Shown here piece after piece: positions 1-64,000 of a DNA stretch of 64,000 nt. The first letter of the stretch is position 1. Each line of letters starts with the position of its first letter. The translations under genes were made by a program, and so were the position numbers. This DNA is from an uncultured bacterium (lineage in GTDB: Bacteria > Cyanobacteriota > Vampirovibrionia > Gastranaerophilales > Gastranaerophilaceae). Under the pieces are notes generated by a model. It did not search any database. It worked only from the letters and a program-made list of their open reading frames with translations, and had not been told where the DNA came from. Where the stretch lies: positions 1 to 64,000 of the forward strand of contig CASDWH010000040.1 in the NCBI GenBank assembly GCA_949284715.1. Reading direction: 5' to 3'.

Positions 1-8
1 AAAGCTCT

Positions 9-29
9 TTACATATATATAAAGTATAT
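9..29. repeat. 21-bp AT-rich element shared with 8112-8132
   Basis: This 21-bp stretch is identical to 8112-8132, which lies 26 bp upstream of the minus-strand coiled-coil gene starting at 8086. Here it would lie upstream of a minus-strand gene whose start is left of the window. Both copies are followed at larger coordinates by a GTTACA-containing AT-rich tract. It is probably a shared promoter or operator element; that function is inferred from position only. Confidence 0.5.
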
Positions 30-258
30 CCATTAGAAATAATTGACTTTTTTTATACGAAAATTTTATGTTTTGTTACATATCTTAATAATCAATTTCA
101 AAACCCATTAACTGCAATGGTTTCAGCCGTTATCTACGCACTCCAGCTTTTTGTCTAAACACGGCTTTTCTTTATGTTTCTTAATAAAACTTTTATTTCT
201 TGTTTAAATGTTGTACTATTTATTTATCCAATTTTTCAATCACAATGGGAGTTTGACT

Positions 259-543
259 ATGCATATTTTATCCATCAGTCAATATAACTATAAACGACAA
301 TATCCGGCATTTAAAGGTATAAATATTAAAGCCCTTACAGAAGGTCTCGCAGAAAAACTAAAAGCAACCGGTACCTCTAACAATTTTCTGTCCTCACTGT
401 CAGTGCCGCGTTTCAATGCCATTATGGCAGGTGCAATTATGACAGCAGCAAAGGCTAATAAATCAAATACCCAGAATAGGCCGCATAATACTGTATGCAG
501 TCCGGGTACTATTCAGGAAACTAAAAGTCCGTTGGAAGACTAA
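259..543 (+). CDS. Small lineage-type protein with PAFKG signature
   Basis: This encodes a 94-residue protein of unknown function. I chose the ATG at 259 because GGGAG lies 9 bp upstream; an in-frame extension to 208 has no ribosome site. The N-terminus has a YPAFKGI segment near residue 14, resembling signatures near the N-termini of the proteins at 13657, 17846, 22966(-) and 24142(-). A small alanine-rich stretch (IMAGAIMTAAKA) follows, with no clear signal peptide. The stop is 5 bp before the alkylation repair gene, so the two may be cotranscribed. GCCGTTAT at 126-133 resembles a sigma-28 -10 but lacks a matching -35. Function unknown; coding status fairly secure from start context. Confidence 0.65.
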   Translation: MHILSISQYNYKRQYPAFKGINIKALTEGLAEKLKATGTSNNFLSSLSVPRFNAIMAGAIMTAAKANKSNTQNRPHNTVCSPGTIQETKSPLED

Positions 544-548
544 ATGCT

Positions 549-1283
549 ATGACAGAGATTGAAAAACAAATTATTACAAAATTAGAAGCTCTGTCTGATG
601 AGTCTTACAGGGATTTTAATGCTAAACTTATTCCGAATATAAATAATGTACTTGGAATACGAATTCCTGTTCTTAGACACTATGCCAGAGAACTCTACGG
701 ACAAGAAGAGATTGATATTAATGCCTTTTTAAAAATCAACAATGATAAATACATGGAATTTACCATGCTTCAGGGCTTTATTACTGGGTTAAAAAAGTCA
801 GCAAAAGCTGAGTTTTTTGCGGATATAAAAACTTTTATCCCAAAAATAAACAATTGGGCAGTCTGCGACACCTTCTGCGCCTCGTTAAAACAAACAAAAA
901 AATATTTGCCGGAAACTTTTGAATTTTTACAGCCATATTTACAATCACAAAATGCTTATGAATTAAGGTTCGGGGTTGTAATGCTTTTAACATATTATAT
1001 AACAGATGATTATATAGATCGCGTGCTGGAAATTTTGACAGCTCTCTCCAGCAGTGATTATTATGCGCAAATGGGAATAGCCTGGGCATTATCAATTTGT
1101 TATGTAAACTACTTTGATAAAACCCACACTGCCGTATCAAACTCAGATTTATCACCTGAAATTCAACATAAAACAGTAAGAAAAGTTATTGAATCACTAA
1201 GACCCGCAACCGAACAGAAAAACTTTTTAAGAAATTATATAAAACAGCAGAATATCAGCTCTCGGCAAACCTGCTTTCATTAA
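549..1283 (+). CDS. DNA alkylation repair protein, AlkD-like
   Basis: This 244-residue protein matches the HEAT-like-repeat DNA glycosylase family (AlkC/AlkD), which excises N3- and N7-alkylated purines. Visible family features are the N-terminal NVLGIRIPVLR segment, the NNWAVCDTFCASL segment near residue 100 holding the conserved Trp/Asp, and repeated amphipathic helices. Length is usual for the short family members found in Firmicutes and gut bacteria. It follows the small gene ending at 543 by 5 bp. Its 3' end overlaps the convergent small gene at 1255-1497 by 29 bp. No disruption is seen. Confidence 0.85.
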   Translation: MTEIEKQIITKLEALSDESYRDFNAKLIPNINNVLGIRIPVLRHYARELYGQEEIDINAFLKINNDKYMEFTMLQGFITGLKKSAKAEFFADIKTFIPKINNWAVCDTFCASLKQTKKYLPETFEFLQPYLQSQNAYELRFGVVMLLTYYITDDYIDRVLEILTALSSSDYYAQMGIAWALSICYVNYFDKTHTAVSNSDLSPEIQHKTVRKVIESLRPATEQKNFLRNYIKQQNISSRQTCFH

Positions 1284-1497
1284 ATTTTACGAGATTATCC
1301 AGAAAAATTTGTTTTTCGGTAATCCGCTCAAAATTTTTTTTTATTTCTTCTAATTCTTCAAGCAAAGTCTGGAGATCTTTACGCGTTCTCTCAGAATAAT
1401 CCCCGTGCTGTTCTCCGCTGTCTTTTTTAACCTCAACATCTACCCAATTGCCGCAAAAACAACCGTCCATAAAACGTCTTTTGTCTTTGTTAATCAT
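1255..1497 (-). CDS. Small coiled-coil protein of unknown function
   Basis: An 80-residue charged protein. Residues about 38-65 are heptad-like (DLQTLLEELEEIKKNFERI), suggesting a coiled coil. AAAGGAGG sits 7 bp upstream of the ATG and directly follows the stop of the upstream small gene (1510-1668), so the two form a dicistronic unit behind the sigma-28-like promoter at 1728-1754. The 3' end overlaps the alkylation repair gene convergently. The Cys pair in GCFCGNW near residue 13 is notable. I do not recognise the family. Confidence 0.7.
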   Translation of the reverse strand: MINKDKRRFMDGCFCGNWVDVEVKKDSGEQHGDYSERTRKDLQTLLEELEEIKKNFERITEKQIFLDNLVKFNESRFAES

Positions 1498-1509
1498 AAA
1501 CCTCCTTTG

Positions 1510-1668
1510 CTACTGCGCCGCCTTAACAAACCACAGTTTTGCCAGAGTTGCCCATACCCCGTTGATAGTGTCTTCAATTTCCCTTACTTCCCTGAACGCA
1601 TCCGAATTAAAATCAAATCCGGCCATTTCAGAATATTCAACCATCATTTCGTCTTCATTTTTTAACAT
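1510..1668 (-). CDS. 52-residue acidic protein
   Basis: A short open frame encodes a 52-residue acidic protein beginning MLKNEDEMMVEYSEM and ending WFVKAAQ. GAGGT lies 5-10 bp upstream of the ATG. The stop is followed directly by the strong ribosome site of the next gene (1255-1497), which supports both being translated. A match to TAAAGTTT-N11-GCCGTTAA lies 60 bp upstream. Composition resembles the other small acidic proteins preceded by the same promoter form (38571-38732 and 48296-48703). Function unknown. Confidence 0.65.
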   Translation of the reverse strand: MLKNEDEMMVEYSEMAGFDFNSDAFREVREIEDTINGVWATLAKLWFVKAAQ

Positions 1669-1727
1669 TACACATACCTCACATTCAACAGGCTATTACT
1701 TTATAAGTCTTTATGCTTACATTTTTA

Positions 1728-1754
1728 TTAACGGCATTTTTCGATAAAACTTTA
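1728..1754 (-). promoter_or_regulatory. Sigma-28-like promoter A
   Basis: Read on the minus strand: TAAAGTTT (1754-1747), 11-bp spacer, GCCGTTAA (1735-1728). The FliA/SigD consensus is TAAAGTTT-N11-GCCGATAA, so 15 of 16 positions match with exact spacing. It lies 60 bp upstream of the small gene starting at 1668. Confidence 0.7.
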
Positions 1755-1761
1755 GGATTTT

Positions 1762-1789
1762 TTGCAAAATATTAAATTTTTGTTACAAT
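1762..1789 (+). promoter_or_regulatory. Sigma-70-type promoter for rpiB operon
   Basis: TTGCAA (1762-1767), 16-bp spacer, TACAAT (1784-1789). It diverges from the sigma-28-like promoter just to its left. The transcript would begin near 1795, where a 9-codon mini-frame (1795-1821) ends 4 bp before rpiB. Confidence 0.5.
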
Positions 1790-1825
1790 TAGTTATGAAA
1801 GGATTGAAAATAGTAAAATAAAGAT

Positions 1826-2257
1826 ATGCAGATAATAATAGGGTCAGACCACGGCGGTTATAGATTAAAGGAAGAAATAGCAGAATATTTAAAATCTAAA
1901 GGTATAAGTGTTTTTAATGCAGGTACATACTCAAAAGACTCGTGTGATTATCCTGTAATAGCAAAAGATGTAGCAAGAAGAGTTCTGGCAGCAGAGGACT
2001 GTAGGGGAATACTGGTATGCGGCACCGGGATAGGGATGTCAATTGCTGCCAATAAAATCCATGGAATACGCGCTTCTCACTGTACGGATACATATACCGC
2101 ACGAATGACCGTTCAGCATAATAATTCCAACATTCTCTGCCTCGGAGAGCGGGTTACAGGTGCAGGATTAGCCCTTGATATAGTTGATGCCTGGATTAAT
2201 GCAAAATTTGAAGGCGGCAGGCACCAAAAGAGAATTGATATGATTGAGGATAACTAA
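1826..2257 (+). CDS. rpiB: Ribose-5-phosphate isomerase B
   Basis: This enzyme interconverts ribose 5-phosphate and ribulose 5-phosphate in the non-oxidative pentose phosphate pathway. The 143-residue length is typical of RpiB/LacAB. Diagnostic segments are IGSDHGGYRLKEEI at the N-terminus, the YPVIAKDVA segment, the active-site GILVCGTGIGMSIAANK with its cysteine, and the phosphate-binding region HNNSNILCLGERV. The TAA overlaps the next ATG by one base (TAATG), so rsfS is probably translationally coupled. It opens a four-gene operon running to 4132. Confidence 0.95.
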   Translation: MQIIIGSDHGGYRLKEEIAEYLKSKGISVFNAGTYSKDSCDYPVIAKDVARRVLAAEDCRGILVCGTGIGMSIAANKIHGIRASHCTDTYTARMTVQHNNSNILCLGERVTGAGLALDIVDAWINAKFEGGRHQKRIDMIEDN

Positions 2258-2652
2258 TGAGTGAATTAACATCTTATAAATTTGCCTGCGCAGCTGCGAG
2301 AATCTTAGACGAGAACAAGGCACAAAATATAAAAATTCTTAATATAAGCAGTGTATCTTCATTTGCAGACTATTTTGTAATAGCTTCTTCTGATACATCA
2401 ACACAGATTAAAGCACTTACACAAAATACTGCCGATACAATAAAAAAGTTATTTAACCGCCTTCCGTCCGGCAGAGAGGATGATGCAAAAAATAAGTGGA
2501 ATCTGCTTGACTACGGCGATATAGTTATTCATATTTTACAGAACACAGAACGCGAAAACTATGCAATTGAAAAATTCTGGTCACACGCTTATAGTGTTGA
2601 TAAAGAAGCATGGCTTGCAGAATCTAAAGAATATTCTAAGTACGAAAATTAA
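2257..2652 (+). CDS. rsfS: Ribosomal silencing factor RsfS
   Basis: RsfS (DUF143/Iojap family) binds ribosomal protein uL14 and blocks subunit joining when nutrients are low. The 131-residue protein has the conserved SSFADYFVIASSDTSTQ segment at about residues 33-50 and the D(Y)GDIVIHIL segment at about residues 87-96. Length is normal. It overlaps rpiB by one base and is followed 12 bp later by the TPR gene, consistent with an operon. Confidence 0.93.
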   Translation: MSELTSYKFACAAARILDENKAQNIKILNISSVSSFADYFVIASSDTSTQIKALTQNTADTIKKLFNRLPSGREDDAKNKWNLLDYGDIVIHILQNTERENYAIEKFWSHAYSVDKEAWLAESKEYSKYEN

Positions 2653-2664
2653 CGAGAGCAAAAA

Positions 2665-3738
2665 ATGGACAAAAAAGATGTAGAAAGAAAAATACAGGAA
2701 ACGGTTTTATTAATGGCCAAAGAGCCTAGAAATACAGACCATTACCACGATTTAGCAAAATATTATGCAATGGACGGCGCTTTTGACAAGGTAGCTTCCG
2801 TATATGAAAGTCTGCTTGAAATCGACCCTAAAGATGTTCAGGCACTATTAAATCTTGGAAATATTCACTTTTATTCCAAAGACTTTAAAAAAGCGCTTAA
2901 ATATTATAATCAGGCAATGATTATCCAGCCGGGTAATTATCAGGTTTATTACAATCTGGGTAATACCTACGCTGAAATGAAAAATTTTGCAAAAGCACTC
3001 CATTTTTATAACCGAACTCTTGATTTTTATAATCAGACCCCCGATATTTATAACGCAATCGGTATGTTGTACCACGATTTTGAAGACTATGTGGAAGCAA
3101 AAGCATACTACGAAAAAGCCCTTTCAATTGATCCGGATAATCTTAGTGCGTTAATTGATTTAGGACATGTTAACTTCAAATTATATGACTACAGTGAAGC
3201 TTTAAAATACTACCTAAGGGTATATAACCTCTCAAAGGACAATAAAACAGTCGCATTATGCGTGGCTAATACTTACGCACTTACAAAAGATAAAGAAAAC
3301 AGCTTTAAAACCTTTGAAGAAGCTATCAAGCTTCCGGGCGATAACTATAAAGCTTATATGTGCTATGCAATAGCAAGTTCTGATTTTGGCGAATACGACA
3401 AAGCCTTGAATCTGTATAAAAAAGCTACAGAAGAAAATCCTAATGATGCAACGGCTTTTATACTAGCAGGAAATTTGTGTTCTACGCTTAGAAAATATGA
3501 TAAAGCAGAAGAATACTATAAAAAGGCGCTTCATATAAACAAAATGGATGCAAATCTCTATGTTCTTATAGGAAATATTTATTATATGAGAGGCGAGGTT
3601 GAACGCTCGATTCATTCATATAGAGCGGCAGTCCATATGAGGCCTGAGAACGATGAATATAAATTAGTATTTATCCAAATTCTGAATGACTATATGGAAG
3701 AAGCCAGAAAGGATGAAATAGTTTCTGATGTCGCATAA
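2665..3738 (+). CDS. TPR-repeat protein
   Basis: This 357-residue protein is built almost wholly of about nine 34-residue tetratricopeptide repeats, with recurring signatures such as ALLNLGNIHFYSKDFKKAL, VYYNLGNTYAEMKNFAKAL and LIGNIYYMRGEVERSI. No signal peptide or membrane segment is visible, so it is probably a cytoplasmic scaffold. GAGAG precedes the ATG. Its last 11 bases overlap the Tic20-like membrane gene, suggesting the two products work together. The specific partner is unknown. Confidence 0.85.
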   Translation: MDKKDVERKIQETVLLMAKEPRNTDHYHDLAKYYAMDGAFDKVASVYESLLEIDPKDVQALLNLGNIHFYSKDFKKALKYYNQAMIIQPGNYQVYYNLGNTYAEMKNFAKALHFYNRTLDFYNQTPDIYNAIGMLYHDFEDYVEAKAYYEKALSIDPDNLSALIDLGHVNFKLYDYSEALKYYLRVYNLSKDNKTVALCVANTYALTKDKENSFKTFEEAIKLPGDNYKAYMCYAIASSDFGEYDKALNLYKKATEENPNDATAFILAGNLCSTLRKYDKAEEYYKKALHINKMDANLYVLIGNIYYMRGEVERSIHSYRAAVHMRPENDEYKLVFIQILNDYMEEARKDEIVSDVA

Positions 3739-4132
3739 CAAACCCTATGCAATGGAGCGGGTTATTTCTGCCCTGACATATTTAACACTCGGCTGGGCCG
3801 GAATTATTGTACTTGTCATTCAGGCAGTAACTAAAAAACAGCCGACCAGATTTGTTATGTATCATATTTTGCAGTCTATTTTTCTCTGTTTTGGTTTTTA
3901 TGTAGTATCGGAACTGTTTAATCTGCTTGCAGTTCTAATTGCCAGAATACCGATAATAAACCTCCTTCCAATTTTCTTAAATATGCCTGTTGAAGCATTA
4001 TACGGGCTTTCATTGGTTCAGGCAGTCTGCTATACTGTACTCATTTACTTGATTATCACATCATTGCTGGGCAAATACAGCTTTCTCCCCTGGGTTTCAA
4101 ATATCATTGCCTTCTGGATAAGGGGCAGATAG
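3728..4132 (+). CDS. Tic20-like small integral membrane protein
   Basis: A 134-residue hydrophobic protein with about four membrane segments. The pattern ERVISALTYL, then RFVMYHILQSIFL, a hydrophobic hairpin, and finally FLPWVSNIIAFWI resembles the cyanobacterial Ycf60/Tic20 family (conserved R-F-x-x-x-Q and a C-terminal 'PxxS' turn). Chloroplast Tic20 forms a protein-import pore; the role in bacteria is not established. It overlaps the TPR gene by 11 bp. A DUF4870-type membrane protein is the main alternative. Confidence 0.5.
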   Translation: MSHNKPYAMERVISALTYLTLGWAGIIVLVIQAVTKKQPTRFVMYHILQSIFLCFGFYVVSELFNLLAVLIARIPIINLLPIFLNMPVEALYGLSLVQAVCYTVLIYLIITSLLGKYSFLPWVSNIIAFWIRGR

Positions 4133-4403
4133 AGGTAAATAGGAGTAAAACAAAGAGCAGGTTAACAAACCGGCTGCCAGGATTTATTTAACAAAAAGAA
4201 TGCTTGCACAAAAAACAAAACTATGCTTTAATACTATCAGAAGCTTTGCTTCTCTATGGCAGTTTTGAAATAAGGATATTTGGTTTAGTCTATTGAATAT
4301 ACGGCTTTATTAATCAGTATTTATTATTAAATGTCATTGCTGGCGATTATTTAATTGTCTTTTTATGTTGATTTTAACCCGAAAAAGGAATTAGGCTCAT
4401 TAG

Positions 4404-7400
4404 ATGGGTGCGTTTAAATTTAATTTCAAGTTTCTAAAAGAAAATGCAACACCCGGTGCATGGCGCAGAGGGTACGAATATTACCAGAAAGATATGATTA
4501 TCCAGTCATATCCGGAAAAGAATTTTTATATGGGGAAAGTTAAAGGTAACTTTCAAGACTCATATAATACTGATTTGATTTTCAAAAAAAATAAAGTTGA
4601 AGCGCGTTGCAGCTGCCCTCTAAAAGATGAATGGTGCAAACACTCTGTAGCAATTGCAATAAAAGCTATTAATGAAAACGCTTACGAAAAATGGCTGGCA
4701 GAAAAAGGCGGTGTTGAAGTAGACCTGTCAGATATTGATACAGCGCTCAAAACTCCGCCGCAGGGCAATTATATTTTCCACTTCAACCCGAAGCGCAGGC
4801 AAAACTTTTTTTCAATACTAATACGCGATCGTTCCACAAACAAAATTGTACGCTCGATTGAATCGGTCTTAAGACTTCTTATTGAAGCACAAAAAAATAA
4901 TCCGGACTTTGAGTTAAACGAAGAGCAGAAGGCCGAGTTTGAAATATTCTCAACACTATTAAAAATTGCAAAACAAGACAAAAAAGCCGGCTGGTATGAT
5001 GTTCCTATTACAAAGTTTGCACCAATGTTTGAGCTTCTCTCACGGGTAGAAGAAGTTCTGGATGAAAAAACAAAAGAACGGATACAGTTTGTAGACAATA
5101 TTTGGAATTTAACATTATCAGTAAATACTTCTCAAACCGGTGCTATAATGCTTGCCCTTTACTGGAAACGGCCGGACAAGGATGAAATATATCCGTTTGA
5201 GGAAATTAAGTATTTTTCAAGACAATTAAAATGGGGAAGATATAAAAATCTTATTTTCCCGATAAATATTGCAATCAACGAACTTCCGCAAAGCATTATT
5301 AAATCAACATTTACAGATTTAAAAGATGCTGACGGCGGTAAATTTGTTTATGAAGAACTTCCGCATCTTAGAGAAATAATGGAAGTTGAGATTTCGGATA
5401 ATATTTCAAAACTACTTCTGGAAGAACGTCCGCCACAGAATATTGTCACTCTGGGAATTGACTACGACCAGTCGTTAAAAGCTTCATTGGAATTTGAATA
5501 TGATGGTGTAAGGGTTCCGTACTCAAAGACGGACAAAGGTGCTTATATTACAATCAAGAAACCGGACAGCGATTTGGTTTATTGGGTAAAAAGAAATTAC
5601 AAGCACGAACATGAAGCTTATCAAATGCTTTTGGCCTGTAAATTCATCCCGATGCAGACAAATAACCTTGCAATGGAAAAAGAAAATGCGATAGATTTTT
5701 ATAACTATTACATTCAACAGGCCGGCGATAACTGGAAGTTTATAGAAAAAGATGACATGAACTTTTTCAAACTTCTTAAAGAACCATTCAAAATGTGTGC
5801 TAAAGTTGATTTTTGCGATGATTCAAACGATAGTTTTGAAATTCAGATTTACGGTCAGGCCGGTGATGAAATTATAAGTTTTGATGATATTTATGAAACA
5901 ATCCAGAACGGTGAAAAATACAGCAGGGTAAGGAGTATGGGCTTTGTTGAATATCCTGCGCAGGATATTTATCAAATGCTGCGTTCCTTTAATTCATTTG
6001 ATGCCTACAGAAATAACGAAAATAAATATATTGTAAAAACATATCGTGCCGGTCTTGTTTCAGAACTTAAAAATCTCGGGTTTGAACTTGTTTTATCAGA
6101 TAACTTTACCAAATTTTGGGAACAAATTTCAACATTCTCAACCGGAGATGGCGGAGAGGCGCTTCCGGAAGGCGTTGATGCAGAATTCCGCGAATATCAG
6201 ATTAAGGGTTTCCATTGGCTATGGTTTATGTATAAATACGGGCTAAACGGTATTCTTGCTGACGATATGGGACTTGGTAAGACTCTGCAAGCCTTGAGTT
6301 TACTGCAAAAAGCCAAAGAGGTTGATGGTGCTGAACCAACTCTTGTTATCTGTCCGACAACTGTTGTATTTAACTGGGAGGCAGAAATCGCAAAGTTTAC
6401 CCCGGGATTATCCTGTCTGAAACTCTCTGGGACAGACAGAGCCTCATTATTTAAGAAAATTCCCGAGTATGATATTGTTATAACAAGTTATGCTCTGGTA
6501 AGACGGGATATTGCAAAACTCAAAAAATACAATTTTAGATATATTATCTTGGATGAATCTCAAAATATTAAAAATGCTACATCACAAACAGCACAGGCAG
6601 TAAAGACATTAAGCGCTAAACATAAACTTGCACTATCAGGTACACCGATTGAAAATAAACTTGAAGAATTGTGGTCTGTATTTGATTTTCTTATGCCCGG
6701 ATTTTTATTCTCAATGTCTGAATTTAATTACAGGTATGTTACACCGATTATGGAACGTCAGGATAAAACAGTTGAAAAACGTTTAAAACTCCAAATCTAT
6801 CCGTTTATTCTAAGACGTATGAAGCGTGACGTAGCCAAAGATTTACCTGATAAGGTCGAAAATATGGCATACTGCGAGCTTACTGACGAACAAAAAGATT
6901 TTTATCTTGAAGTTCTTGATTCAACAAAAGAAGAACTCTTCAAGAGTATTGAAATGAACGGACTTGAAAAGAGCCGTATGTCAATATTCTCAGCACTCCT
7001 AAGACTTCGTCAAATCTGCTGTCACCCTCGTCTTTACGACAAAGAACATGTTAAAGGTGTTATAAAATCCGGTAAATTTGAATATTTGAAAGGGATGCTG
7101 GAACAAATTATTGCAGAAAAACACAGAGTCCTGTTGTTCAGCCAGTTTGTAGATATGCTTGATATTATTAAAGGCTGGCTGGAGCGCGAGGGTATTCCAT
7201 ATGAGTACCTGACCGGCAAGACAAAAGACAGGCAGGCAGCCGTAGAAAACTTCAATAATAACCCGAATATTCCGATATTCCTCGTAAGTCTTAAAGCCGG
7301 AGGTACAGGCTTAAATCTTACAGGTGCAGATTACGTAATCCACTACGATCCGTGGTGGAATCCGGCAGTTGAAGATCAGGCAACAGACCGTGCGTATCGT

Positions 7401-7580
7401 ATCGGACAAACGAAAAAAGTGTTTGTATACAGACTTATTACAAAAAATACAGTTGAAGAAAAAATCCAGAAACTTAAAACGAGAAAAAGAAACCTTGTTG
7501 ACAGCGTAATTTCTATTGACAGAAACATTGTTAAATCCTTAACAATGGATGATATTAAAGATATATTCTCAGCCGAATAA
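4404..7580 (+). CDS. SWIM-domain SNF2-family helicase
   Basis: This 1058-residue ATPase belongs to the bacterial SNF2 (HepA/RapA-like) superfamily 2 group, which translocates on DNA and remodels nucleoprotein complexes. A SWIM zinc finger lies at residues 69-80 (CSC...CKH). A long middle region of the bacterial SNF2-associated type follows. The helicase core begins near residue 600 with GILADDMGLGKTLQ (Walker A), LDESQNIKN (DEAH-box variant with Ser), and SGTPIENKLEELWS. The C-terminal lobe has LVSLKAGGTGLNLTGADYVI and DQATDRAYRIGQ. It stands alone after a 271-bp gap, and a strong hairpin follows the stop. Length is usual for the family. Confidence 0.92.
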   Translation: MGAFKFNFKFLKENATPGAWRRGYEYYQKDMIIQSYPEKNFYMGKVKGNFQDSYNTDLIFKKNKVEARCSCPLKDEWCKHSVAIAIKAINENAYEKWLAEKGGVEVDLSDIDTALKTPPQGNYIFHFNPKRRQNFFSILIRDRSTNKIVRSIESVLRLLIEAQKNNPDFELNEEQKAEFEIFSTLLKIAKQDKKAGWYDVPITKFAPMFELLSRVEEVLDEKTKERIQFVDNIWNLTLSVNTSQTGAIMLALYWKRPDKDEIYPFEEIKYFSRQLKWGRYKNLIFPINIAINELPQSIIKSTFTDLKDADGGKFVYEELPHLREIMEVEISDNISKLLLEERPPQNIVTLGIDYDQSLKASLEFEYDGVRVPYSKTDKGAYITIKKPDSDLVYWVKRNYKHEHEAYQMLLACKFIPMQTNNLAMEKENAIDFYNYYIQQAGDNWKFIEKDDMNFFKLLKEPFKMCAKVDFCDDSNDSFEIQIYGQAGDEIISFDDIYETIQNGEKYSRVRSMGFVEYPAQDIYQMLRSFNSFDAYRNNENKYIVKTYRAGLVSELKNLGFELVLSDNFTKFWEQISTFSTGDGGEALPEGVDAEFREYQIKGFHWLWFMYKYGLNGILADDMGLGKTLQALSLLQKAKEVDGAEPTLVICPTTVVFNWEAEIAKFTPGLSCLKLSGTDRASLFKKIPEYDIVITSYALVRRDIAKLKKYNFRYIILDESQNIKNATSQTAQAVKTLSAKHKLALSGTPIENKLEELWSVFDFLMPGFLFSMSEFNYRYVTPIMERQDKTVEKRLKLQIYPFILRRMKRDVAKDLPDKVENMAYCELTDEQKDFYLEVLDSTKEELFKSIEMNGLEKSRMSIFSALLRLRQICCHPRLYDKEHVKGVIKSGKFEYLKGMLEQIIAEKHRVLLFSQFVDMLDIIKGWLEREGIPYEYLTGKTKDRQAAVENFNNNPNIPIFLVSLKAGGTGLNLTGADYVIHYDPWWNPAVEDQATDRAYRIGQTKKVFVYRLITKNTVEEKIQKLKTRKRNLVDSVISIDRNIVKSLTMDDIKDIFSAE

Positions 7581-7594
7581 CAAAATAATTATTA

Positions 7595-7636
7595 ATCTAA
7601 CAGCCGTTCCATCTTTTGATGGAACGGCTGTTAGAT
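7595..7636. terminator. Bidirectional terminator hairpin
   Basis: A perfect 19-bp stem with a TTTT loop sits between convergent genes. The U-rich tail is better on the minus strand, but the position suits both genes. Confidence 0.7.
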
Positions 7637-7654
7637 GTATGAGAGGTATTAGTA

Positions 7655-8086
7655 TTAGTTCAATCCGTAATTAAAATCGTTACTTATGTTAGTAGAAAGC
7701 ATTTCTTCATAAGACTCAATGTATGCCTCTATTTCAGTTAATTCAGTATCAGCGGTTGTAATCATATTGTCTAAATCAGTTTCCCATGCTGTTAATTCTG
7801 CATTATAAATTTCATATTCTGCTTCGATTTTATCAATCGCATCTTCATATTCATCAATTTCGGTATATGAAGCAATATCAGCATAAATTGTATCTTTACC
7901 TGCTTCATACTCGGCTTTCCATTTATTTTTTTGTTCAGTTTTTTGAGCCTGAGTAAGCTGCATAAAATCAAGCTGTTCATTTGTAGCAAGACGTTTTTGC
8001 GATTGATAATCAGTGATATCTAATTGCAATCTATTGCGTCTGAGCTTGTAAGCCATTATTGTTTCATTTAAATTTGCAATAGCCAT
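7655..8086 (-). CDS. Acidic coiled-coil protein of unknown function
   Basis: A 143-residue, strongly acidic, almost entirely helical protein. It has long charged helices (AIDKIEAEYEIYNAELTAWETDL and TELTEIEAYIESYEEML regions) typical of coiled coils. There is no signal peptide and no cysteine. The N-terminus MAIANLNETIMAYKLRRNRLQLDI is amphipathic. AAAGGGTG precedes the ATG by 7 bp. The 21-bp element at 8112-8132, shared with the window's left edge, lies just upstream. I do not recognise a family. A helical secreted or structural protein would fit, but this is a guess. Confidence 0.75.
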   Translation of the reverse strand: MAIANLNETIMAYKLRRNRLQLDITDYQSQKRLATNEQLDFMQLTQAQKTEQKNKWKAEYEAGKDTIYADIASYTEIDEYEDAIDKIEAEYEIYNAELTAWETDLDNMITTADTELTEIEAYIESYEEMLSTNISNDFNYGLN

Positions 8087-8111
8087 CTTGTTACACCCTT
8101 TGTCTTATATC

Positions 8112-8132
8112 TTACATATATATAAAGTATAT
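8112..8132. repeat. 21-bp AT-rich element, second copy
   Basis: Identical to 9-29. It begins 26 bp upstream of the start codon of the minus-strand coiled-coil gene, in the region where its promoter should lie. Confidence 0.5.
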
Positions 8133-8230
8133 TTAGAGTCCCTGATTTCAAGTTCCTTTATATTTGTTACAAAACTTAATAATAAAAACCGTTCAATGTC
8201 TAAAATATAAAAAAGAAGCGAAATATAAGC

Positions 8231-8259
8231 TTGACAATAGCATTGCCTTTAACGATAAT
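8231..8259 (+). promoter_or_regulatory. Sigma-70 promoter of the SLH gene
   Basis: TTGACA (8231-8236), 17-bp spacer, GATAAT (8254-8259). Predicted start near 8266 gives a leader of about 52 nt with AGGAG close to the ATG. It is the best consensus -35 in this part of the window. Confidence 0.7.
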
Positions 8260-8317
8260 AAACTATATACTTATTTTTAATAATTTTAAAAATAAGAAGT
8301 AGGATAGGAGAAGAAAT

Positions 8318-9736
8318 ATGAAAAAATTTTTGACTACCGCAGTTGTGGTTTTAGGTGTTGCCTCTATTGCGCAGGCTGGCCCTTGCCACAAAATTCCGAG
8401 TGTGGAAACTTATGCGCACCCGACACTTTTCCGTTCTCAGGCTCAGGCGCTTGTTGATGCCGATTCTGTTTACGTTACCGGTGCAAAGGCTATTAAGCCT
8501 AACTTTGCATTGAAGGTTAACAAAAAGGAAAATGTGCTTATTGCAGGTAAAGCAAAAGACTTATTAAAGAAAGTTGCCAAGAAGCACGAGGATGCAGGTT
8601 TTGGTAAAATGAAGTTCAATGCACCGACTATGCGTTCGGAAGTAGCTGCAATCCTTGCTGAAGGTCTTGATGTTGTAACTCCTGAAAATTACAGTCCGTA
8701 TTCTGATATTAACAATCAATACTGGGCAAAAGATTACATCTATAGAGTTACAGAAAAAGGTATTATGATTGGTTATCCGTCAGGTGTATTCAAACCGGAT
8801 CAGCCTATTACAAAAGCAGAAGTTTTTGCAACTGTTGCTCAGTTGATTAATGTTGAACACTCACAAGGTACACCGATTTATGCAGGTTCAGAAGTTAAAT
8901 TTATTCCGACCTGGGCAGAAGATTGTACTAATGAAGTCATTGCTTCCGGTTTATTGAAAGCACTTCCTGATCAACAAGGTGTAATCGACAACGAATTTTT
9001 AACAAAAGAACAAGTTGCATATCTGGTAAGCTCTTTGAGAGCTAACTGGAACTCTTTAACTGAAAACAGCGGTTTTGCAGACGCTTGTCCTGCTTCACTT
9101 GGTTCTGTTAAAGTTAAAATGCTTGATAGAATCAGTGCAAAACATTCAAATATCGGTGATGCATTTCAAGCTAAAACAACTGAAGCCGCAACAATAGACG
9201 GTGTTGCTTTCCCGGCAGGTTCAATTGTTAAAGGCAAGGTTGTTGCTGTTAACAGACCCGGTATTAAAAACCCTGGATTCGTTAAGGTTAAATTCTTAAC
9301 AATTAAAAATGGTGATTGTGTAAAAGAATTGCCAAAGAGAGTTCAAGGTGTTGATGCCGATGTTACTAAGAATCCGAATATTATTGCAAGAATTCTTGGA
9401 CTTCCGTTCAGCGCCGCAGGCAGAGTTGTTGGTGTTGTTGGTCGTTCAGGCGGTGCAATCGTTGATGTTGCAGGCAACGGTCTTGAACAATTAGGTGACA
9501 ACTTGAGCAATACATTTGTTGAAACTGCATGCTTACACCCGGGACGCGGTGTTGCAAGTTTTGGACAAGGTATTGTTACTATCTTCAAAGGTGTATTTGA
9601 TATAACTAAAGTTGTTGTATCAGGTACATTCGGTGTAGTGTATGAATTGTGTGATGATATTGTTTATTGCATAGTTCCAAGCTGTTCTAACAATTCAAGC
9701 TTGAATCCTGATGAAGAATTAACAATCATTTTCTAA
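8318..9736 (+). CDS. Exported SLH-domain protein
   Basis: A 472-residue protein with a clear Sec signal peptide (MKKFLTTAVVVLGVASIAQA, cleavage after AQA). An S-layer homology region covers about residues 100-185 (YSPYSDINNQYWAKDYIYRV, GIMIGYPSGVFKPDQPITKAEVFA). SLH domains bind peptidoglycan-linked polymers, and in cyanobacteria they anchor outer-membrane porins. The second half has a beta-rich section (GSIVKGKVVAVNRPG) and a glycine-rich hydrophobic part (about 345-440), and it ends in a cysteine-rich tail. Only one SLH region is evident. The strong promoter, good ribosome site and terminator suggest an abundant cell-envelope protein. Whether it forms a barrel is unknown. Confidence 0.8.
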   Translation: MKKFLTTAVVVLGVASIAQAGPCHKIPSVETYAHPTLFRSQAQALVDADSVYVTGAKAIKPNFALKVNKKENVLIAGKAKDLLKKVAKKHEDAGFGKMKFNAPTMRSEVAAILAEGLDVVTPENYSPYSDINNQYWAKDYIYRVTEKGIMIGYPSGVFKPDQPITKAEVFATVAQLINVEHSQGTPIYAGSEVKFIPTWAEDCTNEVIASGLLKALPDQQGVIDNEFLTKEQVAYLVSSLRANWNSLTENSGFADACPASLGSVKVKMLDRISAKHSNIGDAFQAKTTEAATIDGVAFPAGSIVKGKVVAVNRPGIKNPGFVKVKFLTIKNGDCVKELPKRVQGVDADVTKNPNIIARILGLPFSAAGRVVGVVGRSGGAIVDVAGNGLEQLGDNLSNTFVETACLHPGRGVASFGQGIVTIFKGVFDITKVVVSGTFGVVYELCDDIVYCIVPSCSNNSSLNPDEELTIIF

Positions 9737-9759
9737 GATTGCGTTCTTTATTAGATTAT

Positions 9760-9791
9760 AAAGAGGAAGATTATCTAAATCTTCCTCTTTT
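9760..9791 (+). terminator. Rho-independent terminator after SLH gene
   Basis: A 13-bp stem (AAAGAGGAAGATT with its complement), 5-nt loop and a short T run. It ends 19 bp before the start of the next gene, so it overlaps that gene's upstream promoter region. Confidence 0.75.
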
Positions 9792-9798
9792 ATTATGG

Positions 9799-9804
9799 TA
9801 TAAT
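9799..9804 (+). promoter_or_regulatory. -10 hexamer giving a leaderless start
   Basis: TATAAT ends 6 nt before the ATG at 9811. No Shine-Dalgarno is present, so the mRNA is predicted to begin at or next to the start codon. The -35 is weak. Confidence 0.5.
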
Positions 9805-9810
9805 TCAAAT

Positions 9811-10611
9811 ATGAAAAAGTTTTGCTTAATATTATTTATTTTGTTAATGGTGTCAAATATTGTTTTGGCAAAAACAGAAGAAAACCTCGGTTTCAGGGGG
9901 CCGCTTAATTATATACAGTCTAAACTTCTTGAACATGTTTTGTCTGTAGAGATTGAAAAAATTACCAGCGGCGATATGAAGATAATTATTAACTCTTACG
10001 GAGCAAAAGCTCTGCGCAGCGGTATTGTGAAATCAGTTGTCGCTGATGGTAGAAATCTCAATATAGACGGTATGAGTATATCTAAAATACACATGGCGAC
10101 AATTACAGAAAATAACAGACTTGATGTTAGTAATCTTAAACATATTAAAATATTAACAGATATACTCGCAGAGTATTCTATTGAATTGACGAATGATGAT
10201 ATAAAAACTATTTTAGAGTCCAAGGAATATAAAAGAGAGATAGCAAAAATTAACAGTAAAATGTCCCCGATTTTTAGAATACAGGGTGTCGATATTTATT
10301 GTCAATTTGACCGATTATTTATAAAACTATTAATTAAATCGGATATGTTGGGCGGTATGATGTTTAATGTCCGAATTTCTACGAATATATATTCTGATGG
10401 TTACAGATCAGGATTATATGATATAAAATTTAATAAGAAATTAAAAATGGGCTTGTCTGATGATATTTTATATATTATAGACAAATTGAATCCGGTTAAT
10501 TTTGTTATAAAAGATTTGGATCATGCAAAAGTTAATACTGCAATAAAAAAAGTTTATGTAGTTGATGACAAAATACAAATATTTGGTACCATAAAAGTAT
10601 ATAAGGATTAA
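9811..10611 (+). CDS. LmeA/DUF2993-like exported lipid-binding protein
   Basis: A 266-residue protein beginning with a signal peptide (MKKFCLILFILLMVSNIVLA). I take the ATG at 9811; the in-frame extension to 9739 runs through a terminator hairpin. The body alternates amphipathic strands (EKITSGDMKIIINSYGAKALRSGIVKSVVADGRNLNIDGM) in the manner of DUF2993/LmeA proteins, which are tubular lipid-binding proteins common in cyanobacteria and actinobacteria. It heads a five-gene operon with the GerMN gene 2 bp downstream. Family assignment is by fold pattern and is moderately sure. Confidence 0.6.
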   Translation: MKKFCLILFILLMVSNIVLAKTEENLGFRGPLNYIQSKLLEHVLSVEIEKITSGDMKIIINSYGAKALRSGIVKSVVADGRNLNIDGMSISKIHMATITENNRLDVSNLKHIKILTDILAEYSIELTNDDIKTILESKEYKREIAKINSKMSPIFRIQGVDIYCQFDRLFIKLLIKSDMLGGMMFNVRISTNIYSDGYRSGLYDIKFNKKLKMGLSDDILYIIDKLNPVNFVIKDLDHAKVNTAIKKVYVVDDKIQIFGTIKVYKD

Positions 10612-10613
10612 CA

Positions 10614-11147
10614 ATGAAAAGAAAAAAGAAAAATAATAATTTAGCAGGTGCAATAGTACTATTAATAACAGTGATAGTATTATTTATTGCAGGCGGTTTT
10701 GTTTGGTTGAATCGTTATGAATTTTTTCCTGCTCTAATTAAAAATGGTGTTTCAGTTTGTTTTCTCGGTAAAAACGGAGAGAATAAAATTATTAAATATA
10801 ATTATGTAGAAGGTGCAAAGCAAACCAGATTTGAATTTGCGATTAGAAAATTAATGGAAGGGCCTTCTGAAATTCAACGTATTTTCAATACTTATTCCGA
10901 AATACCTGCGGACACTAAAATTCTTGCAATTATTCAGGAAGAAAATAAAAACATAATTGATTTAACTCCTGCTTTTAATACCGGAGGCGGGACTGAAAGT
11001 ATTTATAAAAAGCTGAATCAGATTATTGAAACGGTCGAATTGAATACAGAAAAACCGACATATTTATTTATTAATGGAACTCAGACTGATGTATTTGGCG
11101 GTGAGGGGATTATGATTACCCAGCCGTTGACTAAGAATTCATTGTAG
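10614..11147 (+). CDS. Membrane-anchored GerMN-domain protein
   Basis: A 177-residue protein with a basic N-terminus and one membrane anchor (about residues 11-32), followed by a GerMN domain. Family segments are VCFLGKNGENKI, FAIRKLMEGPSE and the ending YLFINGTQTDVFGG. GerMN domains occur in spore-germination protein GerM and in envelope proteins of non-sporulating bacteria, where they probably contact cell-wall material. The gene starts 2 bp after the LmeA-like gene. Orientation of the anchor places the domain outside the cytoplasmic membrane. Confidence 0.8.
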   Translation: MKRKKKNNNLAGAIVLLITVIVLFIAGGFVWLNRYEFFPALIKNGVSVCFLGKNGENKIIKYNYVEGAKQTRFEFAIRKLMEGPSEIQRIFNTYSEIPADTKILAIIQEENKNIIDLTPAFNTGGGTESIYKKLNQIIETVELNTEKPTYLFINGTQTDVFGGEGIMITQPLTKNSL

Positions 11148-11152
11148 GGCGT

Positions 11153-11428
11153 ATGGAACAAAATAAAGATATAGATTATTATATGAACCTTGATTGGACT
11201 TTGATAGAAGGTACAGATTTGGATTTTAACGGAAATCCGTATTATTATGTTGAGATAAAAGAAATACCGAGTTTTACTTTTTGTGCCAAAACCAGGGAAA
11301 AAGCGCTTGAAAATTATAAAACACAGCTCAGACTTATGCTTATGCTAATGCTTGAGGATGGTGATTACATAGTTGAACCCGGTGAAGAAACGGAAGATGA
11401 TATTGATTGGGAAAGTATATGTCCGTAG
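11153..11428 (+). CDS. HicB-like small protein
   Basis: A 91-residue acidic protein whose middle (YYYVEIKEIPSFTFCAKTREKALENY, about residues 26-51) follows the HicB antitoxin-like fold pattern: an aromatic strand, E(I/L)P, a short strand, then T-x-E/K-A-L helix. HicB proteins neutralise HicA mRNA-cleaving toxins, but no HicA-like gene is adjacent. It sits inside a housekeeping operon with its stop overlapping rimI by 10 bp. It is therefore more likely a domesticated HicB-fold protein than a toxin-antitoxin component. Confidence 0.55.
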   Translation: MEQNKDIDYYMNLDWTLIEGTDLDFNGNPYYYVEIKEIPSFTFCAKTREKALENYKTQLRLMLMLMLEDGDYIVEPGEETEDDIDWESICP

Positions 11429-11955
11429 GAAATAAGCTTAAAATTTATATAAAACCGTTGATTAAAGATGATATTGATGAAGTGGATATAATTGCTCAAA
11501 AAGCGTATGGCACTCACCATTGGTCTAAGGACTCTTTCTACAGCGAACTTCAGAATAACCTTGCGCAGTATTATGTTTCTAAAACAGAAGACGGTGTGCT
11601 GACAGGATTCGCGGGGTACTGGTGTATTATTGATGAAGCACATATTACTACAATTGCTGTAGCACCTGAGTATACAAGAAGACATATTGGAGAATCATTA
11701 TTGAAAGCGATTCTTGACGATTGTTATGAAAAAAAAGTTAAGTATCTTACTTTAGAAGTCAGGGAGAGTAATATTCCGGCTATTTCTATGTATGAAAAAT
11801 ACGGGTTTCAGGCGTTTGGAGTACGAAAAGGGTATTATCAGGATAATAATGAAAGCGCTCTTATTATGTGGACAGAAAATATTTTTTGGGATAAATTTAA
11901 AAATAAGTACAAGGAAAATGTTGCTAAATTAAACGGGATAATAGATATTCTATGA
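11419..11955 (+). CDS. rimI: Ribosomal protein N-acetyltransferase RimI-like
   Basis: A 178-residue GNAT acetyltransferase. ITTIAVAPEYTRRHIGESLL is the acetyl-CoA binding motif A. LTLEVRESNIPAISMYEKYGFQAFGVRKGYY is the RimI-type motif B region. RimI acetylates the N-terminal alanine of S18 and related substrates. I chose the ATG at 11419 because GGGAAAG precedes it; an in-frame ATG at 11407 lies inside the ribosome site region. It overlaps the HicB-like gene upstream by 10 bp and bioY downstream by 4 bp. The C-terminal extension of about 25 residues is unusual. Confidence 0.88.
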   Translation: MSVGNKLKIYIKPLIKDDIDEVDIIAQKAYGTHHWSKDSFYSELQNNLAQYYVSKTEDGVLTGFAGYWCIIDEAHITTIAVAPEYTRRHIGESLLKAILDDCYEKKVKYLTLEVRESNIPAISMYEKYGFQAFGVRKGYYQDNNESALIMWTENIFWDKFKNKYKENVAKLNGIIDIL

Positions 11956-12617
11956 TAAAGAGAATAACTCCTGAAATTCAAAGTTTTAAATATTCCGGTG
12001 AACCGGTAAGATTTACAATAGGCACAATAGTTCTTGTGTTTTTGTGTGTGCTTTTAATTGTTATGTCAACATTCACGCAGCTTCCTATAGTTGATTTGTT
12101 TTCTATAAAGGAAGGCGCAGAAGGTTTTAGATTAAGTAATTATCTTGTTGACGCGGCATGTTACTATTATATTCCGCAGCTTCCTGCTGTGTTTTTTGCA
12201 ATAGGGCTGCTTGATCGCAGATATGGAATGTCAGCGATTGCTTTTTATATTATTGCCGGCATATCCGGACTCCCTATTTTTGGGATGGGGGGCGGAATTC
12301 ATTATATTTCAGAGTACGGTTTTGGATATATTTTAGCCTATATTCCGGCTGCCTTTATTACAGCAACTATTATAAAAAATAACTATAAATTTTTAAATAT
12401 ATTTAAGGCTGTTGTTCTCGGGGTGCTTGCTATTCATGTAATAGGGATTTTTTACATGGTTTTTATTTCTACATTATTTAATACTTCGGCAGATATGATA
12501 ACAGGCTGGATAGCTTCACAGAGCGGGATTAAAGTGTTTTACGATATTTTATTTTGTATGTTTGCAATATATATTGCAAGATTTGTCAAAAAGCTTTTGT
12601 GGCTTGTTATGTGTTAA
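11952..12617 (+). CDS. bioY: BioY-type biotin transporter S component
   Basis: A 221-residue membrane protein with about six transmembrane segments. YIPQLPAVFFAIGLLDRRYGMSAIAFYIIAGISGLPIFGMGGG matches the BioY pattern in which a glycine-rich G-x-P-x-F-x-x-G-G segment follows the third helix; this is the substrate-binding component of energy-coupling-factor biotin uptake. No ECF ATPase or T component lies nearby, so it must use shared ones or work alone. It overlaps rimI by 4 bp (ATGA) and the convergent TOPRIM gene by 11 bp. Confidence 0.8.
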   Translation: MIKRITPEIQSFKYSGEPVRFTIGTIVLVFLCVLLIVMSTFTQLPIVDLFSIKEGAEGFRLSNYLVDAACYYYIPQLPAVFFAIGLLDRRYGMSAIAFYIIAGISGLPIFGMGGGIHYISEYGFGYILAYIPAAFITATIIKNNYKFLNIFKAVVLGVLAIHVIGIFYMVFISTLFNTSADMITGWIASQSGIKVFYDILFCMFAIYIARFVKKLLWLVMC

Positions 12618-13590
12618 TAATATTTGTTGTATCTTCTTTTAGTTCTTTGAATATGAGCCTTATTTCGTCAGAAATATCTGTATCATCAAACAGATTTTCT
12701 TCAACCTTTTGTGCAAAATCCGCTTTCTTGAATTCGTGTAAACCTTTTAGCCTGAAAACTTCAATAAGGTTGGCAACAGCTGATAGTTCGGGATTAAATT
12801 CATTTCCTGTAATGGTTGCAAAATTTTTTAATTCATAATTAATAGTTTTAATAATCAGGCTTTGAGGCAGCAAATCTTCAAATTCTCCGCTTGATATGAG
12901 GTGTACTTTATCAATAGGCCTGAGCTTGCGGGAAATCTGTTCAAGGTTTTCTTTTGCGTCATTATCAAGCAGAACAAATACCGGAATTTTTAATTCTTCT
13001 GCAAGTTTGTAATAGGTTTTTACAACCTGGTTTTTTCCGCCTGCGCCAAGTACTTGAATACCTTTTTTATCAAAATCATAACCAAGCAGCCTGCCAAATT
13101 TAGGTAGAAGAATCTCTTCTGTTATTCCTTCCGCAAGAATAACTTTTGATATTGGAAAACGTGTTGAATATTTTTCGCGTAATTTTTCAAGAGGCATGTT
13201 TTCAGCTAAACGGCTAAGCCATCTTAGGTTAAGCGGACGGCTGATTTCCTGAAGCTGTAATGCCGATTTGTAATTAAGTTTGTTATTAAGTAATTTTTGA
13301 ACCTCGGGAGAATTATTATAAACACTGTTTTCATACCCCTTTAACCTGAGATTAATTGTATAATCGTTATCTTGAGCCTGTAATGATGCATTGAAAATTG
13401 TTTCTGCAATATTCTTGATTTCGGAGTAGTCCATTAAATCAAGTTCTGATTTTTTAACAGCCGGCTGTATAAGATTAGAAATGATTATATCTTTAAATAC
13501 GCGTAAGTATTTCTCCTCCGTCGGTTTAAATCTTGTAAGCCGGTCGATTGAAATAATAATCTGCTGTTCGGTTAAAGTCTTGTATTTCAT
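12607..13590 (-). CDS. OLD-like TOPRIM nuclease-domain protein
   Basis: A 327-residue protein whose central part has the TOPRIM motifs of OLD-family endonucleases. These are VILAEGITEEILLPKF (acidic Glu, about residue 155), VFVLLDNDAKENLEQI (DxD, about residue 208) and GEFEDLLP. Full OLD nucleases carry an N-terminal ABC-type ATPase that is absent here. The N-terminal 150 residues are helical and unlike an ATPase. It could be a stand-alone TOPRIM effector or the nuclease half of a split defence system, but the neighbours are housekeeping genes. The ATG at 13590 is preceded by a weak AAAG. Confidence 0.7.
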   Translation of the reverse strand: MKYKTLTEQQIIISIDRLTRFKPTEEKYLRVFKDIIISNLIQPAVKKSELDLMDYSEIKNIAETIFNASLQAQDNDYTINLRLKGYENSVYNNSPEVQKLLNNKLNYKSALQLQEISRPLNLRWLSRLAENMPLEKLREKYSTRFPISKVILAEGITEEILLPKFGRLLGYDFDKKGIQVLGAGGKNQVVKTYYKLAEELKIPVFVLLDNDAKENLEQISRKLRPIDKVHLISSGEFEDLLPQSLIIKTINYELKNFATITGNEFNPELSAVANLIEVFRLKGLHEFKKADFAQKVEENLFDDTDISDEIRLIFKELKEDTTNIINT

Positions 13591-13656
13591 CTTAAACTTT
13601 CTTTACAATAAACTTGTACTTGGCAAATTTTAAGCATTTAATGTTTTATTATATAT

Positions 13657-15048
13657 ATGGTAAGTGTGCAAATAAATAATGTCAACCCGTATTTTAAAAT
13701 GAATCCGGCAGAAGTAAAACATGTTTCTGTAAAAGATAGTACAGGAACAACTTCTTGCGTGGGGGATAACACTAAAAAAAATTACCCGTCTTTTCAGTCA
13801 GCAAGTACTGTTATAAATGTAAGAACAATGCTTACGCCGGAAGAAAGTCAAAAATATGCGGATGTTGAATCGGTATTGAATAAAAAAAATAAAAAACTTC
13901 TCAAAATGACATTAAAAAGCGGCTTATTATTGAGAAACGATGCAGAGGACAGAACGACAGTACTTGATAATTTATATAAAATAGTTACGACTCCGCGGGT
14001 TAAAGGATTGTCTGCGGATAAAGTCGCTCAAAATGTTCTGGAAACAATAGCTAATCCGAGCGGTATAACGCAGCGCTTTGGCGATATTCCAAATATAATT
14101 ATGCCGAAAGTAATAGATTATATGACCGCAGATTCAACAGATGCGCGTGAGAGAAAACTTAAAGAAGCAGAGTTTGATGAAATGTATTCAGGCTGCTGCG
14201 TTGCTGCAAGTGTGGAATTTAATCTTGCACACAGACATCCGGCAGAGTTTGCAAGATTCGCCGAGGCACTGACATCTCCTGCTCTGGAGGTTAAAAAGAC
14301 GATTAATCTGGAAAAGTTATCAAAGAATACTCTTGATGCTATTTGGCTTTTAAATGCATTTGAAGTTCCTTATAAATTAAATGGTATAAATCAGGCCACA
14401 CTTATCCTAAAACCTGATAAGGAAGCAATAGTACGCGCGCGGATTCAGAATAATTACCGCGACCCGCTGGAGAGAAGTTCTGTAGATGTACTTATGCAAT
14501 CAATGCTTATGCAGCTTGGAACTGAACAAACTTATTCATCACTGCTGGATAAACGGGGCGGAAAATTCAGCAGAGAAGATAAAGGCTTGATAGATTTTGA
14601 AAAAACATTTATTGAGTCTGTTGTTGAGGATAAGGATACGACATCCGTTGTTTACCAGACAGTAGATGAAAATCAGCGCGTAATAGGACAGGAGGCGGAT
14701 TATCAGACTATAAAGTCACAACTTCTTGAAGCGTTGGAAATGGGAAAGAATGTAATTATTGGTTATATGCTGACAGATGCTGCTGGCGTAATTGAAAATG
14801 CCCATGAAATTACAATTATAGGCGCAAGAAAGACAAGTACCGGTGAAACAATCTTTATTTGTAATGATACGGATGATGATATCCCATATCCGATAGAATA
14901 CTCTGAAACTTATCTTATTCCTAAAATCCACCACGCCGGTCTGCCGACATCTATAGCAGAAAAGAGTCTTGATTTGACAGAAAACTGGCAAATTGCTATG
15001 AGAGATTTTGAAGAGTACTTGAAATCAGGTGGTAACGCCGCTGCCTAG
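13657..15048 (+). CDS. Papain-fold-like protein with lineage-type N-terminus
   Basis: A 463-residue protein of unrecognised family. Residues 41-50 carry the KNYPSFQSAS signature seen in lineage-type proteins. The order of candidate catalytic residues suits a papain-like cysteine peptidase or transglutaminase-fold enzyme. Cys180/181 sit in YSGCCVAASVEF at the start of a helix, His383 in ENAHEITIIGA at the start of a strand, and Asn403 in ICNDTDDD. No signal peptide is seen. The ATG has no clear ribosome site, and TATTAT ends 4 bp upstream. The fold claim is inference from motif order, and function is unknown. Confidence 0.7.
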   Translation: MVSVQINNVNPYFKMNPAEVKHVSVKDSTGTTSCVGDNTKKNYPSFQSASTVINVRTMLTPEESQKYADVESVLNKKNKKLLKMTLKSGLLLRNDAEDRTTVLDNLYKIVTTPRVKGLSADKVAQNVLETIANPSGITQRFGDIPNIIMPKVIDYMTADSTDARERKLKEAEFDEMYSGCCVAASVEFNLAHRHPAEFARFAEALTSPALEVKKTINLEKLSKNTLDAIWLLNAFEVPYKLNGINQATLILKPDKEAIVRARIQNNYRDPLERSSVDVLMQSMLMQLGTEQTYSSLLDKRGGKFSREDKGLIDFEKTFIESVVEDKDTTSVVYQTVDENQRVIGQEADYQTIKSQLLEALEMGKNVIIGYMLTDAAGVIENAHEITIIGARKTSTGETIFICNDTDDDIPYPIEYSETYLIPKIHHAGLPTSIAEKSLDLTENWQIAMRDFEEYLKSGGNAAA

Positions 15049-15139
15049 CCGGAATTATTTCAAATTGTAAATTGTTGATTTTAAAATAGCAAAAAAAAAT
15101 CTTTACGAATATTCTATTCATAGAAAAAGAGGTTTGACT

Positions 15140-15607
15140 ATGATAGAAAATAATTATTTTAACTGCAAAAACTACAGTATGAGTGTAAAAAATAACGGGG
15201 ATAATATGAAAGTCCGGTTGTGGGAACGCCAGGGCAGCGGGAATAATTCACTGCTGCTTAAGGCTGCTAAGAATTATGATTACGAAACAGGCTATATTAC
15301 ACGGAGTGCCGGCAATGTATATTCCAGAGTTCCAATGTCAAATGGAGTTAATAATGGTGTAGTTTGTGATTTTTTAACTGTTGATAACGGTTTTAAAGCC
15401 GCAGGTAAGATTAAAAACGGAATAATACAGGAAGTTACAGAACTTGAACAATTTCCGCAGACAGAGAGCCAGTTTTCAAAACTTGGTAATGCGGCCAAAA
15501 GGTTTTGTAAAAAAATTACAAATTATGTGAAGAATATAGAGGCCGTGCAGGAAAAAAATAAGATTTTGGAATCAGTTTTCAGTTCTAAAATATTTAAAAA
15601 AATATAA
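15140..15607 (+). CDS. Lineage-type protein of unknown function
   Basis: A 155-residue protein. The ATG at 15140 has AAGAGG 7 bp upstream. The start context GAGGTTTGACTATG closely resembles that of the small gene at 259. The sequence is rich in Asn and Lys. It has beta-like segments in the middle (GGVVCDFLTVDNGFKAAGKIKNG region) and a basic helical C-terminus. There is no signal peptide. It ends 4 bp before a strong bidirectional terminator. I do not recognise a family. Confidence 0.65.
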   Translation: MIENNYFNCKNYSMSVKNNGDNMKVRLWERQGSGNNSLLLKAAKNYDYETGYITRSAGNVYSRVPMSNGVNNGVVCDFLTVDNGFKAAGKIKNGIIQEVTELEQFPQTESQFSKLGNAAKRFCKKITNYVKNIEAVQEKNKILESVFSSKIFKKI

Positions 15608-15610
15608 ATA

Positions 15611-15640
15611 AAAAGCCCGGAGGATATCCTCCGGGCTTTT
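15611..15640. terminator. Bidirectional terminator
   Basis: A perfect 30-bp palindrome with a GC-rich core (GCCCGGAGG) and A/T flanks giving U runs on both strands. It separates the gene ending at 15607 from the convergent branching enzyme ending at 15655. Confidence 0.9.
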
Positions 15641-15654
15641 GAATGTTTTGTAAA

Positions 15655-17373
15655 TTACGAGTATAATGGTGCAAGCTTTGATGCCTGTTGAGGAATTACT
15701 CCTTCTTCAATAGGCATATAGACTCTGTAATCTATGTCAGGGAAACAGTTGTCTATACTTTCTATTTCTTGAAGTTTTGCTTCATCTATAGAATTATTTT
15801 CAATCATATCAGCGATTGTTTCAAATCTGTCTACGTGTTCTCTGAAACGGTCAGTTGCGTAATCTTTAGCCTGCCAGGTTGTGATTAAGAACGGCCAGTC
15901 AGAGCTTTGGAGTAGCAGATTTTCACGTGCCATTTGATTTAAGGCTCTATGCAGAAGCTTATCTTCAGGGATTTTTTCGTATTTTTCAACAATACTGTTT
16001 ATACGTTTTTCACAAGAGTGAATAATCGGCCACATCCATTCTGTGAGGTGATTTTGCCATACATAGAAGTGTCCGCCCTGTCCCCAGGAGCTTTCAGGAA
16101 TTTGAATAGCTTCTTTGGGCGGGTATTTTTTAAGGTATTCACCGGCTGTTAACCTTTCAACTTCCGGTAAGTATTGATGGAATTTTTTGATTACCTGTTT
16201 AATAAATTCAACACCTTCAAACCACCAGTGGCCGAACAATTCTGTATCAAATGACACCATAACAAGTCCTTCTTTGTTATGAGCGAGCTTGTAATCATTT
16301 AATAAGTGATAAATAAGAGTTGTATAGTGGTCAGAGTTTTCGTTTATCTTGTTAAATGCGAGAACCGGATCATAGAGCATTTTATCGCCCAGGTCGGTTG
16401 TCGGCGATGTAATTCTCCAATAGTGCATACCGGATTTGTCATCACGCTTGTGGAATTCTCTGAAACAACCGTCGCCCGGATAGCCGTCTGCTGCCGACCA
16501 GACTTGATAACCGGCTCTGTCATTTCTACCCATAACAGCAACCTGAGCATCAGGCAGCCAGTAAGCTGAATAAGTATCATAACCCGTAGCAGCTCTTTCG
16601 GGGAGCGGAATGTATTCAATGTTTCCGTAAACCCCTATAACACGCCTGTTACCGATGGAATTACCGCCTTCAATAACGTGAGATTCAGTAAAGAAATATT
16701 CAATATCGTTATTTTGGAGGGTTACTTCAATAGCCGGCCGCCAGTGTTTTTTTCCGTCTTTACCGACATATTCGTAACCTTGTCTGTATGCACATTCCGG
16801 AAGCCAGCAGCCTTTAGCTTTTTTGCCGAACAATCTTTTTGTTGTATCAGAACCGACTTTGAACTGAGCATTGAGGTTGCTGTCAGTACAGAGCAGCGGA
16901 GAGAATCCGTGTGTTGCACCGGAAGTTGTAATTTCGATACAACCTAGGTCTTGGTATTTTTTGAAATTACCTACTAAATCCATGCCAAACTTGTTAACAT
17001 AGTCATCGCGCAGTTTATTCCAGAGGTCAAAGTAGTATTTTGCAAGATATTTTAAATGCTGTGAGTGTGCAACTTTGGGATCCGGATATCTTTCTAGGTC
17101 TTTAGAAACAGCGGCAATTTGTGCATCTATGTATTTAACAAAACCGTGCTTAAGGTGTTCGTCATTAAGCTGTTCAGCCAAAATAGGTGTAATTCCGACT
17201 GTTAATTTTGCTTTAATTCCTTCGTCATACAACTCGGAAATAGCATTCAGCAAAGGAACGTATGTTTCAGCCATACATTCGTAAAGGTTTTCTTCGCCAA
17301 ACGGCCACATACCTGCTTTTCTATAGTATGGCAAGTGGCTGTGTAACATAAATACAAATTGTCCAACTGACAT
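15655..17373 (-). CDS. GH57 1,4-alpha-glucan branching enzyme
   Basis: A 572-residue glycoside hydrolase family 57 protein. The start VFMLHSHLPYYRKAGMWPFGEE, the middle ITTSGATHGFSPLL and GCWLPECAYRQGYEYV (catalytic Glu), and SFDTELFGHWWFEG (catalytic Asp) match GH57 branching enzymes of the TT1467/TK1436 type. These make alpha-1,6 branches in glycogen. Cyanobacteria carry this type beside or in place of GH13 GlgB. ACGGAGG precedes the ATG by 5 bp. Glycogen synthase is 2.8 kb away on the other strand, so polysaccharide storage is grouped here. Confidence 0.9.
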   Translation of the reverse strand: MSVGQFVFMLHSHLPYYRKAGMWPFGEENLYECMAETYVPLLNAISELYDEGIKAKLTVGITPILAEQLNDEHLKHGFVKYIDAQIAAVSKDLERYPDPKVAHSQHLKYLAKYYFDLWNKLRDDYVNKFGMDLVGNFKKYQDLGCIEITTSGATHGFSPLLCTDSNLNAQFKVGSDTTKRLFGKKAKGCWLPECAYRQGYEYVGKDGKKHWRPAIEVTLQNNDIEYFFTESHVIEGGNSIGNRRVIGVYGNIEYIPLPERAATGYDTYSAYWLPDAQVAVMGRNDRAGYQVWSAADGYPGDGCFREFHKRDDKSGMHYWRITSPTTDLGDKMLYDPVLAFNKINENSDHYTTLIYHLLNDYKLAHNKEGLVMVSFDTELFGHWWFEGVEFIKQVIKKFHQYLPEVERLTAGEYLKKYPPKEAIQIPESSWGQGGHFYVWQNHLTEWMWPIIHSCEKRINSIVEKYEKIPEDKLLHRALNQMARENLLLQSSDWPFLITTWQAKDYATDRFREHVDRFETIADMIENNSIDEAKLQEIESIDNCFPDIDYRVYMPIEEGVIPQQASKLAPLYS

Positions 17374-17845
17374 GATGCCTCCGTTCTTATTTTTAGTACT
17401 CTATATTTTCATATGATATTACAATTATATATATAGCACACTCGGATAAAAAAAGTAATCCTTTAGTATTAATTCCAGGGCATAATTGTTACAAATGTTA
17501 ATCATGTTTATGACGTGATATACCCCTTGTATCAAGGATTTAAAGGTGATACAGCTTCTAAAATAAATGTAAAAATAACACTTTAAAATTTTACGAATAA
17601 TTCCTCAGCGGGAGAGGATGTTATATAAAAAATATAGCTATAAATATTACCAATTGTAAAAATATTGTAAAAAATACACTTTACGGCTTGCAAATTTTTC
17701 TAAAAAAGTATAATCTTAGATAGATACATATTTCTTACTTATTGTAAAGAAAAGTAAAAACAATCAAAAATTTAAGCAAATTTTTTTTATCACACGACTT
17801 TTTAAATATGTGTAGAATACATTTTGTTGCAGGAAGGACGTATCG
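17374..17845. other. Divergent intergenic region
   Basis: This 472-bp AT-rich gap separates divergent genes. It holds a TATAAT for the plus-strand gene at 17709-17714 and a TATAAT-rich stretch for the branching enzyme near 17420. A 7-bp inverted repeat (TGTATCA/TGATACA, 17528-17553) could be an operator. A TGTAAA-N5-TGTAAA direct repeat at 17655-17671 lies 16 bp upstream of a TTGCAA. No gene is evident. Confidence 0.5.
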
Positions 17846-20005
17846 TTGAAAGTTAATTCAATTAATAATTACGACAGGGGCGGGAATAATCATAATAATG
17901 TTAATGCAGACAATAAATTTGAAACGAAGTTTAATGCCCCTTCTCCCAAACAATTAAACGCTGTAACGTTTAAAGCTAATAATAGTACTTTTCTAGATTG
18001 GGCAAGAAATTTTGATTTAGCTACTGCTATCGGAAATTTTAAGCAAAGAATTGAAACAATGGGATTTGTTGCTCTGTTCCTTATACAAGACGGGTTAGGC
18101 ATGACTGTTCCGCGAACCTGGACAGGTTTTAACCGTGATAAGGAAATTACCGGAAAATTCCATATTCAGGAAGGTCTTGAAGTTTGCGGCCGTGAAGGCA
18201 TAACCGGCCCTGCTATGATGGCAATTCCTGCCGGTGTATTTGCGCTTACTAAACTTGGTATGGGTAAATCAACTTATATTAATTCAAGATTAATTAAGTC
18301 TTTTGGTAAAAATGTTGCTGCAATGTTTGAGCATACATCATTTAAAGATGCCGCACAGTTAAAGTCATCAATTATTGAATCCGGGTTCAAAAAAATGTAC
18401 AAAGAAACCATAGGTTTAGAGGCTTCTGATGCGCTTGTTTCTAAAGCAATTAGTAAATTATCTAAAGCTAAAGAAATAAAATCTTTTGATGTTCCTGAAA
18501 AAATGTCTGTTTCAGAGATTGAAAAAACTTTTGGTAATGATTATGGTGCGGAAACAATAAGAGCAATTACTAAAAATAAAGATTTTGCTGATGACGGTAT
18601 TTTAGAAGGGCGTGAGTTGAAAAAAGTCGTTAAGCATATAAAGAAAGATTTGGAAAATCCTATGAATAGCATTATTAATAATGCTTTGCTTGAAACAAGA
18701 GGTTCTGATTTATCAAAATTGAATAGAGTTGTAATTGATGGTACCACTTATGATGTAAAAGAGGCAACAAAAGGACTTCTGGCGTATGCTCATGATGTTT
18801 CCGGAAAATTTAAAAATCCGGAAGAGTGGAATGCCGCAAAAGCAGAAGATTTTATGTATTCTATGATTGGTAAACGCTGGACTTCAAATATTGCGGCGGG
18901 TGCTACAGTACTCGGTGTTATGAATTATCTTCCTAAGCTTTATGCTTTTGGAGATAAGCCGCCTGGCGAAACTTCTAAATGCGAAGCAAAGCATAAAAAG
19001 CAGTTACAAAAGATAGATGCTGACAAGAAGGGAAATGTTAGTTTTAAAGGCGGATTTTCCAGCATTGGTAAGAAAATTGCCAAGTGGAAAGATTTTGTGC
19101 TTGCAGAAGGTGAATTCCACGGATTTAACTTCTCTCCCACACTTATGTCCGGTATATCAATTGTAGGGCTGACTATTCCGCGTGCAAGCCGTGCTTATGA
19201 ACGTGCGCCTATTAAAGATGAGGAAACTCGTAAAAAAGAAGGCTGGTTTGACCGCATGTTCAAGAAAGATATTTCAGAAATAAAAGAAATCGCAATTAGA
19301 GATCCGTTCTCTGCACTGTTCGTTACTTTTGCAGTTCCTCTTGCTACAAGAGGTATGATTAAATCTTACGAAAAGAAATCAGGATTTGTGCTTATTGATC
19401 ATGCGGCGGATGAAGGTAAAGGTTTGAAAAAACTGGGCAAGTATTTGAATCCATACAGCAATATAAGCGTAATTAATAACGCGGAGCTTGATGCATTATA
19501 TGGCGGAATTGATAATCATAACAAACTCGTGAATGTTTGTGAATATCTTGATAGAAAACAGGGGAATCTTGCTAAAATATTCTCATATGCTGAAAATAAA
19601 GAAAACATATTCAATGCAAAAGACGGGTTTACGCTTGATTCAATAAAATCAATGAGTGTTGCAGATAAGAATAAAAAGATTTTGGATTACATAAGGAATG
19701 CTAATCCGGAACTTCAAACAAAAATGGTTGATTCATTGCTGCCTGCGCTTAAGAAGCTTAAGAATAACAGAGCGTTGGGAATTGCTAAGACTTTAAGTTC
19801 TATACCATTCCTGCTTAACCTTTTGATTATATCGCCGTTCTTGCTTGGTGTTACTATTCCTAAATACACATATAAATTAACAAGAAAGTCGAGTGATAAG
19901 GCAAAAGGTATTCCTGAGCCAAAGGGGCCTGCGCAGCCGCCTAACCGGGAATTGTATCTTAAGAAACAGGCAGAAGATAACAGTAAAGTGAAGCAAACAG
20001 CATAA
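17846..20005 (+). CDS. Large lineage-type membrane-associated protein
   Basis: A 719-residue protein starting at TTG, with AGGAAGGA 7 bp upstream. Residues about 36-47 contain the signature NAVTFKANNST. Hydrophobic segments lie near residues 75-95 (FVALFLIQDGLGM), 125-140, 355-375, 430-445, 485-500 and 655-680, so it is probably an integral membrane protein of several passes. The C-terminus is Pro-rich and basic. No enzyme motif is visible. It lies between the two glycogen genes and ends at a strong terminator. I do not recognise a family. Confidence 0.8.
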   Translation: MKVNSINNYDRGGNNHNNVNADNKFETKFNAPSPKQLNAVTFKANNSTFLDWARNFDLATAIGNFKQRIETMGFVALFLIQDGLGMTVPRTWTGFNRDKEITGKFHIQEGLEVCGREGITGPAMMAIPAGVFALTKLGMGKSTYINSRLIKSFGKNVAAMFEHTSFKDAAQLKSSIIESGFKKMYKETIGLEASDALVSKAISKLSKAKEIKSFDVPEKMSVSEIEKTFGNDYGAETIRAITKNKDFADDGILEGRELKKVVKHIKKDLENPMNSIINNALLETRGSDLSKLNRVVIDGTTYDVKEATKGLLAYAHDVSGKFKNPEEWNAAKAEDFMYSMIGKRWTSNIAAGATVLGVMNYLPKLYAFGDKPPGETSKCEAKHKKQLQKIDADKKGNVSFKGGFSSIGKKIAKWKDFVLAEGEFHGFNFSPTLMSGISIVGLTIPRASRAYERAPIKDEETRKKEGWFDRMFKKDISEIKEIAIRDPFSALFVTFAVPLATRGMIKSYEKKSGFVLIDHAADEGKGLKKLGKYLNPYSNISVINNAELDALYGGIDNHNKLVNVCEYLDRKQGNLAKIFSYAENKENIFNAKDGFTLDSIKSMSVADKNKKILDYIRNANPELQTKMVDSLLPALKKLKNNRALGIAKTLSSIPFLLNLLIISPFLLGVTIPKYTYKLTRKSSDKAKGIPEPKGPAQPPNRELYLKKQAEDNSKVKQTA

Positions 20006-20007
20006 TG

Positions 20008-20035
20008 AAAAGAACCGCATTGCGGTTCTTTTTTT
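20008..20035 (+). terminator. Rho-independent terminator
   Basis: Stem of 11 bp (AAAAGAACCGC with its complement), loop ATT and seven Ts, starting 3 bp after the stop of the large membrane protein. Confidence 0.9.
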
Positions 20036-20136
20036 GTTATGAACTAAAGATTGACGGCTATTTTATTTATGCCCCTTTACCGCAAAAATTGTTTGCTTTA
20101 TATTTATCATGTCGTTTAAATAAGCGGAGGTTGTTT

Positions 20137-21585
20137 ATGAAAATATTATTTGCATCAGCAGAGGTTGCACCTTTTTCTAAGGCAGGAGGGTTAGCGGATG
20201 TTGTAGGCAGTTTGCCTAAAGCTCTGGAAAAAGATGCTGAGATTGCTATATTTACGCCTCTGCACGGATGTATTGATGTTGACAAGTGGGGAATAAAAGA
20301 ACTTGATAATTCTGTAATGTGGATATCTTTTCAAGAGCGCCCGCAGCGGTTTAGATTATTTATGTGCAAACTTCCCGGCACGAATATTAATGTATTTTTT
20401 GTTCATAATGACTGGTATTTTTCATGTTTTAAGGAGGTTTATCCTAAATGGCTTGACCCAAGGTATGAACATGAAAGATATATTGCATTCTCGCTTGCAA
20501 CCTTAGAATACGCTAAACAGCTAAATTTCAAGGCTGATATCATTCATTCTAATGATTGGCATACGGCAATGATACCTCTGTATATAAAAGCAAATTATAA
20601 ATTTGATGATTTTTGGTGTCGTGCTAAAAATGTTTTTGAAATCCATAACCTTGCATATCAGGGAGTTTGGTTTGATGATGTTATTGATTTTGCAAATATG
20701 CGCCGTGATATTGTATATAACGAGTGGGGGTGCGAGCATTGGGGGCGTGTTAACTGGATGAAGGGCGCAATTAATTATTCAGACAAGATAATAGTTGTAT
20801 CTCCAAAGTACGCAGAAGAGATTTTGACGCCGGAATACGGTGAAGGAATGGATTACACACTCAGGGGGCAGACACATAAACTTGTCGGGATTTTAAACGG
20901 TATTGACTATGATGTTTATAATCCAAAAACAGATAAGAATCTTGTTAAAAATTATGATAAAAAATCATTAAAGAATAAAGAAGCAAATAAGAAAAAAGTT
21001 TGTGAATTTTTCGGACTTAAATACAATCCGGACAGGCCGCTTATTGCATTCATTTCACGTCTTGTGCCGCAAAAAGGGTTGGATTTGGTAAGGCAGGTTG
21101 AGAATGAGCTTAAATATATGGAGGCTGATTTTGTATTTTTAGGCAGCGGGGATAAAGATTATGAAAATCTTTTAATCTGGTTATCAAACAATTCTCCTAA
21201 TATTCGTGCTTATATTGGATATAAGGCTGATTTAGCAAACCTTATGTACGGAGGCAGTGACTTTTTCTTAATGCCGTCAGCGTTTGAGCCTTGTGGTTTG
21301 AGCCAGATGATAGCTATGCGTTATGGTTCTCTTCCTATTGTACGTGCAACCGGCGGGCTGGATAATACGGTTGTTGGATATCCGCTAGATAATTCTACAG
21401 GATTTAAATTCTGGGATTACGACGGATGGGCCATGAAGGCTGCAATAGAATGTGCTATGCATGTTTATAAAGATAAATATACTTTGAACGCTATGAGAAA
21501 CAGTGCAATGTCTGCTGATTTTTCCTGGGAAAAGAGTTCTAAAGAATATTTGAAAGTTTACCGTGAACTGGCGGGTAGTCTGTAG
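20137..21585 (+). CDS. glgA: Glycogen synthase, GT5
   Basis: A 482-residue glycosyltransferase family 5 enzyme that transfers glucose from ADP-glucose to growing alpha-1,4-glucan. KILFASAEVAPFSKAGGLADVVGSLP at the N-terminus contains the KxGGL substrate motif. IHSNDWHTA, FISRLVPQKGLDL and the C-terminal PSAFEPCGLSQMIAMRYG are family-specific. GCGGAGG lies 7 bp before the chosen ATG at 20137; an in-frame extension begins inside the upstream terminator. Its last 93 bases before the terminal codons are duplicated at 24245-24337, on the far side of two AAA genes. Confidence 0.93.
   Translation: MKILFASAEVAPFSKAGGLADVVGSLPKALEKDAEIAIFTPLHGCIDVDKWGIKELDNSVMWISFQERPQRFRLFMCKLPGTNINVFFVHNDWYFSCFKEVYPKWLDPRYEHERYIAFSLATLEYAKQLNFKADIIHSNDWHTAMIPLYIKANYKFDDFWCRAKNVFEIHNLAYQGVWFDDVIDFANMRRDIVYNEWGCEHWGRVNWMKGAINYSDKIIVVSPKYAEEILTPEYGEGMDYTLRGQTHKLVGILNGIDYDVYNPKTDKNLVKNYDKKSLKNKEANKKKVCEFFGLKYNPDRPLIAFISRLVPQKGLDLVRQVENELKYMEADFVFLGSGDKDYENLLIWLSNNSPNIRAYIGYKADLANLMYGGSDFFLMPSAFEPCGLSQMIAMRYGSLPIVRATGGLDNTVVGYPLDNSTGFKFWDYDGWAMKAAIECAMHVYKDKYTLNAMRNSAMSADFSWEKSSKEYLKVYRELAGSL
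21485..21577. repeat. 93-bp direct repeat, copy 1 (glgA 3' end)
   Basis: Matches 24245-24337 at 92 of 93 positions (difference C21568/T24328). It lies inside glgA. Together the copies bracket the two-gene AAA cassette. Confidence 0.95.
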
Positions 21586-21591
21586 AATATA

Positions 21592-21625
21592 ATAAAGGGG
21601 CTGAAATTTTCAACCGCTTTATTTA
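21592..21625. terminator. Imperfect hairpin after glgA
   Basis: AATAAAG pairs with CTTTATT, and TGAAA with TTTCA, with internal mismatches. It lies between the convergent stops of glgA and the AAA gene and could end both transcripts. Confidence 0.4.
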
Positions 21626-21631
21626 GTATAA

Positions 21632-22966
21632 TTAGATAGAATGGTTGCTTAATTTTTCCGGGGGAGTATTATATATACTGTCAACAAATGCTATTTTTTC
21701 TCTAAACTCTTGCCTTCGTTCTGGTGATAACTCCGCATCATTATATTTTTGTCCATCGTTACCAGTTAAGTCTTTCATTAATGCAATTATACTATCTGCA
21801 CTCACATTTTTATCATTACCCATTTGTCTGACAAAATCAAAAAATTCAGCAGGAGTAAAAGCCCATTGATTTTTTTCCATTTCATCGACAACCTTTTGAT
21901 AATCAAAAGAGCCAGCATATTCTCTTGTTGCATGATTATTATATAGTGCAAAGTTTATCATCTCTGCATTTTCAAACTTCTCCATCTTTCCAATAGGCAT
22001 TTTTATATCAACTCTGCCTTTACGAAGGAGGGCGCGATCGAGTTCCTCCGGGTCATTGACTGAAATAAGCGCAACTACTCCACGTTTTGCGCTGTTGTCA
22101 AGATTCTGCAAAATAGTGTCTAATAGTTTTGGAGTGCTATTCTTTTGCCTTTTTTCAAGTGTCCCTGCAAGATCATTAATATTAATAATTGTGTATTTAC
22201 CGGTATCTTCAAAGTTTTGTCTTGCATTATTGAAAGTTTTTTCAATTAGTTCAATTTTTGATTCCTCATCATACCCTAAAGAATTTATATCTAAATTTAC
22301 AACATTTGTTCCAAAATGTTTCATGTGTTCGCCAATTTTTTCAGCAATATATGTTTTACCGGTTCCAGGAGGGCCGTATAAAAGAATTCCATTGGGTACA
22401 AGTTCTCTTACTTTCGGTTCTATTGTTTGCTGTGCTAATACCATTGGTGATAAGACATCTTTTATTATCTTGTATTTTTCAAGAGTATAGCCCATTACTG
22501 CATTCATACCTGTTTCTTCACCTTTTTTCTGTTTGATGTAAGAGGCTTGTAAATAGCTGTTATAATACTTTTCTGCTTCTTTTTTATCTTTGCCCATTGA
22601 ACGGCTTATTTTTTCAATATCTGTTTTGTATTCTTTCATTAAATCTTCTAAAACTTTTTCTCTTTTATCTTCATCAACATTAGTTTTAAAATTAATAGAA
22701 GAAATTAGATTATATATAGCAACGATGAGAGCGCCGCCATAAAGCAGTGTTGCTAAGATACCTGCTATGAAAGCACCGGTAAGTACAAAACCAAAATTAG
22801 GGCTGTTATTCATGTTTACCATAGCCCTGCCGTAACTATCCGAAACGAATGGGGATTTGTCATTTGTTATAAAATTGTTCTTTAATGAAGCATCGTTTGT
22901 TTGTTTTTCGTTTTTATATTGGTCTGTATGTCCAATACTTTGCGTACTAATTGCCGGTATTTTCAT
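21632..22966 (-). CDS. Membrane-anchored AAA+ ATPase
   Basis: A 444-residue protein. The N-terminus includes NSPNFGF (residues 54-60) and a membrane segment at about 60-90. The AAA module starts near residue 160. Walker A is GPPGTGKT (198-205). The Walker B region is TIININDLAG, where the usual Asp-Glu reads Asn-Asp. The second region of homology is DRALLRKGRVDIKMPI, with the arginine-finger Arg kept, followed by an AAA lid. It resembles the FtsH/BCS1-like AAA group without a protease domain. An incomplete AAA-like paralogue lies upstream on the same strand, and together they form the cassette between the glgA repeats. Confidence 0.8.
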   Translation of the reverse strand: MKIPAISTQSIGHTDQYKNEKQTNDASLKNNFITNDKSPFVSDSYGRAMVNMNNSPNFGFVLTGAFIAGILATLLYGGALIVAIYNLISSINFKTNVDEDKREKVLEDLMKEYKTDIEKISRSMGKDKKEAEKYYNSYLQASYIKQKKGEETGMNAVMGYTLEKYKIIKDVLSPMVLAQQTIEPKVRELVPNGILLYGPPGTGKTYIAEKIGEHMKHFGTNVVNLDINSLGYDEESKIELIEKTFNNARQNFEDTGKYTIININDLAGTLEKRQKNSTPKLLDTILQNLDNSAKRGVVALISVNDPEELDRALLRKGRVDIKMPIGKMEKFENAEMINFALYNNHATREYAGSFDYQKVVDEMEKNQWAFTPAEFFDFVRQMGNDKNVSADSIIALMKDLTGNDGQKYNDAELSPERRQEFREKIAFVDSIYNTPPEKLSNHSI

Positions 22967-23023
22967 TTTTTCTTTTTACTCCTTTTTTTATATTCCTCAT
23001 TATTTTCTATATTTATTTTATTG

Positions 23024-24142
23024 TTATGTTTCTGTTTGATTTCTTCTATGGATATCTCTCCAGTTTTCTTCTTTTTTCATTGGCGGTGCATTATCTACAA
23101 GTTCTTTATACTTGTCAGGATAAAATTTTGTATTTTTTAGTTCCTGATAGAGTTGACTGGATTCTTGGTATTCTTTTGGAAAATTATCTATTGCGTATTG
23201 CAGCCTCCAGGTAGTTCCGTTTAAATAAGGATTGTAACCATAAGTATTTATTTGTTTCTCTGCATATTTAAAACGAGTATATTGTTGTTCTAGAAAATTA
23301 CCCCAAACTTCTTGGCTATCGTGTTTTAACGGTGGAAGCAGAACACAACGGTCAAGCCGTCCCACTCTGATGGAAGCAGCGTCAAGGTTTGCATTTGTTG
23401 GGGCGTCAGTTATCCATGTACACCCTCTTTTACTAAGGTTATCAGTTAATCTTAATAAAGCTTCTGTGTACTCGTGTTTGTAAAATTCATCCCTATGGTG
23501 CTTAAGTATATCTTTGCGATTCCCCGTAATTGAATCAAGTCGTCTAAGAATAATAGCTGTTTTTTGTCCTGTTTGTTCGTACTTTTCAGCAGCATTGTTA
23601 AAAATCTTATGCAGTAACATCATGTATTCTCCAAGATGTTTATCATGAGTTGTATCAGTTCCTGTGATTTTACTTTTATCCAGCGGCGGAATTTCTACTA
23701 TTTCCCAATTGTACTGTTTTAATTTGTTTACAAATTGTTTTATATGGATATCAGCGGTTTGGGAACCCTCGGGGAAAGTGTAAAATACACCATTTGGGGC
23801 AGGAGTGCTATTGCTAAGAGTTGCTTCTGTAAAATATGACTTGTCAAGTTTATTATTAATATATTTCTCGCTGTATATATCTTCTTTTATTAACATATAC
23901 TTATCAGTTTCTACATTAGGTTTCTTAGCAAAATGTTTAAATATTGCTTTTATTCGTGGTGCAAACTTTGCAGCAGCCCCCAACAATACTCCGGCTGCAA
24001 CTACTAACCCGACTTCGCCGGCAACTGTATAAGTATTGTTCTTAGGCATAGGCTGCTGAATCACATGGGAAGTTGATACAGGAGGCTCTGCTTGTTTAAA
24101 ATTAATAGGTGTTATTGACGAAATAATTTTTAATGTACTCAT
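23024..24142 (-). CDS. Degenerate AAA-like protein (predicted pseudo-ATPase)
   Basis: A 372-residue protein that can be aligned with the neighbouring AAA protein. The lineage signature is TPINFKQAEP (residues 12-21), and a membrane segment lies at about residues 40-65. The Walker A position reads PNGVFYTFPEGSQTAD with no Lys-Thr. The Walker B position reads TAIILRRLDSI. The region IRVGRLDRCVLLPPL still matches the second region of homology. ATP hydrolysis is therefore unlikely. A regulatory or structural partner of the adjacent AAA ATPase is the natural inference. AAAAGG precedes the ATG. A GTAAA-N5-GTAAA repeat lies 78 bp upstream. Confidence 0.7.
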   Translation of the reverse strand: MSTLKIISSITPINFKQAEPPVSTSHVIQQPMPKNNTYTVAGEVGLVVAAGVLLGAAAKFAPRIKAIFKHFAKKPNVETDKYMLIKEDIYSEKYINNKLDKSYFTEATLSNSTPAPNGVFYTFPEGSQTADIHIKQFVNKLKQYNWEIVEIPPLDKSKITGTDTTHDKHLGEYMMLLHKIFNNAAEKYEQTGQKTAIILRRLDSITGNRKDILKHHRDEFYKHEYTEALLRLTDNLSKRGCTWITDAPTNANLDAASIRVGRLDRCVLLPPLKHDSQEVWGNFLEQQYTRFKYAEKQINTYGYNPYLNGTTWRLQYAIDNFPKEYQESSQLYQELKNTKFYPDKYKELVDNAPPMKKEENWRDIHRRNQTET

Positions 24143-24219
24143 TTTTAACCTTTTACATATATTTATTAAACTCCGTAAAAATATTATTTGCGTATTAAGT
24201 TTAAAAAAATACCAAAAAT

Positions 24220-24235
24220 TTTACAAATATTTACA
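24220..24235 (-). promoter_or_regulatory. CpxR-like direct repeat
   Basis: TTTACAAATATTTACA on the plus strand, or GTAAA-TATTT-GTAAA in gene orientation. It lies 78 bp upstream of the AAA-like gene starting at 24142. It is identical to the repeat at 38819-38834. Confidence 0.5.
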
Positions 24236-24244
24236 TGTTTAGAC

Positions 24245-24342
24245 TGAACGCTATGAGAAACAGTGCAATGTCTGCTGATTTTTCCTGGGAAAAGAGTTCT
24301 AAAGAATATTTGAAAGTTTACCGTGAATTGGCGGGTATTTAG
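24245..24342 (+). pseudogene. Fragment of glgA 3' end (direct repeat copy 2)
   Basis: Positions 24245-24337 match glgA 21485-21577 with one difference. The frame stays open and closes with a TAG giving the ending ELAGI, compared with ELAGSL in the intact gene. No start codon or body of glgA is present. The near identity in non-coding sequence points to a recent event. Confidence 0.9.
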
Positions 24343-24471
24343 TGAGGGATATTGAAGAAAAATTCCACTAAATTAATGCGGTAAAATTGTTGTTATTAAA
24401 GACTTTTAGCGATTTAAAGATTTATCTTTTTTGCAAAATGTTAAGTCTGTTATAAATTTATTGTTGTGTGG

Positions 24472-24477
24472 TATAAT
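24472..24477 (+). promoter_or_regulatory. -10 hexamer upstream of the Ycf45-like gene
   Basis: TATAAT preceded by TGTGTGG. The predicted start is near 24484, giving a leader of about 64 nt. The -35 is poor. Confidence 0.35.
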
Positions 24478-24547
24478 AATTATATAGGGAGATAAATTTA
24501 AAACTTAATAAGCCGTTTCAGCCAACCAGAAAGGCATATTATATATA

Positions 24548-26158
24548 ATGAATGAGATACAATTCCATAATGACCTGGACAAAATGTTAGCAATAATGCC
24601 TGACAAAATTGTCAGAAATGTTACGCACGACCAATTGGATGATGTAATTGAGATAGTGCTTGATATAGGGAGGGTTCCGGAAATCAGGCATGCAGGCGGC
24701 AAGATTGAACGTATCGGCTGTGAAGAGATTACAGAGGATGATATTAATTTTATCACAAGTCATCTACAGGAGTTTACATCCGATAACCGTTCGGGAATCC
24801 CCGGAACCCTGCACCGGATTAGCGCAATAAGAAACAGGCAGGGAAAGGTAGTGGGTTTAACTTGTCGTATAGGTCGGGTGATTACGGGGACTATTGCTTG
24901 CATAAAGGATATATGTTTATTAGGGAAGAGTATTTTGTTTTTAGGACGTCCGGGGGTTGGTAAGACTACAAAATTAAGAGAGATATCACGTCTTGTTGCA
25001 GATGAACTCGGCAAGCGTGTTGTTATAGTTGATACATCAAATGAAATTGCAGGCGACGGTGATACTCCGCACCCTGCAATCGGGTGTGCCAGACGTATGC
25101 AGGTTAGACAGCCGGAGTATCAGAAAGATATAATGATTGAAGCTGTTGAGAATCATACTCCTGAAGTAATTGTTGTTGATGAAATCGGAACTGAAGCTGA
25201 GGCACAGGCTGCAAGGACAATTGCTGAACGCGGGGTTATGCTTATTGCGACAGCCCACGGCAACAGTCTAGAAAGTCTTATTAAAAACCCGACACTTTCT
25301 GACCTTGTAGGCGGTGTTCAGTCTGTTACACTGGGTGATGATGAAGCCAAACGCAGAGGTTCGCAAAAAACTGTTCTTGAACGTGAAAAACAGCCGACAT
25401 TTGATATTGTAATTGAGATTATTGACAGAAATACGCTGGCTGTTTATAAAGATGCAGCGGAGGCTGTGGATTATATTTTGCGCGGCTGGCCGATAAGACC
25501 TGAAATCAGAAAGGTCGATAAAGCTTATGAAGAGCCGCAAAAATCTGAACCCCCTGCACAAACGGTTGTTGAACATATTAATAAGATTGAAGAAAAAATT
25601 CTTCCTGAACCGGTTGACAGTCTTAAATTTTCGTTTAACCGGAAGCAGTATGTTGAAGATATGAAGCCGTTTAAGAAGATTTATCTTTATGCGGTATCAA
25701 GAACTATTGTAGAAAAGATTATTGAACGTCTGGATTTGAATGTTGAAATTACCCGTAATATTGATGATGCGGATTTAGTTATTGCACACAAAAATTTTGC
25801 AAAAGGCGGGGCTAAAGTTCTTTCTACAGCAAATGATTACAGACTCCAGATTTTCTATGTAAAAACAAATTCCATGGCGCAAATTCAAAAAGTAATGAAG
25901 GAAGCGCTGGATTTACAAAATCAGGCTGAAAAACTTCAAGGGTATTGCGACGATGCAGAACGGGCGCTTGATGAGGCAAAGGCTGCAATAAATAAAATTC
26001 TGGCGGGAGCAGACCTGATTGAACTTTCGCCGCAAAACCAGCATATCCGCAAATTACAGCACGAACTTGTTGAACAGCATAATTTAGAGAGCAAGTCTGT
26101 GGGGGAAGGTTCTAACAGGCACCTGAGGATAGTCGGCGGGAAAGAGTACACTGCTTAG
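24548..26158 (+). CDS. R3H-domain AAA ATPase, Ycf45-like
   Basis: A 536-residue protein of the cyanobacterial/plastid Ycf45 family, related to SpoIIIAA. Walker A is LGRPGVGKTTKLREI (about residue 137), and Walker B is EVIVVDEIGTEAEAQAA. The segment AKRRGSQKTVLEREKQPTFD is typical of the family. The C-terminal domain ends in an R3H motif (IRKLQHELVEQHNL...SNRHLRIV), which binds single-stranded nucleic acid. No spore genes are expected in this lineage. Its presence in one piece supports a cyanobacterial affiliation. It ends 2 bp before the convergent cca gene. Confidence 0.88.
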   Translation: MNEIQFHNDLDKMLAIMPDKIVRNVTHDQLDDVIEIVLDIGRVPEIRHAGGKIERIGCEEITEDDINFITSHLQEFTSDNRSGIPGTLHRISAIRNRQGKVVGLTCRIGRVITGTIACIKDICLLGKSILFLGRPGVGKTTKLREISRLVADELGKRVVIVDTSNEIAGDGDTPHPAIGCARRMQVRQPEYQKDIMIEAVENHTPEVIVVDEIGTEAEAQAARTIAERGVMLIATAHGNSLESLIKNPTLSDLVGGVQSVTLGDDEAKRRGSQKTVLEREKQPTFDIVIEIIDRNTLAVYKDAAEAVDYILRGWPIRPEIRKVDKAYEEPQKSEPPAQTVVEHINKIEEKILPEPVDSLKFSFNRKQYVEDMKPFKKIYLYAVSRTIVEKIIERLDLNVEITRNIDDADLVIAHKNFAKGGAKVLSTANDYRLQIFYVKTNSMAQIQKVMKEALDLQNQAEKLQGYCDDAERALDEAKAAINKILAGADLIELSPQNQHIRKLQHELVEQHNLESKSVGEGSNRHLRIVGGKEYTA

Positions 26159-26160
26159 AT

Positions 26161-27540
26161 TTATTTAAGCTTTGTTACAAACTCTATAGCCTCTTCTCTG
26201 GTATTAATATCTCCTGAGATTTGTGCTTCTTTTAGGGCATCAAGAATTTTTCCGAGTTCTGGTGATGGTTTAATATTCAGTATCTCCATAACTTCTTTAC
26301 CGTCAAGGAGTTTGGGCAGCGGTTTTAGGCTGTCTTTTATTTTTAAATAATAATCCAGCATTTTGTTAAGTCCGTTTATATTGTCTGATAAAACTTCATC
26401 AGTAATCGCTTCTCCGCGGGCTGAGAGGCGGTCTGCCTGCGCAAGTATAATGTTATCAATAACATCATTTTCCATTCTGCGGATATAGCGCATATAATGT
26501 TTTTCAGATAGATTAGGCGCTTGAATAACACTTGAAGGGTAGATGTGTAGTTTAATCATTTTTGTTATGTATTCAATTTGTTTTTTAGAATAATGCATTT
26601 TTCTTAGTAATTCATCAGCCATTTTAGCGCCGATATCATCATGTTTGATAAATCTGTGCCGCCCATTATCTTCTATTGTCCAGGTTTGGAATTTTCCTAT
26701 ATCGTGTAGCAGTCCAGCAAGCTTTAGGTGAGCCAGTCTTGAGGTGCCTCCAAAATCGGATTGTTCAAGATGTTTTTGAATTTCCTCCGGCGCTGCTTCA
26801 TATAGTTTTTGGATTTGATTAACTACTTCCAGAGAGTGATGAAAAAGGTCTAGATGGTGATGGGTGTTTGGCGGGACTTTTTTTTCGTCTTTTAAAGGCG
26901 GAAAAATCAGTTCTAATAAACCGGCATCGTCCATTGAAATTAATGATTTAACAGTAAACTTGCCTTCAAACAGTTTCATAATTTCGCAGTTAATCCGCTC
27001 TACAGCGGGCTTAGAAATTTGTTCTGCACGGGCTTTTATGGCTTTAATAGTTTTTTCTTCAATCTCAAATCCCAGAACGCTTTCAAACCGGAAAGCTCTT
27101 AAAAGTCTAAGCGGGTCATCATCAAAATTTTCAGGTTTTACCATTCTGATGATACCGTTGTGTAAATCTGATTGTCCGCCTGTAATATCTGCGGTTTCTC
27201 CGGTGTTAATATTGAGTGCAATTGCGTTTATTGTAAAATCACGCCGCAGAAGATCTTTAGTTAAATTTCCTTCTACCGGATTGGTAATATCAATATAATT
27301 CACCTTGTCTTTCATAACAAGTCTGTAAATTTTGTTTTCTTCATCAAGGGGAATATATACAGCATCCAGAGCTGCGGCTAATTTTTGTGCAAAGGTTCCA
27401 GCATCTTCATCAATGACTATTATATCGTTATCATAAGTTTTTCTGCCGAGTATTGCATCGCGGACAGAACCGCCGACAAGATAAATAGTTTGAGAGCAGT
27501 TTCTAAGAGTATTAATTATTAAATTATTTGGAATATCCAT
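26161..27540 (-). CDS. cca: CCA-adding tRNA nucleotidyltransferase with HD domain
   Basis: A 459-residue class II nucleotidyltransferase that adds or repairs the tRNA 3' CCA. IYLVGGSVRDAILGR, then YDNDIIV (metal-binding acidic pair, DxD form D-N-D) and LLRRDFTINAIALN are the catalytic core. KPENFDDDPLRLLRAFRFESVL is the family B/C motif. An HD domain follows with HHSLEVVNQI and GLLHDIGKFQTW. It overlaps rsmE upstream by 17 bp and is the third gene of a radA-rsmE-cca operon. Confidence 0.92.
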   Translation of the reverse strand: MDIPNNLIINTLRNCSQTIYLVGGSVRDAILGRKTYDNDIIVIDEDAGTFAQKLAAALDAVYIPLDEENKIYRLVMKDKVNYIDITNPVEGNLTKDLLRRDFTINAIALNINTGETADITGGQSDLHNGIIRMVKPENFDDDPLRLLRAFRFESVLGFEIEEKTIKAIKARAEQISKPAVERINCEIMKLFEGKFTVKSLISMDDAGLLELIFPPLKDEKKVPPNTHHHLDLFHHSLEVVNQIQKLYEAAPEEIQKHLEQSDFGGTSRLAHLKLAGLLHDIGKFQTWTIEDNGRHRFIKHDDIGAKMADELLRKMHYSKKQIEYITKMIKLHIYPSSVIQAPNLSEKHYMRYIRRMENDVIDNIILAQADRLSARGEAITDEVLSDNINGLNKMLDYYLKIKDSLKPLPKLLDGKEVMEILNIKPSPELGKILDALKEAQISGDINTREEAIEFVTKLK

Positions 27541-28249
27541 AGATTAAATTACCTATTCCTGCAATAGCTGCTGTTTCAGCTTTTAATATAAGGCTCCCGA
27601 GAGTTACAAGCGGTAAATTCTGAGATTTGAACCACTCAAATTCTCTGTCAGAAAATCCGCCTTCCGGGCCGATGATGATTAAAATTCTGGAGATGTCTGG
27701 ATGATTTTTTATAAACTCTTTAAGCGTTGTTTCTTCATTTCGTTCTGCGTATACAAGAATTGTATCAAAGCTTGCCAGCGGTAGTTTATCAAGTGTAGTA
27801 AGCTGCGCGCAGGTCGGAATATCTGCACGTTCGCATTGTTTTGAAGCTTCATACATAGTTTTTTGCCATTTTTCGATTTTGGCTGAGGCTGCATTACGCG
27901 GCAGCGCACAATTGTCGGTATATACGGGATAGATTATATTAACCCCGAGTTCTGTCGCTTTTTCAACAAGGGTTAGCTGCGCATCGCTCCGTAATGGCGA
28001 CTGGGCAAGGGCTAAGCTGAACGGCAATTTACGGATTGATTTTTCTTTTGATAGTATTTCTGTGTTAATTTCACTTTTTGTGATAGAAGTTATTTTGCAC
28101 CGGTAGATGTTTTCCAATTGGTCGCATAATTTTATTTCTTCACCAATTCTTGCGCGGAGGGACTTTGCAATATGATTATAGTTTTCTTTGTCATTGATTA
28201 TAACGTTATTACCGTTAACGGAAGCGGAGTTAATAAAAAAATGCGGCAT
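27524..28249 (-). CDS. rsmE: 16S rRNA m3U1498 methyltransferase
   Basis: A 241-residue SPOUT-class enzyme that methylates U1498 of 16S rRNA. ALAQSPLRSDAQLTLVEKATELGV and the C-terminal knot IIGPEGGFSDREFEWF followed by LVTLGSLILKAETAAIAGIG are diagnostic. It begins 2 bp after radA's stop and overlaps cca by 17 bp, which suggests strong translational coupling. Confidence 0.94.
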   Translation of the reverse strand: MPHFFINSASVNGNNVIINDKENYNHIAKSLRARIGEEIKLCDQLENIYRCKITSITKSEINTEILSKEKSIRKLPFSLALAQSPLRSDAQLTLVEKATELGVNIIYPVYTDNCALPRNAASAKIEKWQKTMYEASKQCERADIPTCAQLTTLDKLPLASFDTILVYAERNEETTLKEFIKNHPDISRILIIIGPEGGFSDREFEWFKSQNLPLVTLGSLILKAETAAIAGIGNLIYGYSK

Positions 28250-28251
28250 AA

Positions 28252-29622
28252 CTACTCCTTTGTAAGACCTTTGTTAAAAGCGTCAAGCAGGTTTTTAACT
28301 TTAATTATTTCTATTCCGTTAATATCTTTGTTAACAGGGTTGGAATGCGGTATAATTATCCGTTTAAAACCGAGTTTTTGCGCTTCAATAATACGTTTAT
28401 CAATATTACCAACCGCCCTTATTTCTCCTGAAAGTCCTATTTCACCGACTATTGCGGTATATTTATCCATTATGATATCCCTGGCGCAGGTTGTTATGGC
28501 AAGTGCGATACCTAAATCTGCGGCGGTTTCTGTTATATTCATTCCGCCTATCACGTTTACATAGACATCTTGTTTCGATAAATTTAAACCGACACGTTTT
28601 TCAAGTACGGCAAGAATCTGATGAACTCTGCCGGTATCAACCCCGTTTGCAATACGTCTGGGGGTTGGATACGGGGTTGTGCCTACCAGTGCCTGAATTT
28701 CCACAAGCAGCGGGCGGGAACCTTCATTTGTAACTATAGTTACGCTTCCCGGTGTTTGTACACTGTCTATATCTTTAATAAATAATTCACTGGGGTTGGT
28801 AATTTCGCGTAACCCGTTTTCTTCCATCTCAAAAATTCCGACTTCAGAAGTGTTTCCAAAACGGTTTTTTATTGAACGTAATATTCTGTGTGATTTGTAT
28901 TTGTCGCCTTCAAACTGAATGACCGTATCAACCATGTGTTCAAGAACTTTGGGGCCTGCAATGTTGCCCTCTTTTGTTACGTGTCCGATAACTATTATTG
29001 CAATGTTTGAACCTTTTGCAATGTTAATGAGCGTGTTGCAGCATTCTCTAATCTGGCTTACGCTGCCTGCCGAACTCTGTATATCATTTGAGTAAATTGC
29101 CTGAACACTGTCAATTATTACTAAATCCGGTTTGTTTTCTTCAATCTGTTTTTTTATTAATTCGAGATTTGTTTGAGAATAAATATAGAGGTTATCAGGA
29201 TGAACTCCCAGCCGTTGTGCGCGCAGTTTAATCTGGCTTAAAGATTCTTCCGCTGATATGTAAAGCACCTTTCTTCCGCTTGAAGAAAGAGTTCCGCCGC
29301 TCTGTAAGAGCAGAGTTGATTTCCCAATTCCGGGATCTCCTGCGATAAGGATTACAGAACCCTGCACAATTCCGCCTCCCAGCACCCTGTCAAACTCGGA
29401 AATATTTGTGCTGAAACGGGTTTCTGAATTTGTTGTTATATTGTTAATTTTCATCGGCGGAGTTTCGTCAGATATTGTTAAAGATTTACTGCGTTCATTT
29501 ACTGTTGTTGTTATTTCTTCAACAAAACTACCCCACGAACCGCACTCAGGACATCTGCCAAGATATCCTGCTGTTTCATATCCGCACTGCTGACATACAT
29601 ATTTTGATTTAACCTTTGCCAT
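28252..29622 (-). CDS. radA: DNA repair protein RadA
   Basis: A 456-residue RecA-like DNA repair and branch-migration helicase. The N-terminal zinc finger is YVCQQCGYETAGYLGRCPECGSW. Walker A is GDPGIGKSTLL, the RadA-specific KNRFG motif is in SIKNRFGNTSEVG, and the C-terminal Lon-like domain begins near residue 290. It heads the radA-rsmE-cca operon. The ATG has no Shine-Dalgarno. TAAAAT at 29634-29629 on the minus strand ends 6 nt before it, the same spacing as the other predicted leaderless genes. Confidence 0.95.
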   Translation of the reverse strand: MAKVKSKYVCQQCGYETAGYLGRCPECGSWGSFVEEITTTVNERSKSLTISDETPPMKINNITTNSETRFSTNISEFDRVLGGGIVQGSVILIAGDPGIGKSTLLLQSGGTLSSSGRKVLYISAEESLSQIKLRAQRLGVHPDNLYIYSQTNLELIKKQIEENKPDLVIIDSVQAIYSNDIQSSAGSVSQIRECCNTLINIAKGSNIAIIVIGHVTKEGNIAGPKVLEHMVDTVIQFEGDKYKSHRILRSIKNRFGNTSEVGIFEMEENGLREITNPSELFIKDIDSVQTPGSVTIVTNEGSRPLLVEIQALVGTTPYPTPRRIANGVDTGRVHQILAVLEKRVGLNLSKQDVYVNVIGGMNITETAADLGIALAITTCARDIIMDKYTAIVGEIGLSGEIRAVGNIDKRIIEAQKLGFKRIIIPHSNPVNKDINGIEIIKVKNLLDAFNKGLTKE

Positions 29623-29721
29623 AATTTAATTTTATTACAAAATACTGTAAACGAAAACTGTGTTAAAATTTAAAAATATTTAAAATTTTTCATAAATATT
29701 CATTTATTTATGGTTAAAGGC

Positions 29722-29750
29722 TTGTACTGTATTTAAATATATGTTATTAT
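29722..29750 (+). promoter_or_regulatory. Promoter with leaderless spacing
   Basis: TTGTAC (29722-29727), 17-bp spacer, TATTAT (29745-29750), then six Ts and the ATG at 29757. The duplicate gene has the same arrangement (31806-31834) with one extra T. Confidence 0.55.
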
Positions 29751-29756
29751 TTTTTT

Positions 29757-30437
29757 ATGAATGTAGATAAATATTTGGGAATAATAACTAACAGATTAAG
29801 TTTTAATTATATAGCTTTTCAGGCGGTGACTTTATTTTTGATTTTTGTTGCTGTATTGGCGGGAACTGCGCAGTTTGCATTATTCCCTATCCCGGATAAA
29901 GATTTGTTACCATCTGTCTTTGGGGTTGCAATCTTTTGCTTCTTCATAATATTTCTCTTTATTACTTTTCTTGAATTTATTTACTTTTTTCGTAAAAAAC
30001 AGCTTTCACAAAAATTATTCAGCAAGCAGGTGATGATATTCCACTTATTATTTCCCTATTTGTTATGTACAATTTTAGTGTTTAATCGTCCAACAACGGA
30101 ATTAATGATAGATCCGCATGCTTTTGACATGTTATTATATCTTATTATGCCTGGTCTATATATATCTATTATTTTGTTTTCTTTTATTCCTGCGTTTTTA
30201 TTTTTAGTAATAGAATTGGCGGGGAGAATAAGTCTTGAGCCGATGCCATATCTGAAAAATATCTGGCGGTTCTGGGGGCTTTTGATAGCATTATCTCTTT
30301 TTCTGTTTTTTATTATTGGTTATATTGCTAATTTTTTTTGGACAATGTTTTTGGGGTTATTATTATTTCTTTTGAATCCTCTCTGGTTGCTGCTATATTT
30401 AATACCGCTGCTTTTTGTATTGTTTGTCCGGGTTTAG
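29757..30437 (+). CDS. Duplicated membrane protein, copy 1
   Basis: A 226-residue very hydrophobic protein with five or six membrane segments and a short charged N-terminus (MNVDKYLGIITNRLSFNY). One cytoplasmic basic loop FFRKKQLSQKLFSKQ lies near residue 80. It is about 90% identical to the protein at 31842-32519. Differences cluster in the loop at about residues 110-130 and near the C-terminus. No transport motif is recognised. It has no Shine-Dalgarno. The duplication includes the promoter. Confidence 0.75.
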   Translation: MNVDKYLGIITNRLSFNYIAFQAVTLFLIFVAVLAGTAQFALFPIPDKDLLPSVFGVAIFCFFIIFLFITFLEFIYFFRKKQLSQKLFSKQVMIFHLLFPYLLCTILVFNRPTTELMIDPHAFDMLLYLIMPGLYISIILFSFIPAFLFLVIELAGRISLEPMPYLKNIWRFWGLLIALSLFLFFIIGYIANFFWTMFLGLLLFLLNPLWLLLYLIPLLFVLFVRV

Positions 30438-30495
30438 TTGGTTATTGTGTTGTTAAAAAATGCGTTGCAGTAATCTGCAACGCGTCTGTAAAATA

Positions 30496-31518
30496 TTATA
30501 AATCTACATATTTATCTTCATCTAGCCAGAAGTCAATAGCGTGACCGAGTTCCGGTTCTTCCATATCAACTAGTTTTTTATTCGGGTCGAAATTACCTGG
30601 CCAATCGCGCCAATGCGCTCTAACTTTTGTGCCGTCGTGTCGTTTATACTCTTTTACATAAACTTGTCCATTGTGATACCCTCCGAAATCTTTGTTGATA
30701 AAATCTGCGGGGTTGGTGTAATTCGTGGATTTCTTTGTTTCGTATTTTGCAATATTGGAATTTGTGTTATGCATAAGCAGTCTTGAATCAAAATCTTCTA
30801 TTATTCTAGTAGTTTTATCAATGTGTGTTCTGATTGGATTTTGTATGTATAAATCGTGCTTTGATATTTCTTTTTGTGTGGTTATTGGCTGTTGATTTTC
30901 AAGCAAATGATAGTATAATCTTCTTTCGTTTTTTAAACTGCCCTTTTCATTCATTTGATAAACTTTACCTATGTGTTTATCCCCGTAGGTTCCGGTTACG
31001 ATATCATTTTTGTTACAATAATTGATAATGTTATCAGTATTGGAATAGTTAATATTATAGCTTTCTAAAATCTCACCAACACCAAACGGATTAAAAACAA
31101 CAGTATCAGTGCCGGTTAGTACACCTAATATTGTACTACAACTGCCTGCAAGGGAGTCGCCTGTGAGTATTATACGGCCTTGATTTTTGTATTTGTTATA
31201 CAAGGATAATATATCAAACATTTGTGAGGGGATGTTTTTGGAGATTATTTGAAAGTCGTTTTGTAAATCGTAAATGGATTGCATGTTGCGTATATTTTGT
31301 AAAAAATGTTCTTTTTCGAGAAGATCAGTTCCTTTGCTTGCAATAATGATATCATCGCCGCGTTTATATACGATACCGAAGTATCCTGTATTAGGATTGC
31401 GGTAAGTGCATAGAGGTTTACAGCTTGAAGGCGGCGGAAATTTCTTTTCGTTGTACGTTGATAAGGCACACCGTCTTGCATCTTCGTGTAATTCAATGTC
31501 TGTTATAAAATTTTTCAT
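30496..31518 (-). CDS. Lipase-like alpha/beta hydrolase
   Basis: A 340-residue protein resembling class 3 lipases. The strand YFGIVYKRGDDIIIASKGTD precedes a helix region and then the nucleophile elbow IILTGDSLAGSCSTI, a G-x-S-x-x-G form with Asp in place of the usual His before Ser. VVFNPFGVG follows, as in class 3 lipases. The last third has a KRHDGTKVRAHWRDWPG motif, like the 'DGTxVRxHxR' repeats found in secreted or phage-associated proteins. There is no signal peptide. AAGGAGAA precedes the ATG. It lies between two copies of a membrane gene. The substrate is unknown. Confidence 0.6.
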   Translation of the reverse strand: MKNFITDIELHEDARRCALSTYNEKKFPPPSSCKPLCTYRNPNTGYFGIVYKRGDDIIIASKGTDLLEKEHFLQNIRNMQSIYDLQNDFQIISKNIPSQMFDILSLYNKYKNQGRIILTGDSLAGSCSTILGVLTGTDTVVFNPFGVGEILESYNINYSNTDNIINYCNKNDIVTGTYGDKHIGKVYQMNEKGSLKNERRLYYHLLENQQPITTQKEISKHDLYIQNPIRTHIDKTTRIIEDFDSRLLMHNTNSNIAKYETKKSTNYTNPADFINKDFGGYHNGQVYVKEYKRHDGTKVRAHWRDWPGNFDPNKKLVDMEEPELGHAIDFWLDEDKYVDL

Positions 31519-31567
31519 AAGTTCTCCTTTTTTTTTATTAGATTAATATCTGAAAAGTGTTGATATT

Positions 31568-31779
31568 TGTAATAAAACAGGGTCAATGTATATTTTAAAT
31601 GTAGGGGTATAACTATATACTTTACAAGTGTATTTTATTAACGATATTATCATATAATATATAAACATAAATGTCAAGTATAACTTGTTAATCTAATTAA
31701 ATATTGTACAAATAGTAAATTGTATGTAAAATACTTTAGGCTGCTTTTTAAAGGCGCCGGCAGGCTTTAGCTCCTATTT
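31568..31779. repeat. Duplicated intergenic block, copy 1
   Basis: About 212 bp matching 32573-32783 at roughly 88-90% by eye. The best-conserved part is the right end, containing AAAGGCGCCGGCAGGCTTT. It also holds GTAAA-N6-GTAAA (31715-31730). It contains the upstream region of the lipase-like gene and lies before the second membrane gene. Confidence 0.85.
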
Positions 31780-31841
31780 ATATTCATTTGTTTATAATTA
31801 AAGGCTTGTACTGTCTTTAAATATATGTTATTGTTTTTTTT

Positions 31842-32519
31842 ATGAATGTAGATAAATATTTGGGAATAATAACTAACAGATTAAGTTTTAATTATATAGC
31901 TTTTCAGGCGGTGACTTTATTTTTGATTTTTGTTGCTGTATTGGCGGGAACTGCGCAGTTTGCATTATTTCCTAATCAAGATAAAGATTTATTACCATCT
32001 GTCTTTGGGGTTGCAATCTTTTGCTTCTTCATAATATTTCTATTTATTACTTTTCTTGAATTTATTTACTTTTTTCGTAAAAAACAGCTCTCACAAAAAT
32101 TATTCAGCAAGCAGGTGATGATATTCCATTTGTTATTTACTTATTTGTTGTGTACAATTTTAGTGTTTAATTGTCCAACAACGGAATTAATAGTAGATTC
32201 ATATGCTTTTGCTCCATTATATCTTCTTTTTCCGGGTTTATATATATCTATTATTTTGTTTTCTTTTATTCCTGCGTTTTTATTTTTAGTAATAGAATTG
32301 GTGGGAAGAATAAGTCTTGAGCCGATGCCTTATCTGAAAAATATTTGGCGGTTCTGGGGGCTGTTGATAGCATTATCCCTTTTCCTGTTTTTTATTATTG
32401 GTTATATTGCTAATTTTTTATGGACAATATTTTTGGCGGTATTTTTATACTATCTGAATCCTCTCTGGTTGCTGCTATATTTAATACCGCTGCTTTTTGT
32501 GTTATTTGTCCGGGTTTAG
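31842..32519 (+). CDS. Duplicated membrane protein, copy 2
   Basis: A 225-residue near-copy of the protein at 29757-30437, with the same hydrophobic layout. Changes are mainly in the loop around residues 110-130 (NCPTTELIVDSYAFAPLYLL here) and in the last transmembrane segment. Both copies are intact, so both may be used. The upstream TTGTAC-N17-TATTGT is also copied, ending 7 nt before the ATG. Function unknown. Confidence 0.75.
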   Translation: MNVDKYLGIITNRLSFNYIAFQAVTLFLIFVAVLAGTAQFALFPNQDKDLLPSVFGVAIFCFFIIFLFITFLEFIYFFRKKQLSQKLFSKQVMIFHLLFTYLLCTILVFNCPTTELIVDSYAFAPLYLLFPGLYISIILFSFIPAFLFLVIELVGRISLEPMPYLKNIWRFWGLLIALSLFLFFIIGYIANFLWTIFLAVFLYYLNPLWLLLYLIPLLFVLFVRV

Positions 32520-32572
32520 TTGATTATTGTGTTGTTATAATTATTATTCAGCTTGTTAAGGGAGCGTTACTT

Positions 32573-32783
32573 TGTAATAAACAGGGTAAATGTATATTTT
32601 TAATGTAGGGAAATGATTATATAATTTACAAGTGTATTTTGTTAATAATATTATTATATAATATATGAACATAAATGTCAAGTATAACTTGTTGCTATAA
32701 TTAAATATTGTACAAATGGTAAACTGTATGTAAAATATCTTAGACTGCTTTTTAAAGGCGCCGGCAGGCTTTAGTTCCTATTT
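32573..32783. repeat. Duplicated intergenic block, copy 2
   Basis: Counterpart of 31568-31779. It follows the second membrane gene directly and leads into der. No lipase-like gene lies between, which suggests that copy was deleted after duplication. Confidence 0.85.
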
Positions 32784-32803
32784 GTTTTTATTCCTCTCCG
32801 TGT

Positions 32804-32809
32804 TACAAT
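32804..32809 (+). promoter_or_regulatory. -10 hexamer of der, leaderless spacing
   Basis: TACAAT ends 6 nt before the der ATG at 32816, with no Shine-Dalgarno in between. The -35 position reads TTTGTT. Confidence 0.5.
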
Positions 32810-32815
32810 TAACCT

Positions 32816-34150
32816 ATGAAAAGAAAACCAACTGTAGCAGTCGTAGGCCGCCCTAATGTGGGCAAATCAACCTTTGTAAACCGGCTTGTCGGGCAAAGGC
32901 GTTCGATTGTGGACGATTTGCCGGGGGTTACACGCGATAGAATTTATTTTGATTGTGAATGGCAGCACAAACCTTTTACTGTAATTGACACTGGCGGTAT
33001 TATTCCGGGTGATGAAGATGAAATAATGCTTTCGATATTTGATCAAGCGCGTATCGCTTGTGATGAGGCAGATAGGATAATTTTTCTCGTAGATGGTATG
33101 GAGGGGATTACTCCTGTAGATGAGGATATCGCAAATATTTTAAGACGTTCTGAAAAACCCGTATTCCTTGCGGTTAATAAGACGGATTCTCCGTCGCATT
33201 TTGCAAATGCGGCTGAATTTTACGCACTCTCCCTCGGAGAGCCGGTTCCTGTATCGGCACTCCACGGCTCCGGCGGGGTAGGGGATTTGCTGGATATGGT
33301 AACTGAAGGGTTTGATACGGATGATACTTATGAGAAGGAAAATACTATTAAGATAGCAATAGTTGGACGTCCGAATGCCGGTAAATCATCAATTGTTAAT
33401 TCACTTCTCGGCGAAAAACGGGTTATTGTTTCGGATATTTCAGGTACTACCCGTGACAGCATAGATAGTAAAATAACCTATGATGATACAGAATTTACAA
33501 TTATAGACACGGCGGGTATCCGTAAAAAATCAAAAGTCGACTGGGGTGTCGAAAAATTTGCTGTTGACAGGGCAATCCGTTCTATAAGAGAGTGTGATGT
33601 TGCACTCCTCGTAATAGATGCTCTTGAAGGGGTTTCCGATCAGGATAAAAAGATAGCTTCTGTTATTACAGACGCCGGTAAGGGAATGATTGTAGCAATT
33701 AATAAATGGGATTTAGTAGAAGATAAAAAATCTAACACTATTAATAAATTTGAACAAAAGATTTCCAATGATATACCATTTCTTGCGCATGTTCCTAGAA
33801 TTTATATAAGTGCTGTCACCGGTCAGCGGCTTACGCAGATTTTTGATAAGGCAAAAGAAGTTTATGCTGAGTGTACAAAGCGTGTGGCGACCGGCCTGTT
33901 AAATAAGATTATAAATGAAGCCTACGCTTTGAATCCGCCGCAAACGGTCAGAAACAAAAGATTAAAAATTTTATATACAACGCAGGTTTCAGTTCAGCCG
34001 CCGGTGTTTGTGCTGTTTACGAACAACGGGGATTTGCTGAAAGAACATTATAAACGTTACCTTGAAAACAAACTCCGTGAAGCATTCGGTTTTACCGGCA
34101 CACCTGTCAGGATTTCAGTCAGAGAAAAAGCAAAAAACAAAAGTAATTAA
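32816..34150 (+). CDS. der: Ribosome biogenesis GTPase Der (EngA)
   Basis: A 444-residue GTPase with two tandem G domains and a C-terminal KH-like domain, needed for 50S subunit maturation. The first G1 motif is GRPNVGKST and the second GRPNAGKSS. G3 motifs are DTGG and DTAG, and G4 motifs are NKTD and NKWD. The C-terminal RNKRLKILYTTQVSVQPPVFVLF is typical. Length is normal. It has a predicted leaderless start and overlaps the convergent gatD by 4 bp. Confidence 0.96.
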   Translation: MKRKPTVAVVGRPNVGKSTFVNRLVGQRRSIVDDLPGVTRDRIYFDCEWQHKPFTVIDTGGIIPGDEDEIMLSIFDQARIACDEADRIIFLVDGMEGITPVDEDIANILRRSEKPVFLAVNKTDSPSHFANAAEFYALSLGEPVPVSALHGSGGVGDLLDMVTEGFDTDDTYEKENTIKIAIVGRPNAGKSSIVNSLLGEKRVIVSDISGTTRDSIDSKITYDDTEFTIIDTAGIRKKSKVDWGVEKFAVDRAIRSIRECDVALLVIDALEGVSDQDKKIASVITDAGKGMIVAINKWDLVEDKKSNTINKFEQKISNDIPFLAHVPRIYISAVTGQRLTQIFDKAKEVYAECTKRVATGLLNKIINEAYALNPPQTVRNKRLKILYTTQVSVQPPVFVLFTNNGDLLKEHYKRYLENKLREAFGFTGTPVRISVREKAKNKSN

Positions 34151-34872
34151 TAAATCCTTCCGACAGCTTTAGCGTGTGCGTCAAACTCAATCTTGTCATC
34201 TAGCGGCGCAAGTTCTGCTGTTCCATATTTTTTTTCAAGCGCAAGTTTTATCAGGTAATCGGCAAAATGCGGGTTTTTAGGTAAAAAAGAGCCGTGCAGA
34301 TAGGTTCCGAAAACATTCTTATACCTGCCGCCTTCTTTTTTGTCCTCTCCGTTGTTGCCATACCCTGTAGTTACAACAGCAAGCGGTTTTGTGCCGCCTC
34401 TTAAATATGTAAGTCCGCTGTGGTTTTCAAAACCCACAAGTGTTTTAGGGGAAACAAACTCAGTTTGTGCAGTTACATTTCCGATAAAACGTTTATTGCC
34501 TGCAACCGTATATGCATCCAGTAATGAAATTCCGGGGAGCCTGTCAGCATTGTGCGGCTGGTAATACTCTCCAAATAACTGGTATCCGCCGCAAATCCCT
34601 AAGAAAACACTATTATTATTCATTTCATCTGTAAGAAATTCTTTATACTTTTGGAGTTCATAAGCAACTTCAACCTGCTGTCTATCCTGTCCGCCGCCGA
34701 TAAAATAGATATCGTGGCCGGTAATTTTATCCCCTAAATTAATATTATCAATTTCAAGTTCTATTCCGCGCCATTCACATCTTTTTTTAAGCGTAATAAC
34801 ATTCCCTATATCGCCGTACAAGTTCAACTGGCGCGGGTAAAGATGTCCTAATTTTAATTTTCGTGTTTCCAT
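34147..34872 (-). CDS. gatD: Lipid II isoglutaminyl synthase glutaminase subunit GatD-like
   Basis: A 241-residue class I glutamine amidotransferase of the CobB/CobQ-like type. The N-terminus LKLGHLYPRQLNLYGDIGN, the nucleophile region VFLGICGGYQLFGEYY and the histidine region VFGTYLHGSFLPKNPHFADYLI match GatD, which supplies ammonia to MurT for amidation of peptidoglycan D-Glu. The partner murT is not in the window. It is the last gene of a BCAT-mlaE-gatD series, 8 bp after mlaE. A cobyric acid synthase-type GATase is a less likely alternative. Confidence 0.8.
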   Translation of the reverse strand: METRKLKLGHLYPRQLNLYGDIGNVITLKKRCEWRGIELEIDNINLGDKITGHDIYFIGGGQDRQQVEVAYELQKYKEFLTDEMNNNSVFLGICGGYQLFGEYYQPHNADRLPGISLLDAYTVAGNKRFIGNVTAQTEFVSPKTLVGFENHSGLTYLRGGTKPLAVVTTGYGNNGEDKKEGGRYKNVFGTYLHGSFLPKNPHFADYLIKLALEKKYGTAELAPLDDKIEFDAHAKAVGRIY

Positions 34873-34880
34873 AGCGGCCT

Positions 34881-35612
34881 CTACAGGTAAAAAATAAGAT
34901 TAATTAAGAAATCAGCAACCAGCATATAAATAGTCGATTTAATAGCTGCCTGCGTTGTTGATAAGCCTACTTCTTTTGCCCCGCCTTTTGTGTTATATCC
35001 CTGAGTTGCACAGACAAGGGCAACAAGGATGCCGAATATAAATCCTTTAAAGATACTTATATAAAAATCTTTTGTTGCAAGCCACCATTTGACTGATTCC
35101 CAGAAGCGCGCGGGGTGCAGGTCGATAGCAAGATTAGCGACCCACATTCCTGCCGCAAGTCCTATTACTTCTGCAATAATGACGGTCATCGGGATTGTAA
35201 TTCCGGCGGCGAGTATTCGCGGAGCAAAATAATATCCTACAGGATCTACTTTAAGCGTTTTTATTGCATCAACTTGAGAAGTAACTTGCATATTAGAGAT
35301 TTCGGCAGAAATAGCTGTTCCGGCTCTGGCGCCGACTGCAAGTGCGGTAAATCCCGGGGCGATTTCTCTTAATAATACAATTAAGAGAGTTCCGCCAACG
35401 TATGTTTCCGCGCCTGTCATTAGAAATTGCTTTGATATCTGGATTGTAATTACAGCCGAAGTAATAGCTATTACAGCAAGAATAATCGGAAGGGAATTCC
35501 AGCTTATAGAAACAGCCTGATCCAGAGCGTGTTTAATCCGCATTCTGCCGGTGCAGATATACGCAATTGATATTAGAAGGTTTTGAACACATTGTCCGAA
35601 AAATTTAATCAT
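34881..35612 (-). CDS. MlaE-family ABC transporter permease
   Basis: A 243-residue integral membrane protein of the MlaE/YrbE family, the permease of phospholipid transport systems between inner and outer membranes. FTALAVGARAGTAISAEISNMQVTSQVDAIKTLKVDP is the family signature (about residues 95-130), and several membrane helices surround it. I set the start at 35612, which overlaps the BCAT stop by 8 bp. A longer frame upstream lies within the BCAT gene. Its ATPase and MCE-domain partners are not adjacent. Outer-membrane lipid transport fits a diderm cell. Confidence 0.88.
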   Translation of the reverse strand: MIKFFGQCVQNLLISIAYICTGRMRIKHALDQAVSISWNSLPIILAVIAITSAVITIQISKQFLMTGAETYVGGTLLIVLLREIAPGFTALAVGARAGTAISAEISNMQVTSQVDAIKTLKVDPVGYYFAPRILAAGITIPMTVIIAEVIGLAAGMWVANLAIDLHPARFWESVKWWLATKDFYISIFKGFIFGILVALVCATQGYNTKGGAKEVGLSTTQAAIKSTIYMLVADFLINLIFYL

Positions 35613-36519
35613 AAATTGGTGTACACCAGTGTTTGTATTTAGGAACTCTTCCTTTAACAACTTCAAAGTATAATGTTTGAATTTGTTTAGTAATCTCGCC
35701 GATTTTACCGTTACCGATTTTTCTGTTGTCAACACTTTCAACATGTACAATTTGAGCGCCTGTACCGCAGCAGAAAATTTCGTCGGCTACGTAGAGTTCT
35801 GTTCTGTTAATTTTTCTTTCAATTACTTCGATTCCGAGGTCTTTTGCAAGTTCTTTAACGGTGTTTCTTGTAACTCCTTCTAAAATATCTTCTGTTGTGC
35901 TTGTAGTAATTAATTTCCCGTTAGATACAAGGTACATGTTCATTGCGGAGCCTTCTGTAACATCTCCGTTTTCTGAGAGAACAAAAGCATCATCAAATCC
36001 TGCGTTATGCGCATCAGTTTTAATAAGAGCAGCATTAGCGTATGCGCCGCTGACTTTAGCTCTCGGAGGAATTGCGTTATCACCGTTTCTTCTCCAGCTT
36101 GAAACGCACATTTTTAACCCTTCGTCATTGCCAAAATAGTTGCCGAACGGAGTTGTGAATATTAAAAACGAATCAGGGTTGTCATATAACCCGGGGCCTA
36201 CTTTGATAGCAGATTTATAAAGGGTTGGTCTTATATATGTATCCTGTTTGTAATTGTTTTTCTTAAGTAATTCTTTTGTTATATCACAGTACTCTTCTAA
36301 AGTATAAGGAGAATCCATGTACATAATTTGTGCGCTTCTAAGCATTCTTTCATAGTGTTCTTTTACTCTGAAGGCGTACATTTGATCTTCTTCTTTGTTG
36401 TAGTATGCTCTAATTCCTTCAAAAACAGATGTCCCGTATAAGAATGCGTGCGTTCTTACAGGAATTGATGCTTCGTCGGCTTTAACATACTTCCCATTCA
36501 TAAAAACGTATTCTGTCAT
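35605..36519 (-). CDS. ilvE: Branched-chain amino acid aminotransferase
   Basis: A 304-residue fold-type IV PLP enzyme that makes leucine, isoleucine and valine from their keto acids. FMNGKYVKADEASIPVRTHAFLYGTSVFEGIRAY is the N-terminal signature. PRAKVSGAYANAALIK holds the PLP lysine, and DDAFVLSENGDVTEGSAMNMYLV and CCGTGAQIVHV complete the site. AAGGAGGA precedes the ATG. It leads the operon with mlaE and gatD. A D-amino acid transaminase is a less likely alternative. Confidence 0.92.
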   Translation of the reverse strand: MTEYVFMNGKYVKADEASIPVRTHAFLYGTSVFEGIRAYYNKEEDQMYAFRVKEHYERMLRSAQIMYMDSPYTLEEYCDITKELLKKNNYKQDTYIRPTLYKSAIKVGPGLYDNPDSFLIFTTPFGNYFGNDEGLKMCVSSWRRNGDNAIPPRAKVSGAYANAALIKTDAHNAGFDDAFVLSENGDVTEGSAMNMYLVSNGKLITTSTTEDILEGVTRNTVKELAKDLGIEVIERKINRTELYVADEIFCCGTGAQIVHVESVDNRKIGNGKIGEITKQIQTLYFEVVKGRVPKYKHWCTPIYD

Positions 36520-36634
36520 TATATCCTCCTTGAATTTAATTATAATTATACTACAAAAATTAAACCCCGGGGTAAAATGTTAAGAGGATATAATAAAAAT
36601 AAAACGGATTGATTTATATACGTTCCCTGGGTAT

Positions 36635-36985
36635 TTATGGATTTTTATTCGTTTCAATAAGTTGTTTGATTTCAATGCTAAACTGCGGGAGCCTGTCCTG
36701 AATAGTTTTCCATACAATTTCATAGTCTACGCCAAAATAATCATAGATTAGTTTATCTCTCATTCCTGCAATTTGTTTAAAGGGGATATGCGGATAATTG
36801 TTTCTGAAATCTTCCGGTAAATTTTTTACGGCCTCACCTATAATCTCAAAATTTCGTTCAACAGCATCTCTTAACATGTCATTATTGAGAAATTGATTAA
36901 AGTTAAGCCTTTCCGTGTATTTGAGTATTTTAAATAAAGAATTTTGAATATCCTCTAAATAAAACAGCGGATCTTTTCGTTTCAT
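36635..36985 (-). CDS. HepT-like HEPN protein with altered catalytic His
   Basis: A 116-residue HEPN-domain (DUF86) protein, the toxin class of HEPN/MNT toxin-antitoxin pairs. Family features are FEIIGEAVKNLPEDF and PHIPFKQIAGMRDKLIYDYFGVD. The RNase motif R-x(4)-H is here R-D-K-L-I-Y. The expected His is Tyr (TAT for CAT), while the downstream Tyr that is AMPylated in studied HepT proteins is present. RNase activity is therefore doubtful. It overlaps the MNT gene by 4 bp, the usual order for this pair. Confidence 0.82.
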   Translation of the reverse strand: MKRKDPLFYLEDIQNSLFKILKYTERLNFNQFLNNDMLRDAVERNFEIIGEAVKNLPEDFRNNYPHIPFKQIAGMRDKLIYDYFGVDYEIVWKTIQDRLPQFSIEIKQLIETNKNP

Positions 36986-37290
36986 AGAGTTATTGCTTCC
37001 TTTAGGATTTTGTCTTTTATAAAAGTTTTTAAACTATTAGTTGTGCCTAAATCAATTTTTTTGCCAAATAGCGCGGAGAGATACTCTTGTAAGTCTATAA
37101 AATCAAACATGTCTATAGGATTTGTGAAACTTACAAGCAGGTCAATATAACTGCTTGCTGTCGGATGTTTTTTTGCATAAGAGCCAAATAATAAAAATTT
37201 ATCTACAAAAAACTTTTCTCTAAAGTAATCCATACTGTTATGGATTATTTGTTTTATTTCTTCAATGGTATATATCTTATCATTCATCAT
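36982..37290 (-). CDS. MntA-like nucleotidyltransferase, altered active site
   Basis: A 102-residue minimal nucleotidyltransferase, the antitoxin that AMPylates HepT. The GS-x(10)-D-x-D motif appears as GSYAKKHPTASSYIDLLV, with Tyr in place of the first Asp and only the second Asp kept. AMPylation would need both acidic residues in known members, so this enzyme is probably inactive. The partner HEPN protein has lost its catalytic His. The pair is convergent with nothing and divergent from alr. Confidence 0.8.
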   Translation of the reverse strand: MMNDKIYTIEEIKQIIHNSMDYFREKFFVDKFLLFGSYAKKHPTASSYIDLLVSFTNPIDMFDFIDLQEYLSALFGKKIDLGTTNSLKTFIKDKILKEAITL

Positions 37291-37338
37291 AGCTGTATAA
37301 TATCATATTTTTATTTTTCTGCATCCTTATTTTTTTAG

Positions 37339-37344
37339 TATAAT
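37339..37344 (+). promoter_or_regulatory. -10 hexamer of alr, leaderless spacing
   Basis: TATAAT ends exactly 6 nt before the ATG at 37351. No Shine-Dalgarno is visible. The -35 is weak. Confidence 0.55.
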
Positions 37345-37350
37345 TTAGAT

Positions 37351-38466
37351 ATGGATATAAGAGAATCAAACGCAAATATACACAGAGATGCGTGGGTTGA
37401 GATTAATCTAAGCAGACTTGCGGATAATATAGAACTAATTAAAAACAGTCTGCTGGCTGATAAAAAAATACTGGCTGTTATAAAGGCGGATGCCTACGGA
37501 CACGGAGCAACAATGTGTGCGCCAATCCTTGCAGCCTCAGGTGTTTCTATGCTTGGTGTTGCATCGGTTGATGAAGGACTTGATTTAAGGAGGGCAAAAA
37601 TAAAACTTCCTATACTTGTCCTTGGGGCAGTGCCGGTGTGGGCAATTGAAACCGCTGTTAAAAACGATATTCAGATACCGTTGTTTACCAATGAACATTT
37701 GAAAGCCTGTGAAGAATTATATTCAAGACAGGGTATTAAAACCAAAGCACATATTAAACTTGATACCGGCATGAACAGAATTGGAATTTCAGAACAAAAA
37801 GCACTTGATTTTATCAGCAGAGTAAAAGATTCTGAAGCTGTTGAATTAAATGGGATATTTACCCACCTTGCTAATGCAGAGGATGAGGAACGGACAAAGA
37901 AACAAATTGATATATGGAATAATGTTGTTTCTAAAATTGATACAAACGGGCTTGTATTGCATATTCTTAATACTGCCGGATTAATGACTTATGATGTTAA
38001 ATCGGACATGGTGCGTGCAGGAATTGCGTTGTACGGGCTGTATCCTGATTTAGCGCCTGCGGCGCATAAGATAGAAGGGCTTAAGCCGCTTATGGGTCTA
38101 AAGGGGCGGATAACCAATATTCATGAGATTAAGGCTAATGAGGGCGTGAGTTATGGTTATACATTTATATCCGATAGAAATACAACTATTGCAACAATTC
38201 CCATAGGATATGCCGACGGTGTATCAAGGGGATTAAGTAATAAGATTTACGGTTTCTTAAACGGAAAAAAAGTCAGACAGGTCGGAAATATTACGATGGA
38301 TCAGATGATGTTTGATATTACAGGCGTTGATGCAAAGACCGGCGATATAATCGAACTCCTGAATGACGAATTAACAATTGATAATTGGGCAAATATCCTT
38401 AATACTATAAATTATGAATTAACTTGCAGATTAAAAGTCCGTTTGCCGCGTGTGTATGTAAGATAA
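37351..38466 (+). CDS. alr: Alanine racemase
   Basis: A 371-residue fold-type III PLP enzyme that makes D-alanine for peptidoglycan. KKILAVIKADAYGHGA holds the PLP lysine. KLDTGMNRIGI, VRAGIALYGLYP and GVSYGYTF (catalytic Tyr region) are family motifs, and the C-terminal domain ends in LTCRLKVRLPRVY. Length is normal. It is divergent from the HEPN/MNT pair and has a predicted leaderless start. Confidence 0.95.
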   Translation: MDIRESNANIHRDAWVEINLSRLADNIELIKNSLLADKKILAVIKADAYGHGATMCAPILAASGVSMLGVASVDEGLDLRRAKIKLPILVLGAVPVWAIETAVKNDIQIPLFTNEHLKACEELYSRQGIKTKAHIKLDTGMNRIGISEQKALDFISRVKDSEAVELNGIFTHLANAEDEERTKKQIDIWNNVVSKIDTNGLVLHILNTAGLMTYDVKSDMVRAGIALYGLYPDLAPAAHKIEGLKPLMGLKGRITNIHEIKANEGVSYGYTFISDRNTTIATIPIGYADGVSRGLSNKIYGFLNGKKVRQVGNITMDQMMFDITGVDAKTGDIIELLNDELTIDNWANILNTINYELTCRLKVRLPRVYVR

Positions 38467-38570
38467 TATAAAAAGAGCCGGTTAAGTTCCGGCCCGGGGT
38501 AAATAATTGTGTAAATTTTATTTGTATTAGGGGGAAATGTTTTTAGAGTCCTTGCCTTGCAAAGAAAGAA

Positions 38571-38732
38571 TCATGCTTTTTCAAGTTCAAAAAACTCTAC
38601 AACTGTGTCCATAACATTGTTAAAAAAGAAATCTAATTCACATCCCAAATTGCTATTTAATTCTTCACTCACTTCTTTGCTCTCCTTTGATAAATCGACA
38701 ATACTCATAAGCGCTTGATCATTAATCTGCAT
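38571..38732 (-). CDS. Small acidic protein behind a sigma-28-like promoter
   Basis: A 53-residue acidic protein starting MQINDQALMSIVDLSKESKE. I chose this ATG because AAAGGA lies 6 bp upstream; another in-frame ATG 21 bp earlier lacks a ribosome site. Leu/Phe residues are spaced to give an amphipathic C-terminal helix (FFFNNVMDTVVEFFELEKA). A sigma-28-like promoter and a CpxR-like repeat lie upstream with the same geometry as for the calpain-like gene. Function unknown. Confidence 0.7.
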   Translation of the reverse strand: MQINDQALMSIVDLSKESKEVSEELNSNLGCELDFFFNNVMDTVVEFFELEKA

Positions 38733-38774
38733 ATCATATCCTTTCCTATTCATAAGAGTTATTTGGTAATATAA

Positions 38775-38801
38775 CTAACGGCATTTTTTAGAAAAACTTT
38801 A
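38775..38801 (-). promoter_or_regulatory. Sigma-28-like promoter B
   Basis: TAAAGTTT (38801-38794), 11-bp spacer, GCCGTTAG (38782-38775) on the minus strand. It lies 43 bp upstream of the small acidic gene. The spacer resembles that of promoter A. Confidence 0.7.
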
Positions 38802-38818
38802 GGATTTTCAGTTGATTG

Positions 38819-38834
38819 TTTACAAATATTTACA
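38819..38834 (-). promoter_or_regulatory. CpxR-like direct repeat at promoter B
   Basis: GTAAA-TATTT-GTAAA in gene orientation, 17 bp upstream of the -35 of promoter B. The same distance separates the repeat and promoter C. Confidence 0.55.
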
Positions 38835-38851
38835 AACACTTTAACAAAATA

Positions 38852-38875
38852 AAAACGGGTCTTTAGACCCGTTTT
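38852..38875 (-). terminator. Terminator of the calpain-like gene
   Basis: A 10-bp stem (AAAACGGGTC with its complement) with a 4-nt loop, 11 bp past the stop at 38886. The minus-strand tail is T-rich. Confidence 0.8.
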
Positions 38876-38885
38876 AGTAATATAA

Positions 38886-41195
38886 TTATAACTTATGAAT
38901 ATTTGCACGTATTTTGAAAAATGGTCTTACAAGACTATCGTCAGCAGGTGGATTAGGCTCCGGGGTTACTGCCGGTATACCGCCGCCAGAGGGAGAAGGA
39001 GGTGCAGGAGTTTGGGGTTCTGTATTATCTGTTATAGTATAAGTTCCATCCGGTTTAACAGTTATTGTAGTTGTTGTTTCGCCATTGGCATTTAGAAGCT
39101 TGATAATGGTGTTGTCACCGTTCTTGGAGGTTGTATATGTAAAAGCACCTTGTAATGCATAGATTATTTTGCCTGTGGTTATGTCTGTATTTTGGGTAAA
39201 GAACTTATCAATCAATTCATCGGTAAATCCTTGTTCTTTTAACCGGTTTCTATTATTAACACCGCAGTATTCTTTTAGTTGTTCGAGTGATGTTATTTCA
39301 ATAGTACCTTCTCCATCAGTTGAGTTTGGAATACTGAATCTAATGTTATTTTTCATCACATATCCGCCGTTATTAGTTTCAATAAAGTATTTTTCAAGTT
39401 CTTCCTCATTGAAGCCCTGCTTTTGAAGGTCATTTATAGAATATATTGGTTTATCTGGATCCATATCCTTGTTTTCAACCATTTCTAACTCGGTATAAGT
39501 ACCGTCAGGCTTAACTCTGATAACAATTTCGTTGCCGTTTCTTTCAGATATTCTTATAATAGTATCGTCACCGTCTTGCAGGACTTTGTATCCGGAATAT
39601 TTGAAATCTAATACATAATTCTCTTTACCGGTAGACATATTTCCTGCAAGTTTAAAATACTTATCAATTAATTCATCGGGAAATCCTTCTTCTTTAAGCG
39701 CAGCTCTCTGGTCAGCGCCGCAGTATTCTCTTAATTGTTCAATAGATGTAATTTCTATTTCTTGCGGATACCTAAAATCACTTCCGTATTTAAAAGTAAT
39801 ACCTGATTTTAGGGCGTAGCCGTTATCTGTTTTATCAAAATATCGTGAAATTTGTTCCTGAGTAAATCCGTGAGCGGTAAGTTCATCAGATGAATATAAT
39901 GGAACATCCGGAACATCCGGAACATCCGGAACATCCGGTTCAACAGGATTTACCGGTTCTGCATCATCCGGCGGAGTAACATCATCGTCGCTGTTATCTT
40001 CTGGAACTTCAAGTCCTGAAAGATCAGTAACGGTTAGCATACCGATACCTAGTTTGGCAAATTCTTCCCATGTCATTGTGTATTCTATTGTAGAATCCCA
40101 CGGATTTACAAATGTAACAGTGGTTTCTGTTAAATTTGTTATTGCTAAAGCGTGTCCGCCGTTACCAAGGGATATTTGATAGGTTTCACCGTTTGTTAAC
40201 TGTGCGCTGTGTGTTCCGTCATATATTCCGAAAGTAAGTGCGGTGTTACCTTTTTCTAAGGCATCCTGAAAAATTGTATAAATATCTTGTTCTGTAAAGT
40301 TTATTTGAGGGCCGTTTCTATCTGTTCTTGGTTTCTCACTCAGATAGTTATCAGAGGTTTTACCGGTTAAGAAGTATATTAACTGTGATGAAAATCCGCC
40401 TTCTATAGAACCGTCAGTGTATCCTTCATAAGAATCCTCCGGTATATTTAGCTTAACTTTACCGCTATGAATGTCTTTGACCAGTTTTTCAACTGCAAGC
40501 TCAAGCACAAGCATATCATTATCACCGTTAGAATATGCATCATATAGGTTATTATCCGTATCGTGTTCTCTAATTTCATCAGCACTTATTGTGTAGCTTA
40601 CACCAACCCCCTGAAAGTTTACAGTAACGCTTCCATCCGGATTAGCAGTAATTGATTGTTGAATTATTGCTTTTCCGGTTTCATTAGCTGCGAGCGAAAG
40701 TACACCTGTTATAATCCAACAATCTCCGGTTCCGCCCTGCGAAACCGGTTCATCTATTACACCATTTACTCCGCTTGTATTTCCTGTATCTTCGGTTTCA
40801 CTCCCTGATGGAACTTCAGGCTCTTCATCAATAACGCCGTGTAATTGTGGTAAAACTTTGATAATATCGTTTATTACATTGGAATCTATTTTAGTCCCTA
40901 TAACCTGTGCTTTAATATTATTTAGTTTTCTATAAACAGTAACATCGTTTCCTTTTGTAGTATAATGGCTGACGCCTTGAGGTATATTAGAAGTGCCGGA
41001 GAGTCTTATGCCGCCTGAACGACAGCATGCAATTACATCTGAAAGCGAAGCGGTAGTCGGCTTTGGCTTTGGTGCGTTTGTCCCGGGCGCCGGAGGTGTT
41101 TCTTCTGTGGTTCCTTTGGTTTCCGGCTCTTTATTCTCTTCATTTTTTAAGAGTAGTTTATTAATAATGCTCCCGTTTAGTATTAACTTTTCCAA
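38886..41195 (-). CDS. Calpain-like cysteine protease with C-terminal modules
   Basis: A 769-residue protein starting at TTG with AAGGAG 8 bp upstream. No Sec signal is seen. After a Pro/Glu linker, a papain-like domain covers about residues 150-395. It has VSQGGTGDCWIITGVLSLA (Cys159), LGNGGHALAITNL (His348) and TFVNPWDSTIEY (Asn364), the calpain (C2) triad in order. A linker with four DVP repeats follows at about 421-432. Residues 434-725 hold two long tandem repeats, each with two 'GF-x(1)-x-E-x-I/L-x-x-Y/F-F' helices. The tail is Pro-rich and ends in a basic segment. It is probably secreted by a non-Sec route or acts inside the cell. The promoter is sigma-28-like. Confidence 0.82.
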   Translation of the reverse strand: MEKLILNGSIINKLLLKNEENKEPETKGTTEETPPAPGTNAPKPKPTTASLSDVIACCRSGGIRLSGTSNIPQGVSHYTTKGNDVTVYRKLNNIKAQVIGTKIDSNVINDIIKVLPQLHGVIDEEPEVPSGSETEDTGNTSGVNGVIDEPVSQGGTGDCWIITGVLSLAANETGKAIIQQSITANPDGSVTVNFQGVGVSYTISADEIREHDTDNNLYDAYSNGDNDMLVLELAVEKLVKDIHSGKVKLNIPEDSYEGYTDGSIEGGFSSQLIYFLTGKTSDNYLSEKPRTDRNGPQINFTEQDIYTIFQDALEKGNTALTFGIYDGTHSAQLTNGETYQISLGNGGHALAITNLTETTVTFVNPWDSTIEYTMTWEEFAKLGIGMLTVTDLSGLEVPEDNSDDDVTPPDDAEPVNPVEPDVPDVPDVPDVPLYSSDELTAHGFTQEQISRYFDKTDNGYALKSGITFKYGSDFRYPQEIEITSIEQLREYCGADQRAALKEEGFPDELIDKYFKLAGNMSTGKENYVLDFKYSGYKVLQDGDDTIIRISERNGNEIVIRVKPDGTYTELEMVENKDMDPDKPIYSINDLQKQGFNEEELEKYFIETNNGGYVMKNNIRFSIPNSTDGEGTIEITSLEQLKEYCGVNNRNRLKEQGFTDELIDKFFTQNTDITTGKIIYALQGAFTYTTSKNGDNTIIKLLNANGETTTTITVKPDGTYTITDNTEPQTPAPPSPSGGGIPAVTPEPNPPADDSLVRPFFKIRANIHKL
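39901..39936. repeat. Four tandem 9-bp repeats
   Basis: GGAACATCC repeated four times without change inside the calpain-like gene, encoding Asp-Val-Pro units on the minus strand. Such a tract can change length by slippage in whole codons, altering linker length without a frameshift. Confidence 0.95.
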
Positions 41196-41239
41196 GTGAG
41201 TATCTCCTTATATAACGTAATTAATAAATATGTAACTAT

Positions 41240-41266
41240 ATAACGGCAATTTAATAGAAAACTTTA
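41240..41266 (-). promoter_or_regulatory. Sigma-28-like promoter C
   Basis: TAAAGTTT (41266-41259), 11-bp spacer, GCCGTTAT (41247-41240) on the minus strand, 45 bp upstream of the calpain-like gene's TTG. Confidence 0.7.
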
Positions 41267-41283
41267 ATATTTTAGCCCAGAAA

Positions 41284-41299
41284 TTTACAAAAATTTACA
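41284..41299 (-). promoter_or_regulatory. CpxR-like direct repeat at promoter C
   Basis: GTAAA-TTTTT-GTAAA in gene orientation, exactly 17 bp upstream of the -35 of promoter C. Confidence 0.55.
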
Positions 41300-41404
41300 A
41301 AAAAATATAAAAAAATTCTGAAATAGTAATTTTTTGCGGGTTTTAAATCCGCCTGAACGGCGTAAAATTAAACAGCAAGCGCAACCCTGTTTGAAACAGT
41401 CCAG

Positions 41405-42031
41405 CTATTTTATTTCAGGAAAAGCGTAGATATCACCTTCTGCGCTTCGCCATTTCAGATATCCGGTTTTCGGGGTTTTATCCATATCAAGAACTGATAC
41501 CAGCGCCCAGTTGCCGCGGAGTGCTGTCAGGTTAATTTTTGTCGGGTAATTTATTCGTGAAACTACCTGAGCATTATCTTCCGGCGCGGATTTTAGAACC
41601 TTGTAATCAGAAGGCAGGTCTTTCATCAGCTTAAGTCCGTATTTTCTGCCGTACATATTATAAAATGTCATCCAGGAATTAAATAAATACGGGTCTGATA
41701 GTTTAATCCAGCCTTTAAGATTGTTATTTTTATCATATAAGACTTCTACCCAGCCTTCTCCTACGTCTGTTACATATAAAAATGAGAGCTGTTTTTCCGG
41801 AACGAAAGCGGCAAATATACCATCTTGCATATCCTTTGTATAATCTATTTTTAAGCAAAACTTTTCTTTGGCATTATCCTGCGGAGAATCATAGATTCTA
41901 ATCTCTTTTACCGCCTGATATACTCCGAGTGCATCGTTTGGAATGGCATCAGAGTAAAACGGCATATAATTTGCCCTGACGGCAAGTGCTGTCATTATAC
42001 AAATTATTGTCGTGAGTAATTGTTTTTTCAT
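41405..42031 (-). CDS. Exported SH3-like domain protein
   Basis: A 208-residue protein with a signal peptide (MKKQLLTTIICIMTALAVRA). Two beta-rich segments follow the bacterial SH3-like pattern: EIRIYDSPQDNAKEK...LYVTDVGEGWVEVLY...LKGWIKLSD, and KVLKSAPEDNAQVVSRI...LTALRGNWALVSVLD...TGYLKW. Such domains usually bind peptidoglycan. It begins 2 bp after the pheT stop and is probably cotranscribed with it. Confidence 0.75.
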   Translation of the reverse strand: MKKQLLTTIICIMTALAVRANYMPFYSDAIPNDALGVYQAVKEIRIYDSPQDNAKEKFCLKIDYTKDMQDGIFAAFVPEKQLSFLYVTDVGEGWVEVLYDKNNNLKGWIKLSDPYLFNSWMTFYNMYGRKYGLKLMKDLPSDYKVLKSAPEDNAQVVSRINYPTKINLTALRGNWALVSVLDMDKTPKTGYLKWRSAEGDIYAFPEIK

Positions 42032-42033
42032 GT

Positions 42034-44529
42034 TTATTCCCTAAAGCTTGCTTCAGAAATGTTTTTCTTAATAACAGAACGAATATTAGCCATTTGTTGT
42101 TCAATAACATCATCGGTTAATGTTGCGGCTGCATCCTGCATTTTAACACGGAAGGCAACACTTTTAAATCCCTCTTGAACATGTTCACCCTGATAGATGT
42201 CAAAGATTTCGCAGCCGTTAAATAAATTGTTTGCTACACCTTTCTTGACCAGTTTTTCAAGTTCAGCCCACGGGTATGTATCAGGGATTATTACTGCCAA
42301 ATCCCGTTGTACTTCCGGAAATTGCTGAAGCTTTTTGTATCTTACAACTGTTTCATTAACAGCGGCTATGATTGCATCCAAATCAAGTTTAAATATGTAC
42401 GCCGGCTGATTGATTTTAAGTTTATTTAATAACTCCGGATGGACTTCACCGTAGTATCCGATTATTTGCGGCTGTTTGCCAAGAAGAGTTAGAACAGCGG
42501 TTTTGTACGGGTGCATTGTTGAGTGTGATTCAGCAAGCGGAGAATCTGCCAGAAGCTGGTATTTAACTCTTTTATCCAGATTAAACTCTGACAGGACTTT
42601 ATCCACACATCCTTTAATAGAATAAAAATCTATATTCGGATTAATTTTAGAAGTGTTAGAACTCCATTTTCTATTTTCTCTGTTTCCGCACATAATACCT
42701 GAAAGCACTTGTGTTTCTTTGACTCCTGCATTTTTAATATCGGCGGGAGCTGTTTTAAGATAGGTTTTACCAAATTCATAGAACCAGAGAGTTTTTTGTC
42801 CGTTATCCCAGTTGTATTTCAGGCAGTTAAGCATATTTGCTGCAAGTGTCTGGCGGAGCATTGTATACTCTTCACTCTGGGGGTTTTCTACGTATATTGC
42901 ATTTTCTTTATCATAGTTAATGCCAAACTGGTTTAGCAAGGGTTCGCCAATCAGTGATGTAGTTACCACTTCATCAAAACCGGAAGCGGACATTATTTCT
43001 CGTACCCGTTTAATAACTTTTTCTTCAAGAGTAATTACAGGGGTTGCGGATTTCTCGGGAAGGGTTGGTGTGATTTTGTCATACCCGTTGATTCGTGCTA
43101 TTTCTTCAATCAAATCAACTTCTCTTGTAACATCGTCCGCACGGAATGAAGGGACTTCAAATTTTGCAGCAGCCTCGTTTTTGCCAAGAAGTTTAAATCC
43201 GAGGCGTTCTAGTATGTTAATACATTTATCCGGCTCAATTTCGCACCCGAGCAGGCGTTTAATTTCGCTAAATCTCAGAGTTATATTGATTGGGTCATAC
43301 ACGGCAGAACCGGTTGATGTAACGCATTCCAGCTTGGCATCTGCGTACTCAATAAGAAGATTAATTGCACGCTGCATTCCTGAACGAACGGCTTGACAAT
43401 CTACACCGCGTTCAAATCTTGCGCAGGCTTCTGAACGGTAGCCTACACTTCTTGCACTCTTCCGGTTGGTTGCAGGCGTAAAGTATGCAGCCTCTAGTGC
43501 AAGGCTTTTAGAGTTTTCATCAATTTCGGAATTTGCTCCGCCAAAAACTCCGCCTAAGCATACAGCTTCTTCTTTTGTTGCGATAACCACTGATTCTGAT
43601 GTAAGTTCACGTTCAATCTCATCTAGTGTAACAAGTTTTTCGCCTGGATGGGCATACCTTACGGATAAGTATCCGTTTAATTTGTCATAATCAAACGCGT
43701 GCAGCGGAGTTCCGTACTCCAGAAGTATGTAGTTTGTTATATCAACGACATTATTAATAGCGCGGATTCCGGAGGTTAACAGTCTTTGCTGCATCCAGTC
43801 AGGCGATGGTTTGATTTTTATATCTTTTAGCACTGCAATTGAATAGTACTTGCAGGTTTCGGGGTCTTTAATTTCTACTTCAAAACCTTTATTCGGGATA
43901 TTTTCATCAACTTTAACATAATTTTGTTTGAGCTGTTTATCAAATAGTGCGCAGAGTTCTCTTGCTATACCGATAACGGACATTTCATCCCCGCGGTTTG
44001 CGGTTGGGGCAACGTGTAAAATTACATCGTTACTGAAACCTAATACTTTTTCAACATCTTCGCCTATTTTTACATCGGGAAATATTCTATTAAGTATTAA
44101 AATCCCGTCTTCTTCCTGATAATTCCTGTCATCAACCCCTAGTTCATCAGCCGAACAGAGCATTCCCTGCGACTCAATACCTCTTATAACAGCGGGTGTA
44201 AGTGTGAATTGTTCGCCTGTTTTGCGGTTAAGAACATTACTGCCGACAGACGCGTATGGGATAATCTGCCCTTCTGCAATGTTTTGTGCGCCGCAGACTA
44301 CGGTTTTTAATCCTGAACCGTTGTTTATGGTAACCAGATGCAGTTTATCAGCGTTAGGGTGCTGGTCAATTTTTTCTATTTTTGCAGTTACTATATTGGT
44401 AAATTTGGGTTTTACTTCTTCTATCTCTTCGACTTCCAATCCGCTCATTGTAAGCTCATGGGCAATTTCTTCCGGTGTTTTATCAGTTAAATCTACAAAT
44501 TCATTCAACCAGCTAATCGCAACTTGCAT
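42034..44529 (-). CDS. pheT: Phenylalanyl-tRNA synthetase beta subunit
   Basis: An 831-residue beta chain of the heterotetrameric enzyme. An N-terminal tRNA-binding (EMAP-like) domain contains KIEKIDQHPNADKLHLVTINNG. The B3/B4 editing region follows, then B5 with LRFSEIKRLLGCEI and a catalytic-like core with EVDLIEEIARINGYDKI. The C-terminal anticodon-binding FDX-ACB domain ends YRKLQQFPEVQRDLAVIIPD... with VAFRVKMQDAAATLTDD. GAGAGG precedes the ATG. pheS is not in the window, so the two subunits are encoded apart. Confidence 0.95.
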   Translation of the reverse strand: MQVAISWLNEFVDLTDKTPEEIAHELTMSGLEVEEIEEVKPKFTNIVTAKIEKIDQHPNADKLHLVTINNGSGLKTVVCGAQNIAEGQIIPYASVGSNVLNRKTGEQFTLTPAVIRGIESQGMLCSADELGVDDRNYQEEDGILILNRIFPDVKIGEDVEKVLGFSNDVILHVAPTANRGDEMSVIGIARELCALFDKQLKQNYVKVDENIPNKGFEVEIKDPETCKYYSIAVLKDIKIKPSPDWMQQRLLTSGIRAINNVVDITNYILLEYGTPLHAFDYDKLNGYLSVRYAHPGEKLVTLDEIERELTSESVVIATKEEAVCLGGVFGGANSEIDENSKSLALEAAYFTPATNRKSARSVGYRSEACARFERGVDCQAVRSGMQRAINLLIEYADAKLECVTSTGSAVYDPINITLRFSEIKRLLGCEIEPDKCINILERLGFKLLGKNEAAAKFEVPSFRADDVTREVDLIEEIARINGYDKITPTLPEKSATPVITLEEKVIKRVREIMSASGFDEVVTTSLIGEPLLNQFGINYDKENAIYVENPQSEEYTMLRQTLAANMLNCLKYNWDNGQKTLWFYEFGKTYLKTAPADIKNAGVKETQVLSGIMCGNRENRKWSSNTSKINPNIDFYSIKGCVDKVLSEFNLDKRVKYQLLADSPLAESHSTMHPYKTAVLTLLGKQPQIIGYYGEVHPELLNKLKINQPAYIFKLDLDAIIAAVNETVVRYKKLQQFPEVQRDLAVIIPDTYPWAELEKLVKKGVANNLFNGCEIFDIYQGEHVQEGFKSVAFRVKMQDAAATLTDDVIEQQMANIRSVIKKNISEASFRE

Positions 44530-44679
44530 ATTTTATTATCCTCTCAAATACTATTTCTCTATAATACAGTTATACTCCAAAAATAAAAATAAATAAAATA
44601 ACCGGATTTTTGTTATGCCAAAGATTGTTAGGGGCAAGGGGGAAATGAAGGGGTAAGGGTATGGTGCGGCTGTTGTATC

Positions 44680-44856
44680 CCCCGCCCCAACTTGGGGCGG
44701 GGTAAGGGGTGGGGAACGGTTTTAGAGTCAAAATTAAGGACAGTCCCCCATCCCGGCCTTCCCCAACCCGGGGAAGGAGTATTATTATTAAATCCCCGCC
44801 CCAATTATCAGTAGGGTGCAATTTATTGCACCAAACAAAGCTGAACCAAGTTCAGC
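44680..44856. repeat. GC-rich palindrome cluster
   Basis: The pheT-argS gap (44530-44893) holds four hairpins: CCCCGCCCCAA-c-TTGGGGCGGGG (44680-44702), CCTTCCCC...GGGGAAGG (44757-44777), GGTGCAAT...ATTGCACC (44815-44832) and GCTGAAC-caa-GTTCAGC (44840-44856). CCCCGCCCCAA recurs at 44794-44804 and GGGGAAGGAG at 44771 and 44876. The block is far more GC-rich than its surroundings. It looks like mosaic intergenic repeats. Short open frames across it are not credible genes. Confidence 0.8.
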
Positions 44857-44893
44857 ATGACAAATGTATTAAGTCGGGGAAGGAGCGTTATCA

Positions 44894-46603
44894 TTACATC
44901 TTTTCAGGCGCGGTTACCTGTAGAATATCAAGCGCATTAGCAAGTATCTGTCTTACACCTTCTATTAATGCTAAACGTGATTTCATAAGTTCTTTATCTT
45001 CTGATATAACGCGGTTTGCGTTATAAAAAGAATGAAATTCTGCTGCAAGTTCCTGAACATATCTGCAAATTGTATATACAGTTCTGTTCTGTGCGGAAAG
45101 TGAAATGACAGACTTAAACTCTTCAAGTTTTAAAAGGAGTTTTCGTCCTTCCTTAACCCTGTTATCCATAATTGATGGTTCAAAATTATTTTTTAATTCA
45201 TCCAGCTCTTTTTCGCTCATTGGAGCCGGTGTTTTTTCGCCGGTATCCGGATTAAGTTTTTCGCTTATTGCATTTCTTAAAATAGAGCATGCTCTTGCGT
45301 ATGCGTATTGAACGTAAAACACAGGGTTTTCGTCAGTTGAACGTTTTGCAAGCTCTATATCAAAATCAAGAGTAGTATCAATATTTCTCATTTCCATCCA
45401 GAAACGTGTTGCATCAACGCCTACTTCTTCAATTAAATCATCGAGAGTAACCATATTTTTACGTTTACCCATTCTTACTTCTTCGCCGTTTATGACAAGG
45501 TTTACTAATTGTCCGAGAAGAATTTCAAGCTTATTGGGATTATAACCTAACGCTTCAATAGATGCCTTTACCCGCGCTACATATCCGTGGTGGTCTGCTC
45601 CCCAGATGTTAATTAGTCTGTCAAATCCGCGGTTTAATTTGTCGATGTGATATGCAATATCCGCTGTTAAGTACGTGTTTGAACCGTCGGCTTTTTTGAT
45701 TACCCTGTCCTGATCATCGCCGTATTCTGATGACTTGAACCAGAGTGCGCCGTCTTTCTCATACAGCTTGCCGGCGGCTTTAAGTTTTTTGACGCATTCA
45801 TCTACTTTGCCTGACCTGTGCAAATCAAGTTCTGAATAGAAATTGTCAAAGTGTACTCTAAACCCGTTAAGAAGTTCTTTTTGTTTTTCTTCCATTTCCT
45901 TTTTAGCATAATCCGATAGGATTTTTACATCATCAGTCGGTTCGTGTTCTTGCAAGAATTTTTTTGCAACAGGGATTAAGTAATCGCCCGGGTAGTAGTT
46001 TTTTCGTTCAGCTTCGTCTGTAGGGAAATCAATATTTTCGCCAAGCTCCTGTTTGATTCTTATTTTTAAGGAGTTTCCGAGTTTTTGAATCTGGCTTCCT
46101 GCATCATTAATATAAAATTCCTGATAAACGTCATGCCCGTAGAATTTCAAAAGGTTTGCAAGCGCACTGCCCATTGCTGCCCAGCGGCCGTGTCCGATAT
46201 GGAACGGGCCTGTCGGGTTTGCTGAAACGTATTCTAAGAGGATTTTTTCTTTATTAATTTTTGCTGGTCTGCCATATTCCGATTTTTTATCAAGAATTTC
46301 TTTAAGATTTTTAGCGAGCAGTCTGTCAGAAACTTTAAAATTGATAAATCCGCCGACAATAGAAACCGTATAATCTTCGGACTTAAGATATTCAGAAATC
46401 GCATTAGCAATCATTGGCGGAGCCATTTTTGCTTCTCTTGCTAAAGATGAAATGTTTACTGCAAAATCCCCAAAATCAGGGTTTTTGGGTTTTTCAACTA
46501 TTAGTGTAATATTGTTGGTATCGGTCATTTGTCCTAACTTACCGGCTTTGCATCCTTCTTTAATACCTCTTGTGATATCGTTTAGCAATAAATCTTTTAT
46601 CAT
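44894..46603 (-). CDS. argS: Arginyl-tRNA synthetase
   Basis: A 569-residue class I synthetase. The HIGH motif is in NPTGPFHIGHGRWAAMGSALANLL, and the KMSK-equivalent is EVRMGKRKNMVTLDDL. INDAGSQIQKLG and the C-terminal DALR anticodon domain (about residues 450-569) are typical. I set the start at 46603, where GAGG lies 6 bp upstream, rather than the in-frame ATG 12 bp earlier that overlaps this ribosome site. TATAAT lies upstream on the minus strand. It is divergent from mgtE. Confidence 0.95.
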   Translation of the reverse strand: MIKDLLLNDITRGIKEGCKAGKLGQMTDTNNITLIVEKPKNPDFGDFAVNISSLAREAKMAPPMIANAISEYLKSEDYTVSIVGGFINFKVSDRLLAKNLKEILDKKSEYGRPAKINKEKILLEYVSANPTGPFHIGHGRWAAMGSALANLLKFYGHDVYQEFYINDAGSQIQKLGNSLKIRIKQELGENIDFPTDEAERKNYYPGDYLIPVAKKFLQEHEPTDDVKILSDYAKKEMEEKQKELLNGFRVHFDNFYSELDLHRSGKVDECVKKLKAAGKLYEKDGALWFKSSEYGDDQDRVIKKADGSNTYLTADIAYHIDKLNRGFDRLINIWGADHHGYVARVKASIEALGYNPNKLEILLGQLVNLVINGEEVRMGKRKNMVTLDDLIEEVGVDATRFWMEMRNIDTTLDFDIELAKRSTDENPVFYVQYAYARACSILRNAISEKLNPDTGEKTPAPMSEKELDELKNNFEPSIMDNRVKEGRKLLLKLEEFKSVISLSAQNRTVYTICRYVQELAAEFHSFYNANRVISEDKELMKSRLALIEGVRQILANALDILQVTAPEKM

Positions 46604-46657
46604 ATTAATCCTCATTTTTTATCTTTATCTATTATAGAATAAAAAATTTATTTTATA

Positions 46658-46663
46658 TATAAT
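46658..46663 (+). promoter_or_regulatory. -10 hexamer of mgtE, leaderless spacing
   Basis: TATAAT ends exactly 6 nt before the ATG at 46670, with no Shine-Dalgarno. Confidence 0.5.
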
Positions 46664-46669
46664 ATAACT

Positions 46670-48046
46670 ATGTTGAATATTCAAAACTCGGTAGACAGAA
46701 TAAGGGAACTTGTTGCAGAGAATAATATTGAGTCCTTAAAAACCGAACTCAACGGGTATCACTCTGCGGATTTGGCTGACATTTTTCCGGATTTGGAAAC
46801 TACAGAGAGGATAGAGTGTTTTAACCTGATTGATGAAGATAAATCAGTAGAACTTTTAGAATATTTACCTCCGCAGTTACAGGTTGAAATTCTCGGAGAT
46901 ATTGATGCGGCAAAGGCGTCAGAATTGATTTCTAAACTTCCTCACGATGATGCGGCAGATGTTCTCGGCGAGTTAGAAGACGATGAAAGCGCCGAGTATC
47001 TTGATAAACTCCCTCAAAAATTTTCAAGCGAGGTCAGAGAACTTTTAAAATATGATGAAAGTACGGCAGGCGGTATCATGACCCCTCTGGTATTAACCGT
47101 TAATGCCGATATGGATGTAGAAGGCGTGCTTTCTACAATCAGGATTAAGGCCGAAAAAGAGAATATGGATTTGTATTATGTCTATGTTGTGGATAACCAG
47201 AATCATTTGGTAGGCGTTCTTTCATTAAGAAATCTGCTTACAAGCCCTATCCATAAAAATATTAAAGATATAATGCAGAAAGATATCGTAAAACTCCATA
47301 TTGACGATTATCAGGACTATATAGCAGATATCTTTATGAAATACCAATTCAGCGCACTTCCTGTTGTTGATATGTATAACCACCTGAAAGGAATTGTAAC
47401 CTGGGATGATGCACAGGATATTGTTGAAGAAGAAACTACAGATGAAATCTATACATCATCAGGTATTATTGTAGATTTGGCCGGTGATGATGAAGATATA
47501 TTAAGCGGAAATATTTTTAATTCAATAAAAGCCCGTACTCCGTGGCTGTTTATTACGCTGATTGGTGAATTTATAGCAGTTACAGTTGCAAACCATTTTA
47601 CAGCCACAGTTGACGCTCTTCCTGTAATAGCGGTATTTATGCCGCTTCTGGCTGGATTGGGCGGAAATATCGGTACTCAAAGTATTACTCTGATGGTTCG
47701 CGGACTCTCAACCGGACAGATTACAATACGTTCTCAGCTTAAACAAATTGCAAGAGAAAGTGCTGTCGGACTGTTAATCGGAGTTTTCTTCGGGTTTATT
47801 GTCGCTGTTGTTACTATGGGATGGCAGCATAATATTGCATTCGGGATAATTGTTGGTATTGCAATGGCCTTGAATATGATGATTGCGGCAATAATCGGTG
47901 CGATGACTCCGTTTATATTAAAAAGGATGAAAATAGACCCTGCTGTTGCATCAGGGCCGGTTATAGCAACATCTATTGATGTTATCGGATTGTTTGTGTA
48001 TTTCTCGCTTGTTACGTTTTACTTAATAAAAATAATGGGAAATTGA
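46670..48046 (+). CDS. mgtE: MgtE magnesium transporter
   Basis: A 458-residue Mg2+ channel. The N-terminal superhelical domain (about 1-130) contains LPHDDAADVLGELEDDESAEYLDKLP, whose acidic residues sense Mg2+. A CBS pair follows at about 130-260 (LKYDESTAGGIMTPLVLTVNADM). The C-terminal pore domain has five helices, with GLGGNIGTQSITLMVRGLSTG as the family signature. Length is normal. It stands alone with a predicted leaderless start. Confidence 0.95.
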   Translation: MLNIQNSVDRIRELVAENNIESLKTELNGYHSADLADIFPDLETTERIECFNLIDEDKSVELLEYLPPQLQVEILGDIDAAKASELISKLPHDDAADVLGELEDDESAEYLDKLPQKFSSEVRELLKYDESTAGGIMTPLVLTVNADMDVEGVLSTIRIKAEKENMDLYYVYVVDNQNHLVGVLSLRNLLTSPIHKNIKDIMQKDIVKLHIDDYQDYIADIFMKYQFSALPVVDMYNHLKGIVTWDDAQDIVEEETTDEIYTSSGIIVDLAGDDEDILSGNIFNSIKARTPWLFITLIGEFIAVTVANHFTATVDALPVIAVFMPLLAGLGGNIGTQSITLMVRGLSTGQITIRSQLKQIARESAVGLLIGVFFGFIVAVVTMGWQHNIAFGIIVGIAMALNMMIAAIIGAMTPFILKRMKIDPAVASGPVIATSIDVIGLFVYFSLVTFYLIKIMGN

Positions 48047-48071
48047 AAATATTTTTTAATATATTTTCATT

Positions 48072-48087
48072 TGTAACGAAGTGTAAA
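48072..48087 (+). promoter_or_regulatory. Imperfect CpxR-like direct repeat
   Basis: TGTAAC-N4-TGTAAA with 10-bp period, 80 bp upstream of the -35 of promoter D. It is one base from the exact repeat and further from the promoter than at B and C. Confidence 0.3.
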
Positions 48088-48167
48088 ATTAAATTTTAAT
48101 CAGGTTAAAACCTTGATATAATCCCCTATATGATATGATATGATGGGATGGGGAATAATATACTTAT

Positions 48168-48194
48168 TAAAGTTTTTCTAAAATGTGCCGTAAT
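48168..48194 (+). promoter_or_regulatory. Sigma-28-like promoter D
   Basis: TAAAGTTT (48168-48175), 11-bp spacer, GCCGTAAT (48187-48194). The spacer start TTCTAAAA matches promoter B. It lies about 100 bp upstream of the gene at 48296 and on the opposite strand to sites A-C. Confidence 0.65.
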
Positions 48195-48295
48195 ATATGG
48201 TGTGAATACATAATCGGTCGTTAAATTTACCCCGGGTTTATAAATTTACCTTCTGATTATTCACTAAGCTAGTACAAATATAAAAGGAGTATTTT

Positions 48296-48703
48296 ATGGA
48301 TGGTATTTCAATTAAATCAGCACTTTCTGTTTTGGGAATTAAAAAAAATGAAGCTAATGTACTTGATTGCATGGATGGAGAAAATGATAAACAAATATCC
48401 CAATCGGTATTTACTCAAGCTGAAGAAATTCTTACAACGATTAAAACTGCAGAAAGTGGGACAGTTTTGGCAAAAGGCTTTCTGGACACTCCTGTAGCAA
48501 AAGCTATCAGAGGAACTATAGATGAAATTTTATCTGCTTTAGGAAAAAGAATAGTAGAAGAGGATGTTGTGGTTGGTTATGAGGAGGATCCACCTAATAT
48601 ACCCGAACCTATTACTGAAGAACGTGATGTTGTCCGGGATGAGGAGGACATAGACGAATGGAAAGCCCTTATGAAAGAAGCGGAGGAGGCTCAAGACAAG
48701 TAA
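48296..48703 (+). CDS. Acidic protein behind sigma-28-like promoter
   Basis: A 135-residue protein with AAAAGGAG 8 bp before the ATG. The N-terminal two thirds look helical (ISIKSALSVLGIKKNEANVLDCMDG). The last third is very acidic (ERDVVRDEEDIDEWKALMKEAEEAQDK) and contains a Pro-rich hinge. No signal peptide or known domain is visible. It stands alone between mgtE and a terminator. Grouped with the genes at 1510, 38571 and 38886 by promoter type only. Function unknown. Confidence 0.75.
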   Translation: MDGISIKSALSVLGIKKNEANVLDCMDGENDKQISQSVFTQAEEILTTIKTAESGTVLAKGFLDTPVAKAIRGTIDEILSALGKRIVEEDVVVGYEEDPPNIPEPITEERDVVRDEEDIDEWKALMKEAEEAQDK

Positions 48704-48726
48704 TAGTAATGTGTGAAATAGAAAAA

Positions 48727-48763
48727 CGCGGTGCAAAATGATATTAGAACACCGCGTTTTTTT
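48727..48763. terminator. Terminator between convergent genes
   Basis: CGCGGTG (48727-48733) pairs with CACCGCG (48750-48756), followed by seven Ts; A-rich sequence on the left makes it workable on the minus strand too. It ends 21 bp before the pnp stop. Confidence 0.85.
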
Positions 48764-48783
48764 GAAGTTTACTACTTGCAATA

Positions 48784-50922
48784 TTATAAGCACTTAGCCT
48801 TATCTTCTTCGGTTACACCTTTGATTGTAAGGTTTATTCTGCCTTTATCATCAATCTTTATAACTTTAACGATAACCTCATCGCCGATGTTTACGTGCGG
48901 TTCAATTGTTTCGATTCTCTCCTGGCAAATTTGAGAGATGTGAACCATACCGTCTTTGCCGCCGCCGAGTTCAACGAACGCACCGATTGGTATAATTCTT
49001 ACAACTTTACCTTTTATCACCATACCGACTTCGGGTTTGAAGGTCAAATCTCTAATCATTTTCTTAGCGATTGCTGCACCTTCTTGATCGTTAGAAGTTA
49101 TTGTAACTACACCGTTATCCTGAATATCAATTTCAGCACCGGAGGCATCAATGATTGCACGGATTTGTTTGCCGCCAGGCCCGATTACTGTTCCTATGTC
49201 ATCTACAGGAATAGTCATAGTGGAAATTGACGGTGCAAACGGTGACAGATGCTCTCTCGGCTGTGTGATTACTTTTCTCATTTCGCCTAAGATATGTAAT
49301 CTGCCTTCTTTTGCCTGCTGCAACGCTCTTCTTAATGTATCGTTTGAAATCCCTTTTGCCTTCATATCCATTTGAAGAGCGGTGATAGCTTCATCGTTGC
49401 CTGTAACTTTAAAGTCCATATCACCGAGGAAGTCTTCAATACCTTGAATATCGGTTAATACAACCGGCTCTCTGCCTTCTTCGGTAATCATACCCATTGC
49501 AACACCGCCAATCATACATTTAACAGGAACGCCTGCATCCATAAGCGCCATAGAACTTCCGCAGGTTGAACCCATTGATGTAGAACCGTTTGATTCAAGT
49601 ACATCAGAAGTTACTCTGATTACGTATCCAAACTCTTCCTGGGAAGGGAGCGCCGGAATATTTGCTCTTTCAGCAAGGTTGCCGTGTCCTACTTCTCTTC
49701 TGCCGGGGCCTCTTAGCGGTTTTACTTCGCCTACAGAGAATCCCGGGAAAATGTATTTATGCATATAGGTTTTTTCTGTCTGCGGGTCTACGCCGTCTAA
49801 TTCCTGCTTCATACCGGGGCCGGCGAGAGTTGCAACAGAAAGAATCTGGGTTTGTCCTCTTGTAAATACAGCAGAACCGTGAGCGCGGGGAATAACGCCT
49901 ACTTCACACCAGATAGGACGAACTTCATTTGGCTTTCTGCCGTCAGCACGTACGCCTTCGTCAAGAATCATTGTACGCATAACTTTCTTCTCTTCTGCTT
50001 TGAACTCTTCTGCAACAAAGTCTATACCTGTTTCTTCCATCATTACATTTATCGGGTGATCTTCAGGTAATGCTTCGATTTTTTCTTTAACGAGTTTTTT
50101 AGCTTCTTCAAGTTTTTCCTGTCTGTAAGTTCTGTCAAAATTATGATATGCATCGAAAATCATATCGTATGCGGTTTCGTGGATGATGTTTTTGAGTTCT
50201 GTGGTGTCGTAAGGGTTAACAAACTCTTCTTTTATAACGCCGCATGCTTTTGCAAACTCGTTTTGTGCATCACATTGTTTTCTTATTTCGCCTTGTGCAA
50301 ATTCAACAGCTTCCATTATTTCATCTTCTGTAACAAATTTGCAGCCGGCTTCAACCATAATAACGCTGTCGTGTGTACCGGCTACAACGATATCAAGGTT
50401 TGATTTGTCTGCTTCCTGATGAGTCGGGTTTGCGATGAGCTGTCCGTCAATTTTTGAAACTCTTACCGCGCCAATCGGGCCTTCAAAAGGCGCACCGGTT
50501 AACATTAATGCGCAGGAGGCGCCTAACATTGCAAGTGTATCCGGCTGGTTTTGCTGGTCGTAGCTGAATAGTTGGGCTACGATTTGTATATCATTTCTGT
50601 AGCCTTTCGGGAACAGCGGTCTTATTGGTCTGTCAATAAGACGTGAAATTAAAATTGCTTTGTCGCTTGATTTGCCTTCCGAACGGTTGTATCCGCCCGG
50701 AATTCTGCCTATTGCTGACATTCTTTCTTCATAATCAATAAGCAGCGGGAAAAAGTCTATACCAACTCTCGGTTCTTTGCTTACTACAGCGTGAACGAAT
50801 AACATTGTGTCGCCGCACCTTACTGTAACGCTTCCGTTTGTTGATTGTGCATACTTCCCTGTTTCGATTGTTACGGTTTTTCCGCCGATTTCAATCTGGA
50901 ATTGTTTTGTTTCTGGTACCAT
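48784..50922 (-). CDS. pnp: Polynucleotide phosphorylase
   Basis: A 712-residue 3'-5' exoribonuclease using phosphate, part of RNA turnover. Two RNase PH domains are present: the first with FFPLLIDYEERMSAIGRIPGGYNRSEGK, the second with TGNDEAITALQMDMKAKGI and the catalytic MDMK acidic residue. A KH domain follows (IGPGGKQIRAIIDASGAEIDI) and then S1 (VVRIIPIGAFVELGGGKDGMVHISQI). Length is normal. It is transcribed alone, with its stop facing the terminator at 48727-48763. Confidence 0.96.
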   Translation of the reverse strand: MVPETKQFQIEIGGKTVTIETGKYAQSTNGSVTVRCGDTMLFVHAVVSKEPRVGIDFFPLLIDYEERMSAIGRIPGGYNRSEGKSSDKAILISRLIDRPIRPLFPKGYRNDIQIVAQLFSYDQQNQPDTLAMLGASCALMLTGAPFEGPIGAVRVSKIDGQLIANPTHQEADKSNLDIVVAGTHDSVIMVEAGCKFVTEDEIMEAVEFAQGEIRKQCDAQNEFAKACGVIKEEFVNPYDTTELKNIIHETAYDMIFDAYHNFDRTYRQEKLEEAKKLVKEKIEALPEDHPINVMMEETGIDFVAEEFKAEEKKVMRTMILDEGVRADGRKPNEVRPIWCEVGVIPRAHGSAVFTRGQTQILSVATLAGPGMKQELDGVDPQTEKTYMHKYIFPGFSVGEVKPLRGPGRREVGHGNLAERANIPALPSQEEFGYVIRVTSDVLESNGSTSMGSTCGSSMALMDAGVPVKCMIGGVAMGMITEEGREPVVLTDIQGIEDFLGDMDFKVTGNDEAITALQMDMKAKGISNDTLRRALQQAKEGRLHILGEMRKVITQPREHLSPFAPSISTMTIPVDDIGTVIGPGGKQIRAIIDASGAEIDIQDNGVVTITSNDQEGAAIAKKMIRDLTFKPEVGMVIKGKVVRIIPIGAFVELGGGKDGMVHISQICQERIETIEPHVNIGDEVIVKVIKIDDKGRINLTIKGVTEEDKAKCL

Positions 50923-51093
50923 TTTTCCTACTTTCTCCGGCTGCTCGATAGCCGGAATTGTTTTTTACTATCTCTTTGTACAGTTACTATTTTACTACAA
51001 ACAAGAAATATTTAAGACAATCCGGTGAAATTCATCTGACATTTTTTATTCCCTCCGCCGGTTAATTTTTGTTACAATTTAGCCGGCCGCCAG

Positions 51094-51122
51094 TTGCAAA
51101 AATCGTTAGTTTAAGGTATAAT
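51094..51122 (+). promoter_or_regulatory. Sigma-70 promoter with long leader
   Basis: TTGCAA (51094-51099), 17-bp spacer, TATAAT (51117-51122). Predicted start near 51129 gives a leader of about 157 nt before the small gene at 51286. The leader contains a GACAA/TTGTC hairpin (51146-51165). Apart from this the gap 50923-51285 shows no gene. Confidence 0.6.
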
Positions 51123-51285
51123 GTCTGTATTAAAATTTAAGTTTCGACAACAAGTGGAATTTGTCTGCGGGTGGAAGGTTTTTTAAAGATAGGTTCCGTT
51201 AAATGTTAAAATCTCTGATTTTAGCTAATATATGATAAGGTTGGTATATTATTTAGTGTTACTTTAAAATGTGAGGGGAAGTCCT

Positions 51286-51438
51286 ATGTTAAAAACTGCA
51301 ACTGAATTGAAAAAGTCGAAACAAACTTTTAATGACGAGTTTGAAAACTATCTGAAAAAACAACAACTCAAAACAACGTTCAATGGTTCGGAACTTGAAA
51401 CCTTCTCATGGTATAAAAAAGTTCTCGGGCTGATTTAA
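51286..51438 (+). CDS. 50-residue basic protein
   Basis: A short frame encoding 50 residues, beginning MLKTATELKKSKQTFNDEFE and ending YKKVLGLI. GAGGGGAAG lies 5-13 bp upstream of the ATG, a strong ribosome site. It has its own promoter and a terminator at 51549-51578. Lys/Gln-rich helices suggest a small nucleic-acid- or protein-binding peptide, but nothing is recognised. Confidence 0.6.
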   Translation: MLKTATELKKSKQTFNDEFENYLKKQQLKTTFNGSELETFSWYKKVLGLI

Positions 51439-51548
51439 TCTGATACTTACTGTATCAAAAATATAATGGTCTTTTCCTCTCTATCACGGGGAGAGAGTTA
51501 GTTGTTGTTGTATGAATAATGTTTGCTCACTATTTTCTGTTGTGAACT

Positions 51549-51578
51549 GCCGTCGCCTCTCCATCGACGGCCTTTTTC
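51549..51578 (+). terminator. Rho-independent terminator
   Basis: GCCGTCG (51549-51555) pairs with CGACGGC (51565-51571), followed by CTTTTTCTT. Between the small gene's stop and this point lie two weaker hairpins (TGATAC...GTATCA and CTCTC...GAGAG). Confidence 0.8.
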
Positions 51579-51672
51579 TTGTCTGTATTCCGGATAAAAA
51601 AATCCCCTCATATTCAGGGGTAAATATAAAATAGGGGTTATAGTAAGTTAATAATAGGGTAAATTATATTTT

Positions 51673-52002
51673 CTAAATCTCTATTCCTATGGATTTTATT
51701 TGTTCCATAAGTTTACTGCTGTCTTTCTTAAGTGCCTGTTTGAATAAAACTTCGCCTATAGCACCTCTTTTTATGTAATTAATCAGTTTATCCGTAAGTT
51801 CCCGGCAGGTTTCAAGTGAAATGCTTCTGCTTTCCGCATTTCCGTTTTTTGCTTTGTCTGCCAGTTGTGATACCTTTGTGAGGATTTGCTGCGGTGTAAT
51901 ATTTTCCTTGGGCAGCAGCAGTTTGCGCAGCCCCGGGTTGGCAAATGCAAATGCTTCTTCTACACTTTTAAAATATATAGGGCGGTTAATGATTGATAAC
52001 AT
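51673..52002 (-). CDS. Helical protein of unknown function
   Basis: A 109-residue protein. I chose the ATG at 52002 because AAGGAA lies 5 bp upstream; an earlier in-frame GTG overlaps that site. Predicted structure is all-helical, with a basic middle and NITPQQILTKVSQLADKAKNG as the best helix. A CpxR-like repeat lies 78 bp upstream, as for the AAA-like gene at 24142. No signal peptide. Family not recognised. Confidence 0.65.
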   Translation of the reverse strand: MLSIINRPIYFKSVEEAFAFANPGLRKLLLPKENITPQQILTKVSQLADKAKNGNAESRSISLETCRELTDKLINYIKRGAIGEVLFKQALKKDSSKLMEQIKSIGIEI

Positions 52003-52079
52003 ACTTTCCTTCACTACTTTTATTTGACATCCTTATTAATGAATCTCAAAGTCCGGAATTGACATAAAAAAAGGAATTA

Positions 52080-52095
52080 TTTACAAATGTTTACA
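52080..52095 (-). promoter_or_regulatory. CpxR-like direct repeat
   Basis: GTAAA-CATTT-GTAAA in gene orientation, 78 bp upstream of the helical protein starting at 52002. No sigma-28-like hexamers follow; a TTAATA near 52035-52040 may be the -10. Confidence 0.45.
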
Positions 52096-52169
52096 TCTTT
52101 TTAAAAGTATATTTATTGTTTACAGAAATATAAATATAGGCTAAAATACACATAGAACGGAGAATTGGT

Positions 52170-52448
52170 ATGAATAATAATAAAATAATTATTACTGTTT
52201 CAGGTGAAGATAAAGTTGGTATAGTAGCTATGGTTGCGGGTATTTTGTCCGCTGCCGGCGTTAATATAGAAGATATTAAACAAACACTTATGCAAGGCCA
52301 TTTTGTTATGTTTATGCTGTGTGATATTGCAAATGCGTCGCTGAGTTTTAAAGAATTAAAAGAAAAACTAACTGAAGAGTGCCACAAGCTTGAAATGGAA
52401 GTTTGGGTGCAAAGAAAAGGCCTGTTTGATAAAATGCATTCGATTTAG
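52170..52448 (+). CDS. ACT-domain protein
   Basis: A 92-residue single ACT domain of the UPF0237 (GcvR-like) type. IIITVSGEDKVGIVAMVAGILSAAGVNIEDIKQTLMQGHFVMFMLCDI has the DKxGIVA start and the ligand-site glycine turn. ACT domains bind small metabolites, often amino acids, and regulate enzymes or transport. CGGAG precedes the ATG, and TAAAAT near 52143 is a likely -10. The 3' end overlaps the convergent regulator by 4 bp. Confidence 0.88.
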   Translation: MNNNKIIITVSGEDKVGIVAMVAGILSAAGVNIEDIKQTLMQGHFVMFMLCDIANASLSFKELKEKLTEECHKLEMEVWVQRKGLFDKMHSI

Positions 52449-53263
52449 TGGATTCTAAAGGCTGTATTTGGGCCAAGTACCTTATCTTTTAGCCGCTTTA
52501 AGCTCTTGCCGTAAATGTAGCGCATTTCCTCTATTAAATTTTCTTCAATGTCTATAAGGTACATATCGTGTACAATAAATTCTTTTACCAGAAATACTAC
52601 TTCGGGATTTTTTGTCCAGATAATGTTTGTATCAGCACTTTGTGTAGAGGAAACATGACCTATAATACTTTCTGAATCGTCGGCACACAGTATAATCATT
52701 CTGCCGCCTATTGAGTGTTCAATTTCCCTTGCAAATGCGTGTTCAAATACCATGCCGAAATTGCTTTTAAAATTGTCATATCCCACAATTCTAATCTCTA
52801 CATTTCTGTTATATGCGTTTAATAATTCTTGTTCTATAATTTTGAAATCTGATGACCAGACTTCAAGGTAGATTTCTTTTTTTGCATTTTGAATTACTTC
52901 CAAGACTTTTGAGTATATATCTCCCCTTCCTGTTATATTTACAATAGGTTCTATATAGTTGTCCTTAACCTGCGGAAGATTTTTTTCAAGATAATCAATA
53001 GTCGATGTCATTTTTCGTTTATAGCGTTTGGTAAGTTCTGCCGGCTTAACAGGTGTGTACTCAACCGGTTTTTTGTTTGTTGTGACTACAATGTGTTTTT
53101 GCTCCAGAACTTTTAGTGTATCATAGGTTCTTGACTGCGGAATGTTGGCGAGTTTGCTGACTTCGTATCCGGTTGCCGGATAACGTTTTAAGAGTGCAAT
53201 GTAAACTTTTGCCTCATAAGTATTTAATCCGATTTCTTTTAAACGCTCTATAATATCTGACAT
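52445..53263 (-). CDS. TrmB-family transcriptional regulator
   Basis: A 272-residue regulator. An N-terminal winged helix (LKEIGLNTYEAKVYIALLKRYPATGYEVSKLANIPQSRTYDTLKVLEQKHIV) matches TrmB proteins, best known from archaea and anaerobes as sugar-responsive regulators. The C-terminal part (YSKVLEVIQNAKKEIYLEVWSSDF) resembles the phospholipase D-like sensor domain of the family. Gene context gives no clear target. It lies downstream of the ferritin-like operon, separated by a terminator. Confidence 0.85.
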   Translation of the reverse strand: MSDIIERLKEIGLNTYEAKVYIALLKRYPATGYEVSKLANIPQSRTYDTLKVLEQKHIVVTTNKKPVEYTPVKPAELTKRYKRKMTSTIDYLEKNLPQVKDNYIEPIVNITGRGDIYSKVLEVIQNAKKEIYLEVWSSDFKIIEQELLNAYNRNVEIRIVGYDNFKSNFGMVFEHAFAREIEHSIGGRMIILCADDSESIIGHVSSTQSADTNIIWTKNPEVVFLVKEFIVHDMYLIDIEENLIEEMRYIYGKSLKRLKDKVLGPNTAFRIH

Positions 53264-53304
53264 AAATTTATACTAGCAAATTTAAACGGGTTGTGCAAAT
53301 TGAA

Positions 53305-53333
53305 GAACGGGTTTTATATAATAAAACCCGTTC
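53305..53333. terminator. Terminator hairpin
   Basis: GAACGGGTTTTAT pairs with ATAAAACCCGTTC over 13 bp, with a 3-nt loop. It follows the minus-strand gene ending at 53349 and precedes the TrmB gene. Confidence 0.7.
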
Positions 53334-53348
53334 CTTTATTCTCATAAA

Positions 53349-53612
53349 CTATGTTTGGCAGGAGTTTCCTTCCCAGTCCATCGTTTCAAGTTCTTTTTGC
53401 CGCTTTGCGTGATTGTGAGCGGAAGTACGCTCTTCTACACCTGCAATTTCGTCGTTCAAGTGTTTTATTAGTTTTTTTCTGCCGATTGACAGATATAATC
53501 CGCAATCCAGTGGGTCTTTCTGCTTCTTGTTTTTTGTAAAAAAAAACATGGTTGCGGCTCCTGCTCCTGCGGCTGCTGTCAGCGCAAGAAGTTTCCAAAT
53601 AAATTTCATCAT
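53349..53612 (-). CDS. Small membrane-anchored protein
   Basis: An 87-residue protein with an N-terminal hydrophobic anchor (WKLLALTAAAGAGAATMFFFT, about residues 6-26), like YtxH-type proteins. A charged region follows with LSIGRKKLIKHLNDEIAGVEE. GAGGT precedes the tandem ATGs. It begins 4 bp after the ferritin-like gene's stop, so the two are cotranscribed. Function unknown. Confidence 0.7.
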   Translation of the reverse strand: MMKFIWKLLALTAAAGAGAATMFFFTKNKKQKDPLDCGLYLSIGRKKLIKHLNDEIAGVEERTSAHNHAKRQKELETMDWEGNSCQT

Positions 53613-53616
53613 AAAT

Positions 53617-54942
53617 CTATACCTCTTTATTGTTTTCTACTTTAAAATAATCAGGAATCGGAATTTCTGTAAAATCCTGATATTCTTCTACGCTTACTGT
53701 ATTAGGGGCCTGTGAGTAATCTTCAAGTCCTCTTTCAAGCAGTTCAGGCTGGGATTTGATTAATTTGTTGTCAGCAGAAACCACGTCGCGCCCGATTGTG
53801 GACATTGAAATTCTTATTGCTGTTTCACTCGGTGCGCCGAGTTTATTCTGAGCCGCCTGTACAGCGTAGCCGGTCCAGTCGTTTGGAAGTTCATCAATAA
53901 AAGCATATCCCTTTGATTCATTTAACCGTTTATCAATTTGTGAATTGAGTATTTCCTTAACGTATTTTTTCTGTGATTCAAAGTGGCAGGTTTCATATAC
54001 CGTTGTTCCTATTATTTCTTCTGCTTCTCTGCCTTCTTTAGCCTTAAGCACTTCTGCGGCCAGTTGTAAGTGTTCAACTTCCATCATTAAAAATTCTTCC
54101 CAAATTTGTTTTATTTTCGGGTCAACTTCGTCTTTGTAACATGTGTAGTAGTTGCAGACTTCTGCAAATTCGTGCGTTACCCATTTTTCAACCCAGGTTT
54201 CAGAAGGATCAATAAGGGTTTCGTACATTGTAACGTGTTCTTCTTCTACGTCACAGATTTCTGCATATGTACGTCTTAAGTCCTCATTCCCGTACATAAA
54301 ACCGTGTTCTGCATAATAGTTATGAGTTTGCTGCTCTGCTGATACAATAGTTATTATATTTGCTTTTGTCTGAGGGCTTGCATTTGTTCGGTCGTATGCT
54401 TTTCTTATACGCATACCGTTGCAGTTATGGTGGTTTTGGGTTGGCCTGCCAAGTACTACATCTGTCATACCGTGAACAATGTCGTTCGGGTTAGTACCTT
54501 CTGTTAGATATGAATATTGCGCATATCTGTATAGGTGGTCAAAATCTTCTAATAATCCGAAATCAAGTGTTTCTTTGACATATTCATCAGGCTCGTTTTG
54601 CGCCAGCCAGGCTGTTAAGTCTACTGCAACCTGTTCATAGCCGAGTGTCGTATCCAGTACACTTTGATTCGCCGGTGCCAGCCAGTTAATAGTAGTTTGC
54701 TGCTGATCCTCTATCCGGCGGATTCTTGCCGCAAGGTTTTTGCTCTCTTCACAGTCATACATTCTGCAAAACGCTCTTTTAAATGCCCATGCTTCAGTTT
54801 CTATACCGTTCATTAAAATTTGGCGGGTACGAGTGTAGCAGTCAACTTCTTCACGTTTGTAAGGACGCTTTACTATGTCGTACCAGGTTTTCATTTGTTT
54901 ATCAAAAGAGATACCTTTTTCTTTGAGTGGATTAAAAGCCAT
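53617..54942 (-). CDS. Large ferritin-like (di-iron type) protein
   Basis: A 441-residue protein. Helices carry ferritin-like metal motifs: IVSAEQQTHNYYAEHGF, CDVEEEHVTMYETL (E-x-x-H) and LMMEVEHLQLAAEVL (E-x-x-H). Ferritin-superfamily di-iron proteins in anaerobes scavenge oxygen or peroxide. This one is much longer than rubrerythrin and has no visible rubredoxin CxxC domain. The N-terminal region contains TRTRQILMNGIETEAWAFKRAF, perhaps another metal-bearing helix. AAAGGAAAAA precedes the ATG. Oxidative-stress defence is the likely role. Confidence 0.7.
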   Translation of the reverse strand: MAFNPLKEKGISFDKQMKTWYDIVKRPYKREEVDCYTRTRQILMNGIETEAWAFKRAFCRMYDCEESKNLAARIRRIEDQQQTTINWLAPANQSVLDTTLGYEQVAVDLTAWLAQNEPDEYVKETLDFGLLEDFDHLYRYAQYSYLTEGTNPNDIVHGMTDVVLGRPTQNHHNCNGMRIRKAYDRTNASPQTKANIITIVSAEQQTHNYYAEHGFMYGNEDLRRTYAEICDVEEEHVTMYETLIDPSETWVEKWVTHEFAEVCNYYTCYKDEVDPKIKQIWEEFLMMEVEHLQLAAEVLKAKEGREAEEIIGTTVYETCHFESQKKYVKEILNSQIDKRLNESKGYAFIDELPNDWTGYAVQAAQNKLGAPSETAIRISMSTIGRDVVSADNKLIKSQPELLERGLEDYSQAPNTVSVEEYQDFTEIPIPDYFKVENNKEV

Positions 54943-55101
54943 AATTTTTCCTTTCTGTACTCTTGTACGTTTTATTTATAAAATGAAAAAAACAGACTGC
55001 ATTACCTGAAGGCGCAGTATTATATAATTAATATGGGTATTAGATGGAGTAGTATGAATTGTACCGGATTGTGATACTATTTATATTGAAGAATAGGTTT
55101 T

Positions 55102-56802
55102 ATGAGTATGACTTTGGGCAGAAAAATTTTCCATGGAACAGAGTATTTTTTACATGAAATAATCCGGAGTGAAATTATTTTACAAGCAATTCTTGTCGGA
55201 CTAATTTCAGGAGCGCTGGTTGTACTTTTTAAGCTGAGTATTTCGGGCTTGTTTAATTATATCCAGAGTGCAGCTGTAAACCTGCCGTTTTCCGAACGTG
55301 TGTTAATTTTTCCGGCAGTTACAACTCTTGGCGGGTTGGTTTCGGGAATTCTTGTATATAAATTTGCGCCGGAGGCTAAAGGCAGCGGAATCCCTTATGT
55401 AAAAATGACTCTGGCACGTATGGGTAATCTTACAAGAGTTAGAAGTATTATAATAAAATTTTTAGCCGGGGTTGCCGGTATCGGTACAGGTTTATCACTT
55501 GGCAGAGAAGGCCCCAGTGTTCAGCTTGGTGCAGGGGCAGGCGCTCTTGTTGGTAAAATGTTTAAAATGAAAGGGACTAATCAGGAAAATCTTATCGCTG
55601 CCGGTGCAGGCTCTGCTATTGGTGCAACCTTTAATGCTCCAATTGCCGGTGCTATTTTTGTGCTTGAAGAATTGTTGAACAAATTTTCACCTGCAATATT
55701 GTTTCCTGTTCTTGTTGCAACAGTCAGCGCCTCCTCGCTTGCAAGGCACTATCTTGGAAGTAATCCTTCTTTTACGCTCCCTGTAGTCTTTTCAGATATA
55801 AATATTGAGAATATCCCTGTATGTATAATTCTCGGATTAATATCCGGACTGCTTGGTGTATCCTTTGCAAAAGTTATTTTTATTAATAATAGTTTGTTTG
55901 AACGTATTAAAATTCCTGATTGGGCAAAGCCGGCAATCGCAGGATTTGCAGCAGGAATAGCCGGTTTGTTTATTCCGTATGTTCTTAGTTCCGGAAACCT
56001 TGGCATTGATGCGCTTCTTACTCATAAGTTTACTCTGTTGGGTGTTATTCTTATTTTTATTGCCAAATTCTTTATCACACCGTTTTGTTTCGGCTCAGGA
56101 GCAGCCGGCGGTATATTCCTTCCTATGTTAATGCTTGGCGCCTTTCTGGGATATATTACAGGTGTAGTTTGTAACCATATAGGTTTTTCTGCCGATCCGG
56201 TTGTAATCGCCCTGCTCGGTATGGGGGCATTTCTCGCCGCAGTAGCAAGGACACCAATAACGGCGGTTGTAATGGTGTTTGAAATGACAGGCGGATACAG
56301 TCATATTTTGCCAATTATGCTTAGTGCTGCAATCGCGGATTTAGTCGCGGAAAAACTCGGACATAAACCGATTTATTCAATGCTTATTGTTAATTCTGCC
56401 AAATCTCCGGAAGCTAAAATTTTATCCGATTTAAAAGTTAAAGATTTTATGATGCGGCAAGTAGAAACTGTTACGAAAACTGAAAACATTAAAACTGTAT
56501 TGCAAAAATTTAACTCTTCCGGACATCACGTTTTTCCTGTAGTTGATAATAACAAAAAATTGTGCGGAATAATAAGCAGGGACGATGTTGAAGATGCGGT
56601 ATTGCAGGGGATTAAAGACGATACAGAAATCTTATATATTATGAATCCTTCTCCTGTAACAATCGCTAGAGATGATAGTTTATATAAAGCCTGCTACCGC
56701 CTGCATTCTAATTCGGTTGAGTCACTTATAGTAACTGATTTCAGGCAGCGGGTTTACGGAATAATTACAAGAACAAATATTCACAGTGCGCTGCCTCAGT
56801 AG
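55102..56802 (+). CDS. ClC-type chloride/proton exchanger with CBS domains
   Basis: A 566-residue protein. The pore motifs are EAKGSGIPYVK (GSGIP), LSLGREGPSVQLGAG (GREGP with the gating Glu) and CFGSGAAGGIFLPMLM (GxFxP). The EELLNKF segment keeps the internal proton Glu pair of exchangers, so proton/chloride antiport is more likely than a channel. A CBS pair fills about residues 440-566 (VKDFMMRQVETVTKTENIKTVL). The role is in acid resistance or volume control. It stands alone. Confidence 0.92.
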   Translation: MSMTLGRKIFHGTEYFLHEIIRSEIILQAILVGLISGALVVLFKLSISGLFNYIQSAAVNLPFSERVLIFPAVTTLGGLVSGILVYKFAPEAKGSGIPYVKMTLARMGNLTRVRSIIIKFLAGVAGIGTGLSLGREGPSVQLGAGAGALVGKMFKMKGTNQENLIAAGAGSAIGATFNAPIAGAIFVLEELLNKFSPAILFPVLVATVSASSLARHYLGSNPSFTLPVVFSDINIENIPVCIILGLISGLLGVSFAKVIFINNSLFERIKIPDWAKPAIAGFAAGIAGLFIPYVLSSGNLGIDALLTHKFTLLGVILIFIAKFFITPFCFGSGAAGGIFLPMLMLGAFLGYITGVVCNHIGFSADPVVIALLGMGAFLAAVARTPITAVVMVFEMTGGYSHILPIMLSAAIADLVAEKLGHKPIYSMLIVNSAKSPEAKILSDLKVKDFMMRQVETVTKTENIKTVLQKFNSSGHHVFPVVDNNKKLCGIISRDDVEDAVLQGIKDDTEILYIMNPSPVTIARDDSLYKACYRLHSNSVESLIVTDFRQRVYGIITRTNIHSALPQ

Positions 56803-56955
56803 ATTTATAAATGATTTTTTTTGTATCAGCTTTTGCAAAATTATTATGTTAAGAAAAGTTAAAGTTTTCCAGATTGGGACTTGTAAAAACGGATATTTTA
56901 TTAAAAAATGAAGAGAAATTGTAGCAGCGGATTTTTATATCAAAAAGGAGGCAGT

Positions 56956-58197
56956 ATGGATGAGAATAAATATTGTAATGAATCACAGCAAATTCAAAAA
57001 ACAACATCCGGCAGTAATAGTAAAATTAAAAAATTTTATATTATATTTGGAATGCTGCTTTTGTTGCTTATACCAATAATGCTTATCGGCGCTCTGGTTA
57101 ATAATCGTGAGAATTATCAGGCGAAAGCCGTTCGCAATGTCCAAATGGCGTGGGCCGGTAATCAAGTAATACAAGCTCCGTCACTGGCTGTTAAGGTACC
57201 GAATAAAAAAGAATACGAGTTTAAAAACCTCCAGTTAGATAATTACGATGTAGAAATTATTGCAAATACAGAATATCGTAAAAAAGGAATGTTTAAAGTT
57301 CCTGTATATACGGCAAATGTTACATTAAAAGGGGATTTTAAAAATAATTACGGAAATATTAAAAATCTGGAGGCAGTGCTGGCTTTCTCTGTTTCTGATT
57401 CCAAAGGATTTATAACTCCGCCTGAAATAAAATTCTTATCAAATGATTTTAAATTTGTTAATAGCACTAAAGAAACAAAACGTTTAACTGAAAATCTGCA
57501 AACAATTCCTTTTGAAATCAAGTATCAGCTGCGCGGCAGCGAGAGCATAAGTGTTCTCCTGGGAGGCGAGAATAATAATATTGAAATAGAAGGTAACTGG
57601 AAAAATCCTGAATTTATAGGAAATTTCCTGCCCGGTGAAAAGGAAGTCAGGGATGATGGTTTTGAAGGAGAATGGAGTATTCCGGCAATTGCAGTATCAT
57701 TAAAAACAGATACAAATGTAGGTGTTTCTTTTATCACTCCTGTCGATAATTACAGAATGGCTTCAAGAGCATTAAAATATTCGGTTCTTTTCCTTGCATT
57801 AACCTTTTTGTCTTTCTTTATCTTTGAAATTACATCAGAAAAGAAAAAGCCGATTCACCAGTTTCAATACCTTATGATGGGGGCTTCAATGTTGATTTTT
57901 TATCTGCTTCTTGTTTCCTGTTCGGAAATTATGCCTTTCTGGATTGCATACACAATAGCGGCTGTTATGACAGTTTCGCTTATCGGTATGTATACATACA
58001 ATGTGATTACTGATAAACAGGATAAGAGATTCGCATTCTTGATTTCATTAATTATGATTCTGCTCTATATCTTCTTCTTTTTATTACTTGTGCTGCAAGA
58101 TTTGTCATTACTTGTAGGAAGTCTGGTTCTGTTTATTATAATGTCAATTATAATGTATGTAACTAGAAATGTAGATTGGTATAATGATAATGATTAA
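56956..58197 (+). CDS. creD: CreD-family inner membrane protein
   Basis: A 413-residue protein. I chose the ATG at 56956, which follows AAGGAGG by 5 bp; a longer frame begins at 56908. One N-terminal membrane segment (about residues 28-50) is followed by a large extracytoplasmic region with MAWAGNQVIQAPSLAVKVP. A C-terminal cluster of five or six helices includes LKYSVLFLALTFLSFFIFEI and HQFQYLMMGASMLIFYLLLVSCSE, the CreD signature. CreD is an envelope-stress protein linked to CreBC two-component systems and beta-lactam tolerance. No sensor kinase lies nearby. Confidence 0.85.
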   Translation: MDENKYCNESQQIQKTTSGSNSKIKKFYIIFGMLLLLLIPIMLIGALVNNRENYQAKAVRNVQMAWAGNQVIQAPSLAVKVPNKKEYEFKNLQLDNYDVEIIANTEYRKKGMFKVPVYTANVTLKGDFKNNYGNIKNLEAVLAFSVSDSKGFITPPEIKFLSNDFKFVNSTKETKRLTENLQTIPFEIKYQLRGSESISVLLGGENNNIEIEGNWKNPEFIGNFLPGEKEVRDDGFEGEWSIPAIAVSLKTDTNVGVSFITPVDNYRMASRALKYSVLFLALTFLSFFIFEITSEKKKPIHQFQYLMMGASMLIFYLLLVSCSEIMPFWIAYTIAAVMTVSLIGMYTYNVITDKQDKRFAFLISLIMILLYIFFFLLLVLQDLSLLVGSLVLFIIMSIIMYVTRNVDWYNDND

Positions 58198-58204
58198 AAT
58201 AGAT

Positions 58205-58231
58205 TGCCGGCTTTAACGCCGGCAGTTTTTT
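58205..58231 (+). terminator. Rho-independent terminator after creD
   Basis: TGCCGGC pairs with GCCGGCA around a 6-nt loop, followed by six Ts. Confidence 0.9.
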
Positions 58232-58392
58232 GCAAAAAATCTTCTTCTTTCTTTGCTGAAATTAGAGTTTGTGTTCTCGTAAGCTCACGGGTGCGGTTTT
58301 ACATAAGGGCAGCACATGCCCTGATGTTCGCTCCTTATTATTGTATTTTTTGAAAATAATTGATAAAATTAAACTAGTAAAAGGGGAATTTT

Positions 58393-59250
58393 ATGTTAAA
58401 AAAGGTTATATCTGCCTGTATTATTGGAGTTTCTGTATTTGCTTTACAGTGCTATGCAGAACAAAATGTACAAGATGATAATATTTCCGGTACTACTTTA
58501 AACATTGAGCAAAAAGATTTACAGGTATCAAGTGAAGAAAATTTACAAATGGAGGATACAGATGCTCCCCCTGCGGAGGAAAAAACTTTACCGGAAATAG
58601 AAATGACGGGAACGGGAATTCAGATTATAAAAGATGTTTATAGTAAAAAGGTATTTGTATTGGATGTATTTGCTAATTCCCCGGCGTATGAAGCCGAAAT
58701 TCCGCTTGGTGCTGAAATTATAAAAATTAATAATAAACGGGTGCGTTGGATTTCAGCGGAAGATATAAGTAAAACTTTAAATGGGGAATCTGATACGGCA
58801 GTGGAGCTTCTGATAAAAAATAATAAACAAAAATCACTGTATAGCTTAAAATGCGGTGCCTATACAATTTCACCGGAAAATGAGGCTAGGTTTTTGCTTT
58901 ATTGGAATGAAATTGCACCAAAAAATTTGTATTTAAAAAAAATACCTGATGCCGTTTGGGAACAATTAACTCCGGATTATCAGGAGGAAGTGCTTGCAAA
59001 ACAAACATTCTGGCAAAAACAAAAAACACATTTCCAAACGGGTTATAAAGCTTGCATGACATATCCTGAAGCCGAGCAAAATACGTGTTTGCTGAATCTG
59101 GTTAATACAATTAATAACAATATTAACAGAAACAGACGCTTGAATATAAAGAATAGCGGAATTGCACGCCAGCAAGACGGGATACCTGTTTATAATGTTA
59201 ATCAGATTATGCTTAAAAATATGTTTCAGAACCTTGGGGATAGATATTAA
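58393..59250 (+). CDS. Exported PDZ-domain protein
   Basis: A 285-residue protein with a signal peptide (MLKKVISACIIGVSVFALQCYA) and AAGGGG upstream. After an acidic linker, a PDZ-like region (about 73-145) contains GIQIIKDVYSKKVFVLDVFANSPAYEAEIPLGAEIIKINNKRV, with the P-A-x-x-A and G-x-x-I-x-x-I-N elements. The remainder is helical, with four cysteines. No protease domain is present, so it is probably an adaptor in the periplasm. It stands alone. Confidence 0.78.
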   Translation: MLKKVISACIIGVSVFALQCYAEQNVQDDNISGTTLNIEQKDLQVSSEENLQMEDTDAPPAEEKTLPEIEMTGTGIQIIKDVYSKKVFVLDVFANSPAYEAEIPLGAEIIKINNKRVRWISAEDISKTLNGESDTAVELLIKNNKQKSLYSLKCGAYTISPENEARFLLYWNEIAPKNLYLKKIPDAVWEQLTPDYQEEVLAKQTFWQKQKTHFQTGYKACMTYPEAEQNTCLLNLVNTINNNINRNRRLNIKNSGIARQQDGIPVYNVNQIMLKNMFQNLGDRY

Positions 59251-59539
59251 ATATATTACGCTTATACATAGGCCAAGTATATTAAACTGTCGGTTAATAA
59301 TTTAGGAGTGGTTCATTTTTAAATAAAAAATCGTGGGGACTTATATTGCAGTTTACACAAAGCATACTCTAATGCTGAAACTAGTTCCACTGCTGTACCG
59401 AATAATTTTAATAAAATTATTTAAATAACTATTAATAACTTAAATAAAAGTTATTAAAAAAGGAAAGATAATAATTTATACAGGAGGTTATGCACCCCCT
59501 GCCGCGTACTTTATTTCTTTCTTGTCTTGAATGCTCGCG

Positions 59540-59665
59540 CTAAACAGCGTTACGTGCAAAGGCTATCGCTTTGCTTTCTGCTTTCTTTTGCCAGCTTTTA
59601 CGATTTTGCTGAAGTTTCTTTAAGTCTTTTGAGACGATTTTAGTGCATTGGAGGTTCTTAAGCAT
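59540..59665 (-). CDS. 41-residue frame, possible transposase remnant
   Basis: A short frame reading MLKNLQCTKIVSKDLKKL and continuing with QQNRKSWQKKAESKAIAFARNAV. The helical W-x-K-K-A pattern is like the N-terminal leucine-zipper-like part of some IS transposases, and more coding-like sequence follows its stop. There is no ribosome site. It starts 12 bp after the gene ending at 59677. It is either a remnant or chance. Confidence 0.3.
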   Translation of the reverse strand: MLKNLQCTKIVSKDLKKLQQNRKSWQKKAESKAIAFARNAV

Positions 59666-59676
59666 TTCCGGACAAT

Positions 59677-59967
59677 TTAGAGAAGATTTTCATTAAATGT
59701 TTGTTTCCAATATTCAATTGTGGCAAAAGGATTATAGTAAACAGATACAAGATTATTAAGTCGTGTTTCAAACAAATCCAATCCTTTTAAGTCCTTTGTA
59801 TCTTCAAGCCTGAATATGTTCATAAATTTATCTGTGAAATTGTTTTCAGGCTGTTCATAAGTCAAACGCTTAATTAAAGAAGGCTTAGCTCCTTTTACCG
59901 GTAATAGGCCTCTGGTTACAGGTTGTCCGTTTAATGCGATTGGCCACCTAGAAATTGCTGTGTCCAT
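59677..59967 (-). CDS. Unknown small protein
   Basis: A 96-residue protein, MDTAISRWPIALNGQPVTRG at its start, with AAGGAGA 7 bp before the ATG. It has a basic first half and an aromatic C-terminus (YYNPFATIEYWKQTF). It begins 14 bp after the stop of the gene at 59982-60791, so the two are probably an operon. No known motif is visible. Confidence 0.65.
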   Translation of the reverse strand: MDTAISRWPIALNGQPVTRGLLPVKGAKPSLIKRLTYEQPENNFTDKFMNIFRLEDTKDLKGLDLFETRLNNLVSVYYNPFATIEYWKQTFNENLL

Positions 59968-59981
59968 AATTAATCTCCTTT

Positions 59982-60791
59982 CTATATAAATTTATCTAAA
60001 TTCGATATTTGCTGCATTAATAAATCTTCTGGCTTTCCTACCTGCGCAGAATGGGAACCCCAGAGAGGAATATTTAAATGGGGATTCCCTGTGTAATAAT
60101 TTGGAAAACGTCTTTTGATTGTTTTTATATCTGTTCCAGTCCACTCAAGCCATTCAATATAATGCTTTTCTGATACTCTGCACATTTCATTAATTGAACG
60201 CGGAATGTTTCTCCCCCCATAGGACAATAATCCCATATCGCCGGACTCTAGCGGCATTGGCAAACCTGAAAGGTTGAAAAATCCGTCACAATCGTGCTTA
60301 TTTTTAGATAATTTTTCACCATTTATACGAGAGCCTAAATCCCCATAATTTTTCCAAAAGAGTCTATTTTTGCCTTCAATAACCTGCTTTGTTATAGAAC
60401 AACCTTCCGGTCCCTGCTTTGTTATGAAATAATTTTTTGTATCAATCAGCGACAACGGATTCTCTTGTCCCCTTGTTACTGCGGAATATTCAATATGCCT
60501 TGTCCCAGCTAGTTCGCCGGCTGAATTATAAACTCTGTCAAAATTTGCCTTATAACCGCTATTAGAACCGTCTAAATTATTAAATAATGTGGCTTCTTTT
60601 CTGGTAATAACCTTTTTATTACCAACAACAGATTTTTCAAAAGTTTTAACTCTATTAACCAGAGTGTTTCCGGATTTGTCAAATACTTTGATAAAATGTT
60701 TGTCGTTTATTTTTTGTGTCAAAATTTTTCTGTAAGAATTTCCCTTTCCGAATTCTCTCACCAGTACTCGTGCTAATTGTGCAAATCCCAT
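59982..60791 (-). CDS. Unknown lineage-type protein
   Basis: A 269-residue protein with AGAGGAAA before the ATG. The N-terminus MGFAQLARVLVREFGKGNSYRK is amphipathic and basic rather than a signal peptide. The middle has beta-like segments (KHFIKVFDKSGNTLVNRVKTFEKSVVGNKKVITRKE), and the C-terminus is rich in aromatic residues with IEWLEWTGTDIKTIKRRFPNYYTGNP. No enzyme motif is recognised. It is paired with the small gene 14 bp downstream. Confidence 0.7.
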   Translation of the reverse strand: MGFAQLARVLVREFGKGNSYRKILTQKINDKHFIKVFDKSGNTLVNRVKTFEKSVVGNKKVITRKEATLFNNLDGSNSGYKANFDRVYNSAGELAGTRHIEYSAVTRGQENPLSLIDTKNYFITKQGPEGCSITKQVIEGKNRLFWKNYGDLGSRINGEKLSKNKHDCDGFFNLSGLPMPLESGDMGLLSYGGRNIPRSINEMCRVSEKHYIEWLEWTGTDIKTIKRRFPNYYTGNPHLNIPLWGSHSAQVGKPEDLLMQQISNLDKFI

Positions 60792-61282
60792 GTTAATTTC
60801 CTCTTTTATTTTTCCCTTACATTCATAATAAAGTTATCTGGAAAGAGAAAATTGCTCCTATCCTATCCTATCCCATTAGGGATTATATCTGCGTTTTAGA
60901 TATTTTAAAATTCGTCTTTACATTTCGTTATATTTGCTATGCCGGCACAATTTTTTGTTATTTAAAATTAATAGTTAAGTCGGTCGGGCATAAAAAGACA
61001 TATTCGTGTCTTAATTAGCAGAATACGCGGCTTGTAATTGTTTCATTGATAGACTGTAGAAAAAGTAGAAAAGTAAAACTTAAATGTATCAAGGACTCTC
61101 ATGAAAACCAGTTCAGGGTTGTATATATTCCATAATTTGGTGACAATTTTAACCTTTTTAGTGTAAACTGCGATATAAATTCCAAATCGTGGGTATTGAT
61201 TTTTGTTTTTTAGCGTTTAATAATGGAATGGGGGTAAATGACAACGGTTAACTGACCCGCCAGAAATGTAACAATTAAATAT
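60792..61282. other. Intergenic region before tRNA-fMet
   Basis: A 491-bp gap without a credible gene. It contains a CCTAT-type tandem tract with an ATCCC/GGGAT hairpin (60870-60883) and an AAGACA/TGTCTT hairpin (60995-61012). Promoters for the flanking tRNA and the minus-strand gene must lie here, but none is clear. Confidence 0.5.
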
Positions 61283-61359
<77 letters not shown>

Positions 61360-61367
61360 TTTAAAAT

Positions 61368-61402
61368 AAAGGGTTTTAGCAATTTAGCTAGAACCCTTTT
61401 TT
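61368..61402 (+). terminator. Terminator after tRNA-fMet
   Basis: A 13-bp stem (AAAGGGTTTTAGC with its complement, one T-G pair) with a 6-nt loop, followed by six Ts. Confidence 0.88.
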
Positions 61403-61469
61403 AATGCTTTTGTGTAATATTTGTGTAATTGGTTGTTATTTAAGAATAATAAAAATAAAATAAAATAAA

Positions 61470-62576
61470 TTAATTTGCTTTTAACTCAATTACTTTTCTA
61501 TTTCTTTCTGCATAGTTTGATAATGTTTCTATTGCTTCAAGAGATTGTTCTGTAATTGCGTGAGCATATCTCATTGTTGTATGAATATCGGAATGTCCTA
61601 ATATATCTTTTACCATTGTTATAGGAACTCCAGCACCTACCATTCTTGTAGCTGATGTATGTCTTAAATCGTGGAATCTAAAATTTTCAACATTTGCCTT
61701 TAAACACAAGGCATTAAAAGACCTTTTAAGGTCTGAATATCTTGTTTTTGTTGTATGATTCACAAATACATATTCGCAAACTTTATTTTTATATGCTTCT
61801 TTTAGTATGCTCATAACAACAGAATTTATAGGAATAAATCTTTTCTTGCCGTTTTTTGTATCAAGTAATGTAATCTTTTTATTTTCAAAATTAACACATT
61901 TCCAAGTCAAACTTAATATTTCTTCTTTTCGCATGCCTGTATTAAGTGCAAATTGAATTATAGCTTTTAAATGACTTAATCTTCCTGTACAATTATTTAA
62001 TAATCTAAATTCTTCTTCGGGTGTTAAATATCTTTCTAGCTTGTTTTCTTGTCTTAACTTTTTAACACTTTTGCAAGGGTTTTTAGTTAGCCAGCCATTA
62101 TCAATAGCAATATTAAACATTTTCCTCAAAACTTCAATATCTCTATTGATAGTTGTTGCAGAAATATTTTTTTCGGGGATTTTAACCCCGTCAATAATTT
62201 TAGCTTTTGATTTTACTTCATTTTTTCTTGCTATTTTATACTTTTCTATATCCATAGGGGATATATCTTTTAATTGTCTGTTGCCCCATAATTTTTCAAA
62301 TTTATAGGCTTTGGCTACATTTGTTTTATATGACCTATGGTTAGTTGTAGAATATTCAACATAGACTTTTACAAGTTCTTTAAAAGGTTTGCAACCAATA
62401 TTTTCAACTAAATCTAATTTACCTCTCAAAAGGTCGGTTTTAAAAGCATTAAAGTAATTGTCGGCATCAATTCCTGTCATTGCAACTGCAAGATTTTTCT
62501 TACTGCGGGTATCAATTCCCATAGTTGAAGATTTTGATTCTAATTCATCAATTATAAGTGTATTTTTTTGAATCAT
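61470..62576 (-). CDS. Tyrosine-type site-specific integrase
   Basis: A 368-residue phage-type integrase. The N-terminal SAM-like domain (about 60-150) has TNVAKAYKFEKLWGNRQLKDI. The catalytic domain holds FALNTGMRKEEILSLTW (Arg I), FRFHDLRHTSATRMVGAGV (H-x-x-R) and ILGHSDIHTTMRYAH (His and Tyr nucleophile). It is oriented away from the element, with its stop 111 bp from tRNA-fMet, the usual layout for integration at a tRNA 3' end. The ATG at 62576 has a weak AAAAATG context. Confidence 0.93.
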   Translation of the reverse strand: MIQKNTLIIDELESKSSTMGIDTRSKKNLAVAMTGIDADNYFNAFKTDLLRGKLDLVENIGCKPFKELVKVYVEYSTTNHRSYKTNVAKAYKFEKLWGNRQLKDISPMDIEKYKIARKNEVKSKAKIIDGVKIPEKNISATTINRDIEVLRKMFNIAIDNGWLTKNPCKSVKKLRQENKLERYLTPEEEFRLLNNCTGRLSHLKAIIQFALNTGMRKEEILSLTWKCVNFENKKITLLDTKNGKKRFIPINSVVMSILKEAYKNKVCEYVFVNHTTKTRYSDLKRSFNALCLKANVENFRFHDLRHTSATRMVGAGVPITMVKDILGHSDIHTTMRYAHAITEQSLEAIETLSNYAERNRKVIELKAN

Positions 62577-62635
62577 TTTTAGAATTAATTCTGGCGAATT
62601 TAAGTAGAATAATAATTCAGGAAGAATTAACCCAA

Positions 62636-62821
62636 TTAAATCATCTCTAATAGCATTAAAGCAAAATAATAATCTATGTTATCTTGCATTTGTAATTCAT
62701 CATCACCTATGCAAGAATCCGAAGCTAATGCTCCTAATCTTGCTAAACACTTGACTTCTAATAATAGGTGCCCCACCTCTCGCAACTTTTCTTCCTGTTC
62801 ATCGTCTTTAACTTCAACCAT
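62636..62821 (-). CDS. Small acidic phage-type protein
   Basis: A 61-residue protein. The ATG at 62821 is preceded by AAAGGAGG 5 bp upstream; a longer frame to 62902 lacks such a site. The sequence MVEVKDDEQEEKLREVGHLL is acidic and helical. It lies 59 bp upstream of the integrase on the same strand and may be cotranscribed with it. An excision or regulatory factor is possible but unsupported. Confidence 0.6.
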   Translation of the reverse strand: MVEVKDDEQEEKLREVGHLLLEVKCLARLGALASDSCIGDDELQMQDNIDYYFALMLLEMI

Positions 62822-62954
62822 TCTTCCTCCTTTAAAATCGCATAAAAACAATTTTATTGAGAAAGAATTTACATATATGCAAGTGGCAAAGAATATTTGC
62901 AAAAATTAATAATTATTATGCACTTTATAAAATATAAAAAACTCAACAACTCAC

Positions 62955-62983
62955 TTGACAAAATATATACTTTTTAGTAAACT
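62955..62983 (+). promoter_or_regulatory. Promoter of the phage-type operon
   Basis: TTGACA (62955-62960), 17-bp spacer, TAAACT (62978-62983). An imperfect inverted ACTTTTTAGTAAACT overlaps the -10 and could be the operator for the XRE regulator downstream. Confidence 0.6.
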
Positions 62984-63018
62984 GCTTTTGTGAATTAAAA
63001 ATTAATAAGGAGAATCTG

Positions 63019-63795
63019 GTGAAACACTTTGATTTGGGAATTAACGAGGAAGTTTTAAAAGCTATTGCAAAAAGTATTGCTGACGGTATTGGCATGGATT
63101 ACATATACAACAAAAAGCAATTAAATACCTATACTAATAATAGCACACATTCTTTGATATGGGATTTAATCAATACAAATTGTAAAAAGAACTTAGGTAA
63201 AGATTTTATTTGCAGTGTGCAAAAAAAGAAACGCGGTATATGGGAATTCTTAATTATATATGATAAGCAAAGTAAGAAATTAATAACAGTAATGCGAGAA
63301 AATCGTTTAAAACAAATTATAAAACACCCTCAAAAATATAAAAAACACTATGTTGCAGCACTATCTCAATTCCTTAATGAAGGACTTAAACCAAACCAAA
63401 CTAAATTGTTTAATCTTCCAAAGACTTCTGAAGAACAAGATTATTTGAGTGAATTGTCTAAAGAATTATGTAGCGATATAATTGAAGAAATCGTACAAAA
63501 TAGCTTGTATGCAATAATATCGTTTAATTCTTCCGGTGGGCTAATGACAAGTTTTAAGGCGACATATCTTACTCAAAACATTGAGTTGTCAAAGGATATA
63601 CCTCTAGAAATATACATACCTAAGGATTATGATGTTGTTGCAGAAAATACACCGCAAGCGGAAACAAAAGACATTCCTTTGACGTTAAAACCTGCAGCTT
63701 TAAAGAAAAAGCAAGCTAAGGAAGAAGCTCATATTGATATAGTAGAAGTAAAAATGCCGGATATTGCCGAAGAAATAGAAAATAGCGAGGAATAA
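63019..63795 (+). CDS. Element-borne protein of unknown function
   Basis: A 258-residue protein with AAGGAG about 5 bp before its codon. The N-terminus FDLGINEEVLKAIAKSIADGIGMDYIYNKK resembles hypothetical proteins next to phage repressors (a DUF5986-like family is possible). The first 200 residues look compact, and the last 60 are a Lys/Glu-rich tail. It precedes the XRE gene by 3 bp. The pairing suggests a role in repressor control or host interaction, but this is only positional. Confidence 0.6.
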   Translation: MKHFDLGINEEVLKAIAKSIADGIGMDYIYNKKQLNTYTNNSTHSLIWDLINTNCKKNLGKDFICSVQKKKRGIWEFLIIYDKQSKKLITVMRENRLKQIIKHPQKYKKHYVAALSQFLNEGLKPNQTKLFNLPKTSEEQDYLSELSKELCSDIIEEIVQNSLYAIISFNSSGGLMTSFKATYLTQNIELSKDIPLEIYIPKDYDVVAENTPQAETKDIPLTLKPAALKKKQAKEEAHIDIVEVKMPDIAEEIENSEE

Positions 63796-63798
63796 TAT

Positions 63799-64000
63799 AT
63801 GTCGAAAAGTTTTAATGGGCAAAGATTAAGGCAAGCTCGATTATATAAAGGTTTGTCTATAAATGATTTGGCAGAACTTTTAGGTGTCTCAAAACAAGCA
63901 ATTTCGCAGTATGAAACATCTAATGTTACACCGGATTTTGACAAAATGAGAATAATAACAAATGAATTAAATTTTCCGTCTTCTTACTTTTTTCAAGAAG
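63799..64000 (+). CDS. XRE-family regulator, truncated by window end
   Basis: The first 67 codons of a helix-turn-helix protein: RLRQARLYKGLSINDLAELL then GVSKQAISQYETSNVTPDFD, a typical XRE/Cro motif. Many such phage-element genes continue into an ImmA/IrrE metallopeptidase domain, and SSYFFQE at the cut is consistent with that arrangement. The rest is off the window. It is probably the element's repressor, cotranscribed with the preceding gene. Confidence 0.75.
   Translation, partial: MSKSFNGQRLRQARLYKGLSINDLAELLGVSKQAISQYETSNVTPDFDKMRIITNELNFPSSYFFQE

Follow-up and report, generated by a model that had tools for sequence, protein, structure and literature searches.

How did two minus-strand AAA genes come to lie between two copies of the end of glgA in an uncultured member of the Gastranaerophilaceae? 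The window, the whole stretch of 64,000 nucleotides that was analysed, is part of a 74-kb contig (C40) of genome G000, a 2.0-Mb draft in 42 contigs, whose gene content may point to a gut melainabacterium (Gastranaerophilales). The features of the locus are the following.

20137 to 21585, plus strand: glgA (glycogen/starch synthase), the target gene (Pfam Glyco_transf_5, 2e-66; congener alignment)
21485 to 21577, plus strand: repeat copy 1, 93 bp, glgA 3′ end, left junction
21578 to 24244: inserted DNA, 2667 bp, missing in 6/6 congeners
about 21591 to 21624 (limits approximate): hairpin, candidate shared terminator between convergent genes (fold z −2.2 on the plus strand, −3.7 on the minus strand)
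21632 to 22966, minus strand: AAA1, 444 aa (Pfam AAA PF00004, 6.6e-18; family alignment)
23024 to 24142, minus strand: AAA2, 372 aa, a degenerate AAA protein (family alignment; VCP/Cdc48 profile match, 2e-21)
24245 to 24337, plus strand: repeat copy 2, 93 bp, the original glgA end severed from its gene
24338 to 24547: original spacer downstream of glgA, conserved among congeners
24548 to 26158, plus strand: SpoIIIAA-like/R3H ATPase gene, right neighbour in all congeners

A repeat search reproduced the two copies at exactly the coordinates given in a first-pass annotation of this DNA, with 92 of 93 positions identical, a spacing of 2760 and a C/T difference at repeat position 84 as the sole mismatch. 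The self-match has a BLAST E value of about 2e-40, which excludes a chance origin, and the copy pair is unique in the genome. The same annotation had described a second copy that keeps the frame and a stop with no gene body, two AAA genes between the copies and no integrase among them; the protein profiles listed above and the reading frames bear this out. Copy 2 reads ...E L A G I stop, with frame and original stop intact and the gene body absent. Copy 1 ends in GGTAGTCTGTAG, directly abutting insert DNA, and reads ...E L A G S L stop, the final two codons and the stop being supplied by the insert. The glgA gene persists with an altered C-terminus, in which -SL replaces -I. The GC content of the insert is 33.2%, compared to 36.1% for the window. 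Neither the ORFs nor the Pfam matches between the repeats include an integrase or a transposase, and the two ends of the insert resemble inverted repeats of each other no more than shuffled sequences do. We therefore rejected a DDE transposon, which lacks its terminal inverted repeats here and would be expected to leave a short duplication rather than one of 93 bp.

The direction of the event can be read from the relatives. In all six sister species glgA is followed directly by the SpoIIIAA-like gene, some 150–220 bp away, with a single glgA end, and a search with the whole region as query found no AAA genes at the glgA site in any of the six. The closest empty site, in G005, where the glgA and SpoIIIAA-like parts lie on abutting contigs, reads ...GGATATTTAGTGAGGGATATTGAAG and is colinear with copy 2 and the right flank in the window; therefore copy 2 stands in its original context. 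Each 93-bp copy differs from the congener segment at 9–21 of 93 positions, compared to 1 of 93 between the copies, so the duplicate is recent and derives from the resident allele. Both copies carry this allele, including two bases unseen in any congener. The first-pass annotation had proposed such a comparison, in which an empty site would speak for insertion, whereas finding the arrangement in all relatives, with repeats that have diverged, would speak against it; the sisters have empty sites, and the latter pattern was not encountered. Based on these alignments, we read the glgA arrangement as a recent insertion that took place after the split from the sampled sisters.

Recombination between direct repeats would leave exact empty sites as well, so that the arrangement could in principle be ancestral and the AAA genes lost from the sisters. 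We consider this history extremely improbable: the arrangement is missing from six species, and an ancestral state followed by six losses would be expected to show diverged repeats. Whole glgA genes are 82–86% identical between species of the genus. Because the repeats are 99% identical compared to a glgA difference of 14–18% between species, the duplication should be younger than the species splits, unless conversion has kept the copies alike.

What was inserted is a pair of related genes. The family alignment shows an intact Walker A motif in AAA1 (GPPGTGKT), and the protein probably has an N-terminal membrane anchor, judged by eye; in PADLOC it has weak matches only (IetA, TRIP13). AAA2 has no match in Pfam, while its family profile matches the AAA domains of VCP/Cdc48. 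In the AAA2 family alignment the Walker A motif is lost or degenerate and an R-x-G-R motif is invariant; we infer that AAA2 may form a mixed ring with AAA1, in which it would be the pseudo-ATPase. No AAA2 homolog was found in the six congeners, and 19 of 288 family genomes (its own counted) have homologs of low identity at other locations. Six genomes of genus g57 carry a two-gene unit, a degenerate AAA gene followed by an AAA gene, between an oppB-like gene and nrdD, and two more (G253 and G309) carry it at other places. We take the AAA pair to be a conserved two-gene module. Long flanking repeats were absent around AAA modules at 12 other loci. Searches for the source gave no phage DNA matches, did not find the left junction in viral contigs and returned nothing from plasmids beyond AAA proteins of about 25% identity; neither a donor molecule nor junction microhomology for the insertion was found. 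A common N-terminal F-K/G-A/G motif proved unconvincing (0.69 against 0.53 per 1000 residues).

Separately, we observed that three genera share a conserved gene cluster for AAA-related proteins of very large size (L093 2572–11988, L094 6056–15807 and L095 1–9405). The proteins have about 1040, 1070, 350 and 650 aa, with a fifth at times, and the L093 cluster adjoins an IS110-like transposase gene, identified by eye.

The glgA locus is not the only one of its kind. In 944 kb, about half of the genome, we looked for direct repeats that are unique, nearly identical and enclose 0.4–9 kb, and found one further case, a SoFic gene, giving two events in all. No gene-sized insertion with such repeats was found in the samples of G002 (375 kb) and G012 (400 kb). 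The second case lies on contig C14 (L131), where positions 2486–2554 and 3838–3906 are 94% identical over 69 bp, or about 78 bp with a 4-bp slip. Here crcB and folC converge, and the repeat includes the 3′ ends of both; between the copies lies one minus-strand SoFic gene (PADLOC SoFic, 1.6e-112; Fic domains in Pfam), with no integrase or transposase in the insert. In five of six congeners crcB adjoins folC with a single repeat copy and no insert, and none of these five has a close homolog of the SoFic gene. As at glgA, the duplication carries the resident allele. No motif common to the two duplications or to the insert ends rose above shuffles in this comparison of two cases. From the alignments at both loci, we regard the insertion at glgA, its direction and its recency, as well as a second like event in the same genome, as established. 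A palindrome, AATATATTTGTG...CACAAATATATT, adjoins copy 2 of the repeat on C14.

Other repeat pairs in the 1.72 Mb scanned were rejected. Those on C34 and on C1 of G002 are dispersed repeats, that on C16 reflects paralogous tandem genes, and the remaining ones are a tRNA-Met att island and a tandem gene array. On C34 (L159) the repeat has 160 bp (10469–10629 and 11680–11840) and is dispersed over several contigs and congeners; some contig ends carry it. A further 353-kb scan of loci gave tandem arrays or internal repeats alone. Within the window, at 29696–32792, a gene for a 226-aa membrane protein is duplicated, the DNA identity reaching about 92% across 764 bp; the copies flank a 340-aa minus-strand gene and are accompanied by a 223-bp repeat of 89% identity. 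This looks like a tandem gene array, since it resembles an array with more copies in G002 (L106), and perhaps it consists of effector and immunity genes. Window positions 61283–62576 hold a tRNA-Met gene and an adjacent tyrosine integrase gene (61470–62576). The tRNA-Met 3′-end repeats of 45–46 bp recur twice more on the contig, at 69148 and 73883 (L112, C40 69148–73927), and mark tandem islands. The tandem islands carry a DNA methyltransferase-like gene, an Abi_2-like gene and a possible toxin-antitoxin pair, and the last segment is without an integrase.

Could the glgA arrangement be an artefact of assembly, or could the 93-bp repeat have linked sequences from a mixture of strains? The draft genome has 42 contigs, and a relative, G194, has a 77-bp contig-edge overlap at the glgA end. 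Nevertheless, we consider this very unlikely. The copies are separated by 2.7 kb within a contig of 74 kb, differ by one base and have four distinct flanks; the sequence to the right corresponds to the sisters' empty site, and a second locus has the same form.

A more serious rival, and the main one, is an element that integrates site-specifically, or what is left of one after decay (CIME). In this case a tyrosine recombinase, since lost or acting in trans, would have joined a circle with an attP matching the glgA 3′ end to the host site; the element would have supplied the new glgA end and pushed the old one rightward. An excised circle would have a single 93-bp copy linking GTTTAGAC to GTCTGTAG. 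A target at a gene 3′ end, a restored gene and a displaced copy beside the original flank are the classic outcome of such integration (PMC5704250). Moreover, both glgA and crcB-folC are targets at gene 3′ ends, and the same contig holds the tRNA-Met integrase together with an att-flanked segment that lacks one. Against this, no integrase or remnant of one is present in the 2.7 kb, 92 of the 93 attP positions would have to agree with the resident allele, and the crcB case would require a second integrase with an unrelated site.

To see whether glgA is a hot spot, we searched 191 family genomes for orphan glgA ends. Only G000 and G194 gave two glgA-end matches, and the second end in G194 was rejected as the 77-bp contig-edge overlap. 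Among 183 glgA-bearing relatives there was no other true second glgA end, although such a search could miss an orphan of 33 aa in very distant genera. In G194 the contig break falls exactly at the glgA 3′ end (C9 position 1 and C11 position 81524; L125, L126, L127, L128), which marks a branch point in the assembly graph and could be due to chance or to strain variation at the same site.

The first-pass annotation had offered two options for the locus, an integrative element that supplies a replacement gene end and a duplication by recombination. The former is not favoured, as no integrase or remnant was found, the relatives lack second ends, both copies carry the resident allele and the second insertion, with its unrelated duplication, is integrase-free too; overall we hold it to be rather unlikely. 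The latter proved the better fit and has a published precedent.

The primary accounts of this precedent, insertion with long target duplication, are reportedly those of Nobusato et al. 2000 (H. pylori) and Furuta et al. 2010. A further account describes it from two H. pylori strains, often but not strictly with restriction-modification genes (PMC1643837), and others give long target duplications of varying length, on the order of 100 bp (PMC3874152; also PMC3031569). As in H. pylori, the inserts described here are gene-sized and without transposase or integrase, close relatives have the empty site, and the repeats consist of target sequence that differs between insertions (93 and 69–78 bp). 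Unlike in H. pylori, the inserts carry an AAA pair and a SoFic gene rather than restriction-modification genes, the lineage is another one, and both targets are gene 3′ ends. CIMEs and IMEs at the 3′ end of a housekeeping gene likewise have direct repeats that include the gene end, a restored gene and accessory cargo (PMC5704250), but there is no integrase and no autonomous relative at the glgA site, and the repeat exceeds the 8–60 bp usual for integrases and CIMEs (PMC5704250). Transposed genes in Arabidopsis are also non-transposon genes flanked by genic direct repeats from the target locus; that host is a plant, and ectopic recombination was proposed there (PMC2869330). By its structure, the glgA case is closer to insertion with long target duplication than to an element driven by an integrase. 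What is new here is the cargo and the lineage; insertion with long target duplication itself is already known.

We therefore think it probable that the AAA pair entered the glgA 3′ end by insertion with long target duplication. This reading is favoured because neither insert has an integrase, the two duplications are unrelated and share no motif, the C14 repeat covers the ends of two convergent genes, the repeats represent the resident allele and the 183 relatives show no sign of a glgA hot spot. On the other side, both targets are gene 3′ ends, where tyrosine integrases also act, the genome does have a tRNA-Met integrase with 46-bp repeats, the events number two in 944 kb with none in the G002 and G012 samples, and neither donor nor junction microhomology was found. 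According to this reading, a module of a membrane-anchored ATPase and a Walker-less partner would have been acquired horizontally, presumably from a foreign source, and inserted at the glgA 3′ end after the split from the sampled sisters, doubling 93 bp of the target with one copy on each side. A recombinase-free route seems likeliest: the target may have broken, or a fork stalled there, with incoming DNA used in the repair, and the target may have been copied twice by fill-in of long staggered ends or, alternatively, because the template was switched to a position 93 bp further upstream. The AAA genes would have retained their own promoter side and the hairpin between the convergent 3′ ends.

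Numerous accessory and defence genes pass from one bacterium to another without a visible mobile element. Since a second insertion of the same kind is present in this genome, genes here seem to enter without a mobile-element enzyme. More tentatively, such enzyme-free insertion might be a general route for small accessory, possibly defence, units rather than just for restriction-modification genes, directed at gene 3′ ends and active now in this lineage; we regard this extension as possible but doubtful. A unique near-identical repeat of a gene tail about 1–3 kb away would be the sign by which such events can be recognised. With two fresh insertions in one genome, empty sites in the sisters and duplications of 70–90 bp, the little-studied long-duplication route becomes testable outside Helicobacter and beyond restriction-modification genes.
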